From: Holdemania sp. Marseille-P2844
GTDB lineage: Bacteria > Bacillota_I > Bacilli_A > Erysipelotrichales > Erysipelotrichaceae
Assembly (NCBI RefSeq): GCF_900120005.1
Contig: NZ_LT635449.1
Span: 124,001 to 188,000, forward strand
Direction: 5' to 3'
DNA length: 64,000 nucleotides
Every line of letters begins with the position of its first letter. Within the stretch, counting starts at the first letter, position 1. Position numbers and translations under genes: made by a program. Below the pieces are notes generated by a model, which was not told where the DNA came from, did no database searches, and saw only the letters and a list, made by a program, of their open reading frames with translations. Shown in pieces: positions 1 to 64,000 of this stretch.

Positions 1-55
1 CTGTAAAATGAAACTGTTTCGTTGCCCAATGTCGTCAACTCCTTTCCCAGTTGAA

Positions 56-84
56 GAAGCGGCCCTGTTGAAACAAGCCGCTTC
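56..84 (-). terminator. possible terminator hairpin after the first PTS operon
   Basis: An 8-bp inverted repeat (GAAGCGGC at 56-63 and GCCGCTTC at 77-84) lies just past the stop of the IID gene. On the minus strand it is followed by TTCTTC rather than a clean T-run, so it is a weak terminator candidate. Confidence 0.4.
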
Positions 85-96
85 GGGTTAACCCTA

Positions 97-909
97 TTAT
101 AACAGACCGATCAGCGTTCCGATCAAACCGAACGCAAAGATTGCCAGAATCACCGTATTGACCTTGACGCCCTTGCGGATCGCACCGAAGGCTCCCAGCG
201 TCAATAAGAGCGGCAGAATCTTCGGCATGATCTGATCGAAGACCTCCTGCAGCACCAGCGTTGTTTCGCCGATCTGCGCTGTAAACCCAACGTTGAACGT
301 CACCATCGTCGCGATCATCGCACCGACCGTCGTCAAGCCGATCACCGTCGCCAGCTTGGTCATGTGCTGAATCAGACCGTTTTCATACGAAGTCTGAATA
401 AACTTCGAGCCCAGCTGATAGCCCCAGATCGTGCAGTAATACCGGATGATCAGATGCGGCACGTTGAACAGAAGCAAGAACAGGATTGGGCCGAGAATGC
501 TGCCCTGCTGCGCCAGCGAAATCCCGACGCCCGCCGCAATGACGCGGAAAGTTCCCCAGAAAAACGAGTCCCCGATGCCCGAAAGCGGCCCCATCAGGGA
601 AACCTTGACCGCATTGATCGTCGAAGGATCCATATCTTTTTTCTCGGCGTATTCTTTTTCCATCGACGCGGCCATGCCTAACGAGAACGTGCAGATGTTC
701 GGTGTGATATTGAAGAACGCGGTATGCCGTTTCAGCGCTTCGACTTGTTCCTGCGGCGTTTTGCAATAGAGCTTGATCGCCGGGAACATCGCCCAGGCAA
801 AGCCCAGCGCCTGCATCTTTTCATAGTTGAACGAGCCTTCCAAAGCGAAGGAGCGCCAAAACAGCTGGCTGATCAGTTTTTTCTCATCGGATTTCATCAC
901 GTTACTCAT
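97..909 (-). CDS. PTS mannose/fructose/sorbose family, IID component (operon 1)
   Basis: Membrane subunit of a mannose-family phosphotransferase permease, which with IIC moves a sugar across the membrane while IIB phosphorylates it. The 270-residue product shows the family features: a basic, Leu-Phe-rich amphipathic N-terminus, a central stretch reading MGPLSGIGDSFFWGT, and hydrophobic C-terminal segments. I chose the ATG at 909 rather than the upstream one at 939 because an AGGAGG lies 10 bases before it, its N-terminus matches the paralogue at 7985, and it gives an 8-base overlap with the IIC stop, the same as in operon 2. It is the last gene of regulator-IIA-IIB-IIC-IID. The substrate cannot be read from sequence. 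Confidence 0.93.
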   Translation of the reverse strand: MSNVMKSDEKKLISQLFWRSFALEGSFNYEKMQALGFAWAMFPAIKLYCKTPQEQVEALKRHTAFFNITPNICTFSLGMAASMEKEYAEKKDMDPSTINAVKVSLMGPLSGIGDSFFWGTFRVIAAGVGISLAQQGSILGPILFLLLFNVPHLIIRYYCTIWGYQLGSKFIQTSYENGLIQHMTKLATVIGLTTVGAMIATMVTFNVGFTAQIGETTLVLQEVFDQIMPKILPLLLTLGAFGAIRKGVKVNTVILAIFAFGLIGTLIGLL

Positions 910-1699
910 TGAAGAACGCCTCCTCTTCACTTTGGGCATCCGGCTGCGCCGCCATCCGCGGAGTGCGGGATGCGCTGATATCCTGAACGATCATGACGAT
1001 CCCGATCGTCGCCGCAATGCCGGCAATCGCGATAATCGGCAGATTCAGATAGACTGATAAAATGAAGCCGAAGAACAGAAAGACGCACAGCCGGTTATCC
1101 CAAAGCATGTTCATCAACAACGCGAAGCCGACAGCCGGCAGCATCTGGCTGGCCGCGCCCAGGCCGGTGATGATGATCGCCGGGATTTTTTTGACCAGCG
1201 CCTGCATCGCTCCAGCTCCAAACTGCAGCGAAACAAACGCGATCAGGCCGTACAGCGCGGCATACAGCGCACAGTGACCGAAATGGAAGCGCGTGATCTT
1301 CCCAAAATCGCCCGCTTCGGCGAATTCCTCGACCTTGTGCATCGTCGTCGCACGGAAGAAATAAACGAGATATTTGACCATCTGCTGAAGAATTCCGATC
1401 GGAACCGCCAGCGCCAGCGCGATCTCTACGCCCTGATGCATGCTCATGGCGAAGGCCGTGCCCAGCACCGACCCCATGTTGGAATCCGACGGTGTTGCGC
1501 CGCCGATCGACACCACGCCTAAGAAGATCAGTTCCAGCGCCGCGCCCATGATTAACCCTTGTTGTAAATCGCCGAGGATCGCACCAACTAACGGAGCCAG
1601 AACAATCGGCCGGTTAACCATGACGTTGCCGCCGATATCCCCCGCCGCCTGACCGGCTGCCGCCACCAGGGCGATCAGAAGTGCTTGAACCAGTGTCAT
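902..1699 (-). CDS. PTS mannose/fructose/sorbose family, IIC component (operon 1)
   Basis: Integral membrane subunit (265 residues) forming the sugar channel of the permease. The protein is almost wholly hydrophobic, with several predicted membrane helices, and carries the family block LNRP-like NRPIVLAPLVGAILGD near residue 30 and a Gly-rich GAALELIFLGVVSIGG stretch near residue 55. It begins 12 bases after the IIB stop and overlaps IID by 8 bases, so the two membrane subunits are probably translationally coupled. The paralogue at 7978-8778 is close to it along the whole length, apart from the N-terminal and middle parts, which have drifted. Confidence 0.93.
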   Translation of the reverse strand: MTLVQALLIALVAAAGQAAGDIGGNVMVNRPIVLAPLVGAILGDLQQGLIMGAALELIFLGVVSIGGATPSDSNMGSVLGTAFAMSMHQGVEIALALAVPIGILQQMVKYLVYFFRATTMHKVEEFAEAGDFGKITRFHFGHCALYAALYGLIAFVSLQFGAGAMQALVKKIPAIIITGLGAASQMLPAVGFALLMNMLWDNRLCVFLFFGFILSVYLNLPIIAIAGIAATIGIVMIVQDISASRTPRMAAQPDAQSEEEAFFNE

Positions 1700-1711
1700 A
1701 AACAGTCCTCC

Positions 1712-2212
1712 CTATTTCCGGACGTTTTTCAACGCCTCTTTGACCTGAACCTTGTTGCTCGTCGGGATCATCTGAATTTCAAACGGCAGACCGGCCGCCA
1801 GAATTTCTTCGATCGCCGCGATGTCCGCGTCGTCGACATAGACTTCCTTGGTCATCATCATCCGGTCCCCTTTGTCGATCCGCCCGCTGTTGCCGATGTT
1901 GACCCGTTCGATGACCGACTTGTCTTCAATCTTTTGCAGCAAACGCGCCGCATCGACCGGATTTTTCATCACGACCAGAATGTTCATGCCCGCCGCACGG
2001 GGATCGTTGATCAGCTTGGCCGCCTCGTCGATCGTCTTGATCAGCAGCTTCAGATGCTCCGGCACCGCCAGCTTCATCGCCAGGCTCTGGATCGGATCCG
2101 TCACCAGCTCATCGTTGGCCACAATGATGCCCTTAATGTTCAGCTGTTTCGTCCACATAAACACCACCTGTCCATGCAGCAGCCGATCGTCAATCCGCAG
2201 CATTTTAATCAT
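1712..2212 (-). CDS. PTS mannose/fructose/sorbose family, IIB component (operon 1)
   Basis: Cytoplasmic phosphocarrier of 166 residues that takes phosphate from IIA and passes it to the incoming sugar. The active-site motif DDRLLHGQV is near the N-terminus, with His13 the expected phosphorylated residue. The start is taken as the ATG at 2212: an in-frame GTG at 2218 sits only one base after the AGGAGG, whereas the ATG has a 7-base gap. It lies between IIA (78 bases upstream) and IIC (12 bases downstream) in the operon. Confidence 0.93.
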   Translation of the reverse strand: MIKMLRIDDRLLHGQVVFMWTKQLNIKGIIVANDELVTDPIQSLAMKLAVPEHLKLLIKTIDEAAKLINDPRAAGMNILVVMKNPVDAARLLQKIEDKSVIERVNIGNSGRIDKGDRMMMTKEVYVDDADIAAIEEILAAGLPFEIQMIPTSNKVQVKEALKNVRK

Positions 2213-2290
2213 TGTCACGCCTCCTTTCTTTTTTATCCTCCGGATCGCTCCGGTGAATTTCCTTGTTGTTTCCGGAATGTTTCTGCCGCG

Positions 2291-2704
2291 TCAGAACAGT
2301 TCGTCTTCCGTTTGCGGACAAGCCAGGACGACATTGCCGTAGATCATCCCCTGCCGGGCTTCCGCCAGCGCCGCAGGGATCGCCTGGGCCAGCGGTTCAG
2401 GGCTCAGACACAGCTGCAGCACCAGATTCAGATTCATCCCCGCGACGATGTGCACGCGCGGATCCTGCGCCAGGGCAAGCAAGGCGTTGTTGACGCTGCC
2501 GCCCCACAGATCGGTCAGAATCAGAAATTCGTCAGCCGTCCCTGCCGTCAGCCGTTCTTCGATCTGACGCTTTAAGCAATCGGGATGACTGCCGGGCAAT
2601 AAGGCCAGCGTACTCAGATGCGGATCATCGCCGATGATCATCCGCGCGGTATCCGCCATGCCCGATGCCAGCGCGCCGTGCGAAGCCAGAATGATTTCTC
2701 TCAT
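2291..2704 (-). CDS. PTS mannose/fructose/sorbose family, IIA component (operon 1)
   Basis: Soluble phosphocarrier of 137 residues that accepts phosphate from HPr. The N-terminal strand ends in ASHG, with His9 the expected phosphorylated residue, followed by the family pattern GMADTARMI; a TDLWGGSVNNALL segment around residue 70 matches the rest of the fold. Two ATG codons are adjacent (2707 and 2704); the second has the better spacing from AGGAGG and aligns with the paralogue. It starts 18 bases after the regulator gene stop, so regulator and permease genes form one transcript. Confidence 0.93.
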   Translation of the reverse strand: MREIILASHGALASGMADTARMIIGDDPHLSTLALLPGSHPDCLKRQIEERLTAGTADEFLILTDLWGGSVNNALLALAQDPRVHIVAGMNLNLVLQLCLSPEPLAQAIPAALAEARQGMIYGNVVLACPQTEDELF

Positions 2705-2722
2705 CATTTTTCCTCCTGAAAA

Positions 2723-5455
2723 TTAAACCCCTGAAGGGTCCTGTCGGTCGTTTTCGATATAGTCGTAAAGATAGGAAATCTCGTCGATCGGAACGGTGAC
2801 GTTGTAATTCTTAAGCAGCGGTGCAAAGCTGGCGTTGACCTGTTCAATGAAATCGCGGTGAGTCTGGACAAACGGCGTCAGATCTGCCAGCGATTCAATC
2901 GCCGTGCGGGTCACTAACCGTTCGATCAGAAAGCTGACATGAATATAGATGCCGACTAGCGTCCGGCTTTGAAAGCGCCGGTTCATCTGCCGCTGCAGCG
3001 CGCTGACCGCTTCGTATACGCAGTCCAACAGACGCGCGGGATTGAGGATCGTCAAATTTTCCATCAAGCTCTGCAATGAGAAGTTCTTTAGCAGCTGCTG
3101 CTGAAACAATTCCAGCTCCGCCGCATCCAGTTCGCCTTCCAAGGCCTGATTGAGCGGCTCCATTGAGCGGAAGCTGACGATATCCTCCAGCGCCATCGTA
3201 TTGACGTTTTCCGGATGAAAACCTAACGGCCCGATCAGAATCAGAACCTCGTAGCGGTCGAATAAGACCTGCCGTTCTTGCGGCGACTGCAGCGTCGCGT
3301 AATCAGCTTCAATAAACCGGATATTTAATGGACGGGGCAGCGACCGGGCGAACAGCTCCGCCAGCTTGCCGCTGATCTTCACCGAAATATCGCTGGTAAA
3401 GAGAATCGCCCGTTCTTTTTGCTTGCGCGCCAGAATCCGGTACCGGCATTGATAACTCTCGCACGCTGATTTCAAAATCATTTCCAGCGGTTCGCACCGG
3501 CTTAAGCGCATTCCGATATCCAGCGCGAGTCCGGTTGAGATGTTGTTGATCACGCCGACTTCCATCGGACAGTCAAGATGCTCAGCAATCCCTTCCAGCG
3601 ATCCCATATCAACTAACAGGATCATCGAACGGAGATAGGAATGGAAGCGGATAAATTCGTTCAGTTTTTTCTCGATCTCGCCAACCTCCGTATCTAACGG
3701 CATATCCAGCGCGTCGAAAATTCGTTTTCCCAACAGCTGATTCGCCGCGTCCGCGATGCTGGACGCCGTCGAATAGCCGTGGCTGATGATGATGCCGCAG
3801 TTTTGCCGGCGTATCGGCTCCTGATTATAAAAGCGGATGTTGAGCGTCAGAAAGATCGTGTTTAACGGCTGGGAACGCAATTCAAGCGAACCGCATATTT
3901 TCTCAGTCAGCGACTCTGCTAACGCCGTTGCCTCCGGAAGCTGCTGACGCAAGGTGTTCAGACAGCCCTGAATCGCTTCCTGCCGCTGACTTTCCCAGAC
4001 GGCCAGACTGGAATGGATTCGCGCCAGCGCGCACGTCATCCGGGCCAGCACAAAGCTGCAGTTCGGCGGCAGCGTCAGCCGCTGATCCAGATCCAGCGTT
4101 TCCAGTTCACGGCGGATCTGAGCTTCGATGACCGCCAGCCGGCTGTCCTCCTCCTTTGCCGTGAAGATAATCGTATCGTAATATTCCCGCATCCGCGTCA
4201 GCCCCTGCTCCAGAAATTGGGCAAAGACGCGGTGCTCGTTATAATAGTGCCGGTGACTTTCCAGCAGATGATCGAACAGCTTTAAAATCTGATCGCTGCC
4301 ATCCTGACGGCGGAATTGTTCGATCGGCAATGGCGTTGACTCCGACGGCTTGCGGATTTGGCTTAACGGTAAGCGGCCCAGCAGCTCCGGCGGCAGATCC
4401 ATCGCTTTTAACACGATGACCGGCTCCTGCGGATGTTGGGAATAGGCGGCCGCGCACATTGTTTTTAAACCATTATTCAGCTCCGCTAAATTCAGTCCCG
4501 GCAGATCGGCGCACAGCGCTCCAAACAGCCGCGCGGACATTTTAATCTCCCGGTTCAGCTTGCGTTGTTCCTTCAAAAGCAGCTGGATCACCAGTTCTTC
4601 CCGCTCCTGAACCGGACGGCGGGAAAAGGCGGGAACCTGGCAGTGAACCGGGATGCTGAGCAGCAGCTCCGGCTGCAGCGCCTGCGCAGACCGGCTGGCC
4701 AGCGATAGAATAAAGCGGGCGTTATTCGTCAAGACCGGCTGCGTTTGGCGAGCCCGGGTATAGGTGCCCGAGCGGATCAATTCAGCCAGCTTCAGCTGAC
4801 ATTCCGCACTCAGCTGATCGGCTTCCGTCAGGTACACGACACCCTCCCCGGCTTTTTCAATCAAGCCTGAGCGCACCGTGCCCTCCTGTTCCTCACCGAA
4901 CAGCTCGGCAAGCTGGCGTTCAGGAGTCATTTCCGCACTGACGCTCCAGCGCACAAACCGGGCGGCGGCTGAATTCAGATGTTGATCCGTGAGAAATTCA
5001 AACGCCGACTGCGCAAGAAACCGCCGTCCGCTGCCGCGTTCGCCTTCCAGAAGCACCGCCAGACCGCTGGGGTATTGCATCGCCGACTTGAGCTGCGCGA
5101 TGCAGCCGGCCAGAGAGCCGTCGGCCCCGACTACGTTTTCAAAGTTTCGCGCCGGAAACGGCTTCCGGGAAAGTGCCTGAACCAGATCGGCGACATTGAA
5201 ATATTCCTCGTCGGTCAACGTCACCTGATATTTTGTTTCCAACTCCTGCCTCGCCAGATAGTAAACCGGACGGGAGCTGATTTTGACGCACGCGTTTTCC
5301 TTGCACAGCTCGTTGAGATACTGACTTACCAAGGTGCGCGACAGATTCAGCTGCGCGGCGATATTCCGGGTCGTCATCCGTTCCAGCTGCGTCAAACCGT
5401 AAATCCGGGTCTGGTTTTTCAGCCAGATGAGAATTTCTTCTTTTGTTTTATTCAT
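2723..5455 (-). CDS. LevR-like PTS regulator with PRD and EIIA-Man-like domains (operon 1)
   Basis: A 910-residue transcription regulator in LevR architecture: an N-terminal helix-turn-helix (about 1-60), an AAA+-like region (about 95-300), a first PRD-like region (about 430-560), an EIIA-Man-like domain with a SHGYSTA motif (about 575), an EIIB-Gat-like region, and a C-terminal PRD with a YIHVSFLIERL histidine motif. In known LevR proteins, phosphorylation at these domains sets activity by sugar supply. Odd points: the Walker A lysine is Arg (GERGSGRR), the Walker B acidic pair is absent (GVVYLTEADQ), and the sigma-54-contacting GAFTGA loop is missing. The ATG at 5455 is preferred over 5569 because GAGGTG precedes it and it aligns with the second regulator. 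It leads its own operon, so it is probably autoregulated. Confidence 0.9.
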   Translation of the reverse strand: MNKTKEEILIWLKNQTRIYGLTQLERMTTRNIAAQLNLSRTLVSQYLNELCKENACVKISSRPVYYLARQELETKYQVTLTDEEYFNVADLVQALSRKPFPARNFENVVGADGSLAGCIAQLKSAMQYPSGLAVLLEGERGSGRRFLAQSAFEFLTDQHLNSAAARFVRWSVSAEMTPERQLAELFGEEQEGTVRSGLIEKAGEGVVYLTEADQLSAECQLKLAELIRSGTYTRARQTQPVLTNNARFILSLASRSAQALQPELLLSIPVHCQVPAFSRRPVQEREELVIQLLLKEQRKLNREIKMSARLFGALCADLPGLNLAELNNGLKTMCAAAYSQHPQEPVIVLKAMDLPPELLGRLPLSQIRKPSESTPLPIEQFRRQDGSDQILKLFDHLLESHRHYYNEHRVFAQFLEQGLTRMREYYDTIIFTAKEEDSRLAVIEAQIRRELETLDLDQRLTLPPNCSFVLARMTCALARIHSSLAVWESQRQEAIQGCLNTLRQQLPEATALAESLTEKICGSLELRSQPLNTIFLTLNIRFYNQEPIRRQNCGIIISHGYSTASSIADAANQLLGKRIFDALDMPLDTEVGEIEKKLNEFIRFHSYLRSMILLVDMGSLEGIAEHLDCPMEVGVINNISTGLALDIGMRLSRCEPLEMILKSACESYQCRYRILARKQKERAILFTSDISVKISGKLAELFARSLPRPLNIRFIEADYATLQSPQERQVLFDRYEVLILIGPLGFHPENVNTMALEDIVSFRSMEPLNQALEGELDAAELELFQQQLLKNFSLQSLMENLTILNPARLLDCVYEAVSALQRQMNRRFQSRTLVGIYIHVSFLIERLVTRTAIESLADLTPFVQTHRDFIEQVNASFAPLLKNYNVTVPIDEISYLYDYIENDRQDPSGV

Positions 5456-5489
5456 CCCATTCACCTCGTTCAGATCGGCTGATGGCTTC

Positions 5490-5570
5490 ATTATAGGATA
5501 TTCACCCGATTTGTCTTTACATTCATCAAGTTTCAACACTGACTGCCTAAATTCAGATCGTTTTGGCACT
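5490..5570 (-). promoter_or_regulatory. promoter and paired operator-like boxes of PTS operon 1
   Basis: On the minus strand there is a TATAAT at 5490-5495 and an AAGACA at 5512-5517, 16 bases apart. A box AGTGTTGAA lies at 5532-5540, and a degenerate copy (AGTGCCAAA) at 5562-5570. The same elements occur with identical spacing before the operon 2 regulator. No -24/-12 sigma-54 element is seen in this orientation. Confidence 0.7.
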
Positions 5571-5790
5571 GGCAGCTACGCTTTTCATCAGTGACGAATA
5601 GCTCAGATTGGTGACGACAACGCTCATCTCCATGAAAGCTCAGCCCTTTTTCATTTCCATTGTACGTGAATCTCCCCGCTCTGTCGCTGTGCGGCCTGAG
5701 TTTAACATTTGAAAAAAACTGGTTTCCATGACGGATTTACCAGTTTTCAATTCGATCTCAGTTTAAATAAGTTCATGATCTCCGCAAATT
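5571..5790. other. non-coding gap between the two PTS operons
   Basis: About 220 bases between the operon 1 operator boxes and the terminator of the nagA operon. I see no gene, RNA or convincing promoter here; a weak TTTCAG-rich patch near 5740-5765 has no clear role. Confidence 0.5.
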
Positions 5791-5838
5791 AAAAAACTGA
5801 AATCGGCCTTCCTCTTCAGCCTGATTTCAGTTTTTGAA
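5791..5838 (-). terminator. intrinsic terminator of the PTS operon 2 / nagA transcript
   Basis: A long stem pairs AAAAACTGAAATC-GGC with GCC-TGATTTCAGTTTTT, with one bulged base and an 11-base loop. On the minus strand it ends in TTTTTTAATTT. The A-rich left arm may let it work in both directions. Confidence 0.85.
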
Positions 5839-5960
5839 GAAATCAACAGAGCTATCCATTATCCTTTTTCAGCGGCGCAGTCATACTGCTTCACTATTTC
5901 AGAATGAAACAAAATAAATCCCGAGAAACGCCTCTGCCAAAGCAAGATTACAGCGGCGTC

Positions 5961-7157
5961 TCATTGTAACTGATCTATGAACCGCGGATTAACCGTGGCT
6001 TCCTGATGATAATCATATACGCATACGCCGTTCACATAGGTCTGGATCAGACGATCCTCGTCATCCAGAATGATGAAATCGGCGTCCATTCCCGGAAGCA
6101 GCTTCCCTTTTGTCGTTAAACCGAATAATGCCGCCGGATTCTCAGATGTCATTTTCAGAATTTCAGGAATTGACTTGTGGAGCTTTCGATAACAATTACG
6201 AACACCCTGAAGCATATTGGTTACACTTCCCGCCAAAACGCCATCGTCAAGCACGAGCTTCCCTTCCTCCGTCACAGTATAATGCCGCCCCTTTTCATAG
6301 TAATTTCCTTGCGGGAGTCCGGACAGGGATTCTGAATCGGAAATCATGATAAATTTTCCCATTCCTCCTTTTTTAATTCTGAACATCATTTCCAGCACTA
6401 CCTGCGATACATGCACAAAGTCGCAGATGACCTCGTTATACAAAGCCTCTGAAAGCAATGCGGCGCCGAAAGCTCCGCCATCCCGGCGGTCAATCGGAGA
6501 CATCGCATTCCCCGTATGCGTTGAGGTAGATAAGCCTAAAACAATCCCTTTGTTATAGGCTTCAAAGGTAGCGGTCGTATGACCGCCTGATAACAGAATA
6601 TGATGATTCTGACATTCGCGCATCAAGCTTCCTTCAGGATCCATTTCAGGCGAGATGGTCATATACTTCAGATGCCCGCCGGCTGCAGAAATATAAGAAC
6701 GGAGTTTATCGACAGAAGGCTCGCATAATTGACTCAGTGCGAAACCACCTTTTTTTGCCGGATTCAGAAAAGGCCCTTCCATATGGATTCCAAAGATCTG
6801 CGCCTCATCCTTAATCTCCGTCCGCCTCTGTTCATCAATAACGCTTGCCAAAGCAGAAAGATTCTCATACTCCTTATCAAAATGTTCGCCGGCTGTCGGA
6901 AAAAATCCAGTAACCCCGATTGAGGTCATTGCCCTGGCTAAACCATGCAATTCTTCAGGATCCGCAGACTGAGCGGAATAACCCAAATAACCATGCGTAT
7001 GAATGTCAATCAGTCCCGGCAAAATCTTATTTCGCTTGAAATGATCTTCGCCTGACTGTAAATCTGGATAAAGGCCAACAATTTTCCCATCCTTGATTTC
7101 CAGCGTTCCCTTTACCGCTCCCTGGGGCGTCCAGATTTCACAGTTTTCAAATTTCAT
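5961..7157 (-). CDS. nagA: N-acetylglucosamine-6-phosphate deacetylase
   Basis: Predicted amidohydrolase of 398 residues that removes acetate from N-acetylglucosamine-6-phosphate to give glucosamine-6-phosphate. Visible family marks are HTHG (His53 and His55), HMEGPFLNPAKKG with the metal-binding Glu near residue 128, GGHTTAT near 195, HTGNAMSP near 215, and the catalytic Asp in MISDSES near 272. It starts 12 bases after the IID stop, making it the last gene of PTS operon 2, which suggests that this permease imports an N-acetylated amino sugar as its 6-phosphate. Operon 1 has no such gene. The HTGNAM motif differs slightly from the commoner HLYNAM form, so a related acetylated sugar substrate is possible. 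Confidence 0.88.
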   Translation of the reverse strand: MKFENCEIWTPQGAVKGTLEIKDGKIVGLYPDLQSGEDHFKRNKILPGLIDIHTHGYLGYSAQSADPEELHGLARAMTSIGVTGFFPTAGEHFDKEYENLSALASVIDEQRRTEIKDEAQIFGIHMEGPFLNPAKKGGFALSQLCEPSVDKLRSYISAAGGHLKYMTISPEMDPEGSLMRECQNHHILLSGGHTTATFEAYNKGIVLGLSTSTHTGNAMSPIDRRDGGAFGAALLSEALYNEVICDFVHVSQVVLEMMFRIKKGGMGKFIMISDSESLSGLPQGNYYEKGRHYTVTEEGKLVLDDGVLAGSVTNMLQGVRNCYRKLHKSIPEILKMTSENPAALFGLTTKGKLLPGMDADFIILDDEDRLIQTYVNGVCVYDYHQEATVNPRFIDQLQ

Positions 7158-7169
7158 AAGTCATTGTCC

Positions 7170-7985
7170 TTACAACAGACCGATAAAAGTACCTAACAAT
7201 CCGATAACAAAGATCGCGATGATCAGGGTATTCACCTTAATTCCTTTCCGGATCGCATAGAAGACAGCCATCGTTAAAGATAGCGGCAGTAAATTCGGCA
7301 TGATTTGATCGAAGATCTCCTGAACTACCAATTCCATTTCGCCAATTTGAACGGTCAAACCGACATTAAGGCTCACCATTGTGGCAATCATGGCGCCCAC
7401 GGTCGTCAAACCGATGACGGTCGCCAGCTTGGTCATGTGATGAATCAGACCATTTTCATAGGATGTCTGAATAAATTTTGACCCCAGGACATAGCCCCAG
7501 ATCGTGCAATAGTAGCGCAGCACTAAATGCGGCACATTAAACAATATTAAGAACAGAATCGGGCCCAAGACATTGCCCTGCTGAGCCAGCGAGATGCCCA
7601 CGCCCGCCGCGATGACGCGGAAAGTTCCCCAGAAAAAGGAATCGCCGATTCCGGAGAGCGGCCCCATCAAGGAAACCTTGATCGCATTGATCGCAGCGGG
7701 ATCCATCGTTTTTTTCTCAGCAGCCTCTTTTTCCATGGACGCCGCCATGCCGAGTAAAAACGTGCTGATATGCGGAGTGATATTGAAAAAAGCGGTATGT
7801 CTCTTTAAAGCTTCGACCTGTTCCTCCTGAGTCCCGCAAAATTCATGGATCGCCGGAAACATCGCCCAGGCAAACCCCAAAGCCTGCATTTTTTCAAAGT
7901 TAAACGAACATTCCAAAGCAAATGAGCGGTAAAACAACTGACGGGTTAGCTTCTTCTCCTGCGGAGTGATTTCAAATTTACTCAT
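7170..7985 (-). CDS. PTS mannose/fructose/sorbose family, IID component (operon 2)
   Basis: Second IID membrane subunit, 271 residues, nearly parallel to the product of 97-909: both share MQALGFAWAMFPAI, the MGPLSGIGDSFFWGT block and long identical stretches in the C-terminal half. The ATG at 7985 overlaps the IIC stop by 8 bases. The closeness to operon 1 points to duplication of the whole operon, followed by moderate divergence. Its neighbour downstream is nagA, 12 bases away. Confidence 0.93.
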   Translation of the reverse strand: MSKFEITPQEKKLTRQLFYRSFALECSFNFEKMQALGFAWAMFPAIHEFCGTQEEQVEALKRHTAFFNITPHISTFLLGMAASMEKEAAEKKTMDPAAINAIKVSLMGPLSGIGDSFFWGTFRVIAAGVGISLAQQGNVLGPILFLILFNVPHLVLRYYCTIWGYVLGSKFIQTSYENGLIHHMTKLATVIGLTTVGAMIATMVSLNVGLTVQIGEMELVVQEIFDQIMPNLLPLSLTMAVFYAIRKGIKVNTLIIAIFVIGLLGTFIGLL

Positions 7986-8778
7986 TAAAGAATTCCTCCT
8001 CTGCCTGATCCTGGCCCTGCGGCAAACTGATCTCCGGTTGTTTACGGTTATGGCTCATATCCTGAACCACCAGCAGAACGCCGATCGTTAAAGCGATACC
8101 GGCGATCGCGATGATCGGCAGATTGAGATAAGTCGCTAAAATAAAGCCTAAGAACAACAAAACACAGAGCCGATTATCCCAAAGCATGTTCATCAGCAGC
8201 GCAAATCCGACAGCCGGAAGCATCATGCTTGCCGCATCCAGCCCATCCAATATAACCTGAGGAATCTGATCGACAAGATTCCGCATCAATTCAACGCCGA
8301 ATTGCAGGGAAGCAAAGGCGATGAAACCATAAATAATCGCAAAAATCAGAATGCTTCCAAAATGCAGCCGCGTAATCTTATTGAATTGCCCCTGTTCAGC
8401 ATAAACCTCGACTTTCGACATCTGGGTAGCACGGATGAAATAAACTAAATACTGCACCATTTGCATTAATAACCCGATCGGTACCGCCAGCGCTAAAGCA
8501 ATTTCCACGCCCTGATTCATACTGATCGCAAACGCTGTGCCCAATATGGAGCCCATCGTTGAATCCGAAGGCGTCGATCCGCCGATTGAAACAACGCCTA
8601 AGAAAATCAATTCCAAGGCAGCTCCCATAATTAACCCTTCATACAAATCACCGAGAATAAACCCCACGATCGGCGCCAAGACAATCGGCCGGTTTAACAT
8701 CAGCCCGCAGCCGCTTTCAGTTATTAATAAGCCGCCAAAAGCAACGAATCCAATCAAAATAGCCTGGAATAGTGTCAT
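7978..8778 (-). CDS. PTS mannose/fructose/sorbose family, IIC component (operon 2)
   Basis: Second IIC membrane subunit, 266 residues, with the same NRPIVLAPIVG block and GAALELIFLGVVSIGG stretch as operon 1 and multiple hydrophobic helices. Differences from the operon 1 copy cluster in the first 25 residues and around residues 130-180, which could reflect a different sugar. It starts 12 bases after IIB and overlaps IID, the same spacing as in operon 1. Confidence 0.93.
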   Translation of the reverse strand: MTLFQAILIGFVAFGGLLITESGCGLMLNRPIVLAPIVGFILGDLYEGLIMGAALELIFLGVVSIGGSTPSDSTMGSILGTAFAISMNQGVEIALALAVPIGLLMQMVQYLVYFIRATQMSKVEVYAEQGQFNKITRLHFGSILIFAIIYGFIAFASLQFGVELMRNLVDQIPQVILDGLDAASMMLPAVGFALLMNMLWDNRLCVLLFLGFILATYLNLPIIAIAGIALTIGVLLVVQDMSHNRKQPEISLPQGQDQAEEEFFNE

Positions 8779-8790
8779 TGTTTCTCCTCC

Positions 8791-9291
8791 TCACTTCCGG
8801 ATGCTTCTTAAAGCATCTTTAACATTGACTTTGTTGTTTGTTGGAATCATCTGGATATCAAACGGCAGTTCATAGCTCAGAATTTCCTGAATCGCTTCAA
8901 TATCGGTTTCATCAACATAGACTTCCCGGGTCATCATCTCTTTGTTTCCCTTGTCAATCCGGCCGCTGTTTCCGATATTAATTCGCTCGATCAAGGTTTT
9001 ATCCGGCAGTAATCGAAGCAATCTCGCCGCGTCGGCCGGACTTTTCATCACCAGCAGAATGTTCATTTTAGCGGAACGTGGATCCTGAATCAGCCGGGAG
9101 GCTTCTTCAACGGATTTGATCAACAGTTTAATTTGTTCTGGCACTGCTAATTTCATGGCCAGACTCTGGATTGGATCCTGGACCAGCTCGTCGTTGGCCA
9201 CGATAATCCCTTTGATGTTAAGCTGTTTCGTCCACATGAATACGACTTGTCCATGCAGCAGCCGATCGTCAATCCGCAGCATTTTGATCAT
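8791..9291 (-). CDS. PTS mannose/fructose/sorbose family, IIB component (operon 2)
   Basis: Second IIB phosphocarrier, 166 residues, with the same DDRLLHGQV motif and His13 as the likely phosphorylated residue. The ATG at 9291 has AGGAGG seven bases upstream; the in-frame TTG at 9294 is less likely. Most of the sequence is identical to the operon 1 IIB, with changes concentrated in the C-terminal third. Confidence 0.93.
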   Translation of the reverse strand: MIKMLRIDDRLLHGQVVFMWTKQLNIKGIIVANDELVQDPIQSLAMKLAVPEQIKLLIKSVEEASRLIQDPRSAKMNILLVMKSPADAARLLRLLPDKTLIERINIGNSGRIDKGNKEMMTREVYVDETDIEAIQEILSYELPFDIQMIPTNNKVNVKDALRSIRK

Positions 9292-9347
9292 CAATTTCCC
9301 TCCTTTCTCATTTGAAGTTCACTGGAAAATATCCAGTTCATTCCTTT

Positions 9348-9764
9348 TTAAAACCAGGATTCCTCTTGCGGAATCTCGTTTAATTTAGCGTTGCCGTAGA
9401 CCATTGACTTCTGCGCTTCATTCAGAATGGATTCGATGGCCATGCCGCCGGTTTCCACATCGCTCAAGCACAGCTGCAAGACTAAATTCAGATTCATCCC
9501 GGCAATCAAATGAACATTGGCATCCGCGCAGAGAGGAAGCAAGGCGGTATTGACGCTGCCTCCCCAAAGGTCGGTTAGAATTACCGTTAATTCGCCAGGC
9601 CAGGATTTGATCATTCCTTCCACTTTTGTTTTGAGCAGTTCCGGCTGCATTCCCGAAACCAGGGACAGCGGAATCAGCTCTGTCTGATCTCCAACGATCA
9701 TTCTGGCCGTATCGGCCATGCCTTCGGCTAACCGGCCATGTGAAGCTAAAATCAATCTTTTCAT
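9348..9764 (-). CDS. PTS mannose/fructose/sorbose family, IIA component (operon 2)
   Basis: Second IIA phosphocarrier, 138 residues, starting KRLILASHG with His9 as the expected phosphorylated residue and the GMADTARMI pattern. Its ATG overlaps the stop of the regulator 3' frame by four bases (ATGA), so its translation may be coupled to that frame. This matters because the regulator frame is reached only if the upstream frameshift is bypassed. Confidence 0.93.
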   Translation of the reverse strand: MKRLILASHGRLAEGMADTARMIVGDQTELIPLSLVSGMQPELLKTKVEGMIKSWPGELTVILTDLWGGSVNTALLPLCADANVHLIAGMNLNLVLQLCLSDVETGGMAIESILNEAQKSMVYGNAKLNEIPQEESWF

Positions 9765-11527
9765 TCTGCCTCTCCTTCCAACTCTTTTTTATTAAAGGCT
9801 TCATCATTCGCGATATAATCATACAAATAAGATATTTCATCAATCGGAACGGTAACGTTATAGCTTTTCAATATCCGTTGGAAACTGATATGGACTTGAT
9901 CAATAAAATCCTGATGTTCTTTTTGAAAACGCGTTAAATCCGCCTGGGACTCAATCGCGGTTCTTGTCACAAGCCGCTCAATGAGAAAACTGACATGGAT
10001 GTAAATTCCCACAAGCGTCCGGCTTTGAAACCGGCAATGACGCTGCCGTTGAAGCTCGCTGACAGCTTCATAAACTGAATCCAGCAAATGTGCAGGATTG
10101 AGAATCGTGAGGTTTTCCATCAGACTTTGCAAAGAAAAATTCTTTAATAACTGCTGATGAAATTGATCCAGTTCCTCCTCGTTTAATTCATCCTGAAAGG
10201 CTTCCGATAAGGGCTGCAGGTTTCTGAATCCTACGATATCTTCTAAGGTTACTGAATTCACGCCATCCAGTTTCAAGCCTAACGGTTTAATTAAGAGGAC
10301 GACATGATATTGCTGAAAGCAATCGTCATTTTCCAATGTCGTCTTCAGTCTCGAATATTCGACCTCAATAAATTTGATATTGACCGGGCGCGGCAAAGAA
10401 CTGCGGAACAGTTCTGCCAATTTTCCGCTGACGCGGATTGAGATATCATTTGTGAATATAATAGCTTTAGGTTTTTCTGTTTGCCGCAGCAGTCGGTAAT
10501 GGCATTGATGGCTTTGACAAGCAGCGATGAGAATCGCTTCCATTTCTTCATTTTGTTTAATCCGATTCCCGACATCCAGTGCTAATCCTGTTGATATATT
10601 GTTAATAATTCCAATATCCATCTTTGAATTTAAGTGCTGGGCCATCGCTTCCAGTGAGCCCATGTCGACAAGAACCAACATTCCTTGATAATAAGAATGC
10701 ATCTGCAGGAATCGATCCAGTTGCTTTTCAATCGCGGCGACTTCAGTATCCAGCGGCATGTCAATGGCATCAAAAACCTGACTTTGCAATAACTGATTCG
10801 CGGCATCCGCAATACTGGACGCCGTGGAATAACCATGACTGATTATAATTCCGCATAACTGCCGGCCTTTTTCCTGCTGATTATAAAAACAGATATTCAA
10901 GGTAAGAAAGATAACGTTCAGCGGCTGTGTTTTGATTTCCAATGTAGTGCATAGCCGGGAAATCAATTCGTCGGCAAGTGAGAACGCCTGCGGCAGCTCC
11001 TGTTTCAAAGAATTCAGACAAGACTGGATCGAATCTCTCTGTTCGCTCTCCCAAACGGAAGCGCTGGTTTTCATTTGATGAAGAGAATCGATCATTCTTG
11101 CTAAAACAAAACTGCAGTTTAAGGGCAAGGTTAGCCTGGCATTGTCTTTCGCTTGATCAATCAACGTTTGAATTATATTTTCAATCGAACTGATCCGCGG
11201 ATTCTCTTCTTTTTGTTCAAAAACAATCATGTCATAATACTTCCGCATGATCTCCAACCCGTCCTTCAGAAAAGAATTGAAATGATGATGATTAAAAAAG
11301 TAATCCCGATGTGCTTCCAGCAACAGATCAAACAGATCGAAAATCTGATGACTGTCATTCTCAGGAACCAGTTCGTTGATCGTTAAAAAGACAAGTTCCT
11401 CTTTCAAGCCTTTCCATTCCAAAGGAATTTTCGATAACAAAGGTTCCGGCAAATAAACTCGCTTCAAGCACAGGCTTTGTGTCTTCTCCTGTTCAAAAAA
11501 GCATTGGCACACATCGTCCGAATACAA
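9761..11527 (-). CDS. LevR-like regulator of operon 2, 3' part (PRD, EIIA-Man, EIIB-like, PRD)
   Basis: C-terminal two-thirds of the second LevR-like regulator. It holds the first PRD-like region, the EIIA-Man-like domain with SHGYSTA, an EIIB-Gat-like region (FTNDISIRVSGKLAEL) and the C-terminal PRD with YIHVSFLIERL, all closely matching the regulator at 2723-5455. The first ATG (11527) has no Shine-Dalgarno and reads residues in the wrong frame for the family, so this is not a separate gene: it is the continuation of 11464-12510 after a -1 shift at 11494-11500. Joined at that point the product is 916 residues, against 910 for the intact paralogue. It may be a live gene with programmed frameshifting, a recent pseudogene, or a homopolymer sequencing error. 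Confidence 0.8.
   Translation of the reverse strand: MYSDDVCQCFFEQEKTQSLCLKRVYLPEPLLSKIPLEWKGLKEELVFLTINELVPENDSHQIFDLFDLLLEAHRDYFFNHHHFNSFLKDGLEIMRKYYDMIVFEQKEENPRISSIENIIQTLIDQAKDNARLTLPLNCSFVLARMIDSLHQMKTSASVWESEQRDSIQSCLNSLKQELPQAFSLADELISRLCTTLEIKTQPLNVIFLTLNICFYNQQEKGRQLCGIIISHGYSTASSIADAANQLLQSQVFDAIDMPLDTEVAAIEKQLDRFLQMHSYYQGMLVLVDMGSLEAMAQHLNSKMDIGIINNISTGLALDVGNRIKQNEEMEAILIAACQSHQCHYRLLRQTEKPKAIIFTNDISIRVSGKLAELFRSSLPRPVNIKFIEVEYSRLKTTLENDDCFQQYHVVLLIKPLGLKLDGVNSVTLEDIVGFRNLQPLSEAFQDELNEEELDQFHQQLLKNFSLQSLMENLTILNPAHLLDSVYEAVSELQRQRHCRFQSRTLVGIYIHVSFLIERLVTRTAIESQADLTRFQKEHQDFIDQVHISFQRILKSYNVTVPIDEISYLYDYIANDEAFNKKELEGEAE
11464..11502 (-). other. -1 frameshift site: U UUU UUG heptamer in phase
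   Basis: On the minus strand, positions 11500-11494 read T TTT TTG in the zero frame, the X XXY YYZ form used for -1 ribosomal slippage. Slipping here joins the 5' and 3' frames into one 916-residue protein. A 5-bp hairpin (ACAGG at 11492-11488, CCTGT at 11474-11470) begins two bases later; it is weak. The zero-frame TGA is at 11466-11464. Confidence 0.55.
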
Positions 11528-12510
11528 TTTTTCAACTCATGAATATTCAGCCCCAACGTATTACTTCCTAACAAGGTAAATAGAGATTGCGAAAGTCGTA
11601 TTTCGCAGTTTAATCTTTTTTGTTCCTGATTCAGAAGTACCCTTACTAATTGTTCCCGTTCTTCAGCCGGACGCTTTGTTAACGGCGGAATGCTGCAATG
11701 AACTGGTATGCTTAATAATAAATCCTGTCCCAAACATTCTAACGAAGGCGTATCCACCCCAAGGATTACCCGCGTTTGACTGCTGATGGGATGTTCTGAA
11801 TCTCCCATGCGGGTAAACTGTCCAGTGTTGATATAATCAGCGATCCTCTGCTGACATTCCAGGCTCATTTTATCGGCCTGTGAAAGATAAAGAAGACCGT
11901 TATGACATTTTTCGATAAAGCCTGTTTGTTTTTTAACAGAGCTGTGGATTCCGAAAAGATCTTCCAGCATTTTATCCGAGGTTTGTTCTGAATTAAATTG
12001 ATATGCGATAAAACAAGCTTTATCCATGACGCGATGTTGATTTTTTAAGAATTCAAAAGCAAGCCGGGCTAAAAATGTTTTTCCGCTTCCTCTTTCACCC
12101 TGGAGGATCACGGGCAACCCATGCGGATAAAGCATCGCAGCTTTTAACTGCGAAATACAATAGCCTAACGAACCATCCTCACCCACCGCGTTAAAAAAAT
12201 CCTGCGGCTCTTTCTGCTTCTGCTTTAACGCTTCAATTAAATCCGGCATATTGTAATATTCGTTATAGGTTAACGTCACGTTATACTTTTTCTCCAACTG
12301 TGTTTTATCGAAATAATAAACGGGTCTGGAGTTAATTTTGATACATCGCCCCAGTTTACACAATTCATTCAAATATTGGCTGGCTAAAGAACGGCTGATA
12401 TTTAAAGTATTGGCAATATTGCCGGTGGACATCGCTTTTAAAAAGTCAACGCCATGACGGCAGGTTAGATCTTCTACGATTTTCTGAATTTCTTTCTGCG
12501 TTTTTTTCAT
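11464..12510 (-). CDS. LevR-like regulator of operon 2, 5' part (HTH and AAA+-like region)
   Basis: N-terminal 348 residues of the second LevR-like regulator: helix-turn-helix (about 1-60, ending in NSRPVYYF), then an AAA+-like region with an intact Walker A (GERGSGKT near residue 140). The Walker B site is degenerate (GLLYLSQADK) and no GAFTGA loop is present. The frame ends at a TGA at 11464, about ten codons after a run of six T residues where the paralogue carries on. If the shift is not corrected, the cell would make a DNA-binding and AAA+ fragment without any PTS-sensing domain. The promoter and two operator-like boxes lie upstream at 12549-12629. Confidence 0.8.
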   Translation of the reverse strand: MKKTQKEIQKIVEDLTCRHGVDFLKAMSTGNIANTLNISRSLASQYLNELCKLGRCIKINSRPVYYFDKTQLEKKYNVTLTYNEYYNMPDLIEALKQKQKEPQDFFNAVGEDGSLGYCISQLKAAMLYPHGLPVILQGERGSGKTFLARLAFEFLKNQHRVMDKACFIAYQFNSEQTSDKMLEDLFGIHSSVKKQTGFIEKCHNGLLYLSQADKMSLECQQRIADYINTGQFTRMGDSEHPISSQTRVILGVDTPSLECLGQDLLLSIPVHCSIPPLTKRPAEEREQLVRVLLNQEQKRLNCEIRLSQSLFTLLGSNTLGLNIHELKNCIRTMCANAFLNRRRHKACA

Positions 12511-12548
12511 GGACTCACCACAGCTCTCTAAGGTTGACTTCTGTCTTC

Positions 12549-12629
12549 ATTATAAGCGTTGGAATAAAATTGTCTGAAACACCAGAGAACTTCAACACTG
12601 TTTAACAATTTTCATTTGTTTTCAACACT
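12549..12629 (-). promoter_or_regulatory. promoter and paired operator-like boxes of PTS operon 2
   Basis: The minus strand has a TATAAT at 12549-12554, a CAGACA at 12571-12576 (16-base spacer), and boxes AGTGTTGAA at 12591-12599 and 12621-12629, exactly 30 bases apart. The distances from the -10 to the AGACA element and to both boxes equal those in operon 1. Two TTAACAAT repeats (12602-12609, 12641-12648, plus strand) lie nearby. Confidence 0.72.
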
Positions 12630-12790
12630 ATTTGTCCTTTTTAACAATACGATTCTCCAAGTTATTCATTTCCGAAAATCTTACATTAACTACAAATGAA
12701 TCAGAGTCACCTCTGCCATGATACCGCTCGAAAGCGATTTAATCTATCATTCAATAACTTTGGCAAATTTTACCTGTTTGTCAAAGTACC

Positions 12791-12822
12791 AAAAAAAAAA
12801 CTGCCAAGCTTACGCTTAACAG
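12791..12822 (-). terminator. intrinsic terminator overlapping the degV stop
   Basis: A 9-bp stem (CTGTTAAGC and GCTTGGCAG, with two G-T pairs) closes a GTAA loop and is followed by ten T residues on the minus strand. The stem includes the TAA stop codon of the DegV gene. Confidence 0.9.
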
Positions 12823-13664
12823 TCTGCCTGACGCAGATAGGCGATTGCACTGACGCCCGGCCCGGTATGCGTGCCGATTACGCTGCCGACGCCGCATACC
12901 TGCGAACTGACGATTGCTTTTTCTTCTAAGAAGGCGATCAGGTCGCTGACCGCTTCACGGTTTCCTGTATAACCAAAGATCGGTTCCACCTGAGGATCCG
13001 GCATTCCCAGCTTTTCCATCTGCTGCCAAAACAGCTGCAGTGTTGCTTTCTTGCCGCGGGCTTTGCCTAAGACGCTCAGCTTGCCCTCCTCCAGGGTGAT
13101 CATCGGATGGATGCCCAACAACGAACCCGCAAATCCGGCGGCCTTGGACAACCGGCCGCCTTTTACCAGAAATTCCAGCGTGTCCACAGCGGCCAGAACG
13201 ACGATGCGCGATTTCAGCTGATCTAACTGCGCCGCGATCTGCCTGGCGGACTGTCCGGCATCGCGCAGCCGGATCGCTTCGCGCAGAAGCAGCTGGGTGC
13301 CGATCGTCGCCGATAAACTGTCGACAATATAAATCGGTTCGTATTCACAATAATCCTTCGCCAGCTGCGCCGATTGACAGGTTCCGCTTAACTGGCTGGA
13401 CAACGTCAGAACGAGGATCTCCTCGCCTGCCGCTTTTGCTTTCTCATATTCCGTCAGAAAGTCGTTCGGCGAGGGCTGGGAGGTTGTCGGCAGCTGACCA
13501 CTGCCCGTCAGCTTGGCATAAAATTCTTCGATGTTCAAATCAATGCCGTCGCGGTATTCTTCATGGCCGAACAGCACCTTCAGCGCAACAACGCCAATAT
13601 TGAGCTGCCGGGCTGCCTCCGGGGTCACATCGGCCGTGGAATCAGTGATAATACGAACTGTCAT
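12816..13664 (-). CDS. DegV family fatty-acid-binding protein
   Basis: 282-residue DegV-family protein. In Firmicutes, members (FakB) bind a fatty acid and present it to the kinase FakA for phosphorylation and entry into phospholipid synthesis. The sequence shows the family start RIITDSTADV, a TTSQPSPNDF block near residue 60, LTLSSQLSGTCQSA near 95, and a C-terminal GVGSVIGTHTGPG stretch that lines the lipid pocket in known structures. The ATG at 13664 follows AAGGAGG; the upstream in-frame start at 13757 would lie inside the preceding terminator region. No fakA partner lies in the window, so the precise role is inferred from the family. Confidence 0.9.
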   Translation of the reverse strand: MTVRIITDSTADVTPEAARQLNIGVVALKVLFGHEEYRDGIDLNIEEFYAKLTGSGQLPTTSQPSPNDFLTEYEKAKAAGEEILVLTLSSQLSGTCQSAQLAKDYCEYEPIYIVDSLSATIGTQLLLREAIRLRDAGQSARQIAAQLDQLKSRIVVLAAVDTLEFLVKGGRLSKAAGFAGSLLGIHPMITLEEGKLSVLGKARGKKATLQLFWQQMEKLGMPDPQVEPIFGYTGNREAVSDLIAFLEEKAIVSSQVCGVGSVIGTHTGPGVSAIAYLRQADC

Positions 13665-13755
13665 ATCGTGTCTCCTCCTTGAGATAGTTTGAATATCAAT
13701 ATAAAAATCTAACCCATTATAACAGCGTATTCTCCCCTTGGCAACCCTTTTTCGC

Positions 13756-13799
13756 AAAATAAAAACGGCATTTCAAACAATCACTTGAATGAAAGCCGT
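13756..13799 (-). terminator. intrinsic terminator of the SNF2 helicase gene
   Basis: Stem ACGGC-TTTCA paired with TGAAA-GCCGT with one bulge, followed on the minus strand by TTTTTATTTT. It separates the helicase gene from degV. Confidence 0.85.
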
Positions 13800-13804
13800 A
13801 TCAT

Positions 13805-16800
13805 TTAAAATTCAGTCTCAAACAGCTCGAGAATTTCCTCACGGCTCATCGCGGCGATCGAGCCGTCGGAACCTTCGATGACCGATTGCGACAGCTGCTG
13901 CTTCTGCTGCTGAAGCTTGCTGATCTTCTCCTCTACCGTGCCTTCGACGATCAGCTTGACAACCTGGACGTTGCGCGTCTGGCCGATCCGGTAAGCGCGG
14001 TCGGTCGCCTGATTCTCCGCCGACAGATTCCACCATGGATCGTAATGAATGACGATCTCCGCGCCGGTCAGGTTCAATCCTGTGCCGCCGGCTTTCAGCG
14101 AGATCAGAAAGACCGGCGTCTTGTCACGGTTGAAGCTTTCCATTAAATCAAAACGCTGCTGCTTCGGTGTTGCGCCGGTCAGCAGATAGGTTCCGATCCT
14201 GCGCTTCTCGCATTCATCCCGCAGCTTGTCCAGAATCGTCGTAAACTGGGAGAATACCAGAATCTTCTTGCCCGACTCCACCGCATTTTCAATCAGCTCC
14301 ATGCAGGCAGTCAGCTTGCTCCGCTCGCCCCCGTAACCATCAAATACCAGCCCCGGGTCGCAGCAGATCTGCCGCAGCCGCGTCAGCATCGCCAAAATCA
14401 TGATCTTGGAGCTGCCGGCGTTGGTTTGCTGATCCAGCGTCTGCGTCAGCTGTGTCTGGATCTGCTGCAGCGACGCCTGGTAGAGCTTCTTTTCCGCTTC
14501 GCTGAATTCGATCTGCAGCACGCTTTCCGTCTTTTCCGGCAGTTCCTTCAAGACGTCCTGTTTCACGCGCCGCAGAATAAACGGCGATACCAGCTTCTTT
14601 AATAACGTCAGCCGTTCTTCGTCGTCATACCGCACGATCGGCAGCTCGTAATTTTCCTTAAACTGTGCGTAACTGAACAAATAGCCCGGCATTAAGAAAT
14701 CGAAGATCGACCACAGCTCGGCTAATGAATTCTCAATCGGCGTACCGGTTAAGGCAAAGCGGTGGCGGGCCTGGATCTGCTTGACGGCCTGGGCGCTCTT
14801 GGTCCGCTGATTCTTGATCGCCTGCGCCTCATCGAGCACCAGATACTGAAACGCCAGCGGCTGGTATAACGCCTCGTCGCGCTTGACGTAATCGTAAGAC
14901 GTGATGAGGACGTCAAAATCGTTTGCGGAAGCCAGCGTATTCTGACGTTCTTTCAGCGTGCCGTGCACGCAGCCGCATTTCAGCTGCGGCGCGAAGCGAC
15001 GGATTTCCGCCTGCCAGTTGAGGATCAGCGAAGCCGGAGTGACAACCAGACTGCAGCCGCCCTCCCCCTGCAGCCGCGCATCCTCCAGCACGGCGATCAT
15101 CTGCAAAGTCTTGCCGATGCCCATATCGTCGGCCAGAATCCCGCCGAAGCCATAGTGAGCGATCGTTTTCAGCCAGCGGAAGCCTTCCTTTTGATAGGTG
15201 CGCAGAATCTTGCGCATCGAGGGCGGCACGTCGAATTTGCTTTCCTCAATATTCTTAAAGTCGCGGATCATCGTTTTGAACTCCTGATTCCGCTCGACCT
15301 TGATCTCCGGCGTACTCATCAGCCGTTCGTTCAGCGCCAGCGCCCGATAGTTTTCCAGCGTCACCGGCCCGGCGCCCAGCTGCTTCGGATCAACCTGCAG
15401 TGCGTCCAGCATCGCCAGCATTTCTTCGGTTTCGCCCTCGCCAATCGCGAAGTAGTCGCCATTTTTCAATCGCACATATTTTTTCTTCTGCTGATAGCCG
15501 CGGAAAATTTCTTCCAGTTCCTGCGGCGTCAGCTGCGGACTGTCAAGTTGCAGCTCCAGCAGGCCGGAGGTCAGCCTTACGCCGACGGAGAACGAAGCCC
15601 GCGAACGGATCTGAACATTTTTCAGCGATTCGCAGATATAGACCTCCGCCAGATCCATCAGCTTGCCTACCCCTTCCGCCAGGAAGCTGAATTCCTTGGT
15701 TTCGTTTTTCTCAATCCAGGCGATCTGGGTCAGCGTGTCAATCCGAGTCACATACTGCCGGATGATCGCGCGCACTTTCTGTTCCTTGCGCAGGTTGCGG
15801 TTATCGCGGTTGGTCAGCGTATCGAAGCCGATGTATTCGTTGGGGCCGTAACAGAAGCGGATCGTGATCATGATCGTATGCGGTGCCGGCTCGTCGATAT
15901 ACACCCGCGTGACCAGCGGATCCAGCCGGACCGGCAGCTCGTCCATACCCAGCACCGGAATCAGCTCGCTGACCGGCTGCAGGACGTTGTAATAGAAATT
16001 CTTGATCTGTTCGTGACTGACGAGTAGCTTGCCGCCCTGCTGCAGCCGTTTTAATAAGGGTCCGCACAGGATCCGGTACCGCGGAAGCAGCCGGATCAGC
16101 GTGCCGCCGACATAGACATAATCGGCCTCATTGCTGGACAGATAGCGATATTCGTGCGGCGTGACCGCAAGCTGGTAATCCTGTCCCTGCCCTTCGACCT
16201 GAAGCGTAAACTGCGGATTTTCCTCGATCATCACCATCGGCCGGCCATCCGCCATCATCACCGGATGATTCCAAAACAGCTCATAAAAATCATCGACGCT
16301 GCTGCCGCTCAGCTTGACATAGCGCGCGCTAGTATCAAAATTGGTCTGGGATGAATAGTTGCGGCGGATAAAGCGCAGAATTTTCTGCGAAACTTCATCG
16401 AACGACTCCGGAACATGCAGAAACTGCAGTTCCTTGCCATAGCTGACAATCGCCGCCTCGTTCATCCGCGTCATAAATTCGCCAAGATTTTTCAAAATGT
16501 ATTTTTTCTTGCGGCCGATCCGGAAACTGACCAGCAGCTCGGAATTGGAAAACATGACCTCCGGCTGCAATTCGACCGGATCGTTCTGCAGCATCACCGG
16601 GTCGTCCAGCACCGCGGAATTGACATACGCCTCGATCAGCTGCTCGCTTTGCGAAAACATCTGCCGGCGGCGCATCTGCTGGATATAGTCAGCGGCGTTC
16701 TCCCGGTAATAAAAAGGAAAATGGTCGATCGTCCGTTCTTTCAAAAACATCAAAACCGCGCCGATGTGGGCGCAGGCTTTTTCATCGTGGACACAGTACG

Positions 16801-17032
16801 GGCATTCACAGGAAAAATGAAGCAGCTCGCCGGTCACAGAATGCAGCGACAGCTTGACATGCTGCAGATATGGATAAACGACCGCTTCGACCTCGATCAG
16901 CTGCAGCGTTTTATACTCGACGGCCGACAGCGACTGGATGATCGAGCGTTCCTGATGATAACGCCGCGCCAGATTCCACGTCCGCTCGTCAAAATAAGTA
17001 CTCAGATTCGTTTCGTCCAGAATCATTGGCAC
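13805..17032 (-). CDS. SWIM zinc-finger SNF2-type helicase
   Basis: Large (1075-residue) superfamily 2 ATPase of the bacterial SNF2/RapA-like type, expected to move along DNA or nucleoprotein using ATP. Near the N-terminus there is a SWIM zinc motif (Cys75, Cys77, Cys87, His89). The helicase core begins about residue 620 with DDMGIGKT (Walker A), has DEAQ (Walker B) near 735 and SALTGTPIENS-like ALTGTPIENS near 765, and ends with the family motif VI region TDRAYRIGQTRNVQVVKL near 1000. Start: GTG at 17032 sits 5 bases after AGGAGG; an ATG two codons later is the alternative. It stands alone between two terminators. Its cellular task (transcription, repair or defence) cannot be told from sequence. 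Confidence 0.93.
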   Translation of the reverse strand: MPMILDETNLSTYFDERTWNLARRYHQERSIIQSLSAVEYKTLQLIEVEAVVYPYLQHVKLSLHSVTGELLHFSCECPYCVHDEKACAHIGAVLMFLKERTIDHFPFYYRENAADYIQQMRRRQMFSQSEQLIEAYVNSAVLDDPVMLQNDPVELQPEVMFSNSELLVSFRIGRKKKYILKNLGEFMTRMNEAAIVSYGKELQFLHVPESFDEVSQKILRFIRRNYSSQTNFDTSARYVKLSGSSVDDFYELFWNHPVMMADGRPMVMIEENPQFTLQVEGQGQDYQLAVTPHEYRYLSSNEADYVYVGGTLIRLLPRYRILCGPLLKRLQQGGKLLVSHEQIKNFYYNVLQPVSELIPVLGMDELPVRLDPLVTRVYIDEPAPHTIMITIRFCYGPNEYIGFDTLTNRDNRNLRKEQKVRAIIRQYVTRIDTLTQIAWIEKNETKEFSFLAEGVGKLMDLAEVYICESLKNVQIRSRASFSVGVRLTSGLLELQLDSPQLTPQELEEIFRGYQQKKKYVRLKNGDYFAIGEGETEEMLAMLDALQVDPKQLGAGPVTLENYRALALNERLMSTPEIKVERNQEFKTMIRDFKNIEESKFDVPPSMRKILRTYQKEGFRWLKTIAHYGFGGILADDMGIGKTLQMIAVLEDARLQGEGGCSLVVTPASLILNWQAEIRRFAPQLKCGCVHGTLKERQNTLASANDFDVLITSYDYVKRDEALYQPLAFQYLVLDEAQAIKNQRTKSAQAVKQIQARHRFALTGTPIENSLAELWSIFDFLMPGYLFSYAQFKENYELPIVRYDDEERLTLLKKLVSPFILRRVKQDVLKELPEKTESVLQIEFSEAEKKLYQASLQQIQTQLTQTLDQQTNAGSSKIMILAMLTRLRQICCDPGLVFDGYGGERSKLTACMELIENAVESGKKILVFSQFTTILDKLRDECEKRRIGTYLLTGATPKQQRFDLMESFNRDKTPVFLISLKAGGTGLNLTGAEIVIHYDPWWNLSAENQATDRAYRIGQTRNVQVVKLIVEGTVEEKISKLQQQKQQLSQSVIEGSDGSIAAMSREEILELFETEF

Positions 17033-17060
17033 CGGTTCCTCCTTTCCGATTGTTCCATCA

Positions 17061-17084
17061 GAAAAAGCCCCGCGACGGGCTTTT
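17061..17084 (-). terminator. intrinsic terminator of the der-gpsA transcript
   Basis: Stem AAAAGCCC and GGGCTTTT around a 6-base loop, followed by TTTTTC on the minus strand; it overlaps the gpsA stop codon. Confidence 0.85.
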
Positions 17085-18072
17085 ATTCTGATTTCAGCTC
17101 CCGGGCCATCAACAGCTTGATCGCCTGGGACGGCTTTTCGCCTTCGTACAGCACGCGGTAAACCTGTTCGGTGATCGGCATGCTGATGTGCTTCTTAATT
17201 GATTCTTCATAGATGACCTTGGCCGCTTTTACGCCCTCGACCGTCTTCTTATTGGTTTTCCAGAAAATCTCCGCGCTGTCCTGACGGCCGATCTGCATGC
17301 CGGCCTGGAAGTTGCGGGAATGCGGGGAGGTGCAGGTGACGATCAGATCGCCGACCCCGGTTAATCCCAGATAAGTTTCGGCCCGTCCGCCCTGCGCGAT
17401 GCCGTAGCGGGACATTTCCGCCAGACCGCGGGTCATCAGCGCCGCCCGGGCGTTGTCGCCTTCGCCCAGTCCGGTAATGATGCCGCTGGCAATCGCCATG
17501 ATGTTTTTGATCGCCACGCCGGTTTCCGAACCGATCACGTCGGTTCCGCGGTAAACGCGGAAATAATCGTTGGAGAACAGCTCCTGAATCTTTCTTGCTG
17601 ATGCTTCGTTTTCACAGACCGCATTGACCGAGGTCAGCTTGCGGAGAATGACCTCTTCGGCGTGTGAAGGGCCGATCAGAGAAACGACGTCCGTCAGTGT
17701 TTCCGGCGTGAAGCATTCCTTGATCACTTCGCTGAGCCGCTGGTGGGTCGTCGGATGGAATCCCTTGGCGACGTTGATCACAATCACCGGATGATCCAGC
17801 GCCGCCGCAGCCCGGCGGCTGACTTCCTCCACCGCGCCGGTCGGCACCGCGAAAAGCAGGATATCGGCGGTTTTGACCGTATCGAACTCCAGCGTCGCTT
17901 CGATGTCCGGATTGACCAGTACCTCCGGAAAGTATTTCGTGTTGCGATGGAGCTTCAGGTCGGCAATTTCCTCAGGGCTCTTGCCCCAGATGACGACCTC
18001 ATGATGATTGTCCGCCAGCACCTGCGCCAGCGCCGTGCCCCAGCTTCCGCTGCCCAATACGCAAATTCTCAT
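17083..18072 (-). CDS. gpsA: glycerol-3-phosphate dehydrogenase [NAD(P)+]
   Basis: 329-residue enzyme that reduces dihydroxyacetone phosphate to sn-glycerol-3-phosphate, the backbone for phospholipids. The N-terminal Rossmann motif GSGSWGTALAQ, the block VAKGFHPTTHQRLSEV near residue 110, and the catalytic Lys region GVAIKNIMAIASGI near 190, followed by MTRGLAEMSR, are all present. The ATG at 18072 follows AAAGGAGG. It lies 12 bases after der and shares its transcript. The pairing der-gpsA is common in Firmicutes. Confidence 0.96.
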   Translation of the reverse strand: MRICVLGSGSWGTALAQVLADNHHEVVIWGKSPEEIADLKLHRNTKYFPEVLVNPDIEATLEFDTVKTADILLFAVPTGAVEEVSRRAAAALDHPVIVINVAKGFHPTTHQRLSEVIKECFTPETLTDVVSLIGPSHAEEVILRKLTSVNAVCENEASARKIQELFSNDYFRVYRGTDVIGSETGVAIKNIMAIASGIITGLGEGDNARAALMTRGLAEMSRYGIAQGGRAETYLGLTGVGDLIVTCTSPHSRNFQAGMQIGRQDSAEIFWKTNKKTVEGVKAAKVIYEESIKKHISMPITEQVYRVLYEGEKPSQAIKLLMARELKSE

Positions 18073-18084
18073 ATTGCGCCTCCT

Positions 18085-19389
18085 TTAGTCCTTACTGCGG
18101 GCGATGATCCGGATCGGCGATCCGTCAAAACCAAACGCTTCCCGCAGACGGTTCTCAATATAACGGCGGTAGGAAAAGTGCAGCAGCTGCGGATCGTTGA
18201 CGAACAAAACAAACGTCGGCGGCGCGACCGCTACCTGCGAAGCATACAAAATCTTTAAGCGCTGACCGTTATGCGTCGGCGCCGGAGTTGTCAGCTGAGC
18301 GTCCATCACGACTTCGTTGAGCACGTTGGTCGCGATTCTTAATTGGGAATAGTGATAGACGTCTTCGATCATCGGCAGCAGCGTATTGACGCGCTGATGG
18401 GTTTTCGCCGAGACGAACAGCACCGGAGCGTAACTGAGATACACAAACTGCGCGCGGATCTGTTCCGTCACCCGGTTCATCGTCTTCTCATCTTTTTCCA
18501 CGGCATCCCACTTGTTGTATACGATAATGATCGGCTTGCCAGCTTCATGCGCATACCCGGCAACATGCTTGTCCTGTTCGCGGATTCCGCTTTCCCCGTC
18601 GATCACAAACAGCACGACGTCACAGCGTTCAATCGCGCTCATCGCGCGCAGCACCGAGTATTTTTCAATATTTTCATAGACCTTGCCGCGCTTGCGGATC
18701 CCGGCCGTATCGACGACGACGTAATGCTTGCCGTCATGTTCAAACGGAGTATCGACCGCGTCGCGGGTCGTGCCTTCAATATCGGAAACAATTACGCGTT
18801 CTTCTTTTAACAGCGCGTTGACCAGACTGGACTTGCCGACATTCGGCCGGCCGATGACCGCGAAGCGGATGCCTTCCAGCTCCGGCTGCTGCTTTTCGGG
18901 AAATGCCCCGACCAAGGCGTCCATGACGTCGCCGATGCCGATGCCGTGCGATCCGCTGACCGCAATCGGTTCCGAAAGCCCCAGCGCATAGAACTCATAA
19001 ATATTTCCCTGCAGCGTCGTGTCGTCAATTTTATTGACGGCCAGAACGACCGGCTTGCCGCTGCGCCGCAGCATCCGCGCGATGAACTCGTCGTCGCCGG
19101 TTACGCCATCGCGGCCGTTGACGACAAACAAAATGACGTCGGCTTCCTCGATCGCAATTTCGACCTGGGCTTTAATTTCTTCCTGAAACGGCTGGTTTTC
19201 CAGCTGAATTCCGCCAGTGTCAATGACGCGGAAATCCTGAGTCAGCCACGTTCCTTTTCCGTAAATCCGGTCCCGGGTCACGCCCGGGGTATCCTCGACG
19301 ATGGAAACCCGTTCGCCCAGGATCCGATTAAAAATCGTTGACTTTCCGACATTCGGACGGCCAACGATGGCAACCACACCTTTAATCAT
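18085..19389 (-). CDS. der: ribosome biogenesis GTPase Der
   Basis: 434-residue GTPase with two tandem G domains and a C-terminal KH-like domain, needed for assembly of the 50S subunit. Both P-loops are visible ([12 protein letters not shown] near residue 10 and [12 protein letters not shown] near 185), each followed by a switch motif ([17 protein letters not shown]) and an NKID/NKWD specificity motif. The ATG at 19389 was chosen because AAGGAGG precedes it; the upstream start at 19437 adds a non-family leader. It overlaps cmk by 8 bases. Confidence 0.97.
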
Positions 19390-20056
19390 GGTTTCCCTCC
19401 TTACTCTTTTCAGCAGCCAGCTGCTTGATCGCCGCAACGACCTCCTCGATCGTCATGTCCGAGGTATCGACGCAGACGGCGTCCTCCGCCTGCCGCAGCG
19501 GCGAATGGATCCGCTCCATATCCTGCCGGTCGCGCTGTGCGATTTCCGCGACGAGCTGATCATAGTCTGAACAGATTCCCTTCTGCTGATTCTCCAGAAA
19601 CCGCCGTTTCGCACGGGCCTGGGGCGAAGCGGTCAGAAAGATCTTCACTTCCGCCTCCGGCAAAACAACCGTTCCGATATCCCGGCCATCCATGACGACG
19701 CCTTTGTCCGCCGCCATTTTCTGCTGCCGCTCGACCAGTTTCTGACGCACTGTTTTCAGTGAAGAAACCCGGGACGCCGCCATCGACACGGCGTTGGATC
19801 GGATTTCATCCTGCATCTCCACACCGTCCAGGAACACCTGTCCCTGCGGAGTCAGACAAATTTCAGTCCGGTCGATCATCGCGCCCAGCGCAACTTCATC
19901 ATCCAGCGCCAGCTTTTCGTTCAGCGCTTTGTAGGCGATACAGCGGTACATCGCCCCGGTATCTAAATGGATATAGCCACATTCGTGAGCCAGCCGCCGG
20001 GCAATCGTACTTTTCCCCGCGGCGCTGGGCCCATCAATCGCAATGTTCAATTTCAT
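19382..20056 (-). CDS. cmk: cytidylate kinase
   Basis: 224-residue nucleoside monophosphate kinase that turns CMP and dCMP into the diphosphates. The P-loop [15 protein letters not shown] is at residue 8, LDTGAMYRC near 31, and [13 protein letters not shown] near 125. The ATG shares one base with the stop of the upstream gene (TAATG), a form of tight coupling, and the 3' end overlaps der. Confidence 0.96.
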
Positions 20057-21111
20057 TAAATAATTCCTTTCTGAAGCAGGATCCAGTACACGACGATCCC
20101 CAGTACCACTAACAGCGCCAGGATCAGCAGGACCAGAATGAAGTTTAACAGACGATTCGTATAGGATACGGAATCGTTCATATCGTTCAGCTCGTCTTCA
20201 TAGTCGTCCATCTGCGCCCGCAGCTGTACCGTCTCGCTCATCAGCTTTTCACGCAGTTCTTTTTCTTCCTGCATGTGGGAGCGCAGTTTGCCGAAGAAGC
20301 GATGCGGCTGGGTCTCGTCCTCTTCCCAATCCTCGTCTTCCTCGTCCTGATCTTCCTCTTCTTCCTCATCGTCATCCTCATCCCGATGCCGGCCGAACAG
20401 TTTCCAACGCGGCTTTTTCGTTTCTTCTTCGTCCTCGTCGTCCCATTCGTCATCCTCTTCCTCATCGTCTTCGTCCTCGGCAAGGACCGGCTGGATGTCC
20501 GTGGTTTCTTCTTCAACCGGCGGTTTCATCCGGCGTGATTTCTTGATTTCCGGGGTTGGCGCCGGTTCCAGCGTCTTTAACATTTCGCCGCTGTTGCCGC
20601 TCTGATCAAGCAGCTGCTTGACCTCCATTGAGATCGTGTTGCGCAGCGTGTCGTCCTCCGGCAGCACAAACGACGGGATATCCATGTCATCCAACAGGTT
20701 ATCCTTGCTCGTGCTGACCATTTTTTCCTCAAACGGCCGGATTGAGCTCTGTTCGCGCAGCTGCTTCAAAATGTTGACCTGCGTGTCCTCACTGGCTAAC
20801 AAACCGCGCTGCTTGTTGTACTCCTTTACTTCGCTGATGTACTCGTCAAGATATTCATTATTAAAAGAAGAGGCTGCCGGACTCGCCTTCTCTTTCTGCG
20901 TTTCATCCGCAAAATAAGCTTCGCGGCGCAGATGGATCGGATCGTGGTTTTCTTCTTCTTTAACTTCCAGCTGTTCCGTTGCAGTCGTATCCAAACGGCT
21001 TAGCCGTTCGGCATAGGCGGAGATCCCCTTCGTGCTGATCTGCGATTCCGCATCGTTCTGCAATTCCTGCCTCAGTTTTTCATATTTAGCCTTACGCGAC
21101 ATATTCTGCAT
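20056..21111 (-). CDS. acidic, probably tail-anchored membrane protein of unknown function
   Basis: I do not recognise this 351-residue protein. It has a charged N-terminal half with predicted helices, a very acidic low-complexity region at about residues 215-280 (runs of Asp and Glu broken by KPRWKLFGRHR), a short coiled-coil-like stretch (about 285-315), and a single membrane segment at the extreme C-terminus followed by LLQKGII. There is no N-terminal signal, so the bulk is probably cytoplasmic and tail-anchored. The ATG at 21111 sits 8 bases after AGGAGG. It is the first gene of the cmk-der-gpsA transcript and is coupled to cmk, which hints at a link to ribosome assembly or division, but that is only context. 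Confidence 0.75.
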   Translation of the reverse strand: MQNMSRKAKYEKLRQELQNDAESQISTKGISAYAERLSRLDTTATEQLEVKEEENHDPIHLRREAYFADETQKEKASPAASSFNNEYLDEYISEVKEYNKQRGLLASEDTQVNILKQLREQSSIRPFEEKMVSTSKDNLLDDMDIPSFVLPEDDTLRNTISMEVKQLLDQSGNSGEMLKTLEPAPTPEIKKSRRMKPPVEEETTDIQPVLAEDEDDEEEDDEWDDEDEEETKKPRWKLFGRHRDEDDDEEEEEDQDEEDEDWEEDETQPHRFFGKLRSHMQEEKELREKLMSETVQLRAQMDDYEDELNDMNDSVSYTNRLLNFILVLLILALLVVLGIVVYWILLQKGII

Positions 21112-21135
21112 ACACAGTGCCTCCTAATCTTTTTC

Positions 21136-21165
21136 ATTATATCAAAAATTGACTCCAGTTGCGAA
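21136..21165 (-). promoter_or_regulatory. promoter of the acidic protein-cmk-der-gpsA operon
   Basis: TATAAT at 21136-21141 and TTCGCA at 21160-21165 on the minus strand with an 18-base spacer. The -10 is perfect, the -35 matches four of six bases. Confidence 0.6.
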
Positions 21166-21169
21166 GAAA

Positions 21170-21426
21170 ACTGACGGTTTGCCCGGATTCTTTTGTGAAA
21201 GCGGCCGGTCAGCTTTTATTCCTGCGGCCTCACTTGGAATCATGTCCACGATCATTTTCCAATTTTCTTCATCCTGCCGCCGATGAAAGCGAGGATCAAT
21301 CAAGAATTAAAAAAGCTGGCGATTGATTCTGAGCGCTGATTTGCCAAAGCAGATCGCAACCCGAATATCAAAATCCCAGCCCAGAAGCTTCTTTTTTATT
21401 TCGTCCTATTTCGCGGCCGATTTTCT
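21170..21426. other. non-coding gap downstream of ribU
   Basis: About 260 bases between the operon promoter and the ribU stop. No gene or strong terminator was found; a short GAAGCTTC palindrome near 21388 is the only structure seen. Confidence 0.5.
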
Positions 21427-22029
21427 TCAGCGGTGCAGAATCGGCGAAATGTGCTTATATAACAGGAACACCATCAACGACGTCACAATTCCTTTAATTA
21501 AATTGAACGGCGTCGTGCAGAACAATACGAGCGTGAACGCGTTATCGACAAACGGAACAACCTTGGCGCCCATCAAAATAATCGCTTCCAGCGGCATATT
21601 GAAGAAGAACGAATACGCCGGAAGCATCACGAAATAATTTGTCAAACCGCCGACCAACATCAGGCTCACCGTGCCCAGAATCATGCCGATCAGCGCGCTT
21701 TTCAGATTTTTATGCCGCCGATAAAGCCAGGCGGCCGGCAGAATAAATGCGCAGCCCATTACAAAGTTGGCCAGCTCCCCGACATACGCCGTACCGGAAC
21801 CAAAAAACAGACAGCTTAGAAAGACCTTCATCGCTTCGATCGCAACGCCGGCCAGCGGTCCCATCGCAAAACCGCCGATCAGGACTGCGACCTCACTGAA
21901 ATCCAGTTTGTAAAACGGCGGAGCGATAAAGGGAATCGGAAAATCAAATTCCATCAGGATAAACGCGATCGCCGCTAAGATGCTGACTTTGGCCATGGTT
22001 TTAATGTTGAAAAATTTTCTGTTTGTCAT
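21427..22029 (-). CDS. ribU: riboflavin ECF transporter substrate-binding protein
   Basis: 200-residue membrane S component that binds riboflavin and joins an ECF energy module (encoded elsewhere). Six hydrophobic segments are visible, with the family N-terminal pattern ILAAIAFILMEFDFPIPF, and YKLDFSEV near residue 40, which is typical of RibU. The ATG at 22029 follows GGAGG; the longer frame to 22140 runs into the riboswitch and is not coding. The assignment is strengthened by the FMN riboswitch directly upstream, which ties the gene to flavin supply. Confidence 0.92.
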   Translation of the reverse strand: MTNRKFFNIKTMAKVSILAAIAFILMEFDFPIPFIAPPFYKLDFSEVAVLIGGFAMGPLAGVAIEAMKVFLSCLFFGSGTAYVGELANFVMGCAFILPAAWLYRRHKNLKSALIGMILGTVSLMLVGGLTNYFVMLPAYSFFFNMPLEAIILMGAKVVPFVDNAFTLVLFCTTPFNLIKGIVTSLMVFLLYKHISPILHR

Positions 22030-22074
22030 CTTTTTTCCTCCACTTCTGACAACGCTGACTTTTCCTGTCCTGGC

Positions 22075-22101
22075 GACAAAAAAAGGTTTCAACAAAACCT
22101 T
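22075..22101 (-). terminator. riboswitch expression platform terminator
   Basis: Stem AAGGTTT and AAACCTT with a 5-base loop, ending in a T-run, between the FMN aptamer and ribU. It fits a transcription-off platform used when FMN is bound. Confidence 0.82.
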
Positions 22102-22124
22102 CGGGGTAGCTCTATGAAAAAGAA

Positions 22125-22245
22125 AAAAACATTCTTTCATCCAGACTTTACTGTCGCCACTGGAATTCCACCAGTTCGGCCGAGAATCGGCTCGCGGGGT
22201 TTACCGCCGGTCGGGAATTGCACCCTGCCCTGAAGTTTTATCGCC
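22125..22245 (-). ncRNA. FMN riboswitch (RFN element) controlling ribU
   Basis: The minus strand reads the conserved RFN pieces in order: AGGGCAGGGTG, AATTCCCGACCGGCGGTAAA, CCCGCGAGCC, a variable stem, then GGTGGAATTCCAG and GGCGACAGTAAAGTCTGGATG ending in AAAGAA. Known RFN elements bind FMN and lower expression of flavin synthesis or uptake genes. A terminator follows at 22075-22101, so control is probably by premature termination. Confidence 0.95.
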
Positions 22246-22294
22246 TTTATCATAACCTTCACAAATGAATTTGTAAAGACCTTGACAAGAAAAA

Positions 22295-22328
22295 GAAAAA
22301 AGATTTGATCTGAATTCGACCAAATCTT
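22295..22328 (-). terminator. intrinsic terminator of efp
   Basis: Stem AAGATTTG and CAAATCTT around a 13-base loop, followed by TTTTTTC on the minus strand. Confidence 0.85.
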
Positions 22329-22338
22329 CAGTTTAGAC

Positions 22339-22896
22339 TTATGCGCGTCCGGAATATTTGCCGTCAGCCGTGTTGATGACGACCATTTCATCCTGTTCGA
22401 TAAACAGCGGAACACGGATTTCCAGACCGGTTTCCAGCTTCGCCATCTTGGAAGCGGAAGTCGCCGTATCACCCTTCACCGCCGGTTCGCATTCAACGAT
22501 CCGCAGCTCGACTTTATCCGGCAGAATAATTCCCAGAATTTCGCCTTCATACATCGAAATTGTGACGTTATCGTTCGGTTTCATGAACTTCATTTCCCAT
22601 TCCAGATGATCCTTCTGGATTTCAATCTGGTCATAGGTTTCGTTATCCATGAAGACCAAAGCGTCGTCGGTATCATACAGATACTGCATTTCGCGCTTGT
22701 CGATGTGCGCCTGTTCCACCTTGTCGCCGCCCGTGAAAGAGATTTCGTTGATAACTCCGGTACGCAGATTTTTAACCTTGACCTTGACGATCATCTGGCG
22801 CATCGCAGTTTTGTTGTGCTGAATATCCAGAACGACAAAAATATTACCTTCATTTTCAAATGTTGTTCCTGGTTTTAAGTCATTTACAATAATCAT
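22339..22896 (-). CDS. efp: elongation factor P, variant tip loop
   Basis: 185-residue translation factor that helps stalled ribosomes form bonds at proline runs. Length and three-domain pattern are normal, with KPGTTFENEGNIFVV at the start and the usual C-terminal domain. The tip loop is unusual: after Gln26-His27 it reads NKTAMRQMIVK, so the PGKG turn is absent and the residue at the position of the modified lysine (Lys32 in B. subtilis) is Met, with Arg next to it. It is a standalone gene with its own promoter and terminator. Confidence 0.95.
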   Translation of the reverse strand: MIIVNDLKPGTTFENEGNIFVVLDIQHNKTAMRQMIVKVKVKNLRTGVINEISFTGGDKVEQAHIDKREMQYLYDTDDALVFMDNETYDQIEIQKDHLEWEMKFMKPNDNVTISMYEGEILGIILPDKVELRIVECEPAVKGDTATSASKMAKLETGLEIRVPLFIEQDEMVVINTADGKYSGRA

Positions 22897-22921
22897 TCCT
22901 ATTCACCATCCTACCTAGTAT

Positions 22922-22949
22922 ATTTTATAGGAATAGCCGATTTTGTCAA
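22922..22949 (-). promoter_or_regulatory. efp promoter
   Basis: Minus-strand TTGACA at 22944-22949 and TAAAAT at 22922-22927, separated by 16 bases. The -35 is perfect; a nearby TATACT is an alternative -10 but is too far from it. The -35 overlaps the stop of the upstream membrane protein gene. Confidence 0.65.
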
Positions 22950-23314
22950 TGATTTCCCGGCTGTGCATGACTATTTTCCCAATGAATCCGGTTGCCGAAG
23001 CGGCGGTTGCAGCCGAAACTGATCGTCGCGGCGATCGTCGCAAAGCCCAGATAGCACCATTGGTCAAAATTCAGCCGGCTGCCCAGGATCAGAAACTGCA
23101 CGCCCAGGATCACGGCGCTGACAAAGAAGTCCAGCAGTTCCACCGTATTTTTGGAGCGGTACATCAAAACCCATGAAATAAAGAACAGCTCGGCGCCATA
23201 GATGATGGTCAGAAACGGCGTGCTTCCCGAGGGCAGAAACTGCAGCGTTTCCCCTAACAACATCAAAATCAGAAAGAAGACCGAAGCGACCACGCTGTCC
23301 ATGAATTGTTTCAT
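22946..23314 (-). CDS. small membrane protein of unknown function after comGG
   Basis: 122-residue protein with four hydrophobic segments (about 8-27, 34-51, 58-79 and 87-103) and a charged C-terminal tail. I do not recognise a family. It begins 4 bases after the comGG stop, so it is probably made from the same transcript as the competence pilus genes, but a pilus role is only a guess from position. Confidence 0.7.
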   Translation of the reverse strand: MKQFMDSVVASVFFLILMLLGETLQFLPSGSTPFLTIIYGAELFFISWVLMYRSKNTVELLDFFVSAVILGVQFLILGSRLNFDQWCYLGFATIAATISFGCNRRFGNRIHWENSHAQPGNH

Positions 23315-23318
23315 CGTT

Positions 23319-23660
23319 TCACCTCATCTCTATCTCATAGTTTGTCACTTTCCGGTTGGTTTCATCCAGCTTTAGCACAATTTTTTCATAGGCGGTCATC
23401 ACTTCTGCCGTATCGCCGCGCCATTGTACCTCAGCCTGAATTTCCGCCCGCCAGCCGCCGCAGCGATATTCATGGTTCAGCTGACAGCGTACCCAGCGAA
23501 AAATGGGGATTAAGCGCAGATCCTGCCGCTGACTGGCTTCCAGCTGTTCGGCAACGGCGATCTCCGCGTTGAGTTGAAGATAGCCCAATGCCGTCCAGGC
23601 GCTCAAGATCAGAAACCAGGCCAGAAAGAACAAGCTGACAAATCCCCGTTTATCCGGCAT
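23319..23660 (-). CDS. comGG: ComGG-like minor pilin
   Basis: 113-residue protein with a short basic start (MPDKRG) then a hydrophobic segment of about 20 residues, the layout of a pilin-like protein. It is the seventh gene of the comG set and overlaps the end of comGF by 11 bases; the ATG at 23660 was chosen for this reason over the longer frame to 23831. ComGG proteins are poorly conserved, so the name rests mostly on gene order. Confidence 0.72.
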   Translation of the reverse strand: MPDKRGFVSLFFLAWFLILSAWTALGYLQLNAEIAVAEQLEASQRQDLRLIPIFRWVRCQLNHEYRCGGWRAEIQAEVQWRGDTAEVMTAYEKIVLKLDETNRKVTNYEIEMR

Positions 23661-24078
23661 CGCCCACCACTGCCTCCCATTCACCATCCATGCTGACAAG
23701 ATGCATCCAGATCTGCGACTGCCGCTGATCAAACCAAACTGTTTCAACCTGATCGAAGAAAATCCAGGTTCCCGGCTGGACCAACAGCCAGTTTCCACTC
23801 TGAACAAGACGGCGATTTTGACCTTCGGCATAAAACGTCAGCTGATCGCGGCTCACCTCAATTTCTCCGCTGCTCAAAAGCAGCCGGCGCAGCTGCTGCA
23901 GCTGAATTTGATCCTGAGCGGAACGCATCAGCCAGTCCTGTCTGGCGAGAAGCCTGACGAGGGTCGGAATCATCGGCAGAAACAACGTGACAATCCACAA
24001 TCCCAAAAGCAGATCGATCAGAATGTTTCCGCCGCTTGTTCTGCAGGGTCGCTCGTTTCGATTGGAAGCGGCGTGCAT
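23650..24078 (-). CDS. comGF: ComGF-like competence pseudopilin
   Basis: 142-residue protein with a hydrophobic segment (NILIDLLLGLWIVTLFLP) after a short polar leader, then a predicted beta-rich C-terminal half, as in ComGF. The ATG at 24078 has a GGGGGA about 9 bases upstream; the ATG at 24087 is too close to it. It overlaps comGE by about 60 bases. The usual GFTLLE prepilin motif is weak here (SGGNILIDLL), so processing by ComC is uncertain. Confidence 0.75.
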   Translation of the reverse strand: MHAASNRNERPCRTSGGNILIDLLLGLWIVTLFLPMIPTLVRLLARQDWLMRSAQDQIQLQQLRRLLLSSGEIEVSRDQLTFYAEGQNRRLVQSGNWLLVQPGTWIFFDQVETVWFDQRQSQIWMHLVSMDGEWEAVVGDAG

Positions 24079-24266
24079 ACCGGACATTCCCCCTTTGCTT
24101 CAAGCGCTTCCGCCAAGCGCTGGCTACTCTCCTGCTGCCTGCGCTTGGCGATCTCATTGAGATGATAACGGCTGTCCAGCAGACCTCCGGTTAACAGAAT
24201 ACAGGCAGTGCACAGCGCAATCGCGATCAACGCGTCGCTCAGCAAAAAACCGCGATTATTTTCCAA
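24018..24266 (-). CDS. comGE: ComGE-like pseudopilin (TTG start)
   Basis: 82-residue protein starting MENNRGFLLSDALIAIAL, a recognisable prepilin motif (RGFLLSDAL) followed by a hydrophobic helix. Translation probably starts at the TTG at 24266, preceded by a GGGGGG run; no ATG is available near the motif. It overlaps comGD by 11 bases and comGF by about 60. Its order in the operon supports the name; sequence alone would not. Confidence 0.72.
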   Translation of the reverse strand: MENNRGFLLSDALIAIALCTACILLTGGLLDSRYHLNEIAKRRQQESSQRLAEALEAKGECPVCTPLPIETSDPAEQAAETF

Positions 24267-24573
24267 CGATGCGCCCCCCTGCCAGCTCCATCACCAGACA
24301 GCGCCGGCTGAAGCAGAACGTACGGGCCTGATCAATCCGGCCTTTCCTATTGTAATGTATGCGGATGCGGCCGGTCTGGTCCGCATCAATTTGGGCGATT
24401 TGTTCCTGACCTTCGCCCATCGCCCGGGCCTGAAGCGGCAGCACCTGTGCGATAAACCGGCCGGGACTCAAGTCCGGCTGGATGACAAACGGAATCGTCA
24501 GCAGCTCGCAAGCCGCCACAATCATCAACGCCAATAACATTTCCGTCAGCGTCGTCCCGGCTTTAGCGGACAT
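24256..24573 (-). CDS. comGD: ComGD-like competence pseudopilin
   Basis: 105-residue protein with a pilin-like N-terminus (KAGTTLTEMLLALMIV): Glu at position +5 of the predicted cleavage site and a hydrophobic helix. ComGD is a minor pseudopilin of the DNA-uptake pilus. It overlaps comGC by 11 bases, with GAGGG before its ATG. Confidence 0.8.
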   Translation of the reverse strand: MSAKAGTTLTEMLLALMIVAACELLTIPFVIQPDLSPGRFIAQVLPLQARAMGEGQEQIAQIDADQTGRIRIHYNRKGRIDQARTFCFSRRCLVMELAGGRIVGK

Positions 24574-24856
24574 AAGCCTGACCCTCGCGGATTTCCAGTT
24601 GCTCGCCGCCGGAACATTCCGTCTGCTGCTTCGTCAGCAAGCCTGCCGACACCAGATCATTGATTCTTAACGGCAGCTGACCGGTATCCAGCTTGTATTG
24701 GAGAATTGCCGAGTCGATCACCTTCAGCTGCGCCGCGCAGCCCTTTTCATCGACAATTTTCATAACCCGCTGAATATTCGGTACCGACAGCAGAAACAAG
24801 ATTGCCAGCACGCTGACGACGATGATCATTTCCAATAGTGTAAAGCCCCTTTTCAT
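24563..24856 (-). CDS. comGC: ComGC major competence pilin
   Basis: 97-residue main subunit of the DNA-uptake pilus. The prepilin motif KRGFTLLEMIIVVSVLAIL is textbook: the prepilin peptidase would cut after the Gly, and Glu is at +5. Two cysteines (Cys40 and Cys81) could form the disulfide seen in ComGC. The ATG at 24856 follows GAGGAG, 20 bases after comGB. This is the most certain member of the pilin genes here. Confidence 0.93.
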   Translation of the reverse strand: MKRGFTLLEMIIVVSVLAILFLLSVPNIQRVMKIVDEKGCAAQLKVIDSAILQYKLDTGQLPLRINDLVSAGLLTKQQTECSGGEQLEIREGQAYVR

Positions 24857-24876
24857 ACGTTTCTTCTCCTCTCTTA

Positions 24877-25800
24877 TTACATCTGACTCATGATTGAAAG
24901 CGGCAGCAGCAGGATCTGATAAACGATCAGAATCATCGCTGCAATCGTTCCGTAGGCAAACAGCTGCAGACCTCGCGCTGCCCATCGCAGCTGATCGAAC
25001 AGTTGTCCCTGACGCACCTCGACATAACTTTCCAACAAGGGTTGAACCTGACCGCTGCGGGAAGCGGTGCGCATCAGCTGCATCAGCGAAGGATCGAGAT
25101 ACTCCGTGCCTAACGCCGTTTCCAGACTTTCTCCTGCCAGCAGCGCCTGTTCCACATGCCAGCTCATGAGTTTCAGAAACGGCTTTTTCGGCAGTTTCTG
25201 CAATAACGTCAAGGTTGTCTGCGTCGGACAGCCTTCCCTGAGACAACAGGAAAAATAACGCGAGAAATCCAATCCCAGCCAGCGTCTTAAAAACTTGCCA
25301 CGGCGTTTTTGAATCAACAGCACATACGCACTTAACCGTGCCGTCGGTTTGCGCAGCCAGATTGCCAAAGCGCCGGATGCCGCCCCCAGCAGCGTCAGAA
25401 TGAAAAACATTGTGCCCAAGCCGTGATGCAGCAGCACCATCCCCGCCGGGTTTCGCTCAAAGGACTGAATCAGGCTGATCAGCACCGGGAAACAGACATG
25501 GTTGAACAAGGCCAGACCTCCCAGACTGCCGGCAGCTAAAAGCATTGGGTAGCCTAACAGCTTGCGGATCTGGCTGCGGTTTTCGGTATATAACCGATGC
25601 AGTCTCAGTGCCAAGGTCAGCGCCTGCTGAGGCGGCATGACCTGCGCCATCGTCTCAAAATCAGCGGCGATACCTTTCGGCAGGGCCAAAGCCAATACGG
25701 CCGCAAAGTCCGCCCCTTCCAGCATTCGCCCACGCAGCGCGGCGATGATGGAATGGTTCTTCGGCGTTTCAATAAAGGTCATGCTTGTCTGCCAGCTCAT
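24877..25800 (-). CDS. comGB: ComGB-like pilus assembly membrane protein (start uncertain)
   Basis: Polytopic inner-membrane platform protein of the competence pilus (type II secretion F family), with hydrophobic segments near the middle and C-terminus (LFAYGTIAAMILIVYQILLL at the end). I report the ATG at 25800, but homology-like sequence starts before it: residues CQQLAILLGSA just upstream look like the normal N-terminal domain, and no ATG, GTG or TTG lies between the comGA stop and 25800 in frame. A GTG at 25983 is in frame but would overlap comGA by 149 bases. So the true start may be a rare codon (a CTG at 25848 is possible) or translation may be coupled. Confidence 0.8.
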   Translation of the reverse strand: MSWQTSMTFIETPKNHSIIAALRGRMLEGADFAAVLALALPKGIAADFETMAQVMPPQQALTLALRLHRLYTENRSQIRKLLGYPMLLAAGSLGGLALFNHVCFPVLISLIQSFERNPAGMVLLHHGLGTMFFILTLLGAASGALAIWLRKPTARLSAYVLLIQKRRGKFLRRWLGLDFSRYFSCCLREGCPTQTTLTLLQKLPKKPFLKLMSWHVEQALLAGESLETALGTEYLDPSLMQLMRTASRSGQVQPLLESYVEVRQGQLFDQLRWAARGLQLFAYGTIAAMILIVYQILLLPLSIMSQM

Positions 25801-25834
25801 CGCGCTGCCCAGAAGAATCGCAAGCTGCTGACAT

Positions 25835-26809
25835 TCAGAGACCGACAGCCTCCCGTTGTTTCTGTGTGATGCGATTTTTGAACAGCAGATCGTCCAGCCG
25901 CTGCGGCAGCGGGATAAAATTATCCGGCGCCTGTCCCTGGCGCAGCTGCGCAAGCTGGTCAGGCAGAAGCACTTCATAGACACACATCCTTCCCTTTTGA
26001 TTTTTTAAGGACACCAACCGCTGACAGCTGACTCCAGCCAGCATCTCCATCAGCTGAGTTTCACTGACTCCCAGTTCGATCATCCGTGTGATCGCCGATT
26101 GTGCTGATGAAGCATGAATACTGGTCAGAACCAGATGTCCGGTCAGTGCGCAGCGCAGCGCCATCGCCGCCGCCACCGGCTCGCGGATTTCGCCGATCAT
26201 GATGACGTCCGGATCATGCCGCAGCAGTTGGCTGATCCCTTCGTCATAACCCAGATGCTGACGCTCGTTGATCTGGATCTGAATGAAACGGTCCGAATAA
26301 ATTTCAATCGGATCCTCGAGCGTGAAGATCTTGGCCGGGCTTAATTCGTTAAGCATGGCGTACAACGTTGTCGTCTTGCCGCTGCCGGTAGGGCCGCTGA
26401 CGAGGAATAAGCCGCTGCGTCGTTTCAGCACTTGCTTCAGCAGATCGGTCTGCTTTTTATCCGGACAACAATCGGTCAGCGTCCAGTCCAGCGTTCCGTT
26501 GAGAATTCGCAGCACTCCGCTGGTCAGCATCAGACTGTGCATGACCGCAAACCGCAGCGCCAGCACCCTACCATCCACGTCGATCTCAAACCGACCGGTT
26601 TGCGGCCGGCTGCCATCGCTCAGCTCCAGGTTGGCCCGGTATTGAAGATAACGGAACAATTTCAGGTCCTGCGCCTCAGTCTCAATGTCCTTAATCTGAA
26701 GTCCGCAGCGCATCTGCAGCGTCACTGTTTCATTGCGGATGGAAAAATGCAGATCGGTGGCGTGCTGTTTTAAAGCCATCCGCAGTAAAGCAAGTAATCG
26801 TTCTTCCAT
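25835..26809 (-). CDS. comGA: ComGA pilus assembly ATPase
   Basis: 324-residue secretion ATPase that powers assembly of the DNA-uptake pilus. Visible are Walker A GPTGSGKTTT near residue 140, an Asp box (TLEDPIEI) near 165, Walker B DPDVIMIGEIRE near 200 and a His box HLVLTSIHA near 225. It is the first gene of a comGA-comGG set with tight overlaps. The whole DNA-uptake pilus set is present, but comC, comE and comK were not seen in the window. Confidence 0.93.
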   Translation of the reverse strand: MEERLLALLRMALKQHATDLHFSIRNETVTLQMRCGLQIKDIETEAQDLKLFRYLQYRANLELSDGSRPQTGRFEIDVDGRVLALRFAVMHSLMLTSGVLRILNGTLDWTLTDCCPDKKQTDLLKQVLKRRSGLFLVSGPTGSGKTTTLYAMLNELSPAKIFTLEDPIEIYSDRFIQIQINERQHLGYDEGISQLLRHDPDVIMIGEIREPVAAAMALRCALTGHLVLTSIHASSAQSAITRMIELGVSETQLMEMLAGVSCQRLVSLKNQKGRMCVYEVLLPDQLAQLRQGQAPDNFIPLPQRLDDLLFKNRITQKQREAVGL

Positions 26810-26915
26810 ATTCTCTCGCCCCCTACACCTTCAATATTGCGCATTTTTGAAAAAAGCCCCCTCAATATTTAAAAAAAACTGAATTTCTATCATTTTTTAC
26901 CAAAACTGGATAATA

Positions 26916-26960
26916 AAAAGAGCTGACGGCACAGTCCGGGTTAACCTTGCACCGTCAGCT
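26916..26960 (-). terminator. intrinsic terminator of the DUF2087 regulator gene
   Basis: Nine-bp stem AGCTGACGG and CCGTCAGCT with a longer loop, followed on the minus strand by CTTTTTATTA. Confidence 0.85.
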
Positions 26961-27021
26961 TGTTTCAATTAGAGCCTTGAATTTTTGCCTAATCGAACAG
27001 ATTTTTTCTTTTACCTGCAGT

Positions 27022-27780
27022 TTACTTTCGCCAATAAGCGCTGCCGTTGGCTGTTCTTTCCAGAAAACCGTATTCAATTAACACTCGGCGCAGATAGACG
27101 TGATCCGGCCAGATCCGTTTAAGCATTGTGTTGATTTGCTTTTCAGTATATTGAACTTCCGGTTTGAAATTCTCGGCAATTTGTGCCAATACCGCCAGCT
27201 TCCGTTTTGCTTTCGCCGGCATTTCCTTCAACGCACCCTGCGCGTCAAAATAAGTTTTCAGAATTGTCTCGCGTTCTTTTTCCGTTAATTCATATCGCTC
27301 GTCGCGCATTACTGCCGCCGCATGCGCATCGACCAGCTCCGTATCGTTTAACTGTTGGATAGAACGGCCGGTGTTTTCGTTAAGCAGATTCATCATCATG
27401 ACGAACAACTGCGCCTGTTTCTGTTTTTCCCGCAGCTTAAACCGGTAATTGCGAATTGTTGATAACGTGACGCCCTTTTCCTTCGCAATCTCCTGATCGC
27501 TTTGTCCCGACGCAAACGCCTGCAGCATTTCCAGCTGCATCGCGCTGACGCCCAGCGGTTCCGGCCCCAACCGCAGCAACATCGTTAAGGACGACCCATG
27601 CGCGTTTTTAACGTGCAGCTTCATCTTCCGCTCGCCCAGCACCCAGCGCTCATCCTGGGCATAGATTTCCTGAAGATGATAACGCTGCCGGCAGAACAAA
27701 CACTCGGCTTCCTCATCTACAATCCGATATCCCCGACGGATTTCTTCCGCGCTGGCGTCCCACAGCTCCTGTTTTTCCAT
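27022..27780 (-). CDS. LuxR-type HTH and DUF2087 regulator with Cys/His motif
   Basis: 252-residue predicted DNA-binding protein. The N-terminal part has a Cys-x2-Cys (CLFC) and a later His-x3-His (HVKNAH) that together could bind zinc; a LuxR-like helix-turn-helix lies near residues 80-125 (AMQLEMLQAFASGQSDQEIAKEKGV...). The C-terminal 60 residues (KRKLAVLAQIAENF ... GFLERTANGSAYWRK) match the DUF2087 pattern, a domain often attached to regulators. The ATG at 27780 follows GGGGAG; an earlier ATG at 27795 is less likely. It stands alone, so its target is unknown. Confidence 0.82.
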   Translation of the reverse strand: MEKQELWDASAEEIRRGYRIVDEEAECLFCRQRYHLQEIYAQDERWVLGERKMKLHVKNAHGSSLTMLLRLGPEPLGVSAMQLEMLQAFASGQSDQEIAKEKGVTLSTIRNYRFKLREKQKQAQLFVMMMNLLNENTGRSIQQLNDTELVDAHAAAVMRDERYELTEKERETILKTYFDAQGALKEMPAKAKRKLAVLAQIAENFKPEVQYTEKQINTMLKRIWPDHVYLRRVLIEYGFLERTANGSAYWRK

Positions 27781-27963
27781 TTCATCTCTCCCCATTCCAT
27801 TTTATACAAACATTATAAAATAAAATCTACTTATTTCATAGATGTTTATTTGATTATCTACCATAATTTAATCTTATTCTAATTTCCAGCCAATTTATTA
27901 TGGCCCAGTCCGATATATCTGTGGGTTCTATCCGCCAAGCTTCATCCAGCTTTGCTTTTTGTT

Positions 27964-27997
27964 CAAAAAAAAGCACCGGCCGCACAGCCTGATGCTT
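27964..27997 (-). terminator. intrinsic terminator of the MBL-fold gene
   Basis: Stem AAGCATC and GGTGCTT (one G-T pair) with further internal GGC-GCC pairing, followed by eight T residues on the minus strand. Confidence 0.8.
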
Positions 27998-28005
27998 GTT
28001 CCACT

Positions 28006-28614
28006 TTATCCGCGGCGAGTCCGCAGAAAGGAATTATCGTTGAATTCTTTCTCCAGCGTCGTCGCCGGTCCATGACCGGGATACAGTCTTAACTGCGGAT
28101 CCAGCGTTCGAATCATTTTCAACGTCTGGCGCATCTGCGAATCATTGCCTAAGGGCAGATCCGTCCGCCCCACACTGCCTTCAAAAACGACATCGCCGCA
28201 GAAACAGTCCTGACCGATCACAATCAGTACGCTGCCCGGCGTATGGCCCGGCGCTTCCAGAATTTGCAGCTGAATCGTGCCCAACTTCATCAGCCCTTCC
28301 GTTAACGGACGAGTCTGACTGCGGACATGAGCCGTCATTCCGGCCATTCCATTGAGGGTTTCATCTTCAAGCAAAACCTGATCCGCAGGATGTACATACA
28401 CTGGACAATGAAACTGCCGGACCAGTTCGTCAACGGCGCCGATATGATCGAAATGTCCATGCGTCAGCACAATCGCCGCCGGCACGCGTCCCTGCAAATG
28501 ATCCAGAATCCGCTGAGCTTTGCCCGTCGGATCCAGAATCAGCACTGTCCCCGAATCTTCAAGAATATAAGTGTTAGTCGCAAACGCGCCGGAGGGAATT
28601 GATTCAATTCTCAT
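28006..28614 (-). CDS. MBL-fold metallo-hydrolase (glyoxalase II-like)
   Basis: 202-residue protein of the metallo-beta-lactamase fold. The metal motif LTHGHFDHIGAV is at residue 52, a later conserved His lies in EAPGHTPGSV (about 132), CFCGDVVFEGSVGRTDLP follows, and a final YPGHGPATTL near 180. The pattern is that of hydroxyacylglutathione-hydrolase-like enzymes (YqgX type), which often act on small thioesters; the true substrate is not known. It has its own terminator and no functional neighbour. Confidence 0.88.
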   Translation of the reverse strand: MRIESIPSGAFATNTYILEDSGTVLILDPTGKAQRILDHLQGRVPAAIVLTHGHFDHIGAVDELVRQFHCPVYVHPADQVLLEDETLNGMAGMTAHVRSQTRPLTEGLMKLGTIQLQILEAPGHTPGSVLIVIGQDCFCGDVVFEGSVGRTDLPLGNDSQMRQTLKMIRTLDPQLRLYPGHGPATTLEKEFNDNSFLRTRRG

Positions 28615-28688
28615 CTACTTTTCCTTCTTTCTCACATCTGATTGAAAACTTTCATTTTTTTAACCGATCGCTGAAAATTAAACGAAAT

Positions 28689-28710
28689 AAAAAAAGCCAG
28701 GATCCGGCTT
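28689..28710 (-). terminator. intrinsic terminator of rpmG
   Basis: Stem AAGCC and GGCTT with a short loop, then a T-run on the minus strand, directly after the rpmG stop. Confidence 0.75.
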
Positions 28711-28713
28711 CTT

Positions 28714-28863
28714 TTATTTTTTCTCCTTGTGAGTCGTTTTCTTATTGCAGCGTGGGCAGTATTTCTTGATTTCCATCTTTTCAGGGTGTTTTCTCTTGTT
28801 TCTTGTCCCAATGTAATTTTCTTCGCCGCATTCAGAACATTTGAAAGTAATTGCGTCTCTCAT
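28714..28863 (-). CDS. rpmG: 50S ribosomal protein L33, zinc-binding form
   Basis: 49-residue ribosomal protein too short for a simple length cut. It reads [19 protein letters not shown] at the start, with two Cys pairs (Cys9 and Cys12, Cys36 and Cys39) forming the zinc ribbon of the C+ form of L33. The ATG at 28863 follows AGGAGG. Many Firmicutes keep both C+ and C- forms; only this one lies in the window. It is 94 bases after the PBP gene but has its own -10. Confidence 0.93.
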
Positions 28864-28890
28864 GAATATTCCTCCTAATAATGCTAAACA

Positions 28891-28896
28891 AGTATA
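28891..28896 (-). promoter_or_regulatory. -10 element of the rpmG promoter
   Basis: Minus strand TATACT preceded by TG one base upstream (an extended -10). No clear -35 was found. Confidence 0.5.
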
Positions 28897-28957
28897 ACAT
28901 AGTTTTTTTTAAATTACTATATTTTTTGAAAAACCTGTTAATTCTTGTGATTTTCGT

Positions 28958-31186
28958 TTACTGTGCCGGATCGGACGATGCTTGCGGTTCAACAGGATCC
29001 TGCGCTGGCGGCAATGCCGGAGTATCCGTCGGGATTTCCGCGCCCGGATCCGTATCCGCTGGCAGATTGGCATTTTCCGCGACGTCATTCGGATTGTATA
29101 TCGCTTTGGTCAGCTCGTTGGTGATCCGCAGACAGAGATTGCTTTGCGATCCGCCGCCGGTGATCCAGGCGTTCGGAATCATGCATGCCATCGCAAATTC
29201 CGGATTTTCCGCCGGCGCGTAAGCGACGACGCTGTTGTTGGTCGTATCATAGCGGGTCGTCGTCCCGTCTTCGCTGGTCACATTGATAAACGATTCCGCC
29301 GTGCCGGTTTTGGCGGACATGGTAACCGGCACATCCGTTAAGCCATAACAGATTCCCCCGTAAACGCAGGCGTTGAAGCCCTGCCGCACCCGCTCCAGCG
29401 CGGATGGATTTTCCAGTGTTGACAGCACGTTGACATAGTTCTCATAAACGACGTTCTGCGTGCCCGGATCAAACGCCCGGCGCACCAGGCGCGGCTGGAT
29501 TTTCTTGCCCCCATTGGCAATCGTTGAAACATACTGCGCCAGTTCAATCGTCGTATAGTTATCCAGCTGACCGATCGCAAAGTCCAGCGTGTTGCCGGCG
29601 TTGGCCAGCTTGCCCGGCATATAGCCGACCGCTTCATTCGGCACGTCGATGCCCGTTAATACACCCAGACCAAACTGACTGTAATAGCTGCGCATCAGCA
29701 GATAGGTATTCGCGTCGATCTGCAGCGGATTGTTTTCAATATACGTGCCGCCGCCCAAACGAATCGCAACGTTGAACATGAACACGTTGGACGACTGCGC
29801 CAGTGCCTGCACGTCATCAACCCAGCCCAGCGTCTTCCAGGATTTCTTGATCGGCGTGTCCTTGATTTTAATATAGTTGTCCAAAATCTTCTCGCCCGGC
29901 TGAATTACGCCCTGATCCAGTCCCATATAGACCGTCGCCCCCTTGACGACCGAGCCAGGCGCATAAGCGTCGGTGTAGATGCTTGTCGGACTGGCGCTGA
30001 TCGAGCCGTCAGCATTGCGGATCATGCATGACATCGCCAGGATATCGCCGGTATTCGGATCCTGCAGCACATACATGATCCGGTCCATAAACGGACGCCA
30101 CGGATCATCTTTATATTCCGTCAGCACCTGGGTTAAAATCTCGTCCAGCTTCTGCTGCAGCCGCGCATCAATCGACAATTCCAGATCGTAGCCCTTGGAT
30201 CCCTCATTGACCTCGCTCAGATAACCCGTGCCGTTTTCATCATAAGCCAGATCATAGACTGACCGCTTCCCGCTGAGCAGACCCTCATATTGCTTTTCCA
30301 GACCGGAACGTCCGACTTTCTCATTGCGGGAATAATCCAGCGCCAGATAGTAATCCAGATCCTCCGATGGCAGCCCCTGCTTGGAGGTCGTCACGGTGCC
30401 CAGTACTGATTTCAGCATCGTCCCGAACGGATACTCGCGGTCCCAGTCGAAGTCGACGTTAAAGCCCTGGTAATCTTCCATGTGTTCGATTAAAAATGCC
30501 GCTTCCTCCACAGTGACGTCGCTTTTGATAATCTTGGTCTGACCGCTGGAAGGCATATCCATCGCCTGCTTGACGACATATGCCTTGCGCAGATCGGTAT
30601 CCAGCGTCTGTAAATCCTCCTCGGTAATCCGTGCCAGCTCCAGATAATAAATGTCGTTGTCATTCAGATCACCTTTATAATACGCCGCCATTTCTTCTTC
30701 GGTGATCCGTTCGGCGTCGATTTCCTTTTTATGCAGACTCAGATACAAATCTTTCAAATCCCGCGTGCCCAGCTGGGTTTCATCCACTTCATAATCCGTT
30801 GAAAAACGCCGCGCCAGCTCCCATTCTTTTTCATCTGAGATTCCCTGAGGCGGGAAATAGGTAATATTCAAACGTTGTTTATTACCGACCAGCACCTGGC
30901 CGTTGCGGTCCAGCATCTCACCGCGCGGGGTTGTCACCGTCTGATAACGGCGGGTATAGGTCGCCAGCTTCTGCGCGTAATCATCAGTCTTGAGCATCTG
31001 AATCGAATACAGCCGGACGACGATCGCCGCCATGCCCACGCATACCGCCAGCGCGACCAGCTGAAAACGCCGGGTGACAATCTTGCTTAAATCCAGCGCT
31101 TTGCGCAGGTGTTCGCTGCTGCCTTCCCAATGCAGTTTCTTATCATCTTTAGTTTTTCTTGGTCCAAGTAACGGTTTATTTGTCAT
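28958..31186 (-). CDS. class B penicillin-binding protein (PBP2-like transpeptidase)
   Basis: 742-residue membrane-anchored D,D-transpeptidase that cross-links peptidoglycan. After a short cytoplasmic tail there is one membrane helix (about 41-58), a PBP dimer domain, and a transpeptidase domain with the three catalytic motifs: SVVK (Ser412, Lys415), SSN (465-467) and KTG (626-628). The length and the extra insert in the N-terminal domain fit the PBP2/MrdA group rather than the division-type PBP. The C-terminal tail is Pro- and Asp-rich low-complexity sequence, probably exposed outside. Neighbours do not define an operon. Confidence 0.93.
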   Translation of the reverse strand: MTNKPLLGPRKTKDDKKLHWEGSSEHLRKALDLSKIVTRRFQLVALAVCVGMAAIVVRLYSIQMLKTDDYAQKLATYTRRYQTVTTPRGEMLDRNGQVLVGNKQRLNITYFPPQGISDEKEWELARRFSTDYEVDETQLGTRDLKDLYLSLHKKEIDAERITEEEMAAYYKGDLNDNDIYYLELARITEEDLQTLDTDLRKAYVVKQAMDMPSSGQTKIIKSDVTVEEAAFLIEHMEDYQGFNVDFDWDREYPFGTMLKSVLGTVTTSKQGLPSEDLDYYLALDYSRNEKVGRSGLEKQYEGLLSGKRSVYDLAYDENGTGYLSEVNEGSKGYDLELSIDARLQQKLDEILTQVLTEYKDDPWRPFMDRIMYVLQDPNTGDILAMSCMIRNADGSISASPTSIYTDAYAPGSVVKGATVYMGLDQGVIQPGEKILDNYIKIKDTPIKKSWKTLGWVDDVQALAQSSNVFMFNVAIRLGGGTYIENNPLQIDANTYLLMRSYYSQFGLGVLTGIDVPNEAVGYMPGKLANAGNTLDFAIGQLDNYTTIELAQYVSTIANGGKKIQPRLVRRAFDPGTQNVVYENYVNVLSTLENPSALERVRQGFNACVYGGICYGLTDVPVTMSAKTGTAESFINVTSEDGTTTRYDTTNNSVVAYAPAENPEFAMACMIPNAWITGGGSQSNLCLRITNELTKAIYNPNDVAENANLPADTDPGAEIPTDTPALPPAQDPVEPQASSDPAQ

Positions 31187-31208
31187 GCACGATCTCCTCG
31201 TATGCCTT

Positions 31209-31214
31209 ATTATA
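31209..31214 (-). promoter_or_regulatory. -10 element of the PBP gene
   Basis: TATAAT on the minus strand 23 bases before the PBP start codon, with GAGGAG in between. The -35 region is A-rich and not clear. Confidence 0.5.
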
Positions 31215-31239
31215 CCTTATTTTTTTCTGATTGAAGCTA

Positions 31240-31760
31240 AAACTTGCAGCAACCGGATGAAAACCTGTTCACGCAAACCATGATAAGCTCAGCTTGCAAA
31301 GGATTCAGAAGTCGCAAACGGAAATTCAACTTACGCAGATCATCTTCTATGATTTAAAGTTTGCCGCTTCCCGCTTTTATCCCCCTTTTCAAGATACCCA
31401 TCTCCGTTTTCAAGCTTGTTAATCCTTTATATTTCCTTTTTATCTGCCCTGCATGGCAAATACGCCGCATGCAGAAAATGGAGAAAGCCGCTTTGTCTTT
31501 GCGATTTTTTAAAGTTGATTTTCCGCCTTTTTTACCAGTGAAAAAGGGAAATGCTTTCATGTTGATTGTTTGTAAAACGAAGCTTTTGCACGTTTGACAA
31601 AATTCTGATATTTTGCTTTCAGCGTATAGATACCCGCCTGTTCCACGTGAGTTTGATCTCCTGCTTTGACCAGAATCCCGTCGTTGACCGACATTGCCAG
31701 TCCTCCATTCAGGTCTGCCTTTTTCCTTTTCTTTCTCCTGTCCGCCCGCTTTCATATTTA
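31240..31760. other. 520-base non-coding region before ispG
   Basis: This divergent gap between the PBP gene and ispG is T-rich on the plus strand and holds only short unconvincing reading frames. One longer frame on the minus strand runs from 31354 into ispG, but it has no start signal and mirrors the ispG codons. I see no RNA fold or repeat that I can name. Confidence 0.5.
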
Positions 31761-31769
31761 TGCTATAAT
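31761..31769 (+). promoter_or_regulatory. extended -10 promoter of ispG
   Basis: TGCTATAAT at 31761-31769: a perfect -10 with the TG of an extended element. No -35 match is seen at the right distance. GAGGTG lies 14 bases before the ATG. Confidence 0.65.
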
Positions 31770-31788
31770 GGTTACTGAGGTGAATTTC

Positions 31789-32844
31789 ATGAGAAAAAGA
31801 ACGGAAACCCGTCCGATCCAGGTTGGAAACTTGCAGATCGGCGGTCAAAATCAAGTGATCATTCAGTCGATGACCAATACCAAGACAAAAAACGTCGCGG
31901 CGACCGTGGAACAAATCCGCCAGCTGACGGACGCCGGCTGCCAGATCGTCCGGATGGCGGTCTATGATCAGGAAGACGCGCGGGCGATCCGGGAAATCAA
32001 GGCTCAGGTCAGCGTCCCGCTGGTTGCCGATATCCATTTCGATTATAAATTGGCCCTGACCGCGATTGAATCCGGCGTCGATAAGATTCGCATCAATCCC
32101 GGCAATATCGGCGCCCGGGAAAACGTCATCGCTGTCGTCGAGGCCTGCAAGCAGCATCACGTTCCGATCCGGATCGGCATCAACAGCGGATCCCTGGAAA
32201 AAGCGGTGCTGGAGAAATATGGCCGGCCGTGCGCGGAAGCGATGATCGAAAGTGCCCGCAAGCATGTTGAAATTCTTGAGGAACTGGACTTCCATGACAT
32301 CTGTTTATCGTTTAAATCCAGCGACGTCATGCTGACGATCGAGGCGTACCGCCTGGCTTCCGAGGTCTTCCCCTATCCGCTGCACTTGGGTGTGACCGAA
32401 GCCGGAACCTTTACATCCAGCGCGATTAAATCCAGCGCGGCGCTGGGCGCGCTTCTGATGGACGGGCTGGGCGACACCATCCGCGTTTCCGTCAGTGCGG
32501 ATCCGGTTGAGGAATTGCGCATCTGCAAGCAGCTGCTGCGCTGTTTCAATCTGATCGACAACGTCCCGAATCTGGTCAGCTGCCCGACCTGCGGGCGGAT
32601 TCAGTACAATATGATTCCGATTGCCGAAGAAGTCGAACGCTTCCTGGCGACGATTGACGCCAACATCACGGTTGCGGTCATGGGCTGCGCGGTCAACGGA
32701 CCGCAGGAAGCCAGCCGGGCCGACATCGGCATCGCCGGCGGCAAAGAGGAAGGCTTATTGTTCAAGAAAGGCCAGCTGATCCGCAAAATTCCACAGGATC
32801 AGATCGTGGAAGTCTTAAAAGAAGAAATTTTGAAAATGATTTAA
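31789..32844 (+). CDS. ispG: 4-hydroxy-3-methylbut-2-en-1-yl diphosphate synthase
   Basis: 351-residue iron-sulfur enzyme of the MEP isoprenoid pathway that reduces the cyclic diphosphate of methylerythritol to HMBPP. The N-terminal TIM barrel starts near [11 protein letters not shown], and the cluster-binding cysteines are in SCPTCGR (near residue 263) and [10 protein letters not shown] (near 303). The ATG at 31789 follows GAGGTG; the frame extends upstream to 31666 but that part is not coding. It is one of few plus-strand genes; ispH, the next enzyme in the pathway, lies 6.6 kb away on the same strand. Confidence 0.96.
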
Positions 32845-32852
32845 CATTCCGG

Positions 32853-32883
32853 CTGCCGCAGCTTGTTTCCTGCGGCAGTTTTT
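32853..32883 (+). terminator. intrinsic terminator of ispG
   Basis: Nine-bp perfect stem CTGCCGCAG and CTGCGGCAG with an 8-base loop, then TTTTTC. Confidence 0.9.
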
Positions 32884-32926
32884 CGATCGAAGAAGACAAT
32901 GGCCAACGTTTAAGGAGGAATGGATT

Positions 32927-33805
32927 ATGACGGATCTATTATGTTTCGGCAGCTGCGTGCTGGATCTTTATGCGGATGGGCAAAAGCCTGCGGTCGGCGG
33001 GGATGCGGCGAATCAGGCGATCTTGTTATCCAAACTCGGCTTCTCCACGGCCTGCAGCGCCCGGCTGGGGCAGGATCAGGAAGCGGATCTGATCCTCGCT
33101 CAGCTTCAGGCGCATAACGTCAAGATTGACTGGCTGCGCCGGCATGCCGGCGAGATCACAACACATTCCCGTATTCAGCTGGACGCGCAGGGTGAACGGC
33201 GCTTCACCGTTACCGGCGAAGCGCACCGCCATTTCACGCTGGCTGATTTTCCGATGGAGGCGCTGCCTTCTCTTCGCGCCTTGTCGTTAGGCTCGCTGTT
33301 TACGCTGCATGAGCTGGAAATTTCCGGCATGGAACTGATTTTTAGCCGCGCGCGGGATTTTGGCCTTCCGATTTACAGCGATACGACCCGCGACCGGCAT
33401 CACAAAGGGTTGTCCGGCGTGGCGCATCTGCTTCCTTACATCGACGTTTTCATGCCCTCGCTTGAGGAAATCCGTCCGCTGTGCTCACGCTTCCAGCCGG
33501 ATGAAATCGCGGAAGAATTACTCCGGTTCGGCATAAACACCGTGGTCCTGAAAATGGGGTCTAACGGCGCCAACGCCTATCGAGCAACGCAAGTCTGGCG
33601 CTGCTGCGGCTATCCCGCCAAGGTTGTCGACACAACCGGCGCGGGCGACAGCTTCTGCGCCGGCTTCATCGCCAGCTCGCTGACCGGCCTTCCCATTCCT
33701 CATGCTTTGGAAAACGGCTGTTGGTGCGGGGCGCAGGCCGTCCAGACAAAAGGAGCGAACACCGCTGGGCTCGATCCATTCCGCCTGCCCTGGCCGCTGC
33801 GTTAA
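32927..33805 (+). CDS. PfkB-family carbohydrate kinase
   Basis: 292-residue ribokinase-like sugar or nucleoside kinase. The N-terminal substrate-binding GG motif is at residue 24 (VGGDAANQAILLSKLG) and the C-terminal PfkB signature DTTGAGDSFCAGF holds the anion-hole GAGD with the catalytic Asp near residue 242. The ATG at 32927 follows AAGGAGG. At 292 residues it is short for a fructokinase and could be a sugar kinase of another specificity. It is probably a single-gene transcript, with a bidirectional terminator after it. Confidence 0.9.
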   Translation: MTDLLCFGSCVLDLYADGQKPAVGGDAANQAILLSKLGFSTACSARLGQDQEADLILAQLQAHNVKIDWLRRHAGEITTHSRIQLDAQGERRFTVTGEAHRHFTLADFPMEALPSLRALSLGSLFTLHELEISGMELIFSRARDFGLPIYSDTTRDRHHKGLSGVAHLLPYIDVFMPSLEEIRPLCSRFQPDEIAEELLRFGINTVVLKMGSNGANAYRATQVWRCCGYPAKVVDTTGAGDSFCAGFIASSLTGLPIPHALENGCWCGAQAVQTKGANTAGLDPFRLPWPLR

Positions 33806-33822
33806 ACTGCCGATTCAGCCAT

Positions 33823-33886
33823 AAAAAAGACAGAAATCCAAGCTGAAAAGATATCCTGTTTCAGCTTGGATTTCTGTCTTTTTAAT
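33823..33886. terminator. bidirectional terminator between the PfkB and methyltransferase genes
   Basis: A near-perfect inverted repeat of about 23 bp (AAAGACAGAAATCCAAGC and its complement) with a 10-base loop and A-runs and T-runs on both sides. The two genes converge on it, so it can stop transcription from either direction. Confidence 0.92.
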
Positions 33887-34657
33887 TTAGGGTTTCCGTG
33901 CGAGATACAGATCGAGCGTATCATAGATCCGAATCTGGTCTCCGGTTTCCTGTAAACGTTGGGCCATTGTCTGTTCAAAAGCCCGGCGACGAGCTTCCGG
34001 CAGCGCCCGATGATCAGAATACGTATTCAGCAACCCCAGATACGCTTCGGTATTCAGCGTCCGCACGCGCTGGTACAAATGCGTTTGAACGGATGCGAAG
34101 CCCGCCTCGATAAGCCGGTCTTTCCATACCGCCAGATCCGTTTCATCAAATTCCTTCAAAGCCTGATCCGACGGACAAAATTGTTGATAAACCTCGCGGT
34201 TGATCCGGTTCGACGGATCTTCCAGCCGGTTTGGATAAGGATGATTCCAGAATAAGGCCAGGCAGCCCTGCGGCTTCAACAAGCGCAGCACTTTCTCTAA
34301 TGCCTCTCTCTGCGGCAGCCAGTGAAAAGCCGTCGCGCAATAAATCCCATCCCAGCTGTTTTCGGCCAGCTCCAGTTCCATAAAATCTCCCAGAATCACC
34401 TGAAACCGTGATCTCTGCTTAAACTTATCGCGGACAAATCGAGCCAGATTCTCCCCCAGCTCCACCGCCGTCAGATCACAGCCGGTGTCCAGGATTGGCT
34501 GGGTAGCCTGTCCTGTGCCGATTCCGATTTCCAAGATCCGGCTTTGCCCTCCGGCATGAAAGCTTTCGATCACATCCTGCATCAGCGCATCGGGATACCC
34601 CGGACGAAAGCGATCATAATTCTGTTCGTCTTCATTGAATTTCAAACGCAGCTCCAC
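33887..34657 (-). CDS. class I SAM-dependent methyltransferase
   Basis: 256-residue methyltransferase. The SAM-binding motif I is ILEIGIGTGQAT at about residue 43, the acidic residue at the end of strand 2 is in LTAVELGE (about 65), and a post-motif segment SWDGIYCATAFHWLP is near 107. The fold matches the small-molecule methyltransferases of the Methyltransf_11 or 25 type; the substrate is unknown. Start: the GTG at 34657 has AAGGAGGGG at good spacing, better than the TTG at 34675. It converges on the PfkB gene. Confidence 0.87.
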   Translation of the reverse strand: MELRLKFNEDEQNYDRFRPGYPDALMQDVIESFHAGGQSRILEIGIGTGQATQPILDTGCDLTAVELGENLARFVRDKFKQRSRFQVILGDFMELELAENSWDGIYCATAFHWLPQREALEKVLRLLKPQGCLALFWNHPYPNRLEDPSNRINREVYQQFCPSDQALKEFDETDLAVWKDRLIEAGFASVQTHLYQRVRTLNTEAYLGLLNTYSDHRALPEARRRAFEQTMAQRLQETGDQIRIYDTLDLYLARKP

Positions 34658-34776
34658 GTTCTTCCCCTCCTTCAATCCTTCTTAATTTAAGTTTATCACA
34701 AAATCAATTTCAACGTCTTTCAAAGCGGAGATTTTTATCACTTCCCCTCGCGCCGCGCTGCGATCAAAGCTTTTTG

Positions 34777-35919
34777 TTAAGCGTCCTTTCCCGACGTTGC
34801 CCAGAACGCATCCCAGTCAGTCGTAAACATGCGGGAAGTCGATAACTGCGTATTTACAGGAATCAGATAAACAAAATCGCTGATTTCACGTCCGCAGACT
34901 GCCGGACGTTCGAAACGGAATGTATTCTTTGTCATATAATCGCGGTAGTCGTCTAAAACAAACGCCTCGCCATTATAGTTCGCTTCCGGATTCGCGGTCA
35001 GCGGACGCCCTTCGATCAAGGCCGGGCGCAGCGCTTCCACATCGATATAATTTCCCTGTTCGTCCATTAACATTAAATTGTAGGTCGGATCCAGGAAGAT
35101 CCACTGATCCAGCTGTTCGCTGTACGCCTGCACGACGACATGACACTCCTGATCCCATTGACTTGCCGAAAGACACCAGACCGGCACCGCCTTCACCCCA
35201 TAGCTGCGCAGGATCCCGCTTAACAGCACCGAAAGGTTGTTGCAATTCAAGCCGCCTCCCTCGTCGCCATAGACGCCGACGCTGTCAAACGCAATATCGC
35301 CGCGATATTGCGAATAAGAGCTGTGATCATATTCCTCGCAGACCCAGAACAATCCGGCTTTCATCAGCTCCACGTCAGTTTTTCCGCCCAAAACCTCATC
35401 CAGATGATGTTTGTCCAGCCACGATGCTGCCTGCGAATCTTTTCCCAGCTCAAATTGATAGGCCGGGACTTTGCCGTCAGGCGCATAGTCCTGATATTTT
35501 ACCAACAGTTCCAGCCGCTCCCGGGTTGAAGCATTGAGGCTGAAATTCAACAGATCGTCGGCTTCGGGTTCATTCCATTTCAGCGTTACGTCCAGTGTCT
35601 GCCCATTGTTATTCAGACTTCCCTGATAGTCGTCCTCTCCCTGGGAGAGGGTCAGCGTAAACGGTTCATTTTCATAAATGAACAGGAGCTTTCCCGCCTC
35701 TTCCTCCAATCTTTGAAGCGGCGATTGCACGCCGATCTGGCCAAGCCACCCCCGACCGGTGTTGATCAGAACCAGCCGCCGGTCATGGTCGATGAAAAAC
35801 CCGCTGCCTTCATAAAATCCAATCGGCAGGGATTCCAGGGATTCAGTCGCAGTTGTTTTTACCGCGCAGCCGCTCAGCAGGCAGAGTAAACCAAACATGA
35901 TTTTGATTGTTTTTATCAT
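34777..35919 (-). CDS. transglutaminase-like lipoprotein
   Basis: 380-residue secreted lipoprotein: a signal peptide with a lipobox LLSGC (Cys18), a beta-rich N-terminal part, and a transglutaminase-like (papain-type) core. The catalytic Cys is in GLNCNNLSVLLSGILRSYG near residue 233, and the His (CHVVVQAY near 265) and Asp (FLDPTYN near 282) complete the triad. The ATG at 35919 follows GGGGG; an ATG at 35934 would add five residues before the signal peptide. Proteins of this kind are often proteases or peptidoglycan-acting; which one is not clear here. It is a single gene with no clear terminator. Confidence 0.87.
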   Translation of the reverse strand: MIKTIKIMFGLLCLLSGCAVKTTATESLESLPIGFYEGSGFFIDHDRRLVLINTGRGWLGQIGVQSPLQRLEEEAGKLLFIYENEPFTLTLSQGEDDYQGSLNNNGQTLDVTLKWNEPEADDLLNFSLNASTRERLELLVKYQDYAPDGKVPAYQFELGKDSQAASWLDKHHLDEVLGGKTDVELMKAGLFWVCEEYDHSSYSQYRGDIAFDSVGVYGDEGGGLNCNNLSVLLSGILRSYGVKAVPVWCLSASQWDQECHVVVQAYSEQLDQWIFLDPTYNLMLMDEQGNYIDVEALRPALIEGRPLTANPEANYNGEAFVLDDYRDYMTKNTFRFERPAVCGREISDFVYLIPVNTQLSTSRMFTTDWDAFWATSGKDA

Positions 35920-35934
35920 TTCGATTTCCCCCAT

Positions 35935-36105
35935 TCATTTTGATTTTAAACAATCTGTACTATTTATAATAATACAGTATCATTAAAAATTCAAAAAGAC
36001 AAGAACGACTTGATCCGACTTTATCTGACAACCAGAATCCCCGCGGAAGTGACGCTCAATCAGGAAGGATTGGAAACAGTTGATCCCGGCTTCTAAAAAG
36101 GAAGA
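35935..36105. other. non-coding gap upstream of the transglutaminase gene
   Basis: About 170 bases of AT-rich sequence. A TATTATTATAAA stretch near 35960 could supply a -10, but no clean promoter can be read. Confidence 0.4.
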
Positions 36106-36109
36106 TAAC

Positions 36110-36143
36110 AAAAAAACGAACCATTCGCAAACAGCGAACAGTC
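36110..36143 (-). terminator. terminator after the 36252-36701 gene
   Basis: A small stem TTCGC and GCGAA extended by wobble pairs, followed on the minus strand by TTCGTTTTTTT. It is 110 bases downstream of the stop. Confidence 0.6.
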
Positions 36144-36251
36144 CGTCATCTGAAGTGAAAGAATTCCAGATTTCTTTACTCAGCGCATCCTCGAATCATC
36201 CGCGCGAGTATGGTTCTTTTTTTCCAATTTTAACCGCTCAATCAGGAAAGA

Positions 36252-36701
36252 TTACTTTGCAAGTGTTTTCCGCCATTCGTTTTCCATGGCCTGTGAAATA
36301 TGATAGCTTTCATATTCCGGCATAAACCCTTCGTGCCAGATATGAAATTTCAAACCGTCAAACTGAGTGAAAATCTGCCGTGCTCTTTCCAAGCCGGAAG
36401 GGCAGTATTTGAAATTGACAACCGCGGTGGTCCAGCGCTTCCCGCTAAGGATGGTCGGTTCTTCGTCAACAAAACGACTATACAGTTGATTCTCTTTTAT
36501 TTTCCATGTCATCAGATCATCCTGACCACAAAATAATGTCCAAACCCCGTCGCCGCCGGAAACGTTCGGAAAATATTTTTGCTTTATGAGTTCCAGAAAA
36601 AGTTCGCTGAACTTCGTAGAGGCGTCGATCGTGTAGGTAAGGGTATGATCGTCGACGTCATCTCCCATACAAACATGTTGACGGCTGATCGTTATATCCA
36701 C
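36252..36701 (-). CDS. hypothetical cytoplasmic protein
   Basis: 149-residue protein of unknown function. It has no signal or membrane segment, is rich in aromatic residues, and starts MDITISRQHVCMGDDVDDH. Features that catch the eye are a WTLFCGQDDLMTWKI stretch and several Trp and Tyr, which suggest a compact alpha-beta fold. Similar small proteins occur in Firmicute accessory regions, but I cannot name a family. Composition is lower in GC than its neighbours, so lateral gain is possible. It stands alone. Confidence 0.7.
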   Translation of the reverse strand: MDITISRQHVCMGDDVDDHTLTYTIDASTKFSELFLELIKQKYFPNVSGGDGVWTLFCGQDDLMTWKIKENQLYSRFVDEEPTILSGKRWTTAVVNFKYCPSGLERARQIFTQFDGLKFHIWHEGFMPEYESYHISQAMENEWRKTLAK

Positions 36702-36798
36702 TTTTTATTCCTCCCTGTTTGCTTTTATCCTGCGCTTTTATTCTACTATAATTTTCAAAGGACGGAAATAGTTTTTCCCCAGCCTGAATTTCAACGAT

Positions 36799-36827
36799 AA
36801 AAGGCATAGCCCGCAAAAGGCCATGCC
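36799..36827 (-). terminator. intrinsic terminator of nfo
   Basis: Stem GGCAT-x-GCC paired with GGC-x-ATGCC, with a T-run (TTTTATC) on the minus strand. Confidence 0.75.
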
Positions 36828-36863
36828 CTGCCATGGATTCAATTTTATCAGATTTCCCTCAAG

Positions 36864-37751
36864 CTATTTTTCCGCTTTCAGGCAATCCAGCTTCCGGGGA
36901 TCGAAAGCGCCGCTTCGCAGCATTTCGATTTCCAGCCCATACGGCGCGTGATCGTCGACATACGGCGTCTCCAGAATTTTAACGACATCCCCCAGCCGCG
37001 GATCCGCAAATACCCGGTACAGCGAATCAAAACCGATTTCACCATGACCTAAATTGGCGTGGCGGTCCTTGCGTGCACCGCGGACGTTTTTGGAATCATT
37101 GAGATGGATGACCTTTAATAAGGACAGCCCGATCATGTCGTCCCATTGCTTTAACACTGTATCCAGCTCAGCCACCGGGTAGCCGGCATCATGGATATGA
37201 CAGGTATCCAGACAGAACGCGATCCGCTCTTTCTTCATCACACCCTCGCGCATCGCCTTTAGCTGTTCAAAGTTCCAGCCCAGCTCACTGCCCTTGCCCG
37301 CCATTGTTTCCAGACAGATCAGCATATCGTGATCATCCTGAGCGAGCGCCTGATTCAAACCTTCGATGATCTGCGCCAGACCTTCTTCCGCCGTCGCCTT
37401 GACGCTGCTGCCGGGATGCAGAACAAGATACCGCGCGCCGATTGCCGCCGTCCGGGCCAGTTCCTGCTTCAGGAAGCGGACGCCCAATTCAAAGGTATCC
37501 GGATTCTGAACGTTGCCCAGATTGATGATATAGGGCGCGTGCACGATCACGTTTTCTAACGGAATCCCGTGTTCCTTTAACAAACTCTGTGCTTCTTCAA
37601 TCCGCAGCTGTTCCACCGGCTTGCGCAGAGTGTTCTGCGGCGGCCCGGTATAAATCATCAAAGCATTGGCTTTGTAAGACAACGCTTCTTTGACCGCGCC
37701 CGCAAAATAGTCCGGCGCTTTCATCGAAACATGACAGCCGATCTTATTCAT
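36864..37751 (-). CDS. nfo: endonuclease IV (AP endonuclease)
   Basis: 295-residue zinc-dependent apurinic/apyrimidinic endonuclease for base excision repair. It starts with GCHVSMK, has HPGS near residue 115, a LETMAGKGSELGWNFEQL stretch near 150, DTCHIHDAGYP near 185, HLNDSKNVRGARKDRHANLGHGEIG near 225, and LETPY near 265; these hold the zinc ligands of the family. It overlaps the DEAD-box helicase gene by 8 bases, so both are probably on one transcript. Confidence 0.95.
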   Translation of the reverse strand: MNKIGCHVSMKAPDYFAGAVKEALSYKANALMIYTGPPQNTLRKPVEQLRIEEAQSLLKEHGIPLENVIVHAPYIINLGNVQNPDTFELGVRFLKQELARTAAIGARYLVLHPGSSVKATAEEGLAQIIEGLNQALAQDDHDMLICLETMAGKGSELGWNFEQLKAMREGVMKKERIAFCLDTCHIHDAGYPVAELDTVLKQWDDMIGLSLLKVIHLNDSKNVRGARKDRHANLGHGEIGFDSLYRVFADPRLGDVVKILETPYVDDHAPYGLEIEMLRSGAFDPRKLDCLKAEK

Positions 37752-39114
37752 CGCTTCCCTCCTGTCGTTTCTGGCGCTGCAGCGCCTTGTAGCGTTCCTT
37801 GCGCTGTGCCTGGATTTCGCTCTGGATCATCGCCCGGCGTTCCTTGCGCTGGATCTGCTTGACTAAAGCGGCCTTTTTCTTCTTATATCCCGGTTTGACC
37901 TTTTCCTTCTTCCGGTTCAGCGACCGTGCGATTTCCTTTTCGCGCTGCTGCCCCGGCGACATTCTGCGGCGATCGGCCTGCCGCTGCGCCTGCCACGCGC
38001 CGTTTTTAAACGAGCGGACTTCAAAATGCACGCCGCGTTCTTTCAAGGATCGAATTGCACGTTCATCCTGTTCCTGATATAACGCGAAGCACGTTCCCTC
38101 ACGGCCTGCCCGGCCGGTCCGGCCCGCACGGTGGATATAAAAATCCAGTTCGTTCGGGAATCCCAGCGAAACAACATGCGTAATCCCGTCGATGTCAATT
38201 CCGCGCGCGGCGATATCCGTTGCCACGATGTAGCGGTGATCCGCCTGTTCCAGCTGCTTCATCGCCTGCCGGCGCTGACGCGGCTGCAGACCGCCGTGGA
38301 TTTCGATCACCGGCACATCCGCCTCGCGCAAGGCGTTGGCGGTCGCAGCTGCTTCTTCGCGGGTATTCGCGAAAATCAGGCAGACATACGGCATAAAGCC
38401 CGGTAAAATCTGCAGCAGCGTTTCGGCATAGCTGCGATGCTTGCATGGAACCAGAATGTGCTCAATCTTCGGATCCATTTTCGTTTCCTGCTCGATTTTG
38501 ATCGTCTGCGGCGTCTGCATATACTTCTTTAAGAACGGCTTGAGACCTTGGGGAATCGTCGCGCTGAACGCCATCATCTGTAAATGATTCCCCATTCGGG
38601 AAGCGATTGCGTCGATATCCTCCAGAAAGCCGAATTCCAGCGTCATATCCGCTTCATCGACAATCAGGATCGAAGCGGTATCGACCCGCAATACTTCCTG
38701 ATCCAAAAATAAATCCTTGATCCGGCCCGGCGTGCCGATGACCAAATGCGGCTGGGTCTTCACGGAATCCGCCATTTTTTCCCGGTCCAGCCCGCCGGTA
38801 ATCAGCCGTACACGCAGCCTTGGATCCGCCTGCGTCATCGTTTTGGCCCGGTTGTAGATCTGCATGGCCAGCTCGCGGGTCGGCGCGGTAATGACGGCCT
38901 GAACCTGCGGCAGCTCAGGTTTGATTTTTTCCATCAGCGGAATCAGAAAAGCATGGGTCTTGCCGGTGCCGGTTTCAGAAATGCCGATGATGTCCCGGCC
39001 TTTTAACGCGACCGGGATGACGGCGGCCTGAATCGCTGTCGGTTCTTGAAAGCCTTCCAGCTTGATCAATTTCTGCGTGCTCTCACGCAACGCGAAGTCG
39101 TTGAATTGTGTCAT
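37744..39114 (-). CDS. DEAD-box ATP-dependent RNA helicase
   Basis: 456-residue RNA helicase. Motifs in order: Q motif (GFQEPTAIQ near residue 20), Walker A SETGTGKT (about 45), PTRELAMQ, DEAD (about 152), SAT, and HRAGRTGRAGREG near 335. The C-terminal 90 residues are Arg- and Lys-rich (RRRMSPGQQREKEIAR and similar), likely an RNA-binding tail. The length and tail fit the CshA/CshB group; I cannot tell which. Followed directly by nfo. Confidence 0.94.
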   Translation of the reverse strand: MTQFNDFALRESTQKLIKLEGFQEPTAIQAAVIPVALKGRDIIGISETGTGKTHAFLIPLMEKIKPELPQVQAVITAPTRELAMQIYNRAKTMTQADPRLRVRLITGGLDREKMADSVKTQPHLVIGTPGRIKDLFLDQEVLRVDTASILIVDEADMTLEFGFLEDIDAIASRMGNHLQMMAFSATIPQGLKPFLKKYMQTPQTIKIEQETKMDPKIEHILVPCKHRSYAETLLQILPGFMPYVCLIFANTREEAAATANALREADVPVIEIHGGLQPRQRRQAMKQLEQADHRYIVATDIAARGIDIDGITHVVSLGFPNELDFYIHRAGRTGRAGREGTCFALYQEQDERAIRSLKERGVHFEVRSFKNGAWQAQRQADRRRMSPGQQREKEIARSLNRKKEKVKPGYKKKKAALVKQIQRKERRAMIQSEIQAQRKERYKALQRQKRQEGSDE

Positions 39115-39368
39115 AAAAATCCTCCTTTACGGGGTGAAAACTTGTTTATTATCGAATCGGTTCCGATCGTTAAACTTCTCACTTTGCCCATCAATTATAC
39201 AGATTTTAAGCTTTTTATGCAATTCTCACACCGCTTTTCCTGCATCTTTTTCCATGATCTTGCCCAGTCTTCCCGTTTTCAAGTCAATTTGTTTATTTTT
39301 TCAGAACAATCCGCCTGAAGGAGAGCATCTTACGGTTTTTTCGACGGACTCGCTGGATTTTATTTCAC
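39115..39368. other. divergent non-coding gap between DEAD helicase and ispH
   Basis: About 250 bases with no gene. It should hold the helicase promoter; a GATAAT at 39153-39158 (minus strand) is the best -10 candidate. Confidence 0.4.
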
Positions 39369-39398
39369 TTGCGCACAAATCGGCGTTCACGGTATAAT
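39369..39398 (+). promoter_or_regulatory. ispH promoter
   Basis: TATAAT at 39393-39398 and TTGCGC at 39369-39374, 18 bases apart. The -10 is perfect, the -35 is poor (TTG only). AAGGAG precedes the ATG. Confidence 0.6.
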
Positions 39399-39426
39399 GA
39401 TTTCAGGAAAAAGGAGTGTTTCATTT

Positions 39427-40338
39427 ATGGAAATCATCCCCGTCATTCCCCGCGGTTATTGCAAAGGGGTTACGCAGGCCATCGCGCTGGCCCGCAAAAC
39501 AGCGCGGGAAAATCCGGGCGTGCCGATTACGATGCTCGGTATGATCGTGCATAACCGCTATGTCGTCGACGCCCTGCAGCTCGATCATATCCGCTGCGTG
39601 GAACAGGCAGGCAAAACCCGGCTGGAGCTGCTGGATGAAGTAAACGAAGGCATCGTGATCTTTACGGCCCATGGGATCAGCGAGGAAGTCGCCAAGAAAG
39701 CGCGGCAAAAAGGATTGATCTGCGTCGACGCTTCCTGTTCCGACGTCAAGGAAACCCAGCGCTTAGTCCGTCAGGCGATTGCCGAGGGTGCGGATGTGCT
39801 GTATATCGGCAAGCGCAATCATCCGGAGGCGGAGGCCGTGCTGGCGATCAGCCCGCGCGTGCATCCGGTGTATGATCTGGATTCGTTAGCCGCCCTCTCC
39901 CTTGACAATCCCAAAATTCTGGTCACCAACCAGACGACGATGAGCGTTCTGGAAATCGGCCGGCTGATGGATCAGATCCGCGCACGTTATCCGCATGCCC
40001 GCTTTGAAAGAGAGATCTGCAACGCTACCCGGATTCGTCAGGAAGCGATCCAGAAGCTAAAAAACGTCGACCTGTTGATCGTCGTCGGCGATCCGCAGTC
40101 CAACAATTCCAACAAACTGAAGGACATTGCGATTCAAAGCGGAATCCCGGAGGTGCTGCTGATCGAAACCGTGCGGCAGCTGAAGCCGCAGGACTACCTG
40201 GGCCGCGAGCGCATCGCCGTGACCAGCGGCGCTTCAACTCCGACCTACCTGACGCAGCAGGTAATCGGCTATCTCAACGAAGCTGCGCAAGGCAACACCC
40301 CGGAATATCCGGCCATTGAACTGGATCATCTGTTATAA
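39427..40338 (+). CDS. ispH: 4-hydroxy-3-methylbut-2-enyl diphosphate reductase
   Basis: 303-residue iron-sulfur enzyme and last step of the MEP pathway, reducing HMBPP to IPP and DMAPP. The cluster-binding cysteines are in RGYCKGV (Cys12), DASCSDV (about 102) and EICNATRIRQEA (about 198); the TNQTTMS block near 177 is also typical. The ATG at 39427 follows AAGGAG with a 10-base gap. It stands alone on the plus strand with its own promoter and terminator. Together with ispG, it shows the organism uses the MEP route. Confidence 0.95.
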   Translation: MEIIPVIPRGYCKGVTQAIALARKTARENPGVPITMLGMIVHNRYVVDALQLDHIRCVEQAGKTRLELLDEVNEGIVIFTAHGISEEVAKKARQKGLICVDASCSDVKETQRLVRQAIAEGADVLYIGKRNHPEAEAVLAISPRVHPVYDLDSLAALSLDNPKILVTNQTTMSVLEIGRLMDQIRARYPHARFEREICNATRIRQEAIQKLKNVDLLIVVGDPQSNNSNKLKDIAIQSGIPEVLLIETVRQLKPQDYLGRERIAVTSGASTPTYLTQQVIGYLNEAAQGNTPEYPAIELDHLL

Positions 40339-40341
40339 AGA

Positions 40342-40369
40342 CAACGCCGTTTTCACGGCGTTGCTTTTT
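40342..40369 (+). terminator. intrinsic terminator of ispH
   Basis: Stem CAACGCCG and CGGCGTTG with a 6-base loop, followed by CTTTTTC. Confidence 0.88.
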
Positions 40370-40400
40370 CGTTTACGCGGGCAGTCAACCTTTCCGCGAA

Positions 40401-41615
40401 TCACTGGATCGTGCGCTCACCTGCCTTTTCCAGCAAAATCTGACCGTCATAAAACGGCGCGGCAAAATCATATTCAAACGGAATCAAAATCGAACCATCC
40501 ATCCCCAACACGCCATAGCGGCCGCTTTGATCCTGCGCAACGATTCGTCCATGATCCAAAGGATACGCCGCCCAGCGATCACGATCCGGATCGATTGGCA
40601 GCGGCGCCAAATATTGGCATGGAATAATTTCTTCTCCCGCGGCATTGACATACCCCCATAAGCCATCCCGCGCCACCGGAATCAGATCACCATTGATCGC
40701 CAGACCTTGATCATAGATTGCTCCGGTGATCAGCTCGCCTTTCTGGTTCACGACGCCGACGCGATCCAGCCATTCATATTCGGGCAGGCCCTCCGGCGTT
40801 TCAGAGTAGCCGCTGACAGCGTGATACAAGCCCAGCTCGCCGCTCATCCGCGACCCGTCGAAGGGATGAAAGATGCCCGGCCCATCATGGCCATACTGCA
40901 CCAAGTATGCAGTGCCGGTGGCCACATCGCCATAGATCGCTTTCGCACTGATCCCATGTTCACCCCAACAGAGATGATAGGGCGTGTCAAGCAACAGTGA
41001 AAAATCATAAGCCTGAGCGTCGCAATGCAAGTCAAGACTGTCTAAAACAGGCGCCCGGCGGCCTGTGATTGGGACGATCACCTCTTCATGAGGGCCGGCT
41101 ACTCCCCACAGGCCAGCTTTTTCCAGGATGAAGTATCCCTCAACAAGCTCCAATTCAGCCTCCGACTGAGGAAATTGCTGGATCAAAGGATAAATCGCAT
41201 CAAAACTGATCTCAGTAAGCAGATCACGGTCCGGGTAAACGGGTTCCATGGCTTCAATCTCGTAGTCATTCAAGACTACAAGATCATTCTCATAGTTAAA
41301 TTCAGGCTGATAAATAACGCGCAGTGCTGCCTGTTCAATCTCTTGCCGACCTCTTAGAATTACTAAGGAACCTGTCTTCAGGCGATCATCGCCCTCCACG
41401 ACATAGTAAATATTATCTTCTAAATAGCGAGAACCCGCCGTGGTAGAATACAGAGCCACTTCAATTTCACCTTCCACCGCCGGGGTGGACGCCGGTGTTG
41501 CTTCCACGCAGGGTATCGTCTTGGGTTTGAACGTGGAGGAACTTTGTGGTTTAGTCTTTGTGCTGCAGCCAATCATTAAAAATAATCCCAAGATCAACAG
41601 ACTGAATCGCCGCAT
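40401..41615 (-). CDS. WG-repeat lipoprotein
   Basis: 404-residue secreted lipoprotein with a lipobox (LFLMIGC, Cys17) after a short signal. The rest is repetitive: at least three WG-type beta repeats are visible (KAGLWGVAGPHEEVIVPI, RDGLWGYVNAAGEEIIPCQY and GRYGVLGMDGSILIPFEY), which in other proteins stack into a propeller-like or solenoid fold, often for binding. The region after the lipobox is Ser- and Thr-rich, probably a linker. Function unknown; it converges on ispH. Confidence 0.85.
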   Translation of the reverse strand: MRRFSLLILGLFLMIGCSTKTKPQSSSTFKPKTIPCVEATPASTPAVEGEIEVALYSTTAGSRYLEDNIYYVVEGDDRLKTGSLVILRGRQEIEQAALRVIYQPEFNYENDLVVLNDYEIEAMEPVYPDRDLLTEISFDAIYPLIQQFPQSEAELELVEGYFILEKAGLWGVAGPHEEVIVPITGRRAPVLDSLDLHCDAQAYDFSLLLDTPYHLCWGEHGISAKAIYGDVATGTAYLVQYGHDGPGIFHPFDGSRMSGELGLYHAVSGYSETPEGLPEYEWLDRVGVVNQKGELITGAIYDQGLAINGDLIPVARDGLWGYVNAAGEEIIPCQYLAPLPIDPDRDRWAAYPLDHGRIVAQDQSGRYGVLGMDGSILIPFEYDFAAPFYDGQILLEKAGERTIQ

Positions 41616-41649
41616 CGTTTTTCTCCTTCCTTTTCTTCTATTATAAAGA

Positions 41650-41950
41650 AACGATCAGGATTATAAATAATTCGATTCACAATTTCATGGAAATGTAAGA
41701 AATGGCGTTGTCATGAGATCGACGGGGCCTTATTCCCTACCGTCTGCCAGGATAAACGACAGCAGGATGTCAAAACGTTAATTTGTTGACGGATCACACA
41801 AGTTTCCACAAATGTTGCGGTTAGGAATTTCTCTGCCTCGTTCAGGAAAATTGAGCCTGAGTCCTCACGGATGGACGTGCGCACAACGATTCAATTCAGC
41901 TGGTTCGTGTTGAAAAATGAATTGGGCAAAGGCTTCAGCGCTGATTCAAC
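41650..41950. other. 300-base non-coding gap
   Basis: This lies between the WG lipoprotein promoter region (a TATAAT at 41640-41645 on the minus strand) and the pseudouridine synthase terminator. No gene, RNA or repeat is apparent. Confidence 0.4.
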
Positions 41951-41952
41951 GA

Positions 41953-41990
41953 GGACAAGAAAAGGACTGGAATTGTTCTCCGGTCCCTTT
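41953..41990 (-). terminator. possible terminator of the flippase-pseudouridine synthase transcript
   Basis: Stem AAAAG-GGAC and GTCC-TTTT with inner GGA-TCC pairing, followed by CTTG rather than a long T-run. Confidence 0.5.
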
Positions 41991-42703
41991 TACTGTTCTG
42001 CTTTTTTATGTTTTTTCAAGGCTTCGATTTCCTGCGGCGTACAGTTCCGCCACGCTCCCGGCTGCAGCGTTTCATCCAGCTTCAGCGGGCCCATCGTCAG
42101 CCGTTTTAAATATACGACCTCGTTATCGCAGGCGTGCATCATCCGTTTCACCTGATGAAATTTACCTTCCTGAATTGTCAGCAGAATGATGTGCTTTGCC
42201 GTCTGCCGAAGCGTCGCCGGAAGGCAGACTTCCTCATCGCTGATCCGGATTCCCGTTTGGATGGCCGCTTCATACTGCGGATCCCAGGGTCTTTCCAAAT
42301 GCACCTCATAAGTCTTATCGACATGCTTTTTCGGCGAAAGCAGATCATGCGCCAAAGCGCCGTCGTTGGTGATCAGCAGCAAACCTTCGGTATCAATATC
42401 CAGCCGCCCGACCGGAAATAAGTCGGAGCGGTTCGTTTTCAGACAATCCAGCACGGTTTCATAACGGCTGTCCTCCGTAGCGCTGATGACCCCCTGCGGT
42501 TTGTTCAGCATGATGTAAACTTCGGTTTCATAAGTGACGATCCGGCCGTCGACCTGGATCTGATCCTGCCGTTCGTCAATTTTCTGATCATCCTTTTTTA
42601 CCCGCTGGCCATTGACCACAACCCGGCCCTTACGGACCAGCTCCTTAACCTCTTTGCGGGTGCCGAAGCCGGCATGCGCCAGGAATTTATCCAGCCGCAT
42701 CAT
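41990..42703 (-). CDS. rRNA pseudouridine synthase, RsuA/RluB family
   Basis: 237-residue pseudouridine synthase. The N-terminal S4 RNA-binding domain (MMRLDKFLAHAGFGTRKE) is followed by the catalytic motif GRLDIDTEGLL, with Asp102 the expected nucleophile, and a C-terminal KFHQVKRMMH motif. The pattern fits RluB-like or RsuA-like enzymes acting on 23S or 16S rRNA. The frame is open far upstream, but the ATG at 42703 overlaps the flippase stop by four bases (ATGA), which fixes the start. Confidence 0.93.
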   Translation of the reverse strand: MMRLDKFLAHAGFGTRKEVKELVRKGRVVVNGQRVKKDDQKIDERQDQIQVDGRIVTYETEVYIMLNKPQGVISATEDSRYETVLDCLKTNRSDLFPVGRLDIDTEGLLLITNDGALAHDLLSPKKHVDKTYEVHLERPWDPQYEAAIQTGIRISDEEVCLPATLRQTAKHIILLTIQEGKFHQVKRMMHACDNEVVYLKRLTMGPLKLDETLQPGAWRNCTPQEIEALKKHKKAEQ

Positions 42704-44337
42704 CGCACAAACCGCCTTGTCATCCGACGGACCATCGCCGGCAGGCTCATGTGGAACAGATGCTGCGGCAGCCGGAAGAACGCCGTTGTGATGACGTATG
42801 TCAACATGCCCAAAATGCCATAGGCCGCTAACTGCAATACGCCGACGACCCGGGATGTGTTCACCACGGTCAACCCTACCCAGCGCAGCAGAACAAAACA
42901 GCCGTTCATCGCGATCAAGCCGATCGCAATCGCGCCCAAGCGCCGCCAGACACGCGCATACTGGACTTTGTATTTCTTCTTGATCAGATTCAGGTTCAGG
43001 AAAATGATGACCAGCGACGTCACGACGCTCGAGGTGATCGCGCCGCTGAAGCCGGTATATTTCACTAACGGAAAGAACGTGATCAGCTTGACGACAAAGC
43101 CGATGATCAGATACAGGATGCTCTGGCGGCGAAAGCGCAGCGACATCATTAACGAGCTGCAAATCGGCGACAAAGTGCCGGTTAACGCCAATAATGAGCT
43201 CCATGCCAGCATTTCGCTGCCCAGGCTGAGATTTCCTTTGCCATACATGATGTAATAGATCGGCGAAGCCAGCGCGAACAGGCAGAAGCACAGCGGCGCG
43301 CCGATATACAAAACGGTGTCCAGACAATCCAGAACATTCCGCCGCAGTTCTTTAAAGTTGCGGTTTTCCAGCGAAATTGTAACATACGGAACAATCCCGG
43401 TCGAAAAGCCTAAAGCCAGCACCTGCGGAATCGAGGTCAGCTTGTTGCACTGCACCTGAATGATGCCCAGCGCCAGCTTGGCGTCCTCATAACTGCTTCC
43501 GGCGGACGTCGCCGTATTGATAAAAAAGTTATTGTTGACAATATTCATACTGTTACCCAATAACGCCGTGATCAGATACGGTAAGCCAAACAGAAGCAGC
43601 TCCTGAAACAGCTCGCCGACTTCCTTCGGCCGGCTTGTCTGATGCCGCGCCAGCTCCTTGATCGGCTGGTAATGCTTGCGGTCGTAGATCAGGTAATACG
43701 CGATCGCCGCGATCGCCGCCAGCGAAGTGGACAACACCGCCATATATACGGCGAAAATATTGTTCATATCCAGAATATAAACAAAAAAAGCACCCAGCGC
43801 CAGGAGGGAAACAACCCGGGTCAGCTGTTCCAGCACCTGCGAGAACGCGTAAGATTTCAAATCTTTTAAACCCTGGTAAAACCCGCGGAATGAGCTGAGA
43901 AATGGCACGCAGACAACAGCCAGCGACAGGATCATGAAGACATTGCGCAGAATTGCGACATCCTCCGGGGTTTTCTTCGCCCCCAGCACCGAAGCCGCCA
44001 GCGGCCCGGATACCATGATGAACAAGACCGCCATGACAAATCCGCTTAAAAGCATCAGCGCCATCGACAGCTTGCGCACCAGAATGACGGTTTTATAATC
44101 CTCATTATTGGAATATTTTGCGACCATCGCCGCGACCGCAAATGGAATCCCGGCTGAACAGATACTTAACAGGATATCGTAATACGTATAGGCGACGCTG
44201 TAAAACGACATATTCGCTTCCCCGGCGATCGCTGTAAACGGGACGACATAAAGAAGTCCCAGTGCTTTGGAAATAAAGATCCCGGCCGAGCTGGTTAACG
44301 CCCCGGCGATCAACGATTGTTTTTTACCCTTGGTCAT
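42700..44337 (-). CDS. lipid flippase of the MurJ/SpoVB family
   Basis: 545-residue membrane protein with about 14 hydrophobic segments, of the MOP superfamily (polysaccharide or lipid II flippases). The N-terminal sequence (SLIAGALTSSAGIFISKALGLLYVV) and the YDILLSICSAGIPFAVA stretch resemble B. subtilis YtgP (MurJ) and SpoVB. It probably flips a lipid-linked cell-wall precursor; in spore-formers a paralogue works at the forespore, so a sporulation role cannot be excluded. It starts 2 bases after the upstream lipoprotein stop. Confidence 0.88.
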   Translation of the reverse strand: MTKGKKQSLIAGALTSSAGIFISKALGLLYVVPFTAIAGEANMSFYSVAYTYYDILLSICSAGIPFAVAAMVAKYSNNEDYKTVILVRKLSMALMLLSGFVMAVLFIMVSGPLAASVLGAKKTPEDVAILRNVFMILSLAVVCVPFLSSFRGFYQGLKDLKSYAFSQVLEQLTRVVSLLALGAFFVYILDMNNIFAVYMAVLSTSLAAIAAIAYYLIYDRKHYQPIKELARHQTSRPKEVGELFQELLLFGLPYLITALLGNSMNIVNNNFFINTATSAGSSYEDAKLALGIIQVQCNKLTSIPQVLALGFSTGIVPYVTISLENRNFKELRRNVLDCLDTVLYIGAPLCFCLFALASPIYYIMYGKGNLSLGSEMLAWSSLLALTGTLSPICSSLMMSLRFRRQSILYLIIGFVVKLITFFPLVKYTGFSGAITSSVVTSLVIIFLNLNLIKKKYKVQYARVWRRLGAIAIGLIAMNGCFVLLRWVGLTVVNTSRVVGVLQLAAYGILGMLTYVITTAFFRLPQHLFHMSLPAMVRRMTRRFVR

Positions 44338-44339
44338 GA

Positions 44340-44930
44340 TTACTCACTGTCGTCCTCATCCTCCGCCGGCAGATCGTCGTGCGTCTCTTCCGGCTCTGGC
44401 TGCGGGGTTTCGTTCTGATTTTCAAAATCCCCTGTCAGCTGCAGGTATTCACGAGTTTCCTTCAATTTGGCGTAATCCTTCCACAGCACCAGCACATTCA
44501 AATTCACAGTCGGCGAAGCACTCTCTCCGCTGGCCATCAAGCCCTTCACATAGCCCAGCTTGGGATAGACCTGATGGGGAATCAGCGAATATTCTTCATT
44601 TTCCAACAAGCCGACCGACGGCGCGATCACTGCGGTTTGGGAATAATCCACCGCCTCGTCGATCACCAGCATCTCCACGTCAACCATGGCGACCTGCGGA
44701 TTATCGAGAATGACATAATACCGGTAAGTACCGTCAGGAAGCTGGTTCATGACGACTTCGAGATCATAAAAATCCGATTTTTCCTGAAATCGGTCCATCT
44801 CCATAATGGATTTATAGTAAGCAGTATACAGCTGCATTTTTTCCGTACTGATTTGATTCGGATCCTTTTTAGAACAACCGCCGATCACAAACAAGGCAGC
44901 GGCCATCAGGCAAAGTATCTGTCTGCGCAT
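44340..44930 (-). CDS. hypothetical lipoprotein
   Basis: 196-residue predicted lipoprotein: a short signal with lipobox VIGGC, followed by a folded region with a conserved-looking YYVILDNPQVAM strand, and an acidic, Pro- and Glu-rich tail (PEPEETHDDLPAEDED). I do not recognise the family. The ATG at 44930 has GGAGGTG upstream. It is the first gene of the lipoprotein-flippase-pseudouridine synthase transcript, so a cell-envelope role is plausible but unproven. Confidence 0.8.
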   Translation of the reverse strand: MRRQILCLMAAALFVIGGCSKKDPNQISTEKMQLYTAYYKSIMEMDRFQEKSDFYDLEVVMNQLPDGTYRYYVILDNPQVAMVDVEMLVIDEAVDYSQTAVIAPSVGLLENEEYSLIPHQVYPKLGYVKGLMASGESASPTVNLNVLVLWKDYAKLKETREYLQLTGDFENQNETPQPEPEETHDDLPAEDEDDSE

Positions 44931-44948
44931 AAACAACACCTCCAGAGT

Positions 44949-44976
44949 ATTATAACATAAGACGTTAAGCTTACAA
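44949..44976 (-). promoter_or_regulatory. promoter of the lipoprotein-flippase operon
   Basis: TATAAT at 44949-44954 with TTGTAA at 44971-44976 on the minus strand (16-base spacer). The -35 matches four of six bases. Confidence 0.55.
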
Positions 44977-45143
44977 AAGGATTAATTCCCGCTTTTGTCT
45001 CCATCCCGCCAAAATTCGTCCGGCCGCGCTTCAAAGTCCTGACTTAATACAACCCTCAAAGAGAAAAACTGAAGCAGATAGACGACCCTGGGGAACGACT
45101 TTCTCCCTGATGGTCTTTTCACTTCGCAAGATGGAAAGAAAAA

Positions 45144-45187
45144 GAAACTGCTTCTTTTCCCCAGCAGCCTGTGGAAGAATCAGTTTC
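45144..45187 (-). terminator. intrinsic terminator of the dipicolinate/cse60 operon
   Basis: Stem GAAACTG and CAGTTTC with further CTTC-GAAG type pairing inside, ending in TTTTTCTTT on the minus strand. Confidence 0.8.
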
Positions 45188-45196
45188 TCCTTTGCT

Positions 45197-45358
45197 TTAG
45201 CGCTCGGCCTTTTTCTTGAAGGTCCGGCACAGCGTTTCATGATCGCAGCATGGCTGAATGCATTCGTCGCAGCCAACTTCAATCTTTTCAGCGGTGCATT
45301 CGCATTGCGTGTTGTATACGCAGGTCTTGACGTTGCACCCGATCCGGTTCTTATTCAT
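45197..45358 (-). CDS. DUF1540 cysteine-rich protein
   Basis: 53-residue protein with eight cysteines, missed by length filters. It reads MNKNRIGCNVKTCVYN at the start and has Cys8, Cys13, Cys19, Cys21, Cys30, Cys33, Cys37, Cys38 and Cys44. The spacing fits DUF1540, a short domain found in Firmicutes, often in proteins linked to sporulation. The ATG at 45358 has GGGAGG about 9 bases upstream, and overlaps the Cse60 stop by 8 bases, so it is coupled to that gene. Confidence 0.88.
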   Translation of the reverse strand: MNKNRIGCNVKTCVYNTQCECTAEKIEVGCDECIQPCCDHETLCRTFKKKAER

Positions 45359-45578
45359 CGTCATCGCCTCCCGCATTTATCCTTCCCGTTTCCGCCGATT
45401 TTATCCGGTAGACGATCATCCCGCTGAAGCTGTACAGCTGTTCGGGTATCACGGAGAAATGCGAGGTTGCCAGCTGGACCGACAGGACGTCGTTTTCACT
45501 CAGCTCCGCCAGAAATTCGTTCAGGCTGTCGGTCAGGTCATCCTCATGCTGCTCGTCAAAGACTTTCACCTGGATCAT
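45351..45578 (-). CDS. Cse60-like sporulation protein
   Basis: 75-residue protein beginning MIQVKVFDEQHEDDL and ending in an FSGMIVYRI stretch, the pattern of Cse60, a small protein made in the mother cell under the late sporulation programme in B. subtilis. The molecular role is unknown. The ATG at 45578 was preferred to the GTG at 45587 because of spacing from AGGG. It follows dapA by 48 bases, in keeping with late sporulation expression of the whole cluster. Confidence 0.8.
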   Translation of the reverse strand: MIQVKVFDEQHEDDLTDSLNEFLAELSENDVLSVQLATSHFSVIPEQLYSFSGMIVYRIKSAETGRINAGGDDDE

Positions 45579-45626
45579 GTTTCTCACCCTGCTTCAGCAT
45601 ACCCGCAGGCCCTGGGCGAAATTTGT

Positions 45627-46499
45627 CTAAAGCAGGGCGTGCTGCTGCATAAAATCATGCAGCGCCTGTTTTTCCGACGGATCCAGCGGCACTAACGGCA
45701 GCCGCACTACGTCTGTGCACCAGCCCTGCAGCGCGAGCATCGCTTTGATATCTGAAGGCGAGGAAACTTTGAAGATCTGATTGCTGACCTGCTTCAGGCA
45801 CTGATCCAGTTCGGTGTTCTCCACGCCGTATTGGTAATCTTCCCAGATCTTGACGATCATCCCCATGACGCAATGACCGGCGACCGAAACGATCCCGCTG
45901 ATCCCCTCGCGCAAGCCTTCCAGAAAGTAGCCGTCTTCCCCGCTGAGAATCTGCACCTGATCATTGGCCATCAAGATTGCCCTGACCATCTCCATGTCGT
46001 GGCACGCCTGCTTCAAAGCCCGGATCTGGGGATAATCCTGAGCCAGACGGATCACGGTTTCCGCGCTTAACGCCACGCCGGAGCGCTTGGGTACATTGTA
46101 AAGCATGAGCGGTTTCTCACTGACGCGGGCGCACGCCGCGAAATGGGCGTATAACCCCTGCTGGGACGGCCGGACATAATACGGACACACAAGCATGATC
46201 CCGTCGACCGGTTCCGTATTGACCCAGCGGATGAGATCCAGCGTCTCTGCAGTGTTGTTGGTCCCGCATCCCATCCAGACGCAAACCCGCCGATCACTCT
46301 GCTTCAGCACGCAGCGCAGCACCTGTTGTTTTTCTTCCCGGGTTAAGGCGCTGGCCTCCGCCGTCGTTCCGCATACGACAAACCCGTCGCAGCCCTCCGC
46401 GATCAGCTTTTCGACGAGGTTGCTTAACGCGGTTAAATCAACCTCCCCGGATTCCGTCATCGGCGTGATCAGCGCCGTCATGCAATGGCCCAGCTTCAT
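45627..46499 (-). CDS. dapA: 4-hydroxy-tetrahydrodipicolinate synthase
   Basis: 290-residue class I aldolase that joins pyruvate and aspartate semialdehyde at the branch leading to lysine, cell-wall diaminopimelate, and spore dipicolinate. The Schiff-base Lys is in IRALKQACHDM near residue 159, the catalytic Tyr in YNVPKRSG near 133, and the Thr pair in CGTTAEASALT near 43-45. These motifs differ a little from the usual forms (GTTGE, YNVPGRTG, GIKEATGD). It overlaps dpaB by four bases, so this copy is probably dedicated to dipicolinate for spores. No other lysine-pathway gene is near. Confidence 0.88.
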   Translation of the reverse strand: MKLGHCMTALITPMTESGEVDLTALSNLVEKLIAEGCDGFVVCGTTAEASALTREEKQQVLRCVLKQSDRRVCVWMGCGTNNTAETLDLIRWVNTEPVDGIMLVCPYYVRPSQQGLYAHFAACARVSEKPLMLYNVPKRSGVALSAETVIRLAQDYPQIRALKQACHDMEMVRAILMANDQVQILSGEDGYFLEGLREGISGIVSVAGHCVMGMIVKIWEDYQYGVENTELDQCLKQVSNQIFKVSSPSDIKAMLALQGWCTDVVRLPLVPLDPSEKQALHDFMQQHALL

Positions 46500-47074
46500 T
46501 GTGATCCCTTCCCTTCCAATAACAGCGGCTGAATCTGGCGGTCTTCCAGCGCGGCCTGCAGCGTGGCTTCGATCAAGCGCCAGTCGCTGACCAGACTGTT
46601 CGGTTTATGCACGTAGTCATCCTGTCCAAACGGCACGAAAAACAGATGCCGCAGCTGTTTCAGTCGCAGCAGGTTAACCCCCGAAAGACCGAGAAAATCA
46701 TTGGACGCAATGCCCAGCACCAGCGGTTTCTGATTGCGCAGTAACGCTTTGGCCGCCAGGGTGACGGGCGTATCGTAAATTCCCAGCGCCAGCTTGTTCA
46801 GCTCGGTGGCCGTTATCGGCGCGATGACCATCGCGTCAAAATGGTCGATCGGACCGGTGCGCTCGGCTTCCTGCAGCGTCGTCATCACCGGCTTGCCCGT
46901 CAGACTCTCCAGCTGTTTTACCCGCGCGGCGGCCGTGCCGAAACGGGTATCCAGACGCGCGGTATTCTCGCTTAAAATCATCGTAACAGGCCAGCGTTCA
47001 ACCATGTCCGTCAGCTGTTCGATGACTGCGGCATGATTGCAGAAGGATCCGCACATTCCCCATAGAAGCTTCAT
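46496..47074 (-). CDS. dpaB: dipicolinate synthase subunit B (SpoVFB-like)
   Basis: 192-residue flavoprotein-like subunit of dipicolinate synthase, the enzyme that makes the spore-core chelator DPA from the DapA product. Features: GMCGSFCNH near the start, APITATELNKLALGIYDTP near residue 88, and NQKPLVLGIASND near 115. It overlaps dpaA (4 bases) and dapA (4 bases). With the other two genes this is the standard three-gene DPA set of Bacillus-type spore-formers. Confidence 0.93.
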   Translation of the reverse strand: MKLLWGMCGSFCNHAAVIEQLTDMVERWPVTMILSENTARLDTRFGTAAARVKQLESLTGKPVMTTLQEAERTGPIDHFDAMVIAPITATELNKLALGIYDTPVTLAAKALLRNQKPLVLGIASNDFLGLSGVNLLRLKQLRHLFFVPFGQDDYVHKPNSLVSDWRLIEATLQAALEDRQIQPLLLEGKGSQ

Positions 47075-47874
47075 CGTTTCACCTCTTTCAAAATCACGTC
47101 GGCCAGGATTTCACCAGCGCTCTGCCACGCCACGATCCCCGGCAGCGGCGGCGCGGCGATGACGTGCGTATCCTTGCGCTTATACACGCGTTCGCTGACG
47201 CCGACCGCCCGCGAAGCGATATCAATGATCAACGGCTGTGTCTGCCAGCCGGCCACCATCGCCTCGCTGATCACCTCGATGGGCGCGGTGTTGATCACGA
47301 CCGGCCACGGCTGCTGAAACTGCCATTCCTGCAAAGGGATAAAGGCGTACGGCAGCAGCGAGGATTCAGGATGCGCATGCGCGGAAACAATCCTGACTTT
47401 TAGCCCCAGCTGATGAAACAGTCCGGCAATCGCCCGGCCGCAGTGCCCGAAGCCGATCACATCGTAACGATATTCCGCCAGCGAGCGCGGCGTATTCTGG
47501 ATCACCATCGCCAAAATTCCCTCCGCCGTTAACGCCGCGTTGGCCGCAACGACCTCCTCCCGTGCTAAAAGTGAGATCACCGTCTGCGGCAGCTTCTTAA
47601 TGTACGGCGTGATCACTCCCGTAAAAATCAACGTTTCCTTGCGCAGCGACGCAAAGAAATCCTTCATGCAATACCCTCGTTTTTTGAGTTCGATAAATCC
47701 GTCGTCGCTGACGCCCTGAATCGGCAGGATGACCAGATCCATTCTGTTCGCCATCCGTTCGATCTGTTCCATGTCTTTTTCACACCGGCCTTCCTGGACC
47801 TGAATCCCGGCCGACCGTAAACGCTGAATGATAATTTCCATTCGCTGGTCATTCACAAACACGACCGCTTTCAT
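47071..47874 (-). CDS. dpaA: dipicolinate synthase subunit A (SpoVFA-like)
   Basis: 267-residue subunit with an N-terminal strand-helix region and a C-terminal Rossmann domain (YDVIGFGHCGRAIAGLFHQLG near residue 136), expected to bind NAD(P)H. Later segments NTAPIEVISEAM and IIDIASRAVGV fit the family. The ATG follows GGAGG at 47874. It leads the dpaA-dpaB-dapA set. A candidate sporulation promoter lies just upstream. Confidence 0.93.
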   Translation of the reverse strand: MKAVVFVNDQRMEIIIQRLRSAGIQVQEGRCEKDMEQIERMANRMDLVILPIQGVSDDGFIELKKRGYCMKDFFASLRKETLIFTGVITPYIKKLPQTVISLLAREEVVAANAALTAEGILAMVIQNTPRSLAEYRYDVIGFGHCGRAIAGLFHQLGLKVRIVSAHAHPESSLLPYAFIPLQEWQFQQPWPVVINTAPIEVISEAMVAGWQTQPLIIDIASRAVGVSERVYKRKDTHVIAAPPLPGIVAWQSAGEILADVILKEVKR

Positions 47875-47896
47875 GGATGCACCTCCTCTTGTATCC

Positions 47897-47923
47897 CATT
47901 CTATGACAAAAAAAAAGAAGGGT
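47897..47923 (-). promoter_or_regulatory. possible sigma-K-like promoter of the dpaA operon
   Basis: On the minus strand, CATAGAATG (47897-47905) matches the sigma-K -10 CATAnnnTA at five of six fixed bases, with an AC at 47922-47923, 16 bases upstream, as in the -35. The match is short and the -35 lies in the tyrS terminator stem, so this is tentative. Confidence 0.35.
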
Positions 47924-47963
47924 TCCTGTCCCTTCGGTCCTTGCCGAGGGAAACAAACCCTTC
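47905..47963 (-). terminator. intrinsic terminator of tyrS
   Basis: Stem GAAGGGTT and AACCCTTC, with an inner stem TCCCTCGG and CCGAAGGGA type pairing, followed by nine T residues on the minus strand. Confidence 0.88.
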
Positions 47964-48056
47964 CTGATCTTTCAACGCTTTTTCAGCCCGATGATCGCTC
48001 GCCCTTTCCCATCTTGTTCTTAATGACAATCTTCTCTTTTTGGCGCGGGATTGCGA

Positions 48057-49283
48057 TTATTGGAAGTCGCAGACAAAATAGTTCTTCTTGCCTTTGCGCA
48101 GAATCGTAAATTCCTGATTAAATGCCTCGCTGCGGCAGACCGGCGTCATCGGATCCGTCACCTTTTCACCGTTGACCTGAATGGAACCGCCCACGATCCA
48201 CTCGCGGCCTTCGCGCTTGCTTTTCGCGATGCCGCTCGCCACCAGCACGTCCAGTAACGGCTGCTTGTCCTCAATCGTAAAGCGCGGCATGTCGGAAATC
48301 CCCTGCTTCAGTTCCTCGACCGTCAGATCCCTGAGATTGCCGCCAAACAGCGTCTGCGCGATTTTAATCGCAGTGTTGTACGCTTCTTCGCCATGGATGA
48401 ACGTGATGACTTCCTTCGCCAGCGTCTTATGCGCTTCGCGTAAATGCGGTTCCGTCCGGTTCTTTTCTTCCAGTGCTTCGATTTCCTCCCGGCTTAAGAA
48501 AGTTAAAAACTTCAGGTAATCAATGACCTTGCTGTCCTCGGAGTTGATGAAGAACTGGTACATTTCATAAGCCGACGTCTTGTTGATATCCAGCCAGATC
48601 GCATGACCGTTGGTCTTGCCGAACTTCGTGCCGTCCGACTTGGTCAACAGCGGCATCGTAAAGCCATAAGCTTCCTGTCCCGTCTTCTTGCGGATCAGCT
48701 CAATCCCGGCCGTGATGTTGCCCCACTGGTCCTGACCGGCCACCTGCAGCGTGCAGCCCTTATTTTCATGCAGCCACCAGAAATCCATCGCCTGCATCAA
48801 CATGTAAGAGAACTCGGTATAGGTGATGCCGGCGTCCAGACGGCGGCGTACGATATCCTTGTTCAGCATGTAATTGATATTGAAGTATTTCCCATAATCC
48901 CGCAGAAAGTCAATGAAGTTGATGTCCTTGTACCAGTCGTAATTGTTGACGACCTCAAAGCCGAAGACTTTCTCCGCCTGCTTTTTCAGGCATTCATAGT
49001 TGTGATTGACTTCTTCTTTTGTGACCATCGGCCGTTCCGCATCCGGCTTCGGATCGCCGATCAGCCCGGTGCCGCCGCCGACCAACAAGATTGGATTGTG
49101 TCCGGCGTCTTTTAAACGCTTGCTGATGAGAAACGATGAGAAATGCCCGATGTGCAGACTATCCCCGGTCGGATCTGTCCCAATATAAAACGTCATGCCT
49201 CCGGCGTTCAATTTCTCCCGCAACTCCGGCGAGCTGACATCTTTGATCAATCCCCGCCATTCCAGTTCTTCATAGATACCCAT
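48057..49283 (-). CDS. tyrS: tyrosyl-tRNA synthetase
   Basis: 408-residue class I synthetase that charges tRNA-Tyr. The HIGH motif (HIGHFSSF, residues 44-47) and the KMSKS-like KFGKTNG near residue 228 mark the catalytic domain, and the C-terminal 80 residues form an S4-type RNA-binding domain (FTILRKGKKNYFVCDF at the end). The ATG at 49283 follows GAAGGAGG. A T-box with a UAC specifier is directly upstream, so expression rises when tRNA-Tyr is uncharged. Confidence 0.97.
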   Translation of the reverse strand: MGIYEELEWRGLIKDVSSPELREKLNAGGMTFYIGTDPTGDSLHIGHFSSFLISKRLKDAGHNPILLVGGGTGLIGDPKPDAERPMVTKEEVNHNYECLKKQAEKVFGFEVVNNYDWYKDINFIDFLRDYGKYFNINYMLNKDIVRRRLDAGITYTEFSYMLMQAMDFWWLHENKGCTLQVAGQDQWGNITAGIELIRKKTGQEAYGFTMPLLTKSDGTKFGKTNGHAIWLDINKTSAYEMYQFFINSEDSKVIDYLKFLTFLSREEIEALEEKNRTEPHLREAHKTLAKEVITFIHGEEAYNTAIKIAQTLFGGNLRDLTVEELKQGISDMPRFTIEDKQPLLDVLVASGIAKSKREGREWIVGGSIQVNGEKVTDPMTPVCRSEAFNQEFTILRKGKKNYFVCDFQ

Positions 49284-49296
49284 TTGATTTTTCCTC

Positions 49297-49525
49297 CTTC
49301 AAAATAAAAAGACGCCCCCATAAGGACGTCTTTGCGCGGTACCACCTTAATTCATATCCCTTGGTTTCTCAGGATATGCTCTTCTTCATAACGCCGAAGT
49401 CCGCGTCCTATCTTTGCCATAGGAGGCTCCGAGGTGTATTCCCCTTTTCCTGCTGCCTTTTCGCACCACCCAAAGGCTCTCTTCCAGCATTCCAAGGCTA
49501 CTCTTTCTCTTCCCAGCCTGTTAGA
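49297..49525 (-). ncRNA. T-box leader of tyrS, UAC (Tyr) specifier
   Basis: On the minus strand the leader has a long Stem I with an AGTA near the start, a specifier region GGGAATACACC with TAC (Tyr) at 49438-49436, the T-box core AAGGTGGTACCGCG at about 49359-49346, and a terminator AAAGACGTCC paired with GGGGCGTCTTT followed by a T-run at 49302-49332. The T-box binds uncharged tRNA-Tyr and favours the antiterminator. Confidence 0.94.
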
Positions 49526-49528
49526 GCT

Positions 49529-49558
49529 ATTATAGCCGCAGACCGGTGAAGATGTCAA
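49529..49558 (-). promoter_or_regulatory. strong promoter of the tyrS leader
   Basis: TTGACA at 49553-49558 and TATAAT at 49529-49534, both perfect, with an 18-base spacer. The -35 touches the ccpA stop codon. Confidence 0.85.
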
Positions 49559-50551
49559 TCACAAAGTCGACTGCCGCGGTGTAAACAGATAGCTCAATTC
49601 AATTTCTTTGTCGATATCGTCGGTATTTTCCTGCAGCATCTTCGTCATGACGCGCATCGAAACCGCGCCCAGATCATAGGACGGAATCGCAAAGCTGGAA
49701 ATCTGCGGCCGCATCATCGAATTGTATTTCGTGTCGATGACGCAGACAATTTCCATTTCCTTCGGAATGTCGATGCCGTTTTCCTTGGCCGCGTTGACGA
49801 CTGCGATCGCCTGCGAATCCCGGTTGGCGATAATCAGGTCATGCTTGTGATCCTGCAGATAATCCTTCATGAAGTCATACGACGTGCGGTACTGACCCGG
49901 AATCTCCAGATAGCCGTTGAATTCCAGACCTTTGGTTGCATACGCTTTCTTCGCGCCGTTGATCATCTGATCAATGGAATAGCCGTTTTTGCGGTCCTGA
50001 ATAATTGCGATGTCACGCTTGCCGCCTTCCAAATACTTCATGACCAGCTCATAAACGGCGTTCTCAATGTCGACGTAGACCGAGCTGATCTTGGCGTCGG
50101 ACACCTTGTTGCCGATAATCACGATCGGTACGTTGTATTTGGTCAGCGTATTCAGTTCTTCGCGCATCAGCTTGTCGTTATAAATGACGACGCCGTCGAC
50201 CCGGGACTTAATGATATTTTCAATGATATCGTTGATCTCGTTGATGCCTTCGGTCGTCGTGTGAAGCATGATGTTGTATTTATAGATTTTCGCGACGTCC
50301 AACAGTCCGTTGATGATCTGGCCGGTATACGTGAAGCTGGCCTCCGGAATCACCAGCGCGATCGTCGTCGTCTTCTGCAGAGCCAGCCCCTGCGCAATCG
50401 CGTTCGGCTTGTAGCCCAGTTTTTCAATCGCTTCCTCGACCTTTTGCTTGGTTCCGCCCTTAACGACGTTGCTCCCGTTGATGACGCGGGATACCGTGGC
50501 CAGGGAAACGCCGGCTTCGTTAGCTACATCATAGATTGTTACTCTCTTCAT
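49559..50551 (-). CDS. ccpA: LacI-family catabolite regulator CcpA
   Basis: 330-residue LacI-type regulator. The N-terminal HTH (VTIYDVANEAGVSLATVSRVING) is followed by a hinge region and a periplasmic-binding-protein-like sensor domain. The CcpA identity rests on the conserved hinge, domain length and gene order (YtxG/YtxH-type genes upstream, tyrS downstream). In Firmicutes it acts with phosphorylated HPr to repress or activate sugar-use genes at cre sites. The start at 50551 is the second ATG; the one at 50560 is also possible. The 5' end overlaps the upstream gene by 23 bases. Confidence 0.9.
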   Translation of the reverse strand: MKRVTIYDVANEAGVSLATVSRVINGSNVVKGGTKQKVEEAIEKLGYKPNAIAQGLALQKTTTIALVIPEASFTYTGQIINGLLDVAKIYKYNIMLHTTTEGINEINDIIENIIKSRVDGVVIYNDKLMREELNTLTKYNVPIVIIGNKVSDAKISSVYVDIENAVYELVMKYLEGGKRDIAIIQDRKNGYSIDQMINGAKKAYATKGLEFNGYLEIPGQYRTSYDFMKDYLQDHKHDLIIANRDSQAIAVVNAAKENGIDIPKEMEIVCVIDTKYNSMMRPQISSFAIPSYDLGAVSMRVMTKMLQENTDDIDKEIELSYLFTPRQSTL

Positions 50552-51224
50552 GCTCTGCACTGTTCTCCTTTTCTTCTTCGTTTTCCGGTTTGGCTTCCGG
50601 TTCAGCTTCCGCGGCCGGCTGCGGTCTTAACCAGTTTTTCAGCGCGTCGACCGTCTTTTCCGCGACGTCGATCGTCACATCCTTGGCTTTTTCAATATTC
50701 TGCTGCACTTCCGGCTTGCTTGTAAAGTCCTTCACAGCACGCTGTCCTTTTTCAACCAGAGCGGCTGTGCCGTCTTTGATCTGATCGACTTTTTCCATCA
50801 GATCTTCATTGTTTTTCAGCTCGTCCAGTCCGCTCTTAACGCAGCAGGATACCTTTTCACTGACGTCGCTGACTGATTTTTTGATATCCTCAACGGCTTT
50901 GTTCAGCTTCGGATCCGTCTTGATGTCGTTAAACAGCCGCTGAGATTCCGCTACGGCCTTATCGGTCGTGGCTTTGACCTGGCTCATCGTTTTGCGGTAG
51001 GTGTCGCTGTCCTGAACCTGAGCCGTTAACAATTTCAGCTGATCGATACCCTGATTCAGAATTTCGATGGCTTTCTTCGCCGCTGCCTGGATCTTTTCCT
51101 TGACTTCCGACGACTGCTGACTGCCGGCGTCTTCCGCCTCACGGTTGATTTCTTCGATCTGTTTTTTCAGATCCTCTACCGTTTTTTCCACTTCTTCGTC
51201 CACTCGTTTGTTTTCGTCACTCAT
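50529..51224 (-). CDS. helical coiled-coil protein, YtxH-like by position
   Basis: 231-residue protein, almost wholly charged and helical with heptad patterns (VEKTVEDLKKQIEEINREAE at the start, then VKDFTSKPEVQQNIEKAKDV near residue 170) and a Glu- and Pro-rich tail. Family recognition is weak; it sits between a DUF948 gene and ccpA as YtxH does in B. subtilis, but lacks the Gly-rich membrane start of YtxH. It may be a cell-envelope or stress-response scaffold. The ATG at 51224 overlaps the DUF948 stop by 8 bases. Confidence 0.75.
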   Translation of the reverse strand: MSDENKRVDEEVEKTVEDLKKQIEEINREAEDAGSQQSSEVKEKIQAAAKKAIEILNQGIDQLKLLTAQVQDSDTYRKTMSQVKATTDKAVAESQRLFNDIKTDPKLNKAVEDIKKSVSDVSEKVSCCVKSGLDELKNNEDLMEKVDQIKDGTAALVEKGQRAVKDFTSKPEVQQNIEKAKDVTIDVAEKTVDALKNWLRPQPAAEAEPEAKPENEEEKENSAEHEESNNL

Positions 51225-51645
51225 GTTCTGTTCCTCCTTCACTCTGAGTTTTAGGTTCGTCGCTTTCCGTCGGGACTACTGCCGCGGGTTCCGGCTGCGG
51301 CGCCGGTTTCTTCTTCGCTGAGCGCGCGGCGGCCGCCTCCCTGGCGCTGTCGAGATTCCCGGCCATAAAACCAGCCATATTTTTGACAGCTCCCACAGCA
51401 CTTTCCTGAACCTGGTCAATCGTTGAAGATAGCCGGACCACTGTGTCCAAGGGCGCCTGAAGCTTGTCAATGCTTTTATCTACCCCCTCCATCGCGGAAC
51501 CCGCCTTCTGAACCATGACCGTTAATTCCTTAATAAATGTGACGCAATGGCGCAATAAATAAATAAGAAAACAAAGTACAGCGACCCCCAGAATCGGGAC
51601 CAGCTGTACTGAAACTTTATACATGGCCGCCAATAGTTCGTCCAT
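51217..51645 (-). CDS. DUF948 membrane protein, YtxG-like
   Basis: 142-residue protein with one N-terminal membrane segment (LVPILGVAVLCFLIYLLRHC) followed by a helical region with heptads (VQKAGSAMEGVDKSIDKL) and a Lys-, Ala- and Pro-rich tail. This is the DUF948 layout, as in YtxG of B. subtilis. It is the first gene before the YtxH-like gene and ccpA. The ATG at 51645 was picked because GAGGTG lies before it. Function is unknown. Confidence 0.85.
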   Translation of the reverse strand: MDELLAAMYKVSVQLVPILGVAVLCFLIYLLRHCVTFIKELTVMVQKAGSAMEGVDKSIDKLQAPLDTVVRLSSTIDQVQESAVGAVKNMAGFMAGNLDSAREAAAARSAKKKPAPQPEPAAVVPTESDEPKTQSEGGTEHE

Positions 51646-51663
51646 CAAAATCACCTCAAGTGT

Positions 51664-51692
51664 ATTATACTCAATTATGAAAAGATTTTCAA
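51664..51692 (-). promoter_or_regulatory. promoter of the DUF948-YtxH-like-ccpA operon
   Basis: TATAAT at 51664-51669 and TTGAAA at 51687-51692, spacer 17 bases, on the minus strand. Both elements are strong. Confidence 0.75.
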
Positions 51693-51894
51693 TAAATTTG
51701 ATAGCGCTTAACCTTGCGATTGTTCAGAAAATTGTATTGAAGCTGATAAAAGATGGAAATGACGGGCTTTTCTCACGTTTCGACAGATATCCGGAATGTG
51801 AAGATTCGGCGAAACTTTTGCACGGATTTGTTTTCTACCCTGTTTCGTTCCCTTTTTGAACTTCGTCAAAGCATGCTCAACAGCCAATATAATA

Positions 51895-51924
51895 AAGATC
51901 CCGACTCGCTGGAATCAGGATCTT
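51895..51924 (-). terminator. terminator of the oleate hydratase gene
   Basis: Stem AAGATCC and GGATCTT with further GATTC-GAGTC pairing, then TTTATTATAT. The T-run is short. Confidence 0.7.
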
Positions 51925-51944
51925 GTATGCTGTTTCGGATTGAT

Positions 51945-53714
51945 TTAAATCAGATGATATTCTTCCAGCAGTTCTTCGATCACCGTGCCCTGGATTTTTT
52001 TCAGACCTTTCTTTTCAAGCCAGTGAACCAGCCACGGCACCTTGATGTCTTCCAGCTTGCGGCCATCCAGCATCTTATAGGTCGAATCCATCAGAACGCG
52101 GACATCGTACACCGAGTTGAAGACCTCCGGCACGCCGCGATCAACATTTAAGAGCGTATAGACCGCTTCCATGCCGGTGCGGACAGAGTATTCCGTGGTG
52201 AACACCGTATCGCGGACGGTATCGGCAAACTGTCCGATGAATGCAAAGTTCACGCAGCCCTCCGGGACAACCTTCGGGCGATCGCCTGCTGTGCGCGGCA
52301 TGAAGAAGGCGGTGATATACGGCATCATGCATGGGATGCAGCGGGCGGAATTAACCGCCATGTCATGAATCTGATCCTCTGGCACGCCCAGATGATACAG
52401 CCATTCCTCCGTGATTTCCGTACCGGTGCACTCGCGCATCGGCTTCTTCACGTAGTTGCCCGGAACATCGCCGAACAGGCCGTAAACCCAGACGACCAGC
52501 TGGTCCTTCGGCTGATCCTTGAAATGCGGCTGGCGGTTCAGCGTGTAGCTCATCAGCCAGTTGGAATCCTTGACGGTGATGATACCGCCGGTGACGACCT
52601 TGCCGCTGAACGGATCACGCTTGCAGATCTTCTGGATATACGGCGGGATGCGGTCGTCCAGCGTGGTGACGGTCGCAGATTCCCAATAGGTCTTATCGGT
52701 CTGCGTGCAGAATTTATCCGGATGTCCAAACGCCGGATCCTGCGCCGCGATGTTGCGCCACAGCTGCCAGCAGCCGCCGTTTTCAGTGTTGAACTGCGGT
52801 GCGTGGTCATTGTCGCCCAGACTGGAATTTTCCGTGCAGCTGCCGTTGGTCACGAAGACAAGATCGTTTTCCGTCAGCGGGATCGTGATTTCCCGGCCTT
52901 CCCTGACGCAGACGATTCGGCGGGCCACCTTCTTTTCCCCGGTGATCTCAAATTCCACATTGGTCACGCGCGTCTCATAGTCAAACTGCACATGATGCTC
53001 TTCCAGATATTTTACCATCGGCAGGATCAGGGATTCGTACTGATTGTACTTCGTAAATTTCAGCGCGGAGAAATCCGGCAGGCCGCCGACGTGATGGATG
53101 AAGCGCTGGATATACAGCTTCATTTCCAGGGCTGAATGCCAGTCCTCAAACGCGAACATCGTGCGCCAGTACAGCCAGAAATTACTGGAGAAGAATTCGT
53201 CGTCGAAGACGTCGGTAATCTTTTTGTCATAGAGATCCTCGTCCTTCGTGAAGAACAGCTTCATGATCTCCATCGCCGCTTTGTCGCTCAGACCGAATTT
53301 GCCGTCAGTATGCGCATCTTCGCCGCGGTTGATCGTCGCACGCATCAGCGAATAGTTCGGGTCGTCCTTGTTGAGCCAGTAGTATTCGTCCAGTACGGAA
53401 ACGCCTTCGGTTTCTAAGGACGGAATGGAACGGAACAGATCCCACAGACATTCAAAGTGATTTTCCATTTCCCGGCCGCCGCGGATGATGAAGCCCTTCT
53501 GCGGATCCTTGATCCCATCGCAGGCGCCGCCGGGCAGCTTGCCTTCCTCCAGAATATGGATGTGCTCGCCCTTCATCTGGCCATCGCGGACCAGGAAACA
53601 TGCCGCGGACAAGGCCGCCAGTCCCGAGCCGACCAGATATGCGGACTTGTTGTCAACCCCTTCCGGCTTGCGCGGATGTGCAAATGCTTCGTAGTTACCA
53701 TTGCTGTAATACAT
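51945..53714 (-). CDS. oleate hydratase (67-kDa myosin-cross-reactive antigen family)
   Basis: 589-residue FAD-dependent fatty-acid hydratase that adds water to the cis-9 double bond of oleate or linoleate, giving 10-hydroxy acids. The N-terminal FAD-binding [13 protein letters not shown] motif starts near residue 29, followed by LPGGACDG near 60 and [14 protein letters not shown] near 80, all typical of the family, and the length fits. In gut bacteria the enzyme protects against toxic unsaturated acids. It stands alone with its own terminator and an IS element upstream. In the expected gene order it would interrupt a murC-ytxG run, so it was probably acquired. Confidence 0.93.
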
Positions 53715-53982
53715 TCTCTATCTTCCTCCTGTTTGTTTTTTTCTAACCGTCTTCAGCTTACTTCTTCCTGACCTCTGCCGCCATAGACACCGCCAAGAGC
53801 CTGTATAAAATTCCGACAGACAAAAAAATCTGTCCTGATTTTAGCCAAAAACGAACAAATGTCAAAAAACAGGAAAGTCAGAACGGGCTTGTAGAAAAAC
53901 ATCTCTGTTTCTTTCCCTATTTTCAAAATCGGCTATTCTCCTTCTCTTTTTACGTTTCCTTCACACCGAACAAAGTTAGCAC
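53715..53982. other. non-coding region between ohyA start and the IS element
   Basis: About 270 bases that hold the oleate hydratase promoter and leader. A small inverted repeat (GACAGA and TCTGTC around 53813-53835) is visible, but I cannot assign a role. Confidence 0.4.
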
Positions 53983-53990
53983 AAAAAAAA
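53983..53990. repeat. left 8-bp target-site duplication of the IS
   Basis: AAAAAAAA directly before the left end of the IS. The same eight A residues follow the right end at 55482-55489. Confidence 0.8.
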
Positions 53991-54114
53991 GGTTCTATAA
54001 ATTTTGGTGTTGGTGGAAACCAAAGCCTTTTTTTCTTGAGCATAAAAAAAGAGACATAGGTAAGAATTTCCGTTACAATAAAATCACCACAAATTACAGA
54101 AAGGAAATCTCACT

Positions 54115-55401
54115 ATGTCCATTACTCATTCTATCGTATCTGTTCTCAATTTAAAAGACCCTCATCTTCATTTCTCTGAGGATTGTGTCTCTTCTCAGTC
54201 GATTCGTGGTGTTGACTCCCTTGTCTTTTCCGGCTCGCTTTCTTATGCCCCTCCCTCTTCCTGTCCTCTCTGCGGGTCCTCCAACCCCGGCTCGGCTATC
54301 ATCAAACATGGTACGAAATCCTCCCTCATCACCCTGCCTTCCGTTTCCCGCCGCCCCGCTTATCTCCGCCTCAAAAAACAACGCTTCCTTTGTAAACATT
54401 GCGGCCATACTTTTACGGCTTCGACTTCCATCGTTCTCCCTCATTGTTTCATTTCCAATAACACTCGTCTCTCCATTGCCCTCGACGCCAAGATGAAGAC
54501 TTCTGAAAAAGATATCGCTTTCCGTCACTCTGTTTCTCATGCCACGGTGAATTCCCTTCTTCAACAGCTCTATCAGGATTTTAAAGTCCAGCGGAATTTT
54601 CTTCCCCCTCATCTCTGTTTTGACGAGTTTCGCTCTGTCAAAGGGGTTGATGCTTCAATGTCTTTTCTCTTTCTTAACGCAGAATCCGGTCAGATCCTCA
54701 ATATCCTTCCTGATCGCAGAATGCCCGCTCTCATCCGCTATTTCATGAGCTATTCCAGGAAAGCCCGCGAAGCCGTTAAAACCGTTTGTATGGATATGTA
54801 TTCCCCTTACTTCTCTGTCGTTCACCACTGTTTCCCTCACGCCAAGATCATTCTTGACCGCTTCCACATCGTTCAGCTGCTCAGCCGCGCTCTCAATAAG
54901 ACCCGCGTCAATTTCATGAATCAGAGTAAGCCTCATTACAATAAGCTCAAACGCTATTGGAAACTCCTTCTTAAATTTGAAGATGACCTGAATGATCAGG
55001 ACTTCAAAAAATGGGTTTGCTTTCCATCTCTGATGCGCGAAATTGACATTGTCCACTTCTTAGTTGAACTGGATCCCGAGCTCAAGGCGACTTATGAGCT
55101 CTATCAGAGTCTCCTTACCGCGCTCAACCGGAAAGATCCTGACGCCTTCCTCCAAGCTTGTCTGAATCCTGATCCTTTGATCTCCAAGCCCATGAATACC
55201 GCCATTCAGTCCTTAGTGGAACGGAAAGAGGCAGTGATCAACGCCTTGACTTACTCATTTTCCAATGGCATGATTGAAGGTACGAATAATCTGATTAAGG
55301 TCATCAAGCGTCTGGCTTTCGGTTATCGTTCTTTCATTCAATTTAAGACCCGCATTTTACTTATTTCTAACACCTTAGTTCCCTGCCATTTTCTCAATTA
55401 A
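54115..55401 (+). CDS. ISL3-family transposase
   Basis: 428-residue DDE transposase. It has the ISL3 N-terminal zinc motif (CPLCGSSNPG and CKHCGHTF, near residues 50 and 93), a helix-turn-helix near 130, and DDE motifs: CFDEFRSVKG near 168, MDMYSPYF near 227 with DRFHIVQ near 245, and the final Glu in GMIEGTNNLIKVIKR near 395. The ATG at 54115 follows GAAAGGAAA. The codon use (many C- and T-ending codons, few GC-rich ones) differs from neighbours and fits recent arrival. No stop or frameshift was seen, so it is likely active. Confidence 0.94.
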   Translation: MSITHSIVSVLNLKDPHLHFSEDCVSSQSIRGVDSLVFSGSLSYAPPSSCPLCGSSNPGSAIIKHGTKSSLITLPSVSRRPAYLRLKKQRFLCKHCGHTFTASTSIVLPHCFISNNTRLSIALDAKMKTSEKDIAFRHSVSHATVNSLLQQLYQDFKVQRNFLPPHLCFDEFRSVKGVDASMSFLFLNAESGQILNILPDRRMPALIRYFMSYSRKAREAVKTVCMDMYSPYFSVVHHCFPHAKIILDRFHIVQLLSRALNKTRVNFMNQSKPHYNKLKRYWKLLLKFEDDLNDQDFKKWVCFPSLMREIDIVHFLVELDPELKATYELYQSLLTALNRKDPDAFLQACLNPDPLISKPMNTAIQSLVERKEAVINALTYSFSNGMIEGTNNLIKVIKRLAFGYRSFIQFKTRILLISNTLVPCHFLN

Positions 55402-55456
55402 AAATGAGCCCCATTTCTGGAACTCATCTGCGTCTTTCTTGTTTCGGTTTTTCTCT

Positions 55457-55481
55457 CACCAACACTATTTTTGAAAGAGCC
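55457..55481 (-). repeat. right inverted repeat of the IS
   Basis: Inward-facing repeat of about 25 bases that matches the left end at 53991-54015 with the shared GTGTTGGTG core. Confidence 0.8.
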
Positions 55482-55524
55482 AAAAAAAATCAGGAACGCA
55501 TTGCCGCAGCGATGCGTTCCTGAT
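55482..55524 (-). terminator. murC terminator, T-tract now bordering the IS
   Basis: On the minus strand a stem ATCAGGAACGCAT and ATGCGTTCCTGAT with a 10-base loop is followed by eight T residues, then the IS end GGCTCTTTC. The eight T residues are the target duplication. Confidence 0.88.
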
Positions 55525-55545
55525 TTGTTCGTTCATCAAATTTTA

Positions 55546-56853
55546 TTACAATTTCTGTTTAACCAGCCCGCTTAAGCCGTAGATGTCCTTGCTGGACATA
55601 AACAGATAAACCGCCGGTGCCAGTTTGGCCAGCTCCGCAGCGCCCTGTTCATCTTCGCTTAAGATTTTAGAGCCGGGAATCCGTTCCTGAAGATAGGTAA
55701 TGTCGATATCAATGCCGTCTTCCTTATCATCAATACTCGTAAAATCACACAGGTAAACCTCATCCGCCTTTTTCAAGGCCGCTGCGAAATCATCGGCAAA
55801 ATGAAAAACGCGGGAGACGCGGTGCGGCTTAAAGATCGCGATCAGCCGCTTGCCCGGAAAACGTTTGCGGGCAGCGTCAATCGTAATCGACACCTCGGTC
55901 GGATGATGGGCGTAGTCGTCGACAAAGACGTTCTCGCCATGCTTCTCAATCGTGAAGCGGCGTTTTGTCCCCTTAAACGATGCCAAGCCCGGCTCGATCT
56001 GTTCAGCGGTATACCCCTCTAACAATCCCAGCGCGATCACGCCCAGGCTGTTCCACAACAGATGCCGGCCGACAAACGGCAGATCGAAATGTCCCTGCAG
56101 CTGGCCTTGAAACAGCACGTCAAAATGCATGTCCTCGCTGGTTTCCACGATATTGACCGCCTGAAAATCGTTGCCGTCTTCAACGCCGTAATAATAATGC
56201 GTCACCGCCGGATCAATCCGCAGTGCTCTGACCTTCGGATCATCGCCGAACAGAACCAGACCTTTTTTTACCTGGCAGGCGAATTCCTCATAGGCTTTGG
56301 CGTAATCCGCTTCGGTTTTAAAATAATCGACGTGATCCAGATCAGCATTGGTAATGATCGCGTAATCCGGATGATACGCCAGAAAATGCCGCCGGTACTC
56401 ACAGGCTTCAACCGCCAGATATTGGCTGTCCGGATGAATTTCCCCGGAACCATCGCCGATCAGATGTCCGGTCGGCGCGATTTCATCCATCATCGCCGCC
56501 AGCATCCCGGTCGTCGTCGTCTTGCCATGGCTGCCCGCCACGCACAGACTCGTATAGTCTTTCATCAAGGCGCCTAAATACTCATGATACCGATAACAGG
56601 TCACAGTCGGATTGGACCGCGCCGCCGCGACCTCCGGAAAATCTTCTTTGAAGGCGTTGCCGATAATCACCGTCATTCCATCCTGAATATTCGCCGGATC
56701 AAACGGCAGGATCGGAATACGCCGTGCGATCAACGGATCCTCTGTGAAGAAATGCTTCGTCAAATCCGAGCCGGAAACTTCCATGCCCAAATCGTTGAGA
56801 ATGCAGGCCAGCGCCGCCATGCCCGTTCCCTTGATGCCGATAAAAAAGACCAT
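55546..56853 (-). CDS. murC: UDP-N-acetylmuramate--L-alanine ligase
   Basis: 435-residue Mur ligase that adds L-alanine to UDP-MurNAc in peptidoglycan synthesis. It starts FFIGIKGTGMAALA, has the ATP motif GSHGKTTTTGM near residue 110, EACEYRRHF near 170, NADLDHVDY near 190 and DDYAHHPTEV near 320. It starts 13 bases after the SPIFG protein gene and ends at a terminator disturbed by an IS. Its place near ytxG- and ccpA-type genes matches B. subtilis. Confidence 0.96.
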   Translation of the reverse strand: MVFFIGIKGTGMAALACILNDLGMEVSGSDLTKHFFTEDPLIARRIPILPFDPANIQDGMTVIIGNAFKEDFPEVAAARSNPTVTCYRYHEYLGALMKDYTSLCVAGSHGKTTTTGMLAAMMDEIAPTGHLIGDGSGEIHPDSQYLAVEACEYRRHFLAYHPDYAIITNADLDHVDYFKTEADYAKAYEEFACQVKKGLVLFGDDPKVRALRIDPAVTHYYYGVEDGNDFQAVNIVETSEDMHFDVLFQGQLQGHFDLPFVGRHLLWNSLGVIALGLLEGYTAEQIEPGLASFKGTKRRFTIEKHGENVFVDDYAHHPTEVSITIDAARKRFPGKRLIAIFKPHRVSRVFHFADDFAAALKKADEVYLCDFTSIDDKEDGIDIDITYLQERIPGSKILSEDEQGAAELAKLAPAVYLFMSSKDIYGLSGLVKQKL

Positions 56854-56866
56854 AACAACACCCTTT

Positions 56867-57511
56867 CTACGAATTCAGATCGTCGTCAAACAAACTCAGG
56901 TTCTGCGAAACAACCGTCTTGTCAGAGCCTTCCTCCTCATTCTTACGATCAGCTTCTGCTTCCTGCGGTTTCTGAAGCAGCTCGTCCAGCGACACGTTGA
57001 TCAGCGGTTCTTCTTTGACGGCGGCCGCGGGTTTATCCAGACGCTCCGCAATCTCTTCGACCTTATCTTCCTGCGGTTTATCCATGCCATAAATCGGTGA
57101 AATTACGGTTCCCAGCGAGCTTTTAACCGGGCTGACCTTCTTCGCCGCCGGCGTCTTGGCCGGCTGGCTCTTTTCCCCGAGCACGCCGAAAATCGGCGAG
57201 ATCACCGGCGTAAATTCATAATCTTCCTTCGGTTCCACGCGGACCGGCTTCTTCTTCACCGGCTTGTCTTCCGCAATCGTCATTTTTCCCAGCTTGCTGG
57301 AAGGTTCCTTTTTGACCGCGGGTTCCTTTTCTTTTTCTTTCCTGGTATCCAGATATACTGCCTTGACTTCCTGCGGAAGCGGAACCGCCGGCTTGGCCTC
57401 AGGCTTGACCGCGGGTTTGGCTGGATTGCTGCGGCGAACCGGAACCGGTTCTTCCTCAACCTCGTCAACGACTTCTTCTTCAAAAATCAACGACATTAAT
57501 TTTTTTATCAT
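56867..57511 (-). CDS. hypothetical protein with two VISPI[FY]G repeats
   Basis: 214-residue protein with an amphipathic-looking N-terminus (MIKKLMSLIFEEEVVDEVEE), then a long Lys-, Pro- and Glu-rich, mostly disordered region. Two short near-identical motifs stand out in this disorder: PVISPIFGVLG near residue 104 and TVISPIYGMDK near 138. Such motifs in a disordered chain look like binding peptides for a partner protein. I do not recognise the family. It lies between a lipoprotein gene and murC, so a cell-wall or division role is possible. Confidence 0.75.
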   Translation of the reverse strand: MIKKLMSLIFEEEVVDEVEEEPVPVRRSNPAKPAVKPEAKPAVPLPQEVKAVYLDTRKEKEKEPAVKKEPSSKLGKMTIAEDKPVKKKPVRVEPKEDYEFTPVISPIFGVLGEKSQPAKTPAAKKVSPVKSSLGTVISPIYGMDKPQEDKVEEIAERLDKPAAAVKEEPLINVSLDELLQKPQEAEADRKNEEEGSDKTVVSQNLSLFDDDLNS

Positions 57512-57561
57512 ACGGGATCATCCTGCCTTTTCATTCTATTCATCCTTGCGGATATTGTTGC

Positions 57562-58323
57562 CTATTCGCCATCCGACGGCGTTTGAATATCGTCGTCGTT
57601 TTCATTCAGCGGCAGATCGTCGGCGCTGGTGCCGTCGTCGAAGGTTTCGCCGCTCTGATCAATATCGCCGCCGGTATGCGCCGGTTTGTTCGGCATCATT
57701 TCCTCCAGCCGGCCGTTTTCCGGAATTTCATCTTCAAACAGATTCAGGTTTTCTTTGACGTAATTAATTTTTGTCCGTGAGGAATAAGTTTTGAGTACGG
57801 CATCCTCGTCGACTTCAGCTGTACGGGCGATCTTGATCATTTCTTTCGCCAGCGCCGGCGCGCCTGTCTCATTGCTTAATCCGGTAAAGGTAAAATACGG
57901 GGTTTTGACCATGACCAGCAGCTGACCGTTCGCCGAAGGCAGCAGCCCTGCGATATATTTCTGCGTTCGCCCCTGGATATCGGTGAACTCGCCTTCGCTG
58001 ACGCTTATCCACGCCTCGCTCTGGGGCAGGATCACACTTTCAGATTGATCATAGAGCTTGACGTTGACGATTTCGGCAACGTTGAGATTCATAATGAATT
58101 CCTGGTTATCAAGAACGAAGACGTTGGAGGAGGCCGTCGAGCTTCGGCGTCCCACACCCGGTTCGGCATAATAACTGTACAGATCTTTCACGTTATCCGC
58201 ATGGACGTTGATCGTCAGCGTGCTGGCTTGCATGCAGGCCGCCTGCAGCCGGCTGTCCAATCCTCCCTGAGCGCTGCAGCCGCACAAACACAGGCAAAAC
58301 AGAAGCAGCGTGATTTTGCGCAT
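57562..58323 (-). CDS. hypothetical lipoprotein
   Basis: 253-residue secreted lipoprotein with a lipobox (LCLCGC, Cys16). The mature part has a predicted beta-rich region (about 45-190) and an acidic, Asp-rich disordered tail (TFDDGTSADDLPLNENDDD). No family was recognised. It is 50 bases upstream of the SPIFG-motif gene and murC, so it may act in the envelope. Confidence 0.78.
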   Translation of the reverse strand: MRKITLLLFCLCLCGCSAQGGLDSRLQAACMQASTLTINVHADNVKDLYSYYAEPGVGRRSSTASSNVFVLDNQEFIMNLNVAEIVNVKLYDQSESVILPQSEAWISVSEGEFTDIQGRTQKYIAGLLPSANGQLLVMVKTPYFTFTGLSNETGAPALAKEMIKIARTAEVDEDAVLKTYSSRTKINYVKENLNLFEDEIPENGRLEEMMPNKPAHTGGDIDQSGETFDDGTSADDLPLNENDDDIQTPSDGE

Positions 58324-58371
58324 GAGAGTCCTCCCTTCGTTTTGTTTATTCTATCATGTTTCCCTGTTTTT

Positions 58372-59013
58372 TTAAATGGCTTTCTTCTGCCAAACTGCGC
58401 GGTAAATCGGCTGGCCCAGGTCCATGAATTTTTGTTCGTACTCCGTAATCGCGTCTTCCGGATGGGGCTGACGGCGGAAATCGACGCTGACCTCGCACAG
58501 CCGCCAGTTTTCTTTGGAAAATTCTGTCAGGGAAAACTCAAACAGTTTCGGGTTGTCGGTTTTCATGATCACCTGGCCGTTTTCATTCAGCAGGGTTTCA
58601 TATTGCTTTAAAAACCGGGCGTGCGACAGCCGCCGCTTGGCATAACCGCTTTTCGGCCACGGATCGGAAAAGTTCAGATGGATGACGTCGACCTCGCCCG
58701 GGGCAAACCAGGCGCTGATCTGATCGGCATCCTGAGCGATGAACGCCATGTGTTCATGCGGCTGGGCCAACGCTTTTTTTACGGCCACCGCGGCGACGTT
58801 ATGTTCTTTCTCAATCCCGATCCAGCCTTCTTCGGGGTTCATCGCAGCCATTCTGGTAAAATAATCGCCCTTGCCGCTGCCGATCTCAATTCGCAATCGG
58901 GAACAGTCCAGCAGTTTGTGCCACTGACCAGCCCGTTCTTCCGGTTTTTCGATAACAAAATCAGTATTTTCCTTTAAAAAGGGTTCTGCCCAGGATTTTT
59001 TTCGCATTCTCAT
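58372..59013 (-). CDS. trmB: tRNA (guanine-N7-)-methyltransferase
   Basis: 213-residue enzyme that methylates N7 of G46 in tRNA. The SAM site IEIGSGKGDYF is near residue 41, the motif GWIGIEKEHNVAAVAVKKA follows, and the substrate-binding LNFSDPWPKSGYAKRRL near residue 118 is highly typical. The ATG at 59013 has AAGGAGG upstream. It is transcribed after pnp but has a terminator between, so it is probably a separate unit. Confidence 0.96.
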   Translation of the reverse strand: MRMRKKSWAEPFLKENTDFVIEKPEERAGQWHKLLDCSRLRIEIGSGKGDYFTRMAAMNPEEGWIGIEKEHNVAAVAVKKALAQPHEHMAFIAQDADQISAWFAPGEVDVIHLNFSDPWPKSGYAKRRLSHARFLKQYETLLNENGQVIMKTDNPKLFEFSLTEFSKENWRLCEVSVDFRRQPHPEDAITEYEQKFMDLGQPIYRAVWQKKAI

Positions 59014-59033
59014 TGTCGGATCCTCCTTTGGAA

Positions 59034-59063
59034 TAAAACAGCGGATCAGATTTGACCCGCTGT
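59034..59063 (-). terminator. intrinsic terminator of pnp
   Basis: Stem ACAGCGG and CCGCTGT with an 11-base loop and TTTTATTCC on the minus strand. Confidence 0.85.
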
Positions 59064-59067
59064 CAGC

Positions 59068-61263
59068 TTATTGTTCTCGCTTCCGGAACACGCGTTTTTC
59101 GCCATCCCGGCGATCGCGCGCAGCCCGTTTCGCCCGCTGTTCTTCGTCCCAGCCTTCCGGCTTTTCCATCAAGTCGCGATGGGAAACGTTGACGCGGCCT
59201 TTCTCGTCAATCTCGGTGACGACGACCTTGATGACGTCGCCCAGTTTCAGCACGTCTTCCGGTTTTTCAATCCGCTTGTAATCAATCTTCGATACATGAA
59301 GCAGACCGTCGGTGCCCGGGAACAGCTCGACAAACGCGCCGAACTTCTCCAGCCGGACGACCTTGCCGTCGTAAATTTCCCCGACTTTGGCCTCGCGGAT
59401 AATCTGGTTGATCGTATCTGCGGCCTTCATGATCGCATTCTTATCGCTGTGATAGATGACAACCGAGCCATCGTCTTCAATATCAATCTTGACATTGTCG
59501 CAGTCCGCGATGATCTGATTGATCATCTTGCCGCCGGTGCCGATGACTTCGCGGATCTTATCGACCGGAATCATCATGCGGTACATCTTCGGTGCGTACG
59601 GGCTGACCTCCGGACGCGGTTCGCTGATCGCCGCCATCATGTTCGCCATGATTTCAGCGCGGCCTTTTTTGGCCTGCGCCAGCGCTTCCTCCAAAATCGC
59701 GCGGTTGATGCCGTCGATCTTGATGTCCATCTGCAGCGCGGTAATCCCCTTCGGCGTACCCGCCACCTTGAAGTCCATATCGCCATAGTGATCTTCCATG
59801 CCCTGAATATCCGTCAATACGGTGTAATGCTCGTCACTGGTCTTGATCAGACCCATCGCCACGCCCGCGACCGGCGCCTTGATCGGAACGCCCGCGGACA
59901 TCAGCGCCATCGTGCCGGCGCAGATCGAAGCCTGGGAGGAGGAACCGTTGGATTCCAGCACTTCCGCGACTAACCGGATCGTGTATGGGAATTCTTCCTC
60001 GCTTGGAATGACCGCCGACAGCGCTCTTTCACCTAGGGCGCCATGCCCGATTTCACGCCGTCCCGGAGAGCCCATCCGGCCCGTTTCCCCGACGGAATAC
60101 GGCGGGAAGTTATAGTGATGCATGAACCGCTTGGTTTCAATTTCCGTCAGATCGTCGATGATCTGGTTGTCGCCCAGCGCGCCTAAGGTACAAGCCGAGA
60201 GCACCTGCGTTTCACCGCGGGTAAACATCGCCGAGCCATGCACGCGCGGAAGCAGATCGACTTGCGAATTCAACGGACGCAGTTCGTCGACAGCACGGCC
60301 GTCCGGACGGATCTTTTCTTCGGAAATTAAACGCCGGACTTCATTCGCCACGATTTCCGTGCAGTAAGCGCGGACCTGCTTGACTGTTTTATCCTTCAGT
60401 TTTTCGCTTGCGTATTCGCGAGCTTCAAACAGCGCCGCCATCTCGTCGGTAATCTCGTCGATCTTGCCATAGCGTTCCAGCTTTAGCTTGATCGAAACCG
60501 CTTCGATCAGACGTGCTTTCGCCAGTTCGTCGATCTCCGCCTTGATTTCTTCCGGCACGACGTCCAGCTTGATTTCCATCTTCGGCTTCGCACACTTTGC
60601 AATGATCTGTTCCTGGAATTCGCACAGCATCTTGATGTGATCGTGACCGAACATCAGCGCGTCGATCATCTCTTCTTCGCTGACTTCCTTCGCCCCGGCC
60701 TCGACCATATTGATCGCGTCCTTGGTTCCGGCAACCGTCAGATGAATGTCGGATCTTTCTGATTCCTCAACGGAAGGATTGATCACGAACTTGCCGTCAA
60801 CGCGACCGACGATGACCCCGGCAATCGGACCGTTGAACGGAATATCGGAAATGCACAGCGCACAGGAAGCGCCGAACATCGCGGCCATTTCCGCCGAGCA
60901 GTCCTGGTCGACGGACAACACCGTGTTGACGACCTGCACTTCGTTGCGGAAGCCTTCCGCAAACAGCGGACGGATCGGACGGTCGATCATCCGGGCGGTC
61001 AGCGTCGCATGTTCGCTCGGCCGGCCCTCGCGGCGTAAAAAGCCGCCTGGAATCTTACCGACGGAATACAGCTTTTCTTCAAAGCTGACCGTCAGCGGGA
61101 AGAAGTCTGAATCTTTCGGAGTATGGTTGGCAGTAGCGGTTGACAACACTACTGTATCTTGGTAACGGACTACGACAGCTCCACCTGCCTGTTTTGCGAT
61201 TTCTCCGGTTTCAATCGTCAGATTGCGGCCGCAGAAGTCGAATGTAAATACCTCTTTCGCCAT
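59068..61263 (-). CDS. pnp: polynucleotide phosphorylase
   Basis: 731-residue exoribonuclease that degrades RNA from the 3' end using phosphate, part of the RNA turnover machinery. Two RNase PH-like halves are visible (motifs [20 protein letters not shown] near residue 52 and [17 protein letters not shown] near 340), followed by a KH domain ([18 protein letters not shown] near 560) and an S1 domain ([20 protein letters not shown] near 630). The length is normal. The ATG at 61263 follows GAGGTG. Confidence 0.97.
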
Positions 61264-61400
61264 TTGTTCACCTCATTAAATGTTAACCTTTACAATTTTA
61301 TCACAGTTTCTGCGTAAATCATAGAATAGTTTAAGACAAAATACCGCCATTTTTTGAGGTTTTCCCAACCGGGGAAATATGGCTGACGCCAAAACAAAGA

Positions 61401-61422
61401 AAAAGCCCCCCTTGCGGGGAGC
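61401..61422 (-). terminator. intrinsic terminator of the superoxide reductase gene
   Basis: Stem GCTCCCC and GGGGGGC with a 4-base loop, then TTTTTC on the minus strand. Confidence 0.85.
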
Positions 61423-61438
61423 GATTCCTGCGTTATTT

Positions 61439-61810
61439 TTAAAGTTCAGTCTTCCACAGACCGTGCAGGTTGCAGTATTCGTAAACCGCCAGCGGCTTGC
61501 CTTCACCGATCTCAAAGACAGCCTTCGGTGCATCGGACGGGGTCAGATGCCGGATCTGTACGCCTTTGTCCGTTTCCAGCAGAATCCATTCGATATAATG
61601 CGCATCGGTCATCGGATGCTCAACGCTGCCGACAACGACTTCGATCTTGCCTTCGTTCACAGTGACCGCCGGCAGATGTTTCTCCAGCGCCGCTTCCGTG
61701 GTGTTGGCGATCAGCTCGTGCATTTCCTCGCCGCAGCAGATCATCGGTACATATGAATCGTGCAGAACATAGGTCATATTTCCGCAGTGGTTGCATCGTA
61801 AAATTTTCAT
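61439..61810 (-). CDS. desulfoferrodoxin-type superoxide reductase
   Basis: 123-residue iron protein that reduces superoxide to hydrogen peroxide without making oxygen, typical of anaerobes. The N-terminal desulforedoxin part has CNHC and a CC pair (Cys6, Cys9, Cys25, Cys26), and the reductase domain has the ligands EKHLP, EHPMTDAHYIEW and CNLHGLW. The 2Fe-SOR two-centre form is therefore complete. It stands alone with its own terminator, and points to an oxygen-sensitive life style. Confidence 0.93.
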   Translation of the reverse strand: MKILRCNHCGNMTYVLHDSYVPMICCGEEMHELIANTTEAALEKHLPAVTVNEGKIEVVVGSVEHPMTDAHYIEWILLETDKGVQIRHLTPSDAPKAVFEIGEGKPLAVYEYCNLHGLWKTEL

Positions 61811-61946
61811 TCAACAGTCCTCCTTTTGACTTGATGAGTTCATTGTACTAAGAAAGGCTCAGACGTGCAACGAATATGCCCGCGATCTTTCGGATCCGAA
61901 CAAAAGCAGGTTTCATCGCCAGCTTGAATCTTCCCCGCTGTCAAGT

Positions 61947-61977
61947 AAAAAAAGGACCTTCCCCAAAGGGAAAGTCC
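61947..61977 (-). terminator. intrinsic terminator after the 61988-62554 gene
   Basis: Stem GGACTTTCCC and GGGAAGGTCC with a 4-base loop and eight T residues on the minus strand. Confidence 0.9.
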
Positions 61978-61987
61978 GCGGTTTTCC

Positions 61988-62554
61988 TTATGCGCCAGCG
62001 ATCTGGTAATTATCGTCCTGAATCTGAATCTGATCGTCGCCTAGAATGAAATAATGCGGGTAATGATAAAGCAGATTCTGATTGACGAAAGAAATGCCGC
62101 CGATCAGCTGATTGACCTGTTCGATCGAAGTCCGGCGCATCAGATCGGCAATGTAATTGAAGTCGGTCTTCTGCGTCTTGTATTCCTCATCCGCAAACGT
62201 ATAAATCTTCTCTTCCGGGATAAAATGCGTCAGCCGGCTCAGCGGTTTGACGACGTTGCGGGCGTATGCCGGGGCGCTGACTGCGTAGCCGTTCATGCTT
62301 AACGGAGTGCCGATCTCAACGACCGCTTTCAAGATTCTGGCATTGCCGATGACTTTTTGAAAGTCCTCGTCGTTGACGTTGATGACAAACTTTCTCCCTT
62401 CCGCAAACTGACGGATATGATATTCATTCTGGAAAAACAGATACAGATGATGATTCAGGACGTCTGCCAGCTCCTGCTTGACAGGCTCATAGCCAATCCA
62501 ACCGCCGAAATCGTTGACATCCACGATTTTAATGCCGTACATGACCTGTTTCAT
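61988..62554 (-). CDS. hypothetical protein of Firmicute type
   Basis: 188-residue cytoplasmic protein, with no signal or membrane segment. It starts MKQVMYGIKIVDVNDFGGWIG and is rich in Tyr, Phe and Asn; I do not recognise a domain. The ATG at 62554 was chosen because AGGAGG lies before it. It has a clean terminator and seems to be a single-gene unit, so no function can be read from context. Confidence 0.75.
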   Translation of the reverse strand: MKQVMYGIKIVDVNDFGGWIGYEPVKQELADVLNHHLYLFFQNEYHIRQFAEGRKFVINVNDEDFQKVIGNARILKAVVEIGTPLSMNGYAVSAPAYARNVVKPLSRLTHFIPEEKIYTFADEEYKTQKTDFNYIADLMRRTSIEQVNQLIGGISFVNQNLLYHYPHYFILGDDQIQIQDDNYQIAGA

Positions 62555-62686
62555 CGAACTTCCTCCTTTGCGACCTTCTGTCAGAAGATCTCTTTCTGTC
62601 TTCATTATAGTCCTTTTCAACCGCTTTTCCAGTCAGTTTGATAAACATTTCACATTATTTGTCAATTTTTTAACATGAGAAAGAGA

Positions 62687-62715
62687 ACAGGAAACGCGCG
62701 CAATCTCTTTCCTGT
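62687..62715 (-). terminator. possible terminator after the GIY-YIG gene
   Basis: Stem ACAGGAAA and TTTCCTGT with a 13-base loop, then TCTCTTTC on the minus strand; the T-run is interrupted. Confidence 0.45.
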
Positions 62716-62764
62716 CATTCAAAACTGGCAAGGCTCACCCCACAGCCTCGGCAGCCGGCATTGC

Positions 62765-63025
62765 CTATTTTTCTGACTCGGCTTCCGCGATCAGCGCCGC
62801 TTTTTGCGCCCGCGTCAGCTTCTTGATCGCCGCTTCCTGTTTCAGCGCGGCGGATTTATCAATAAACGCTTTCGCATAGGCCACCCGCACTGGCGGGTGG
62901 GAACGGGTATATTTGGCGCCCCGGCCCGCGCAATGCGCCGCGAAGCGTTTTTCGACGTCGTTGGTCCAGCCGGTGTAATAGCTGCCGTCCGCACATTCCA
63001 GAATATAGACCCAGGCGCTCATCAT
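62765..63025 (-). CDS. GIY-YIG domain protein, UPF0213 type
   Basis: 86-residue protein with a GIY-YIG-like nuclease fold: VYILECADGSYYTGWTNDVEKR at the start covers the family Tyr and Arg residues, and a short helical tail follows. The length and pattern match the UPF0213 (YhbQ) group, which is thought to act on DNA, though the role is not settled. Its ATG overlaps the stop of the ABC permease by four bases. Confidence 0.88.
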   Translation of the reverse strand: MMSAWVYILECADGSYYTGWTNDVEKRFAAHCAGRGAKYTRSHPPVRVAYAKAFIDKSAALKQEAAIKKLTRAQKAALIAEAESEK

Positions 63026-64000
63026 TCCACCGATTTCAGCGATTCCACCATCGGGATCGCGCGCAGCTTGGACTTCATGACCTGATTGACGATCACTGCG
63101 AACAGCATCGTGATGAGGACGGAAATCACATAGCTCTGCGGCAGGATGACGCGGCCGAACATGATGTTGTCCAGCTCGACCACGACCATGATCGTCAAAT
63201 GCAGAATCTTGCCCAGCCCCAACCCGAGCAGAGAACCGATCAGGGTCAGGATGATATTTTCTTTATAAACATAGGTGTTGACTTCCTTGTTATAAAAGCC
63301 CAGCACTTTCAGCGTCGCAATTTCGCGCAGCCGTTCGCTGATGTTGACATTAGTCAGATTGTACAATACGACAAACGCCAGCATCCCCGCGGAGATGATC
63401 AGCACCAGCACGATATAATTCAGACTGCGGATCATGTTGTTGAAGTTATCCTTGATCCCGGTATAAAACGACAGCGAGCTGATCTTCTCATTCTTTAACA
63501 GTTCCTGACCGCTGCGCTGCTCCGCGTCGTCAATCTGGGGGTTGAATTTCAGGAAAACGGCGTTGCTTTGGGCACGCAGATCGTAGGTTTCTTTATAGGC
63601 GTTGGCGTTCATGTACACGTAATGGTTGAGATAGTTTTCCGCGATCCCGGTAATTTCGACATTCCGGCGCAGTTCCTTCTCATTTTCCAGCTCGATCGTG
63701 TCGCCGATATGCAGATTCATGTCGTTCGCCATTTTCTCCGTGATCACCACGCCGCTATCCTTCAGCCGCAGCTCTTCCTGCGGCTGTTTGCGGGGATGCA
63801 GCGACACGAAATCGCGGAACCGCTCCGGATCGGAGGTCACGACCAGCGTCACCTCCGTGCTGTCATTGCCCTGGTAGACGACAGCGTTGGACTGGTACAC
63901 ATCCAGCGAATCGTCGATCATGTCCAGGCTGGAAATCTGATCGAAGACCTGTTGCTTCTCAGTCTCATCCAGATCTTTTTGCAGCGATGCGATCCCCTGA
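63022..64000 (-). CDS. FtsX-like ABC transporter permease, 5' end outside the window
   Basis: The C-terminal 325 residues or so of a permease with FtsX-type fold, still open at the window edge. Visible features: a soluble extracellular-type region (DTIELENEKELRRNVEITGI), then membrane segments near LNYIVLVLIISAGMLAFVVLYNLTN, ENIILTLIGSLLGLGLGKILHLT and VISVLITMLFAVIVNQV. Such permeases often belong to large, peptide-export or envelope-stress ABC systems; the partner ATPase is not in the window. The start codon is beyond 64000. Confidence 0.88.
   Translation of the reverse strand, partial: QGIASLQKDLDETEKQQVFDQISSLDMIDDSLDVYQSNAVVYQGNDSTEVTLVVTSDPERFRDFVSLHPRKQPQEELRLKDSGVVITEKMANDMNLHIGDTIELENEKELRRNVEITGIAENYLNHYVYMNANAYKETYDLRAQSNAVFLKFNPQIDDAEQRSGQELLKNEKISSLSFYTGIKDNFNNMIRSLNYIVLVLIISAGMLAFVVLYNLTNVNISERLREIATLKVLGFYNKEVNTYVYKENIILTLIGSLLGLGLGKILHLTIMVVVELDNIMFGRVILPQSYVISVLITMLFAVIVNQVMKSKLRAIPMVESLKSVE

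Follow-up and report, generated by a model that had tools for sequence, protein, structure and literature searches.

LevR-type proteins are usually presented as activators of sigma-54, a function for which they need the GAFTGA loop. The MtlR/LicR-type PRD activators of Bacillus are phosphorylated by the PTS and activate sigma-A promoters; to our knowledge, they have no AAA+ domain. TyrR, DhaR, HupR and VpsR, as far as we know, have other domain compositions and do not belong to the PTS-controlled PRD regulators. According to PMC3162934, TyrR, DhaR (E. coli), HupR (Rhodobacter) and VpsR are enhancer-binding-protein relatives freed from sigma-54, and the first three are reported there as sigma-70 dependent.

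The window, that is, the whole 64,000-nucleotide stretch of Holdemania sp. Marseille-P2844 DNA analyzed here, contains two operons in which a LevR-like gene precedes the PTS genes (Table 1). The operon 1 regulator comprises an N-terminal HTH, a degenerate AAA+ domain without GAFTGA, EIIA-man and PRD; its start at ATG 5455 was chosen over a longer GTG ORF, as the orthologues begin there. The reading frame of the operon 2 regulator is broken near 11494 in this genome. Two NagA-like genes follow the operon 1 PTS IID gene, beyond the window (L194). No sigma-54 elements upstream of levR and no -24/-12 promoter after it were found in either window operon.

Table 1 Genes and promoter elements of the two LevR-led operons in the window.
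Feature	Position	Strand	Basis or remark
Operon 1 PTS IID	97..939	-	
Operon 1 PTS IIC	902..1699	-	
Operon 1 PTS IIB	1712..2218	-	
Operon 1 PTS IIA	2291..2707	-	ORF
Operon 1 LevR-like regulator, 910 aa	2723..5455	-	Pfam, alignments
Operon 1 -10 element TATAAT(GA)	5490..5495	-	Kept in H. filiformis and H. massiliensis
Operon 1 AGACA, weak -35 (AAGACA, spacer 16)	5512..5516	-	AAGATT in H. massiliensis
Operon 1 proximal box AGTGTTGAA	5532..5540	-	Start 45 bp upstream of -10 start
Operon 1 distal degenerate box AGTGCCAAA	5562..5570	-	3 mismatches; 30 bp beyond proximal box
Operon 1 inverted box AGTGACGAA	5590..5598	+	~103 bp upstream of -10
Operon 2 NagA-like N-acetylglucosamine-6-phosphate deacetylase	5961..7157	-	Above TIGR00221 cut-off
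Operon 2 PTS IID	7170..7985	-	Pfam
Operon 2 PTS IIC	7978..8778	-	Pfam
Operon 2 PTS IIB	8791..9294	-	Pfam
Operon 2 PTS IIA	9348..9764	-	Pfam
Operon 2 LevR-like regulator, C-terminal part (EIIA-man, PRD)	9761..11527	-	Pfam
Operon 2 LevR-like regulator, N-terminal part (HTH, degenerate AAA+)	11464..12510	-	Pfam
Operon 2 -10 element TATAAT(GA)	12549..12554	-	
Operon 2 AGACA, weak -35 (CAGACA, spacer 16)	12571..12575	-	
Operon 2 proximal box AGTGTTGAA	12591..12599	-	45 bp upstream of -10 start
Operon 2 distal box AGTGTTGAA	12621..12629	-	75 bp upstream of -10 start

A full-length alignment, 29-32% over ~900 aa, with the sigma-54-linked LevRs that this genome also encodes places the window regulators in the LevR superfamily by homology. 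They share with LevR-type sigma-54 activators an EIIA-man domain and a PRD with phosphorylatable histidines (H559 and H839, respectively, in the operon 1 regulator). What they lack is the GAFTGA loop, a functional set of ATPase motifs and the -24/-12 promoter: the loop (GAFTGA, GAYTGA or GSFTGA) is deleted or replaced in both, and both miss the D-E of Walker B (TE and SQ instead). Walker A of the operon 1 regulator reads GERGSGRR. Matches to solved structures covered isolated EIIA and AAA+ domains only.

GAFTGA-less proteins, in which the loop is deleted or replaced, made up 52 of the 83 surveyed LevRs (for the tblastn neighbourhood survey, the operon 1 PTS IIA served as IIA query). These relatives (~50) were found in Erysipelotrichia, Clostridia and Coriobacteriia, and in the tree they occupy one side of a single branch with 99% support; a GAFAGA loop at L051 / Caproiciproducens is an apparent intermediate. 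Walker B D-E is kept in only 8 of the 52, compared to all 31 GAFTGA-bearing LevRs, and the arginine fingers are eroded across the group and lost in most members. The EIIA histidine persists in 51 of the 52 and the PRD histidine in all 52. The GAFTGA-less subfamily is a descendant or a sister of the sigma-54 activator LevR. Since its members lack the sigma-54 activation loop, boxes at a sigma-A promoter become meaningful; the sequence-only reading, largely right about the boxes and an activator-type site, had overlooked the missing loop.

The surroundings of the genes differ between the two kinds of LevR. A -24/-12 promoter lies between levR and the PTS genes in 23/28 GAFTGA-bearing loci versus 1/37 GAFTGA-less loci, where levR runs straight into the PTS genes (median gap 14 bp versus 98 bp in GAFTGA-bearing loci). 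The rpoN gene adjoins levR in 21/31 GAFTGA-bearing but 0/48 GAFTGA-less cases. Among 43 tested genomes, selected for carrying a GAFTGA-less LevR, no sigma-54 domain was detected in 16, three of them 99-100% complete.

All TATAAT, AGACA and box coordinates first proposed for the minus strand of the two operons were correct on re-check, with AGACA 17 positions up from the -10 in both. Single boxes are no rarity in the window (17 sites with at most one mismatch for 11.5 expected, a count that is not significant alone), but AGTGTYGAA-N36-38-TATAAT occurs twice, compared to 0 in 100 shuffles. A near-identical pattern has two matches in the whole 3.68-Mb Holdemania genome, both immediately preceding the two LevR-like genes (reversed control, 0), and no further AGTGTYGA-TATAAT sites were found in that genome. 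The same exact pattern gave many scattered sites in 60 relatives with no evident LevR link, and is therefore not useful alone as a regulon finder.

The sequence around these elements had been described as otherwise unalike. This holds for the 36-bp spacer, which outside AGACAA is at chance identity (14/36 identical, 8/30 without AGACAA), but not for the promoters as a whole, which remain 46% identical without gaps over 140 bp aligned on the -10. Together, these values make the two promoters look like diverged paralogues that kept their elements rather than convergent sites. The operons being tandem paralogues with such identity, the geometry could be a functionless relic of the duplication of one operon; however, the elements persist although the sequence separating them has only chance identity, and they recur in distant genera at equal distances, so that this already disfavoured reading is extremely improbable. 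The comparison instead supports the earlier impression that the elements are under selection.

Within Holdemania, H. massiliensis has AGTGTCAGA where the distal box AGTGCCAAA of operon 1 stands, and H. filiformis has AGTGTTTAG as the counterpart of the operon 2 proximal box AGTGTTGAA. Boxes corresponding to the inverted one of operon 1 lie at 102 bp in H. massiliensis and, judging from listed positions, in another genus (L068). Comparing upstream regions of related LevR-like genes, a check that had been proposed, showed boxes in most GAFTGA-less loci: with a PWM whose training loci were also the ones scored, and a small independent test set, sites were found in 34/41 GAFTGA-less versus 3/28 GAFTGA-bearing loci (composition-shuffled, 6.6/41); relatedness among loci inflates significance. 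Unbiased upstream k-mers behaved alike, with AGTGTTGA in 16/41 and AGTGTCGA in 15/41 GAFTGA-less loci versus 0/28 GAFTGA-bearing loci each, and TATAATGA in 11 versus 2. The rule does not hold for every member, as no recognisable boxes were found at L043, L064, L075, L078, L109, L184, L185 and L192, and their presence is doubtful at L072 and L056. The PTS promoters divergent from levR (L106 and L084, two loci) showed no clean 46-bp arrangement.

The boxes keep a fixed distance from the -10. Box starts lie 45-47 bp upstream of an exact TATAAT in 12 of the 19 loci with both elements (permuted mean 1.3; maximum 7 in 20,000 permutations). Further boxes stand in helical phase at ~66, 76, 95, 107 and 119 bp from the -10, and box-pair distances are phased at ~10.2 bp (R 0.59 versus null 0.21). 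Loci outside the training set fit this pattern, with boxes at 46 and 76 (L190), 67 and 118 (L193), 76 and 118 (L189), and at 95 in three loci from one genus of the same family. The 30-bp spacing, first read as a dimeric site, is seen again in Holdemania, Clostridium and Cellulosilyticum; elsewhere in the group the spacings are 12, 20, ~50 or 61 bp, or the boxes form inverted pairs 12 bp apart (L011, L014, L062 and L102), mostly near multiples of ~10.2 bp. A box that is palindromic everywhere was considered and dropped, most members having direct repeats. The AGACA element is kept in one group of relatives only; otherwise, the -35 of box promoters is poor (3.1/6 matches versus 2.6 shuffled).

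We consider autogenous activation, in which the LevR-like protein would act on AGTGTYGAA boxes upstream of a poor -35 in a sigma-A promoter, the best explanation, with a probability of roughly three in four. The comparison across relatives supports an activator-type site, as had been proposed from the letters, at a fixed distance from a sigma-A-type -10. The PTS phosphorylation state, reflecting sugar presence or absence, would set the oligomeric or DNA-binding state of the regulator, whose N-terminal HTH (SR[ST]LxSQYLNEL) would occupy boxes along one DNA face, the closest of them 45-47 bp upstream of where the -10 hexamer begins. The bound protein would then recruit sigma-A RNA polymerase to the consensus TATAATGA, which lies at a fixed distance from the boxes; several carrier genomes show no sigma-54. 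Thus levR, the PTS genes and nagA would be switched on together as one autogenously controlled operon; the sugar may be an N-acetyl amino sugar.

The same protein might instead repress its own operon until sugar-dependent dephosphorylation relieves it. The autogenous location would suit a repressor, repression is common among PTS-linked regulators, and at L102 the start codon is within 57-69 bp of the boxes. We regard this as unlikely, as the boxes stand upstream of the -35 with no core-promoter overlap, their fixed distance and phase and the poor -35 form an activator layout, and the parent LevR family consists of activators. Binding of the boxes by the LevR-like protein is itself a prediction, and another regulator common to these genomes could have been inherited along with the operon. 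Yet the boxes follow the GAFTGA-less LevR through all three classes, hardly occur where the same PTS genes are led by a GAFTGA-bearing LevR, and are confined in this arrangement to the two operons of the Holdemania genome. A separate binder is therefore very unlikely, and the LevR-like regulator, as first suggested, is the most likely one.

On a wider scale, it seems fairly probable that this LevR group swapped sigma-54 enhancer action for direct sigma-A activation. The control site would have shifted from the levR-PTS gap to a position ahead of levR, its new operator, AGTGTYGAA, being repeated along one helix face at set distances (~46, 66, 76, 95, 107 and 119 bp from the -10), and the former AAA+ motor would have been kept as an ATPase-dead scaffold between the PTS-sensing and DNA-binding domains. 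The GAFTGA-less LevR and its box arrangement appear common to a large group of gut bacteria, and such regulators would be misread as sigma-54 activators in many gut genomes. They offer a traceable case of a regulator changing sigma factor: a single genome holds both parent and derived forms, the GAFAGA protein looks intermediate, and comparisons can be made separately for input domains, promoter and operator. They also predict which gut-bacterial mannose-family PTS operons run without sigma-54 control, with AGTGTYGAA as a testable operator. We found no description of a GAFTGA-less LevR in the open-access literature, nor of the box string among the best matches listed there.

Like Bacillus subtilis LevR and the LevR/ManR/MptR/DagR proteins (no DagR papers were found in the open-access literature), the window regulators combine an N-terminal HTH, a homologous AAA+ domain, EIIA-man and PRD, with conserved EIIA and PRD histidines and a gene beside a mannose-family PTS. 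Unlike them, they lack GAFTGA, their group mostly lacks Walker B and arginine fingers, and the regulator gene is preceded by AGTGTYGAA boxes and a sigma-A-type promoter, while the -24/-12 promoter and an adjacent rpoN are missing. With MtlR/LicR they would share PTS phosphorylation and activation of sigma-A promoters, as proposed here, but they retain a degenerate sigma-54-activator AAA+ domain. TyrR, DhaR, HupR and VpsR resemble them in descent from sigma-54 activators and in an altered or deleted GAFTGA, as PMC3162934 describes; here, by contrast, an entire group has its own operator and phased layout.

Neither LevR-like regulator of the two window operons has the GAFTGA loop with which LevR-type activators contact sigma-54: the position occupied in LevR by an LFGYxKGAYTGAEKDxxGLL-like stretch reads LFGEEQEGTVRSGLI in operon 1 and LFGIHSSVKKQTGFI in operon 2. 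The loop was missing from 52 of the 83 LevR proteins surveyed, and these GAFTGA-less LevRs keep the Walker B D-E pair in 8/52 cases, compared with 31/31 for the loop-bearing LevRs. The two arginines preceding I-P are eroded in them, while the EIIA histidine is kept in 51/52 and the PRD histidine in 52/52. By sequence, the window regulators are predicted not to be sigma-54 activators.

One branch of the LevR tree (99% SH-aLRT) divides proteins with the loop from those without; whether this reflects a single loss depends on the root, the tree being unrooted. The LevR of Caproiciproducens galactitolivorans (L051), with a GAFAGA loop, an intact Walker B, a box at 47 bp and a TATAATG promoter, in a genome where no sigma-54 domain was found, looks like an intermediate stage in the change of sigma factor. 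No sigma-54 DNA-binding domain was found in 16 of 43 genomes picked for carrying a GAFTGA-less LevR; three of the 16 are 99–100% complete, and for some others, which are fragmentary bins from metagenomes, a missing domain says little.

The Holdemania source genome (G000) has two sigma-54 genes, each adjoining another LevR, and these two LevRs served as a within-cell comparison set for the window regulators. Their counterparts in the genus carry GAYTGA or GSYTGA as the loop. H. massiliensis gave three sigma-54 gene matches, and specialised sigma-54/LevR pairs in Holdemania are possible. At the 3′ end of their coding sequence, the sigma-54-linked levR genes L029 and L006 contain repeated TTCGACACT-like words, probably a coding coincidence.

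Both window operons contain levR-like, IIA, IIB, IIC, IID and nagA-like genes; nagA ends operon 2, and operon 1 comes next on the same strand and appears to extend past the window into two more NagA-like genes. Proteins of Holdemania filiformis DSM 12042 and H. massiliensis match the operon 1 regulator at 98% and 85% identity, respectively. In operon 2, a one-base difference from the H. filiformis counterpart splits the levR-like gene into two overlapping reading frames, by either a sequencing error or a real inactivation.

Coordinates of features in the window and elsewhere in the source genome
Feature	Location	Strand	Remark
Sigma-54 gene, contig 13	G000:C13:298478-298942		beside its own sigma-54-type LevR
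Sigma-54 gene, contig 11	G000:C11:322838-323287		beside its own sigma-54-type LevR
Sigma-54-linked LevR, contig 13 (L006)	G000:C13:294815-297535		in-frame TAG in assembly
Two genes resembling operon 2 NagA-like deacetylase	L194:3089-5539	-	beyond the window
One-base difference, operon 2 levR-like gene	window ~11494	-	frameshift
Inverted box, operon 1	window 5590-5598	+	~103 bp above the -10

Of the 28 GAFTGA-bearing loci, 23 have a -24/-12 element (TGGCAC-N5-TTGCW, at most two mismatches) downstream of levR, typically within the stretch that separates levR from the PTS genes (median 98 bp), whereas 1 of 37 GAFTGA-less loci has one there, with a background of ~1%. In GAFTGA-less loci the median length of that stretch is 14 bp, a spacing that fits a single transcript. 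Similarly, rpoN lay within the fetched flank of 21/31 GAFTGA-bearing against 0/48 GAFTGA-less loci, the query being one Holdemania RpoN, which distant rpoN may escape. From these patterns, the promoter has apparently moved in GAFTGA-less loci.

Upstream k-mers were compared, with no motif assumed, between non-redundant GAFTGA-less (41) and GAFTGA-bearing (28) genes. The most enriched included AGTGTTGA (16 vs 0), AGTGTCGA (15 vs 0) and TATAATGA (11 vs 2), and the weight-matrix consensus upstream of GAFTGA-less genes was AGTGTYGAA. Sites occurred at 34/41 GAFTGA-less and 3/28 GAFTGA-bearing genes (composition shuffles, 6.6/41), counts in which related loci are non-independent, start codons are assigned by rule and several loci come from metagenome bins whose labels are uncertain (e.g., L042). 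Carriers include Erysipelotrichaceae, Coprobacillaceae, Clostridium, Cellulosilyticum, Lachnospiraceae, Caproiciproducens and, with weaker sites, Collinsella and Olsenella; a minority of the GAFTGA-less group lacks boxes.

The sequence-only reading had described shared promoter and box geometry in the two operons, and all its elements and coordinates were confirmed on the minus strand. Counted from the start of the -10 to box starts, both operons have a proximal box 45 bp upstream and a distal one 75 bp upstream; the distal box is perfect in operon 2 and reads AGTGCCAAA in operon 1. Single boxes have nothing unusual in their frequency for a 64-kb window. AGTGTYGAA-N36-38-TATAAT has two matches in the window and none in any of 100 shuffles, and the looser AGTGTYGA-N37-39-TATAAT matched genome-wide only at these two operons; no further boxed promoter was found elsewhere in the Holdemania genome by exact pattern. 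Boxes corresponding to the inverted one of operon 1 lie at 102 bp in H. massiliensis and another genus, and inverted box pairs 12 bp apart occur at four loci (L011, L014, L062 and L102).

With the exact TATAAT picked independently of the boxes, 12 of the 19 loci having both carried a box 45–47 bp upstream; over 20,000 permutations the mean was 1.3 and the maximum 7. Extra boxes lie mostly at 66, 76, 95, 107 and 119 bp. Of the 42 box-to-TATAAT distances in the 30–125 bp range, 34 are no more than 1 bp away from one of the six values that these five make with the 45–47-bp position (19% expected at random), a lattice derived from the same distances and descriptive in its significance. Inter-box distances per promoter are phased at ~10.2 bp (R 0.59, null 0.21, 0/3000). 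Loci fetched afterwards agree (L190, 46 and 76; L193, 67 and 118; L189, 76 and 118; a box at 95 in each of three genomes from a single genus), and the Clostridium pair L037/L038 has TATAGT or TATAGC where the -10 was predicted. The 30-bp interval noted initially recurs in L037, L039, L040, L190 and both Holdemania operons, but is one among several. AGACA is present in both operons, but (A/C)AGAC is kept only in the group made up of Holdemania, Clostridium cadaveris and Cellulosilyticum, plus a few others. Matches to the -35 are poor, averaging 3.1/6 (shuffled, 2.6).

A box at a set distance and phase just above a promoter whose -10 is good and whose -35 is poor matches the arrangement of activators that contact RNA polymerase. 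Most simply, the predicted binder would be the encoded LevR-like regulator, as first proposed, since its recognition helix, SR[ST]LxSQYLNEL, is strongly conserved, the box accompanies the GAFTGA-less regulator rather than PTS genes as such, and the exact pattern finds no other Holdemania site. The input of B. subtilis LevR is PTS phosphorylation of its EIIA and PRD histidines, and by analogy the same would presumably apply here. Because the two window regulators share the helix and the boxes, cross-regulation between the operons seems likely, which is relevant because this genome has a frameshift in the regulator gene of operon 2.

The literature searched yielded no description of a GAFTGA-less LevR group or of the AGTGTYGAA operator, which does not prove that none exists. 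The published regulon reconstruction of clostridial LevR-type proteins covers sigma-54-dependent members (PMC6615313). The known relatives of enhancer-binding proteins that turned to sigma-70, namely TyrR, DhaR, HupR and VpsR, are single cases (PMC3162934).
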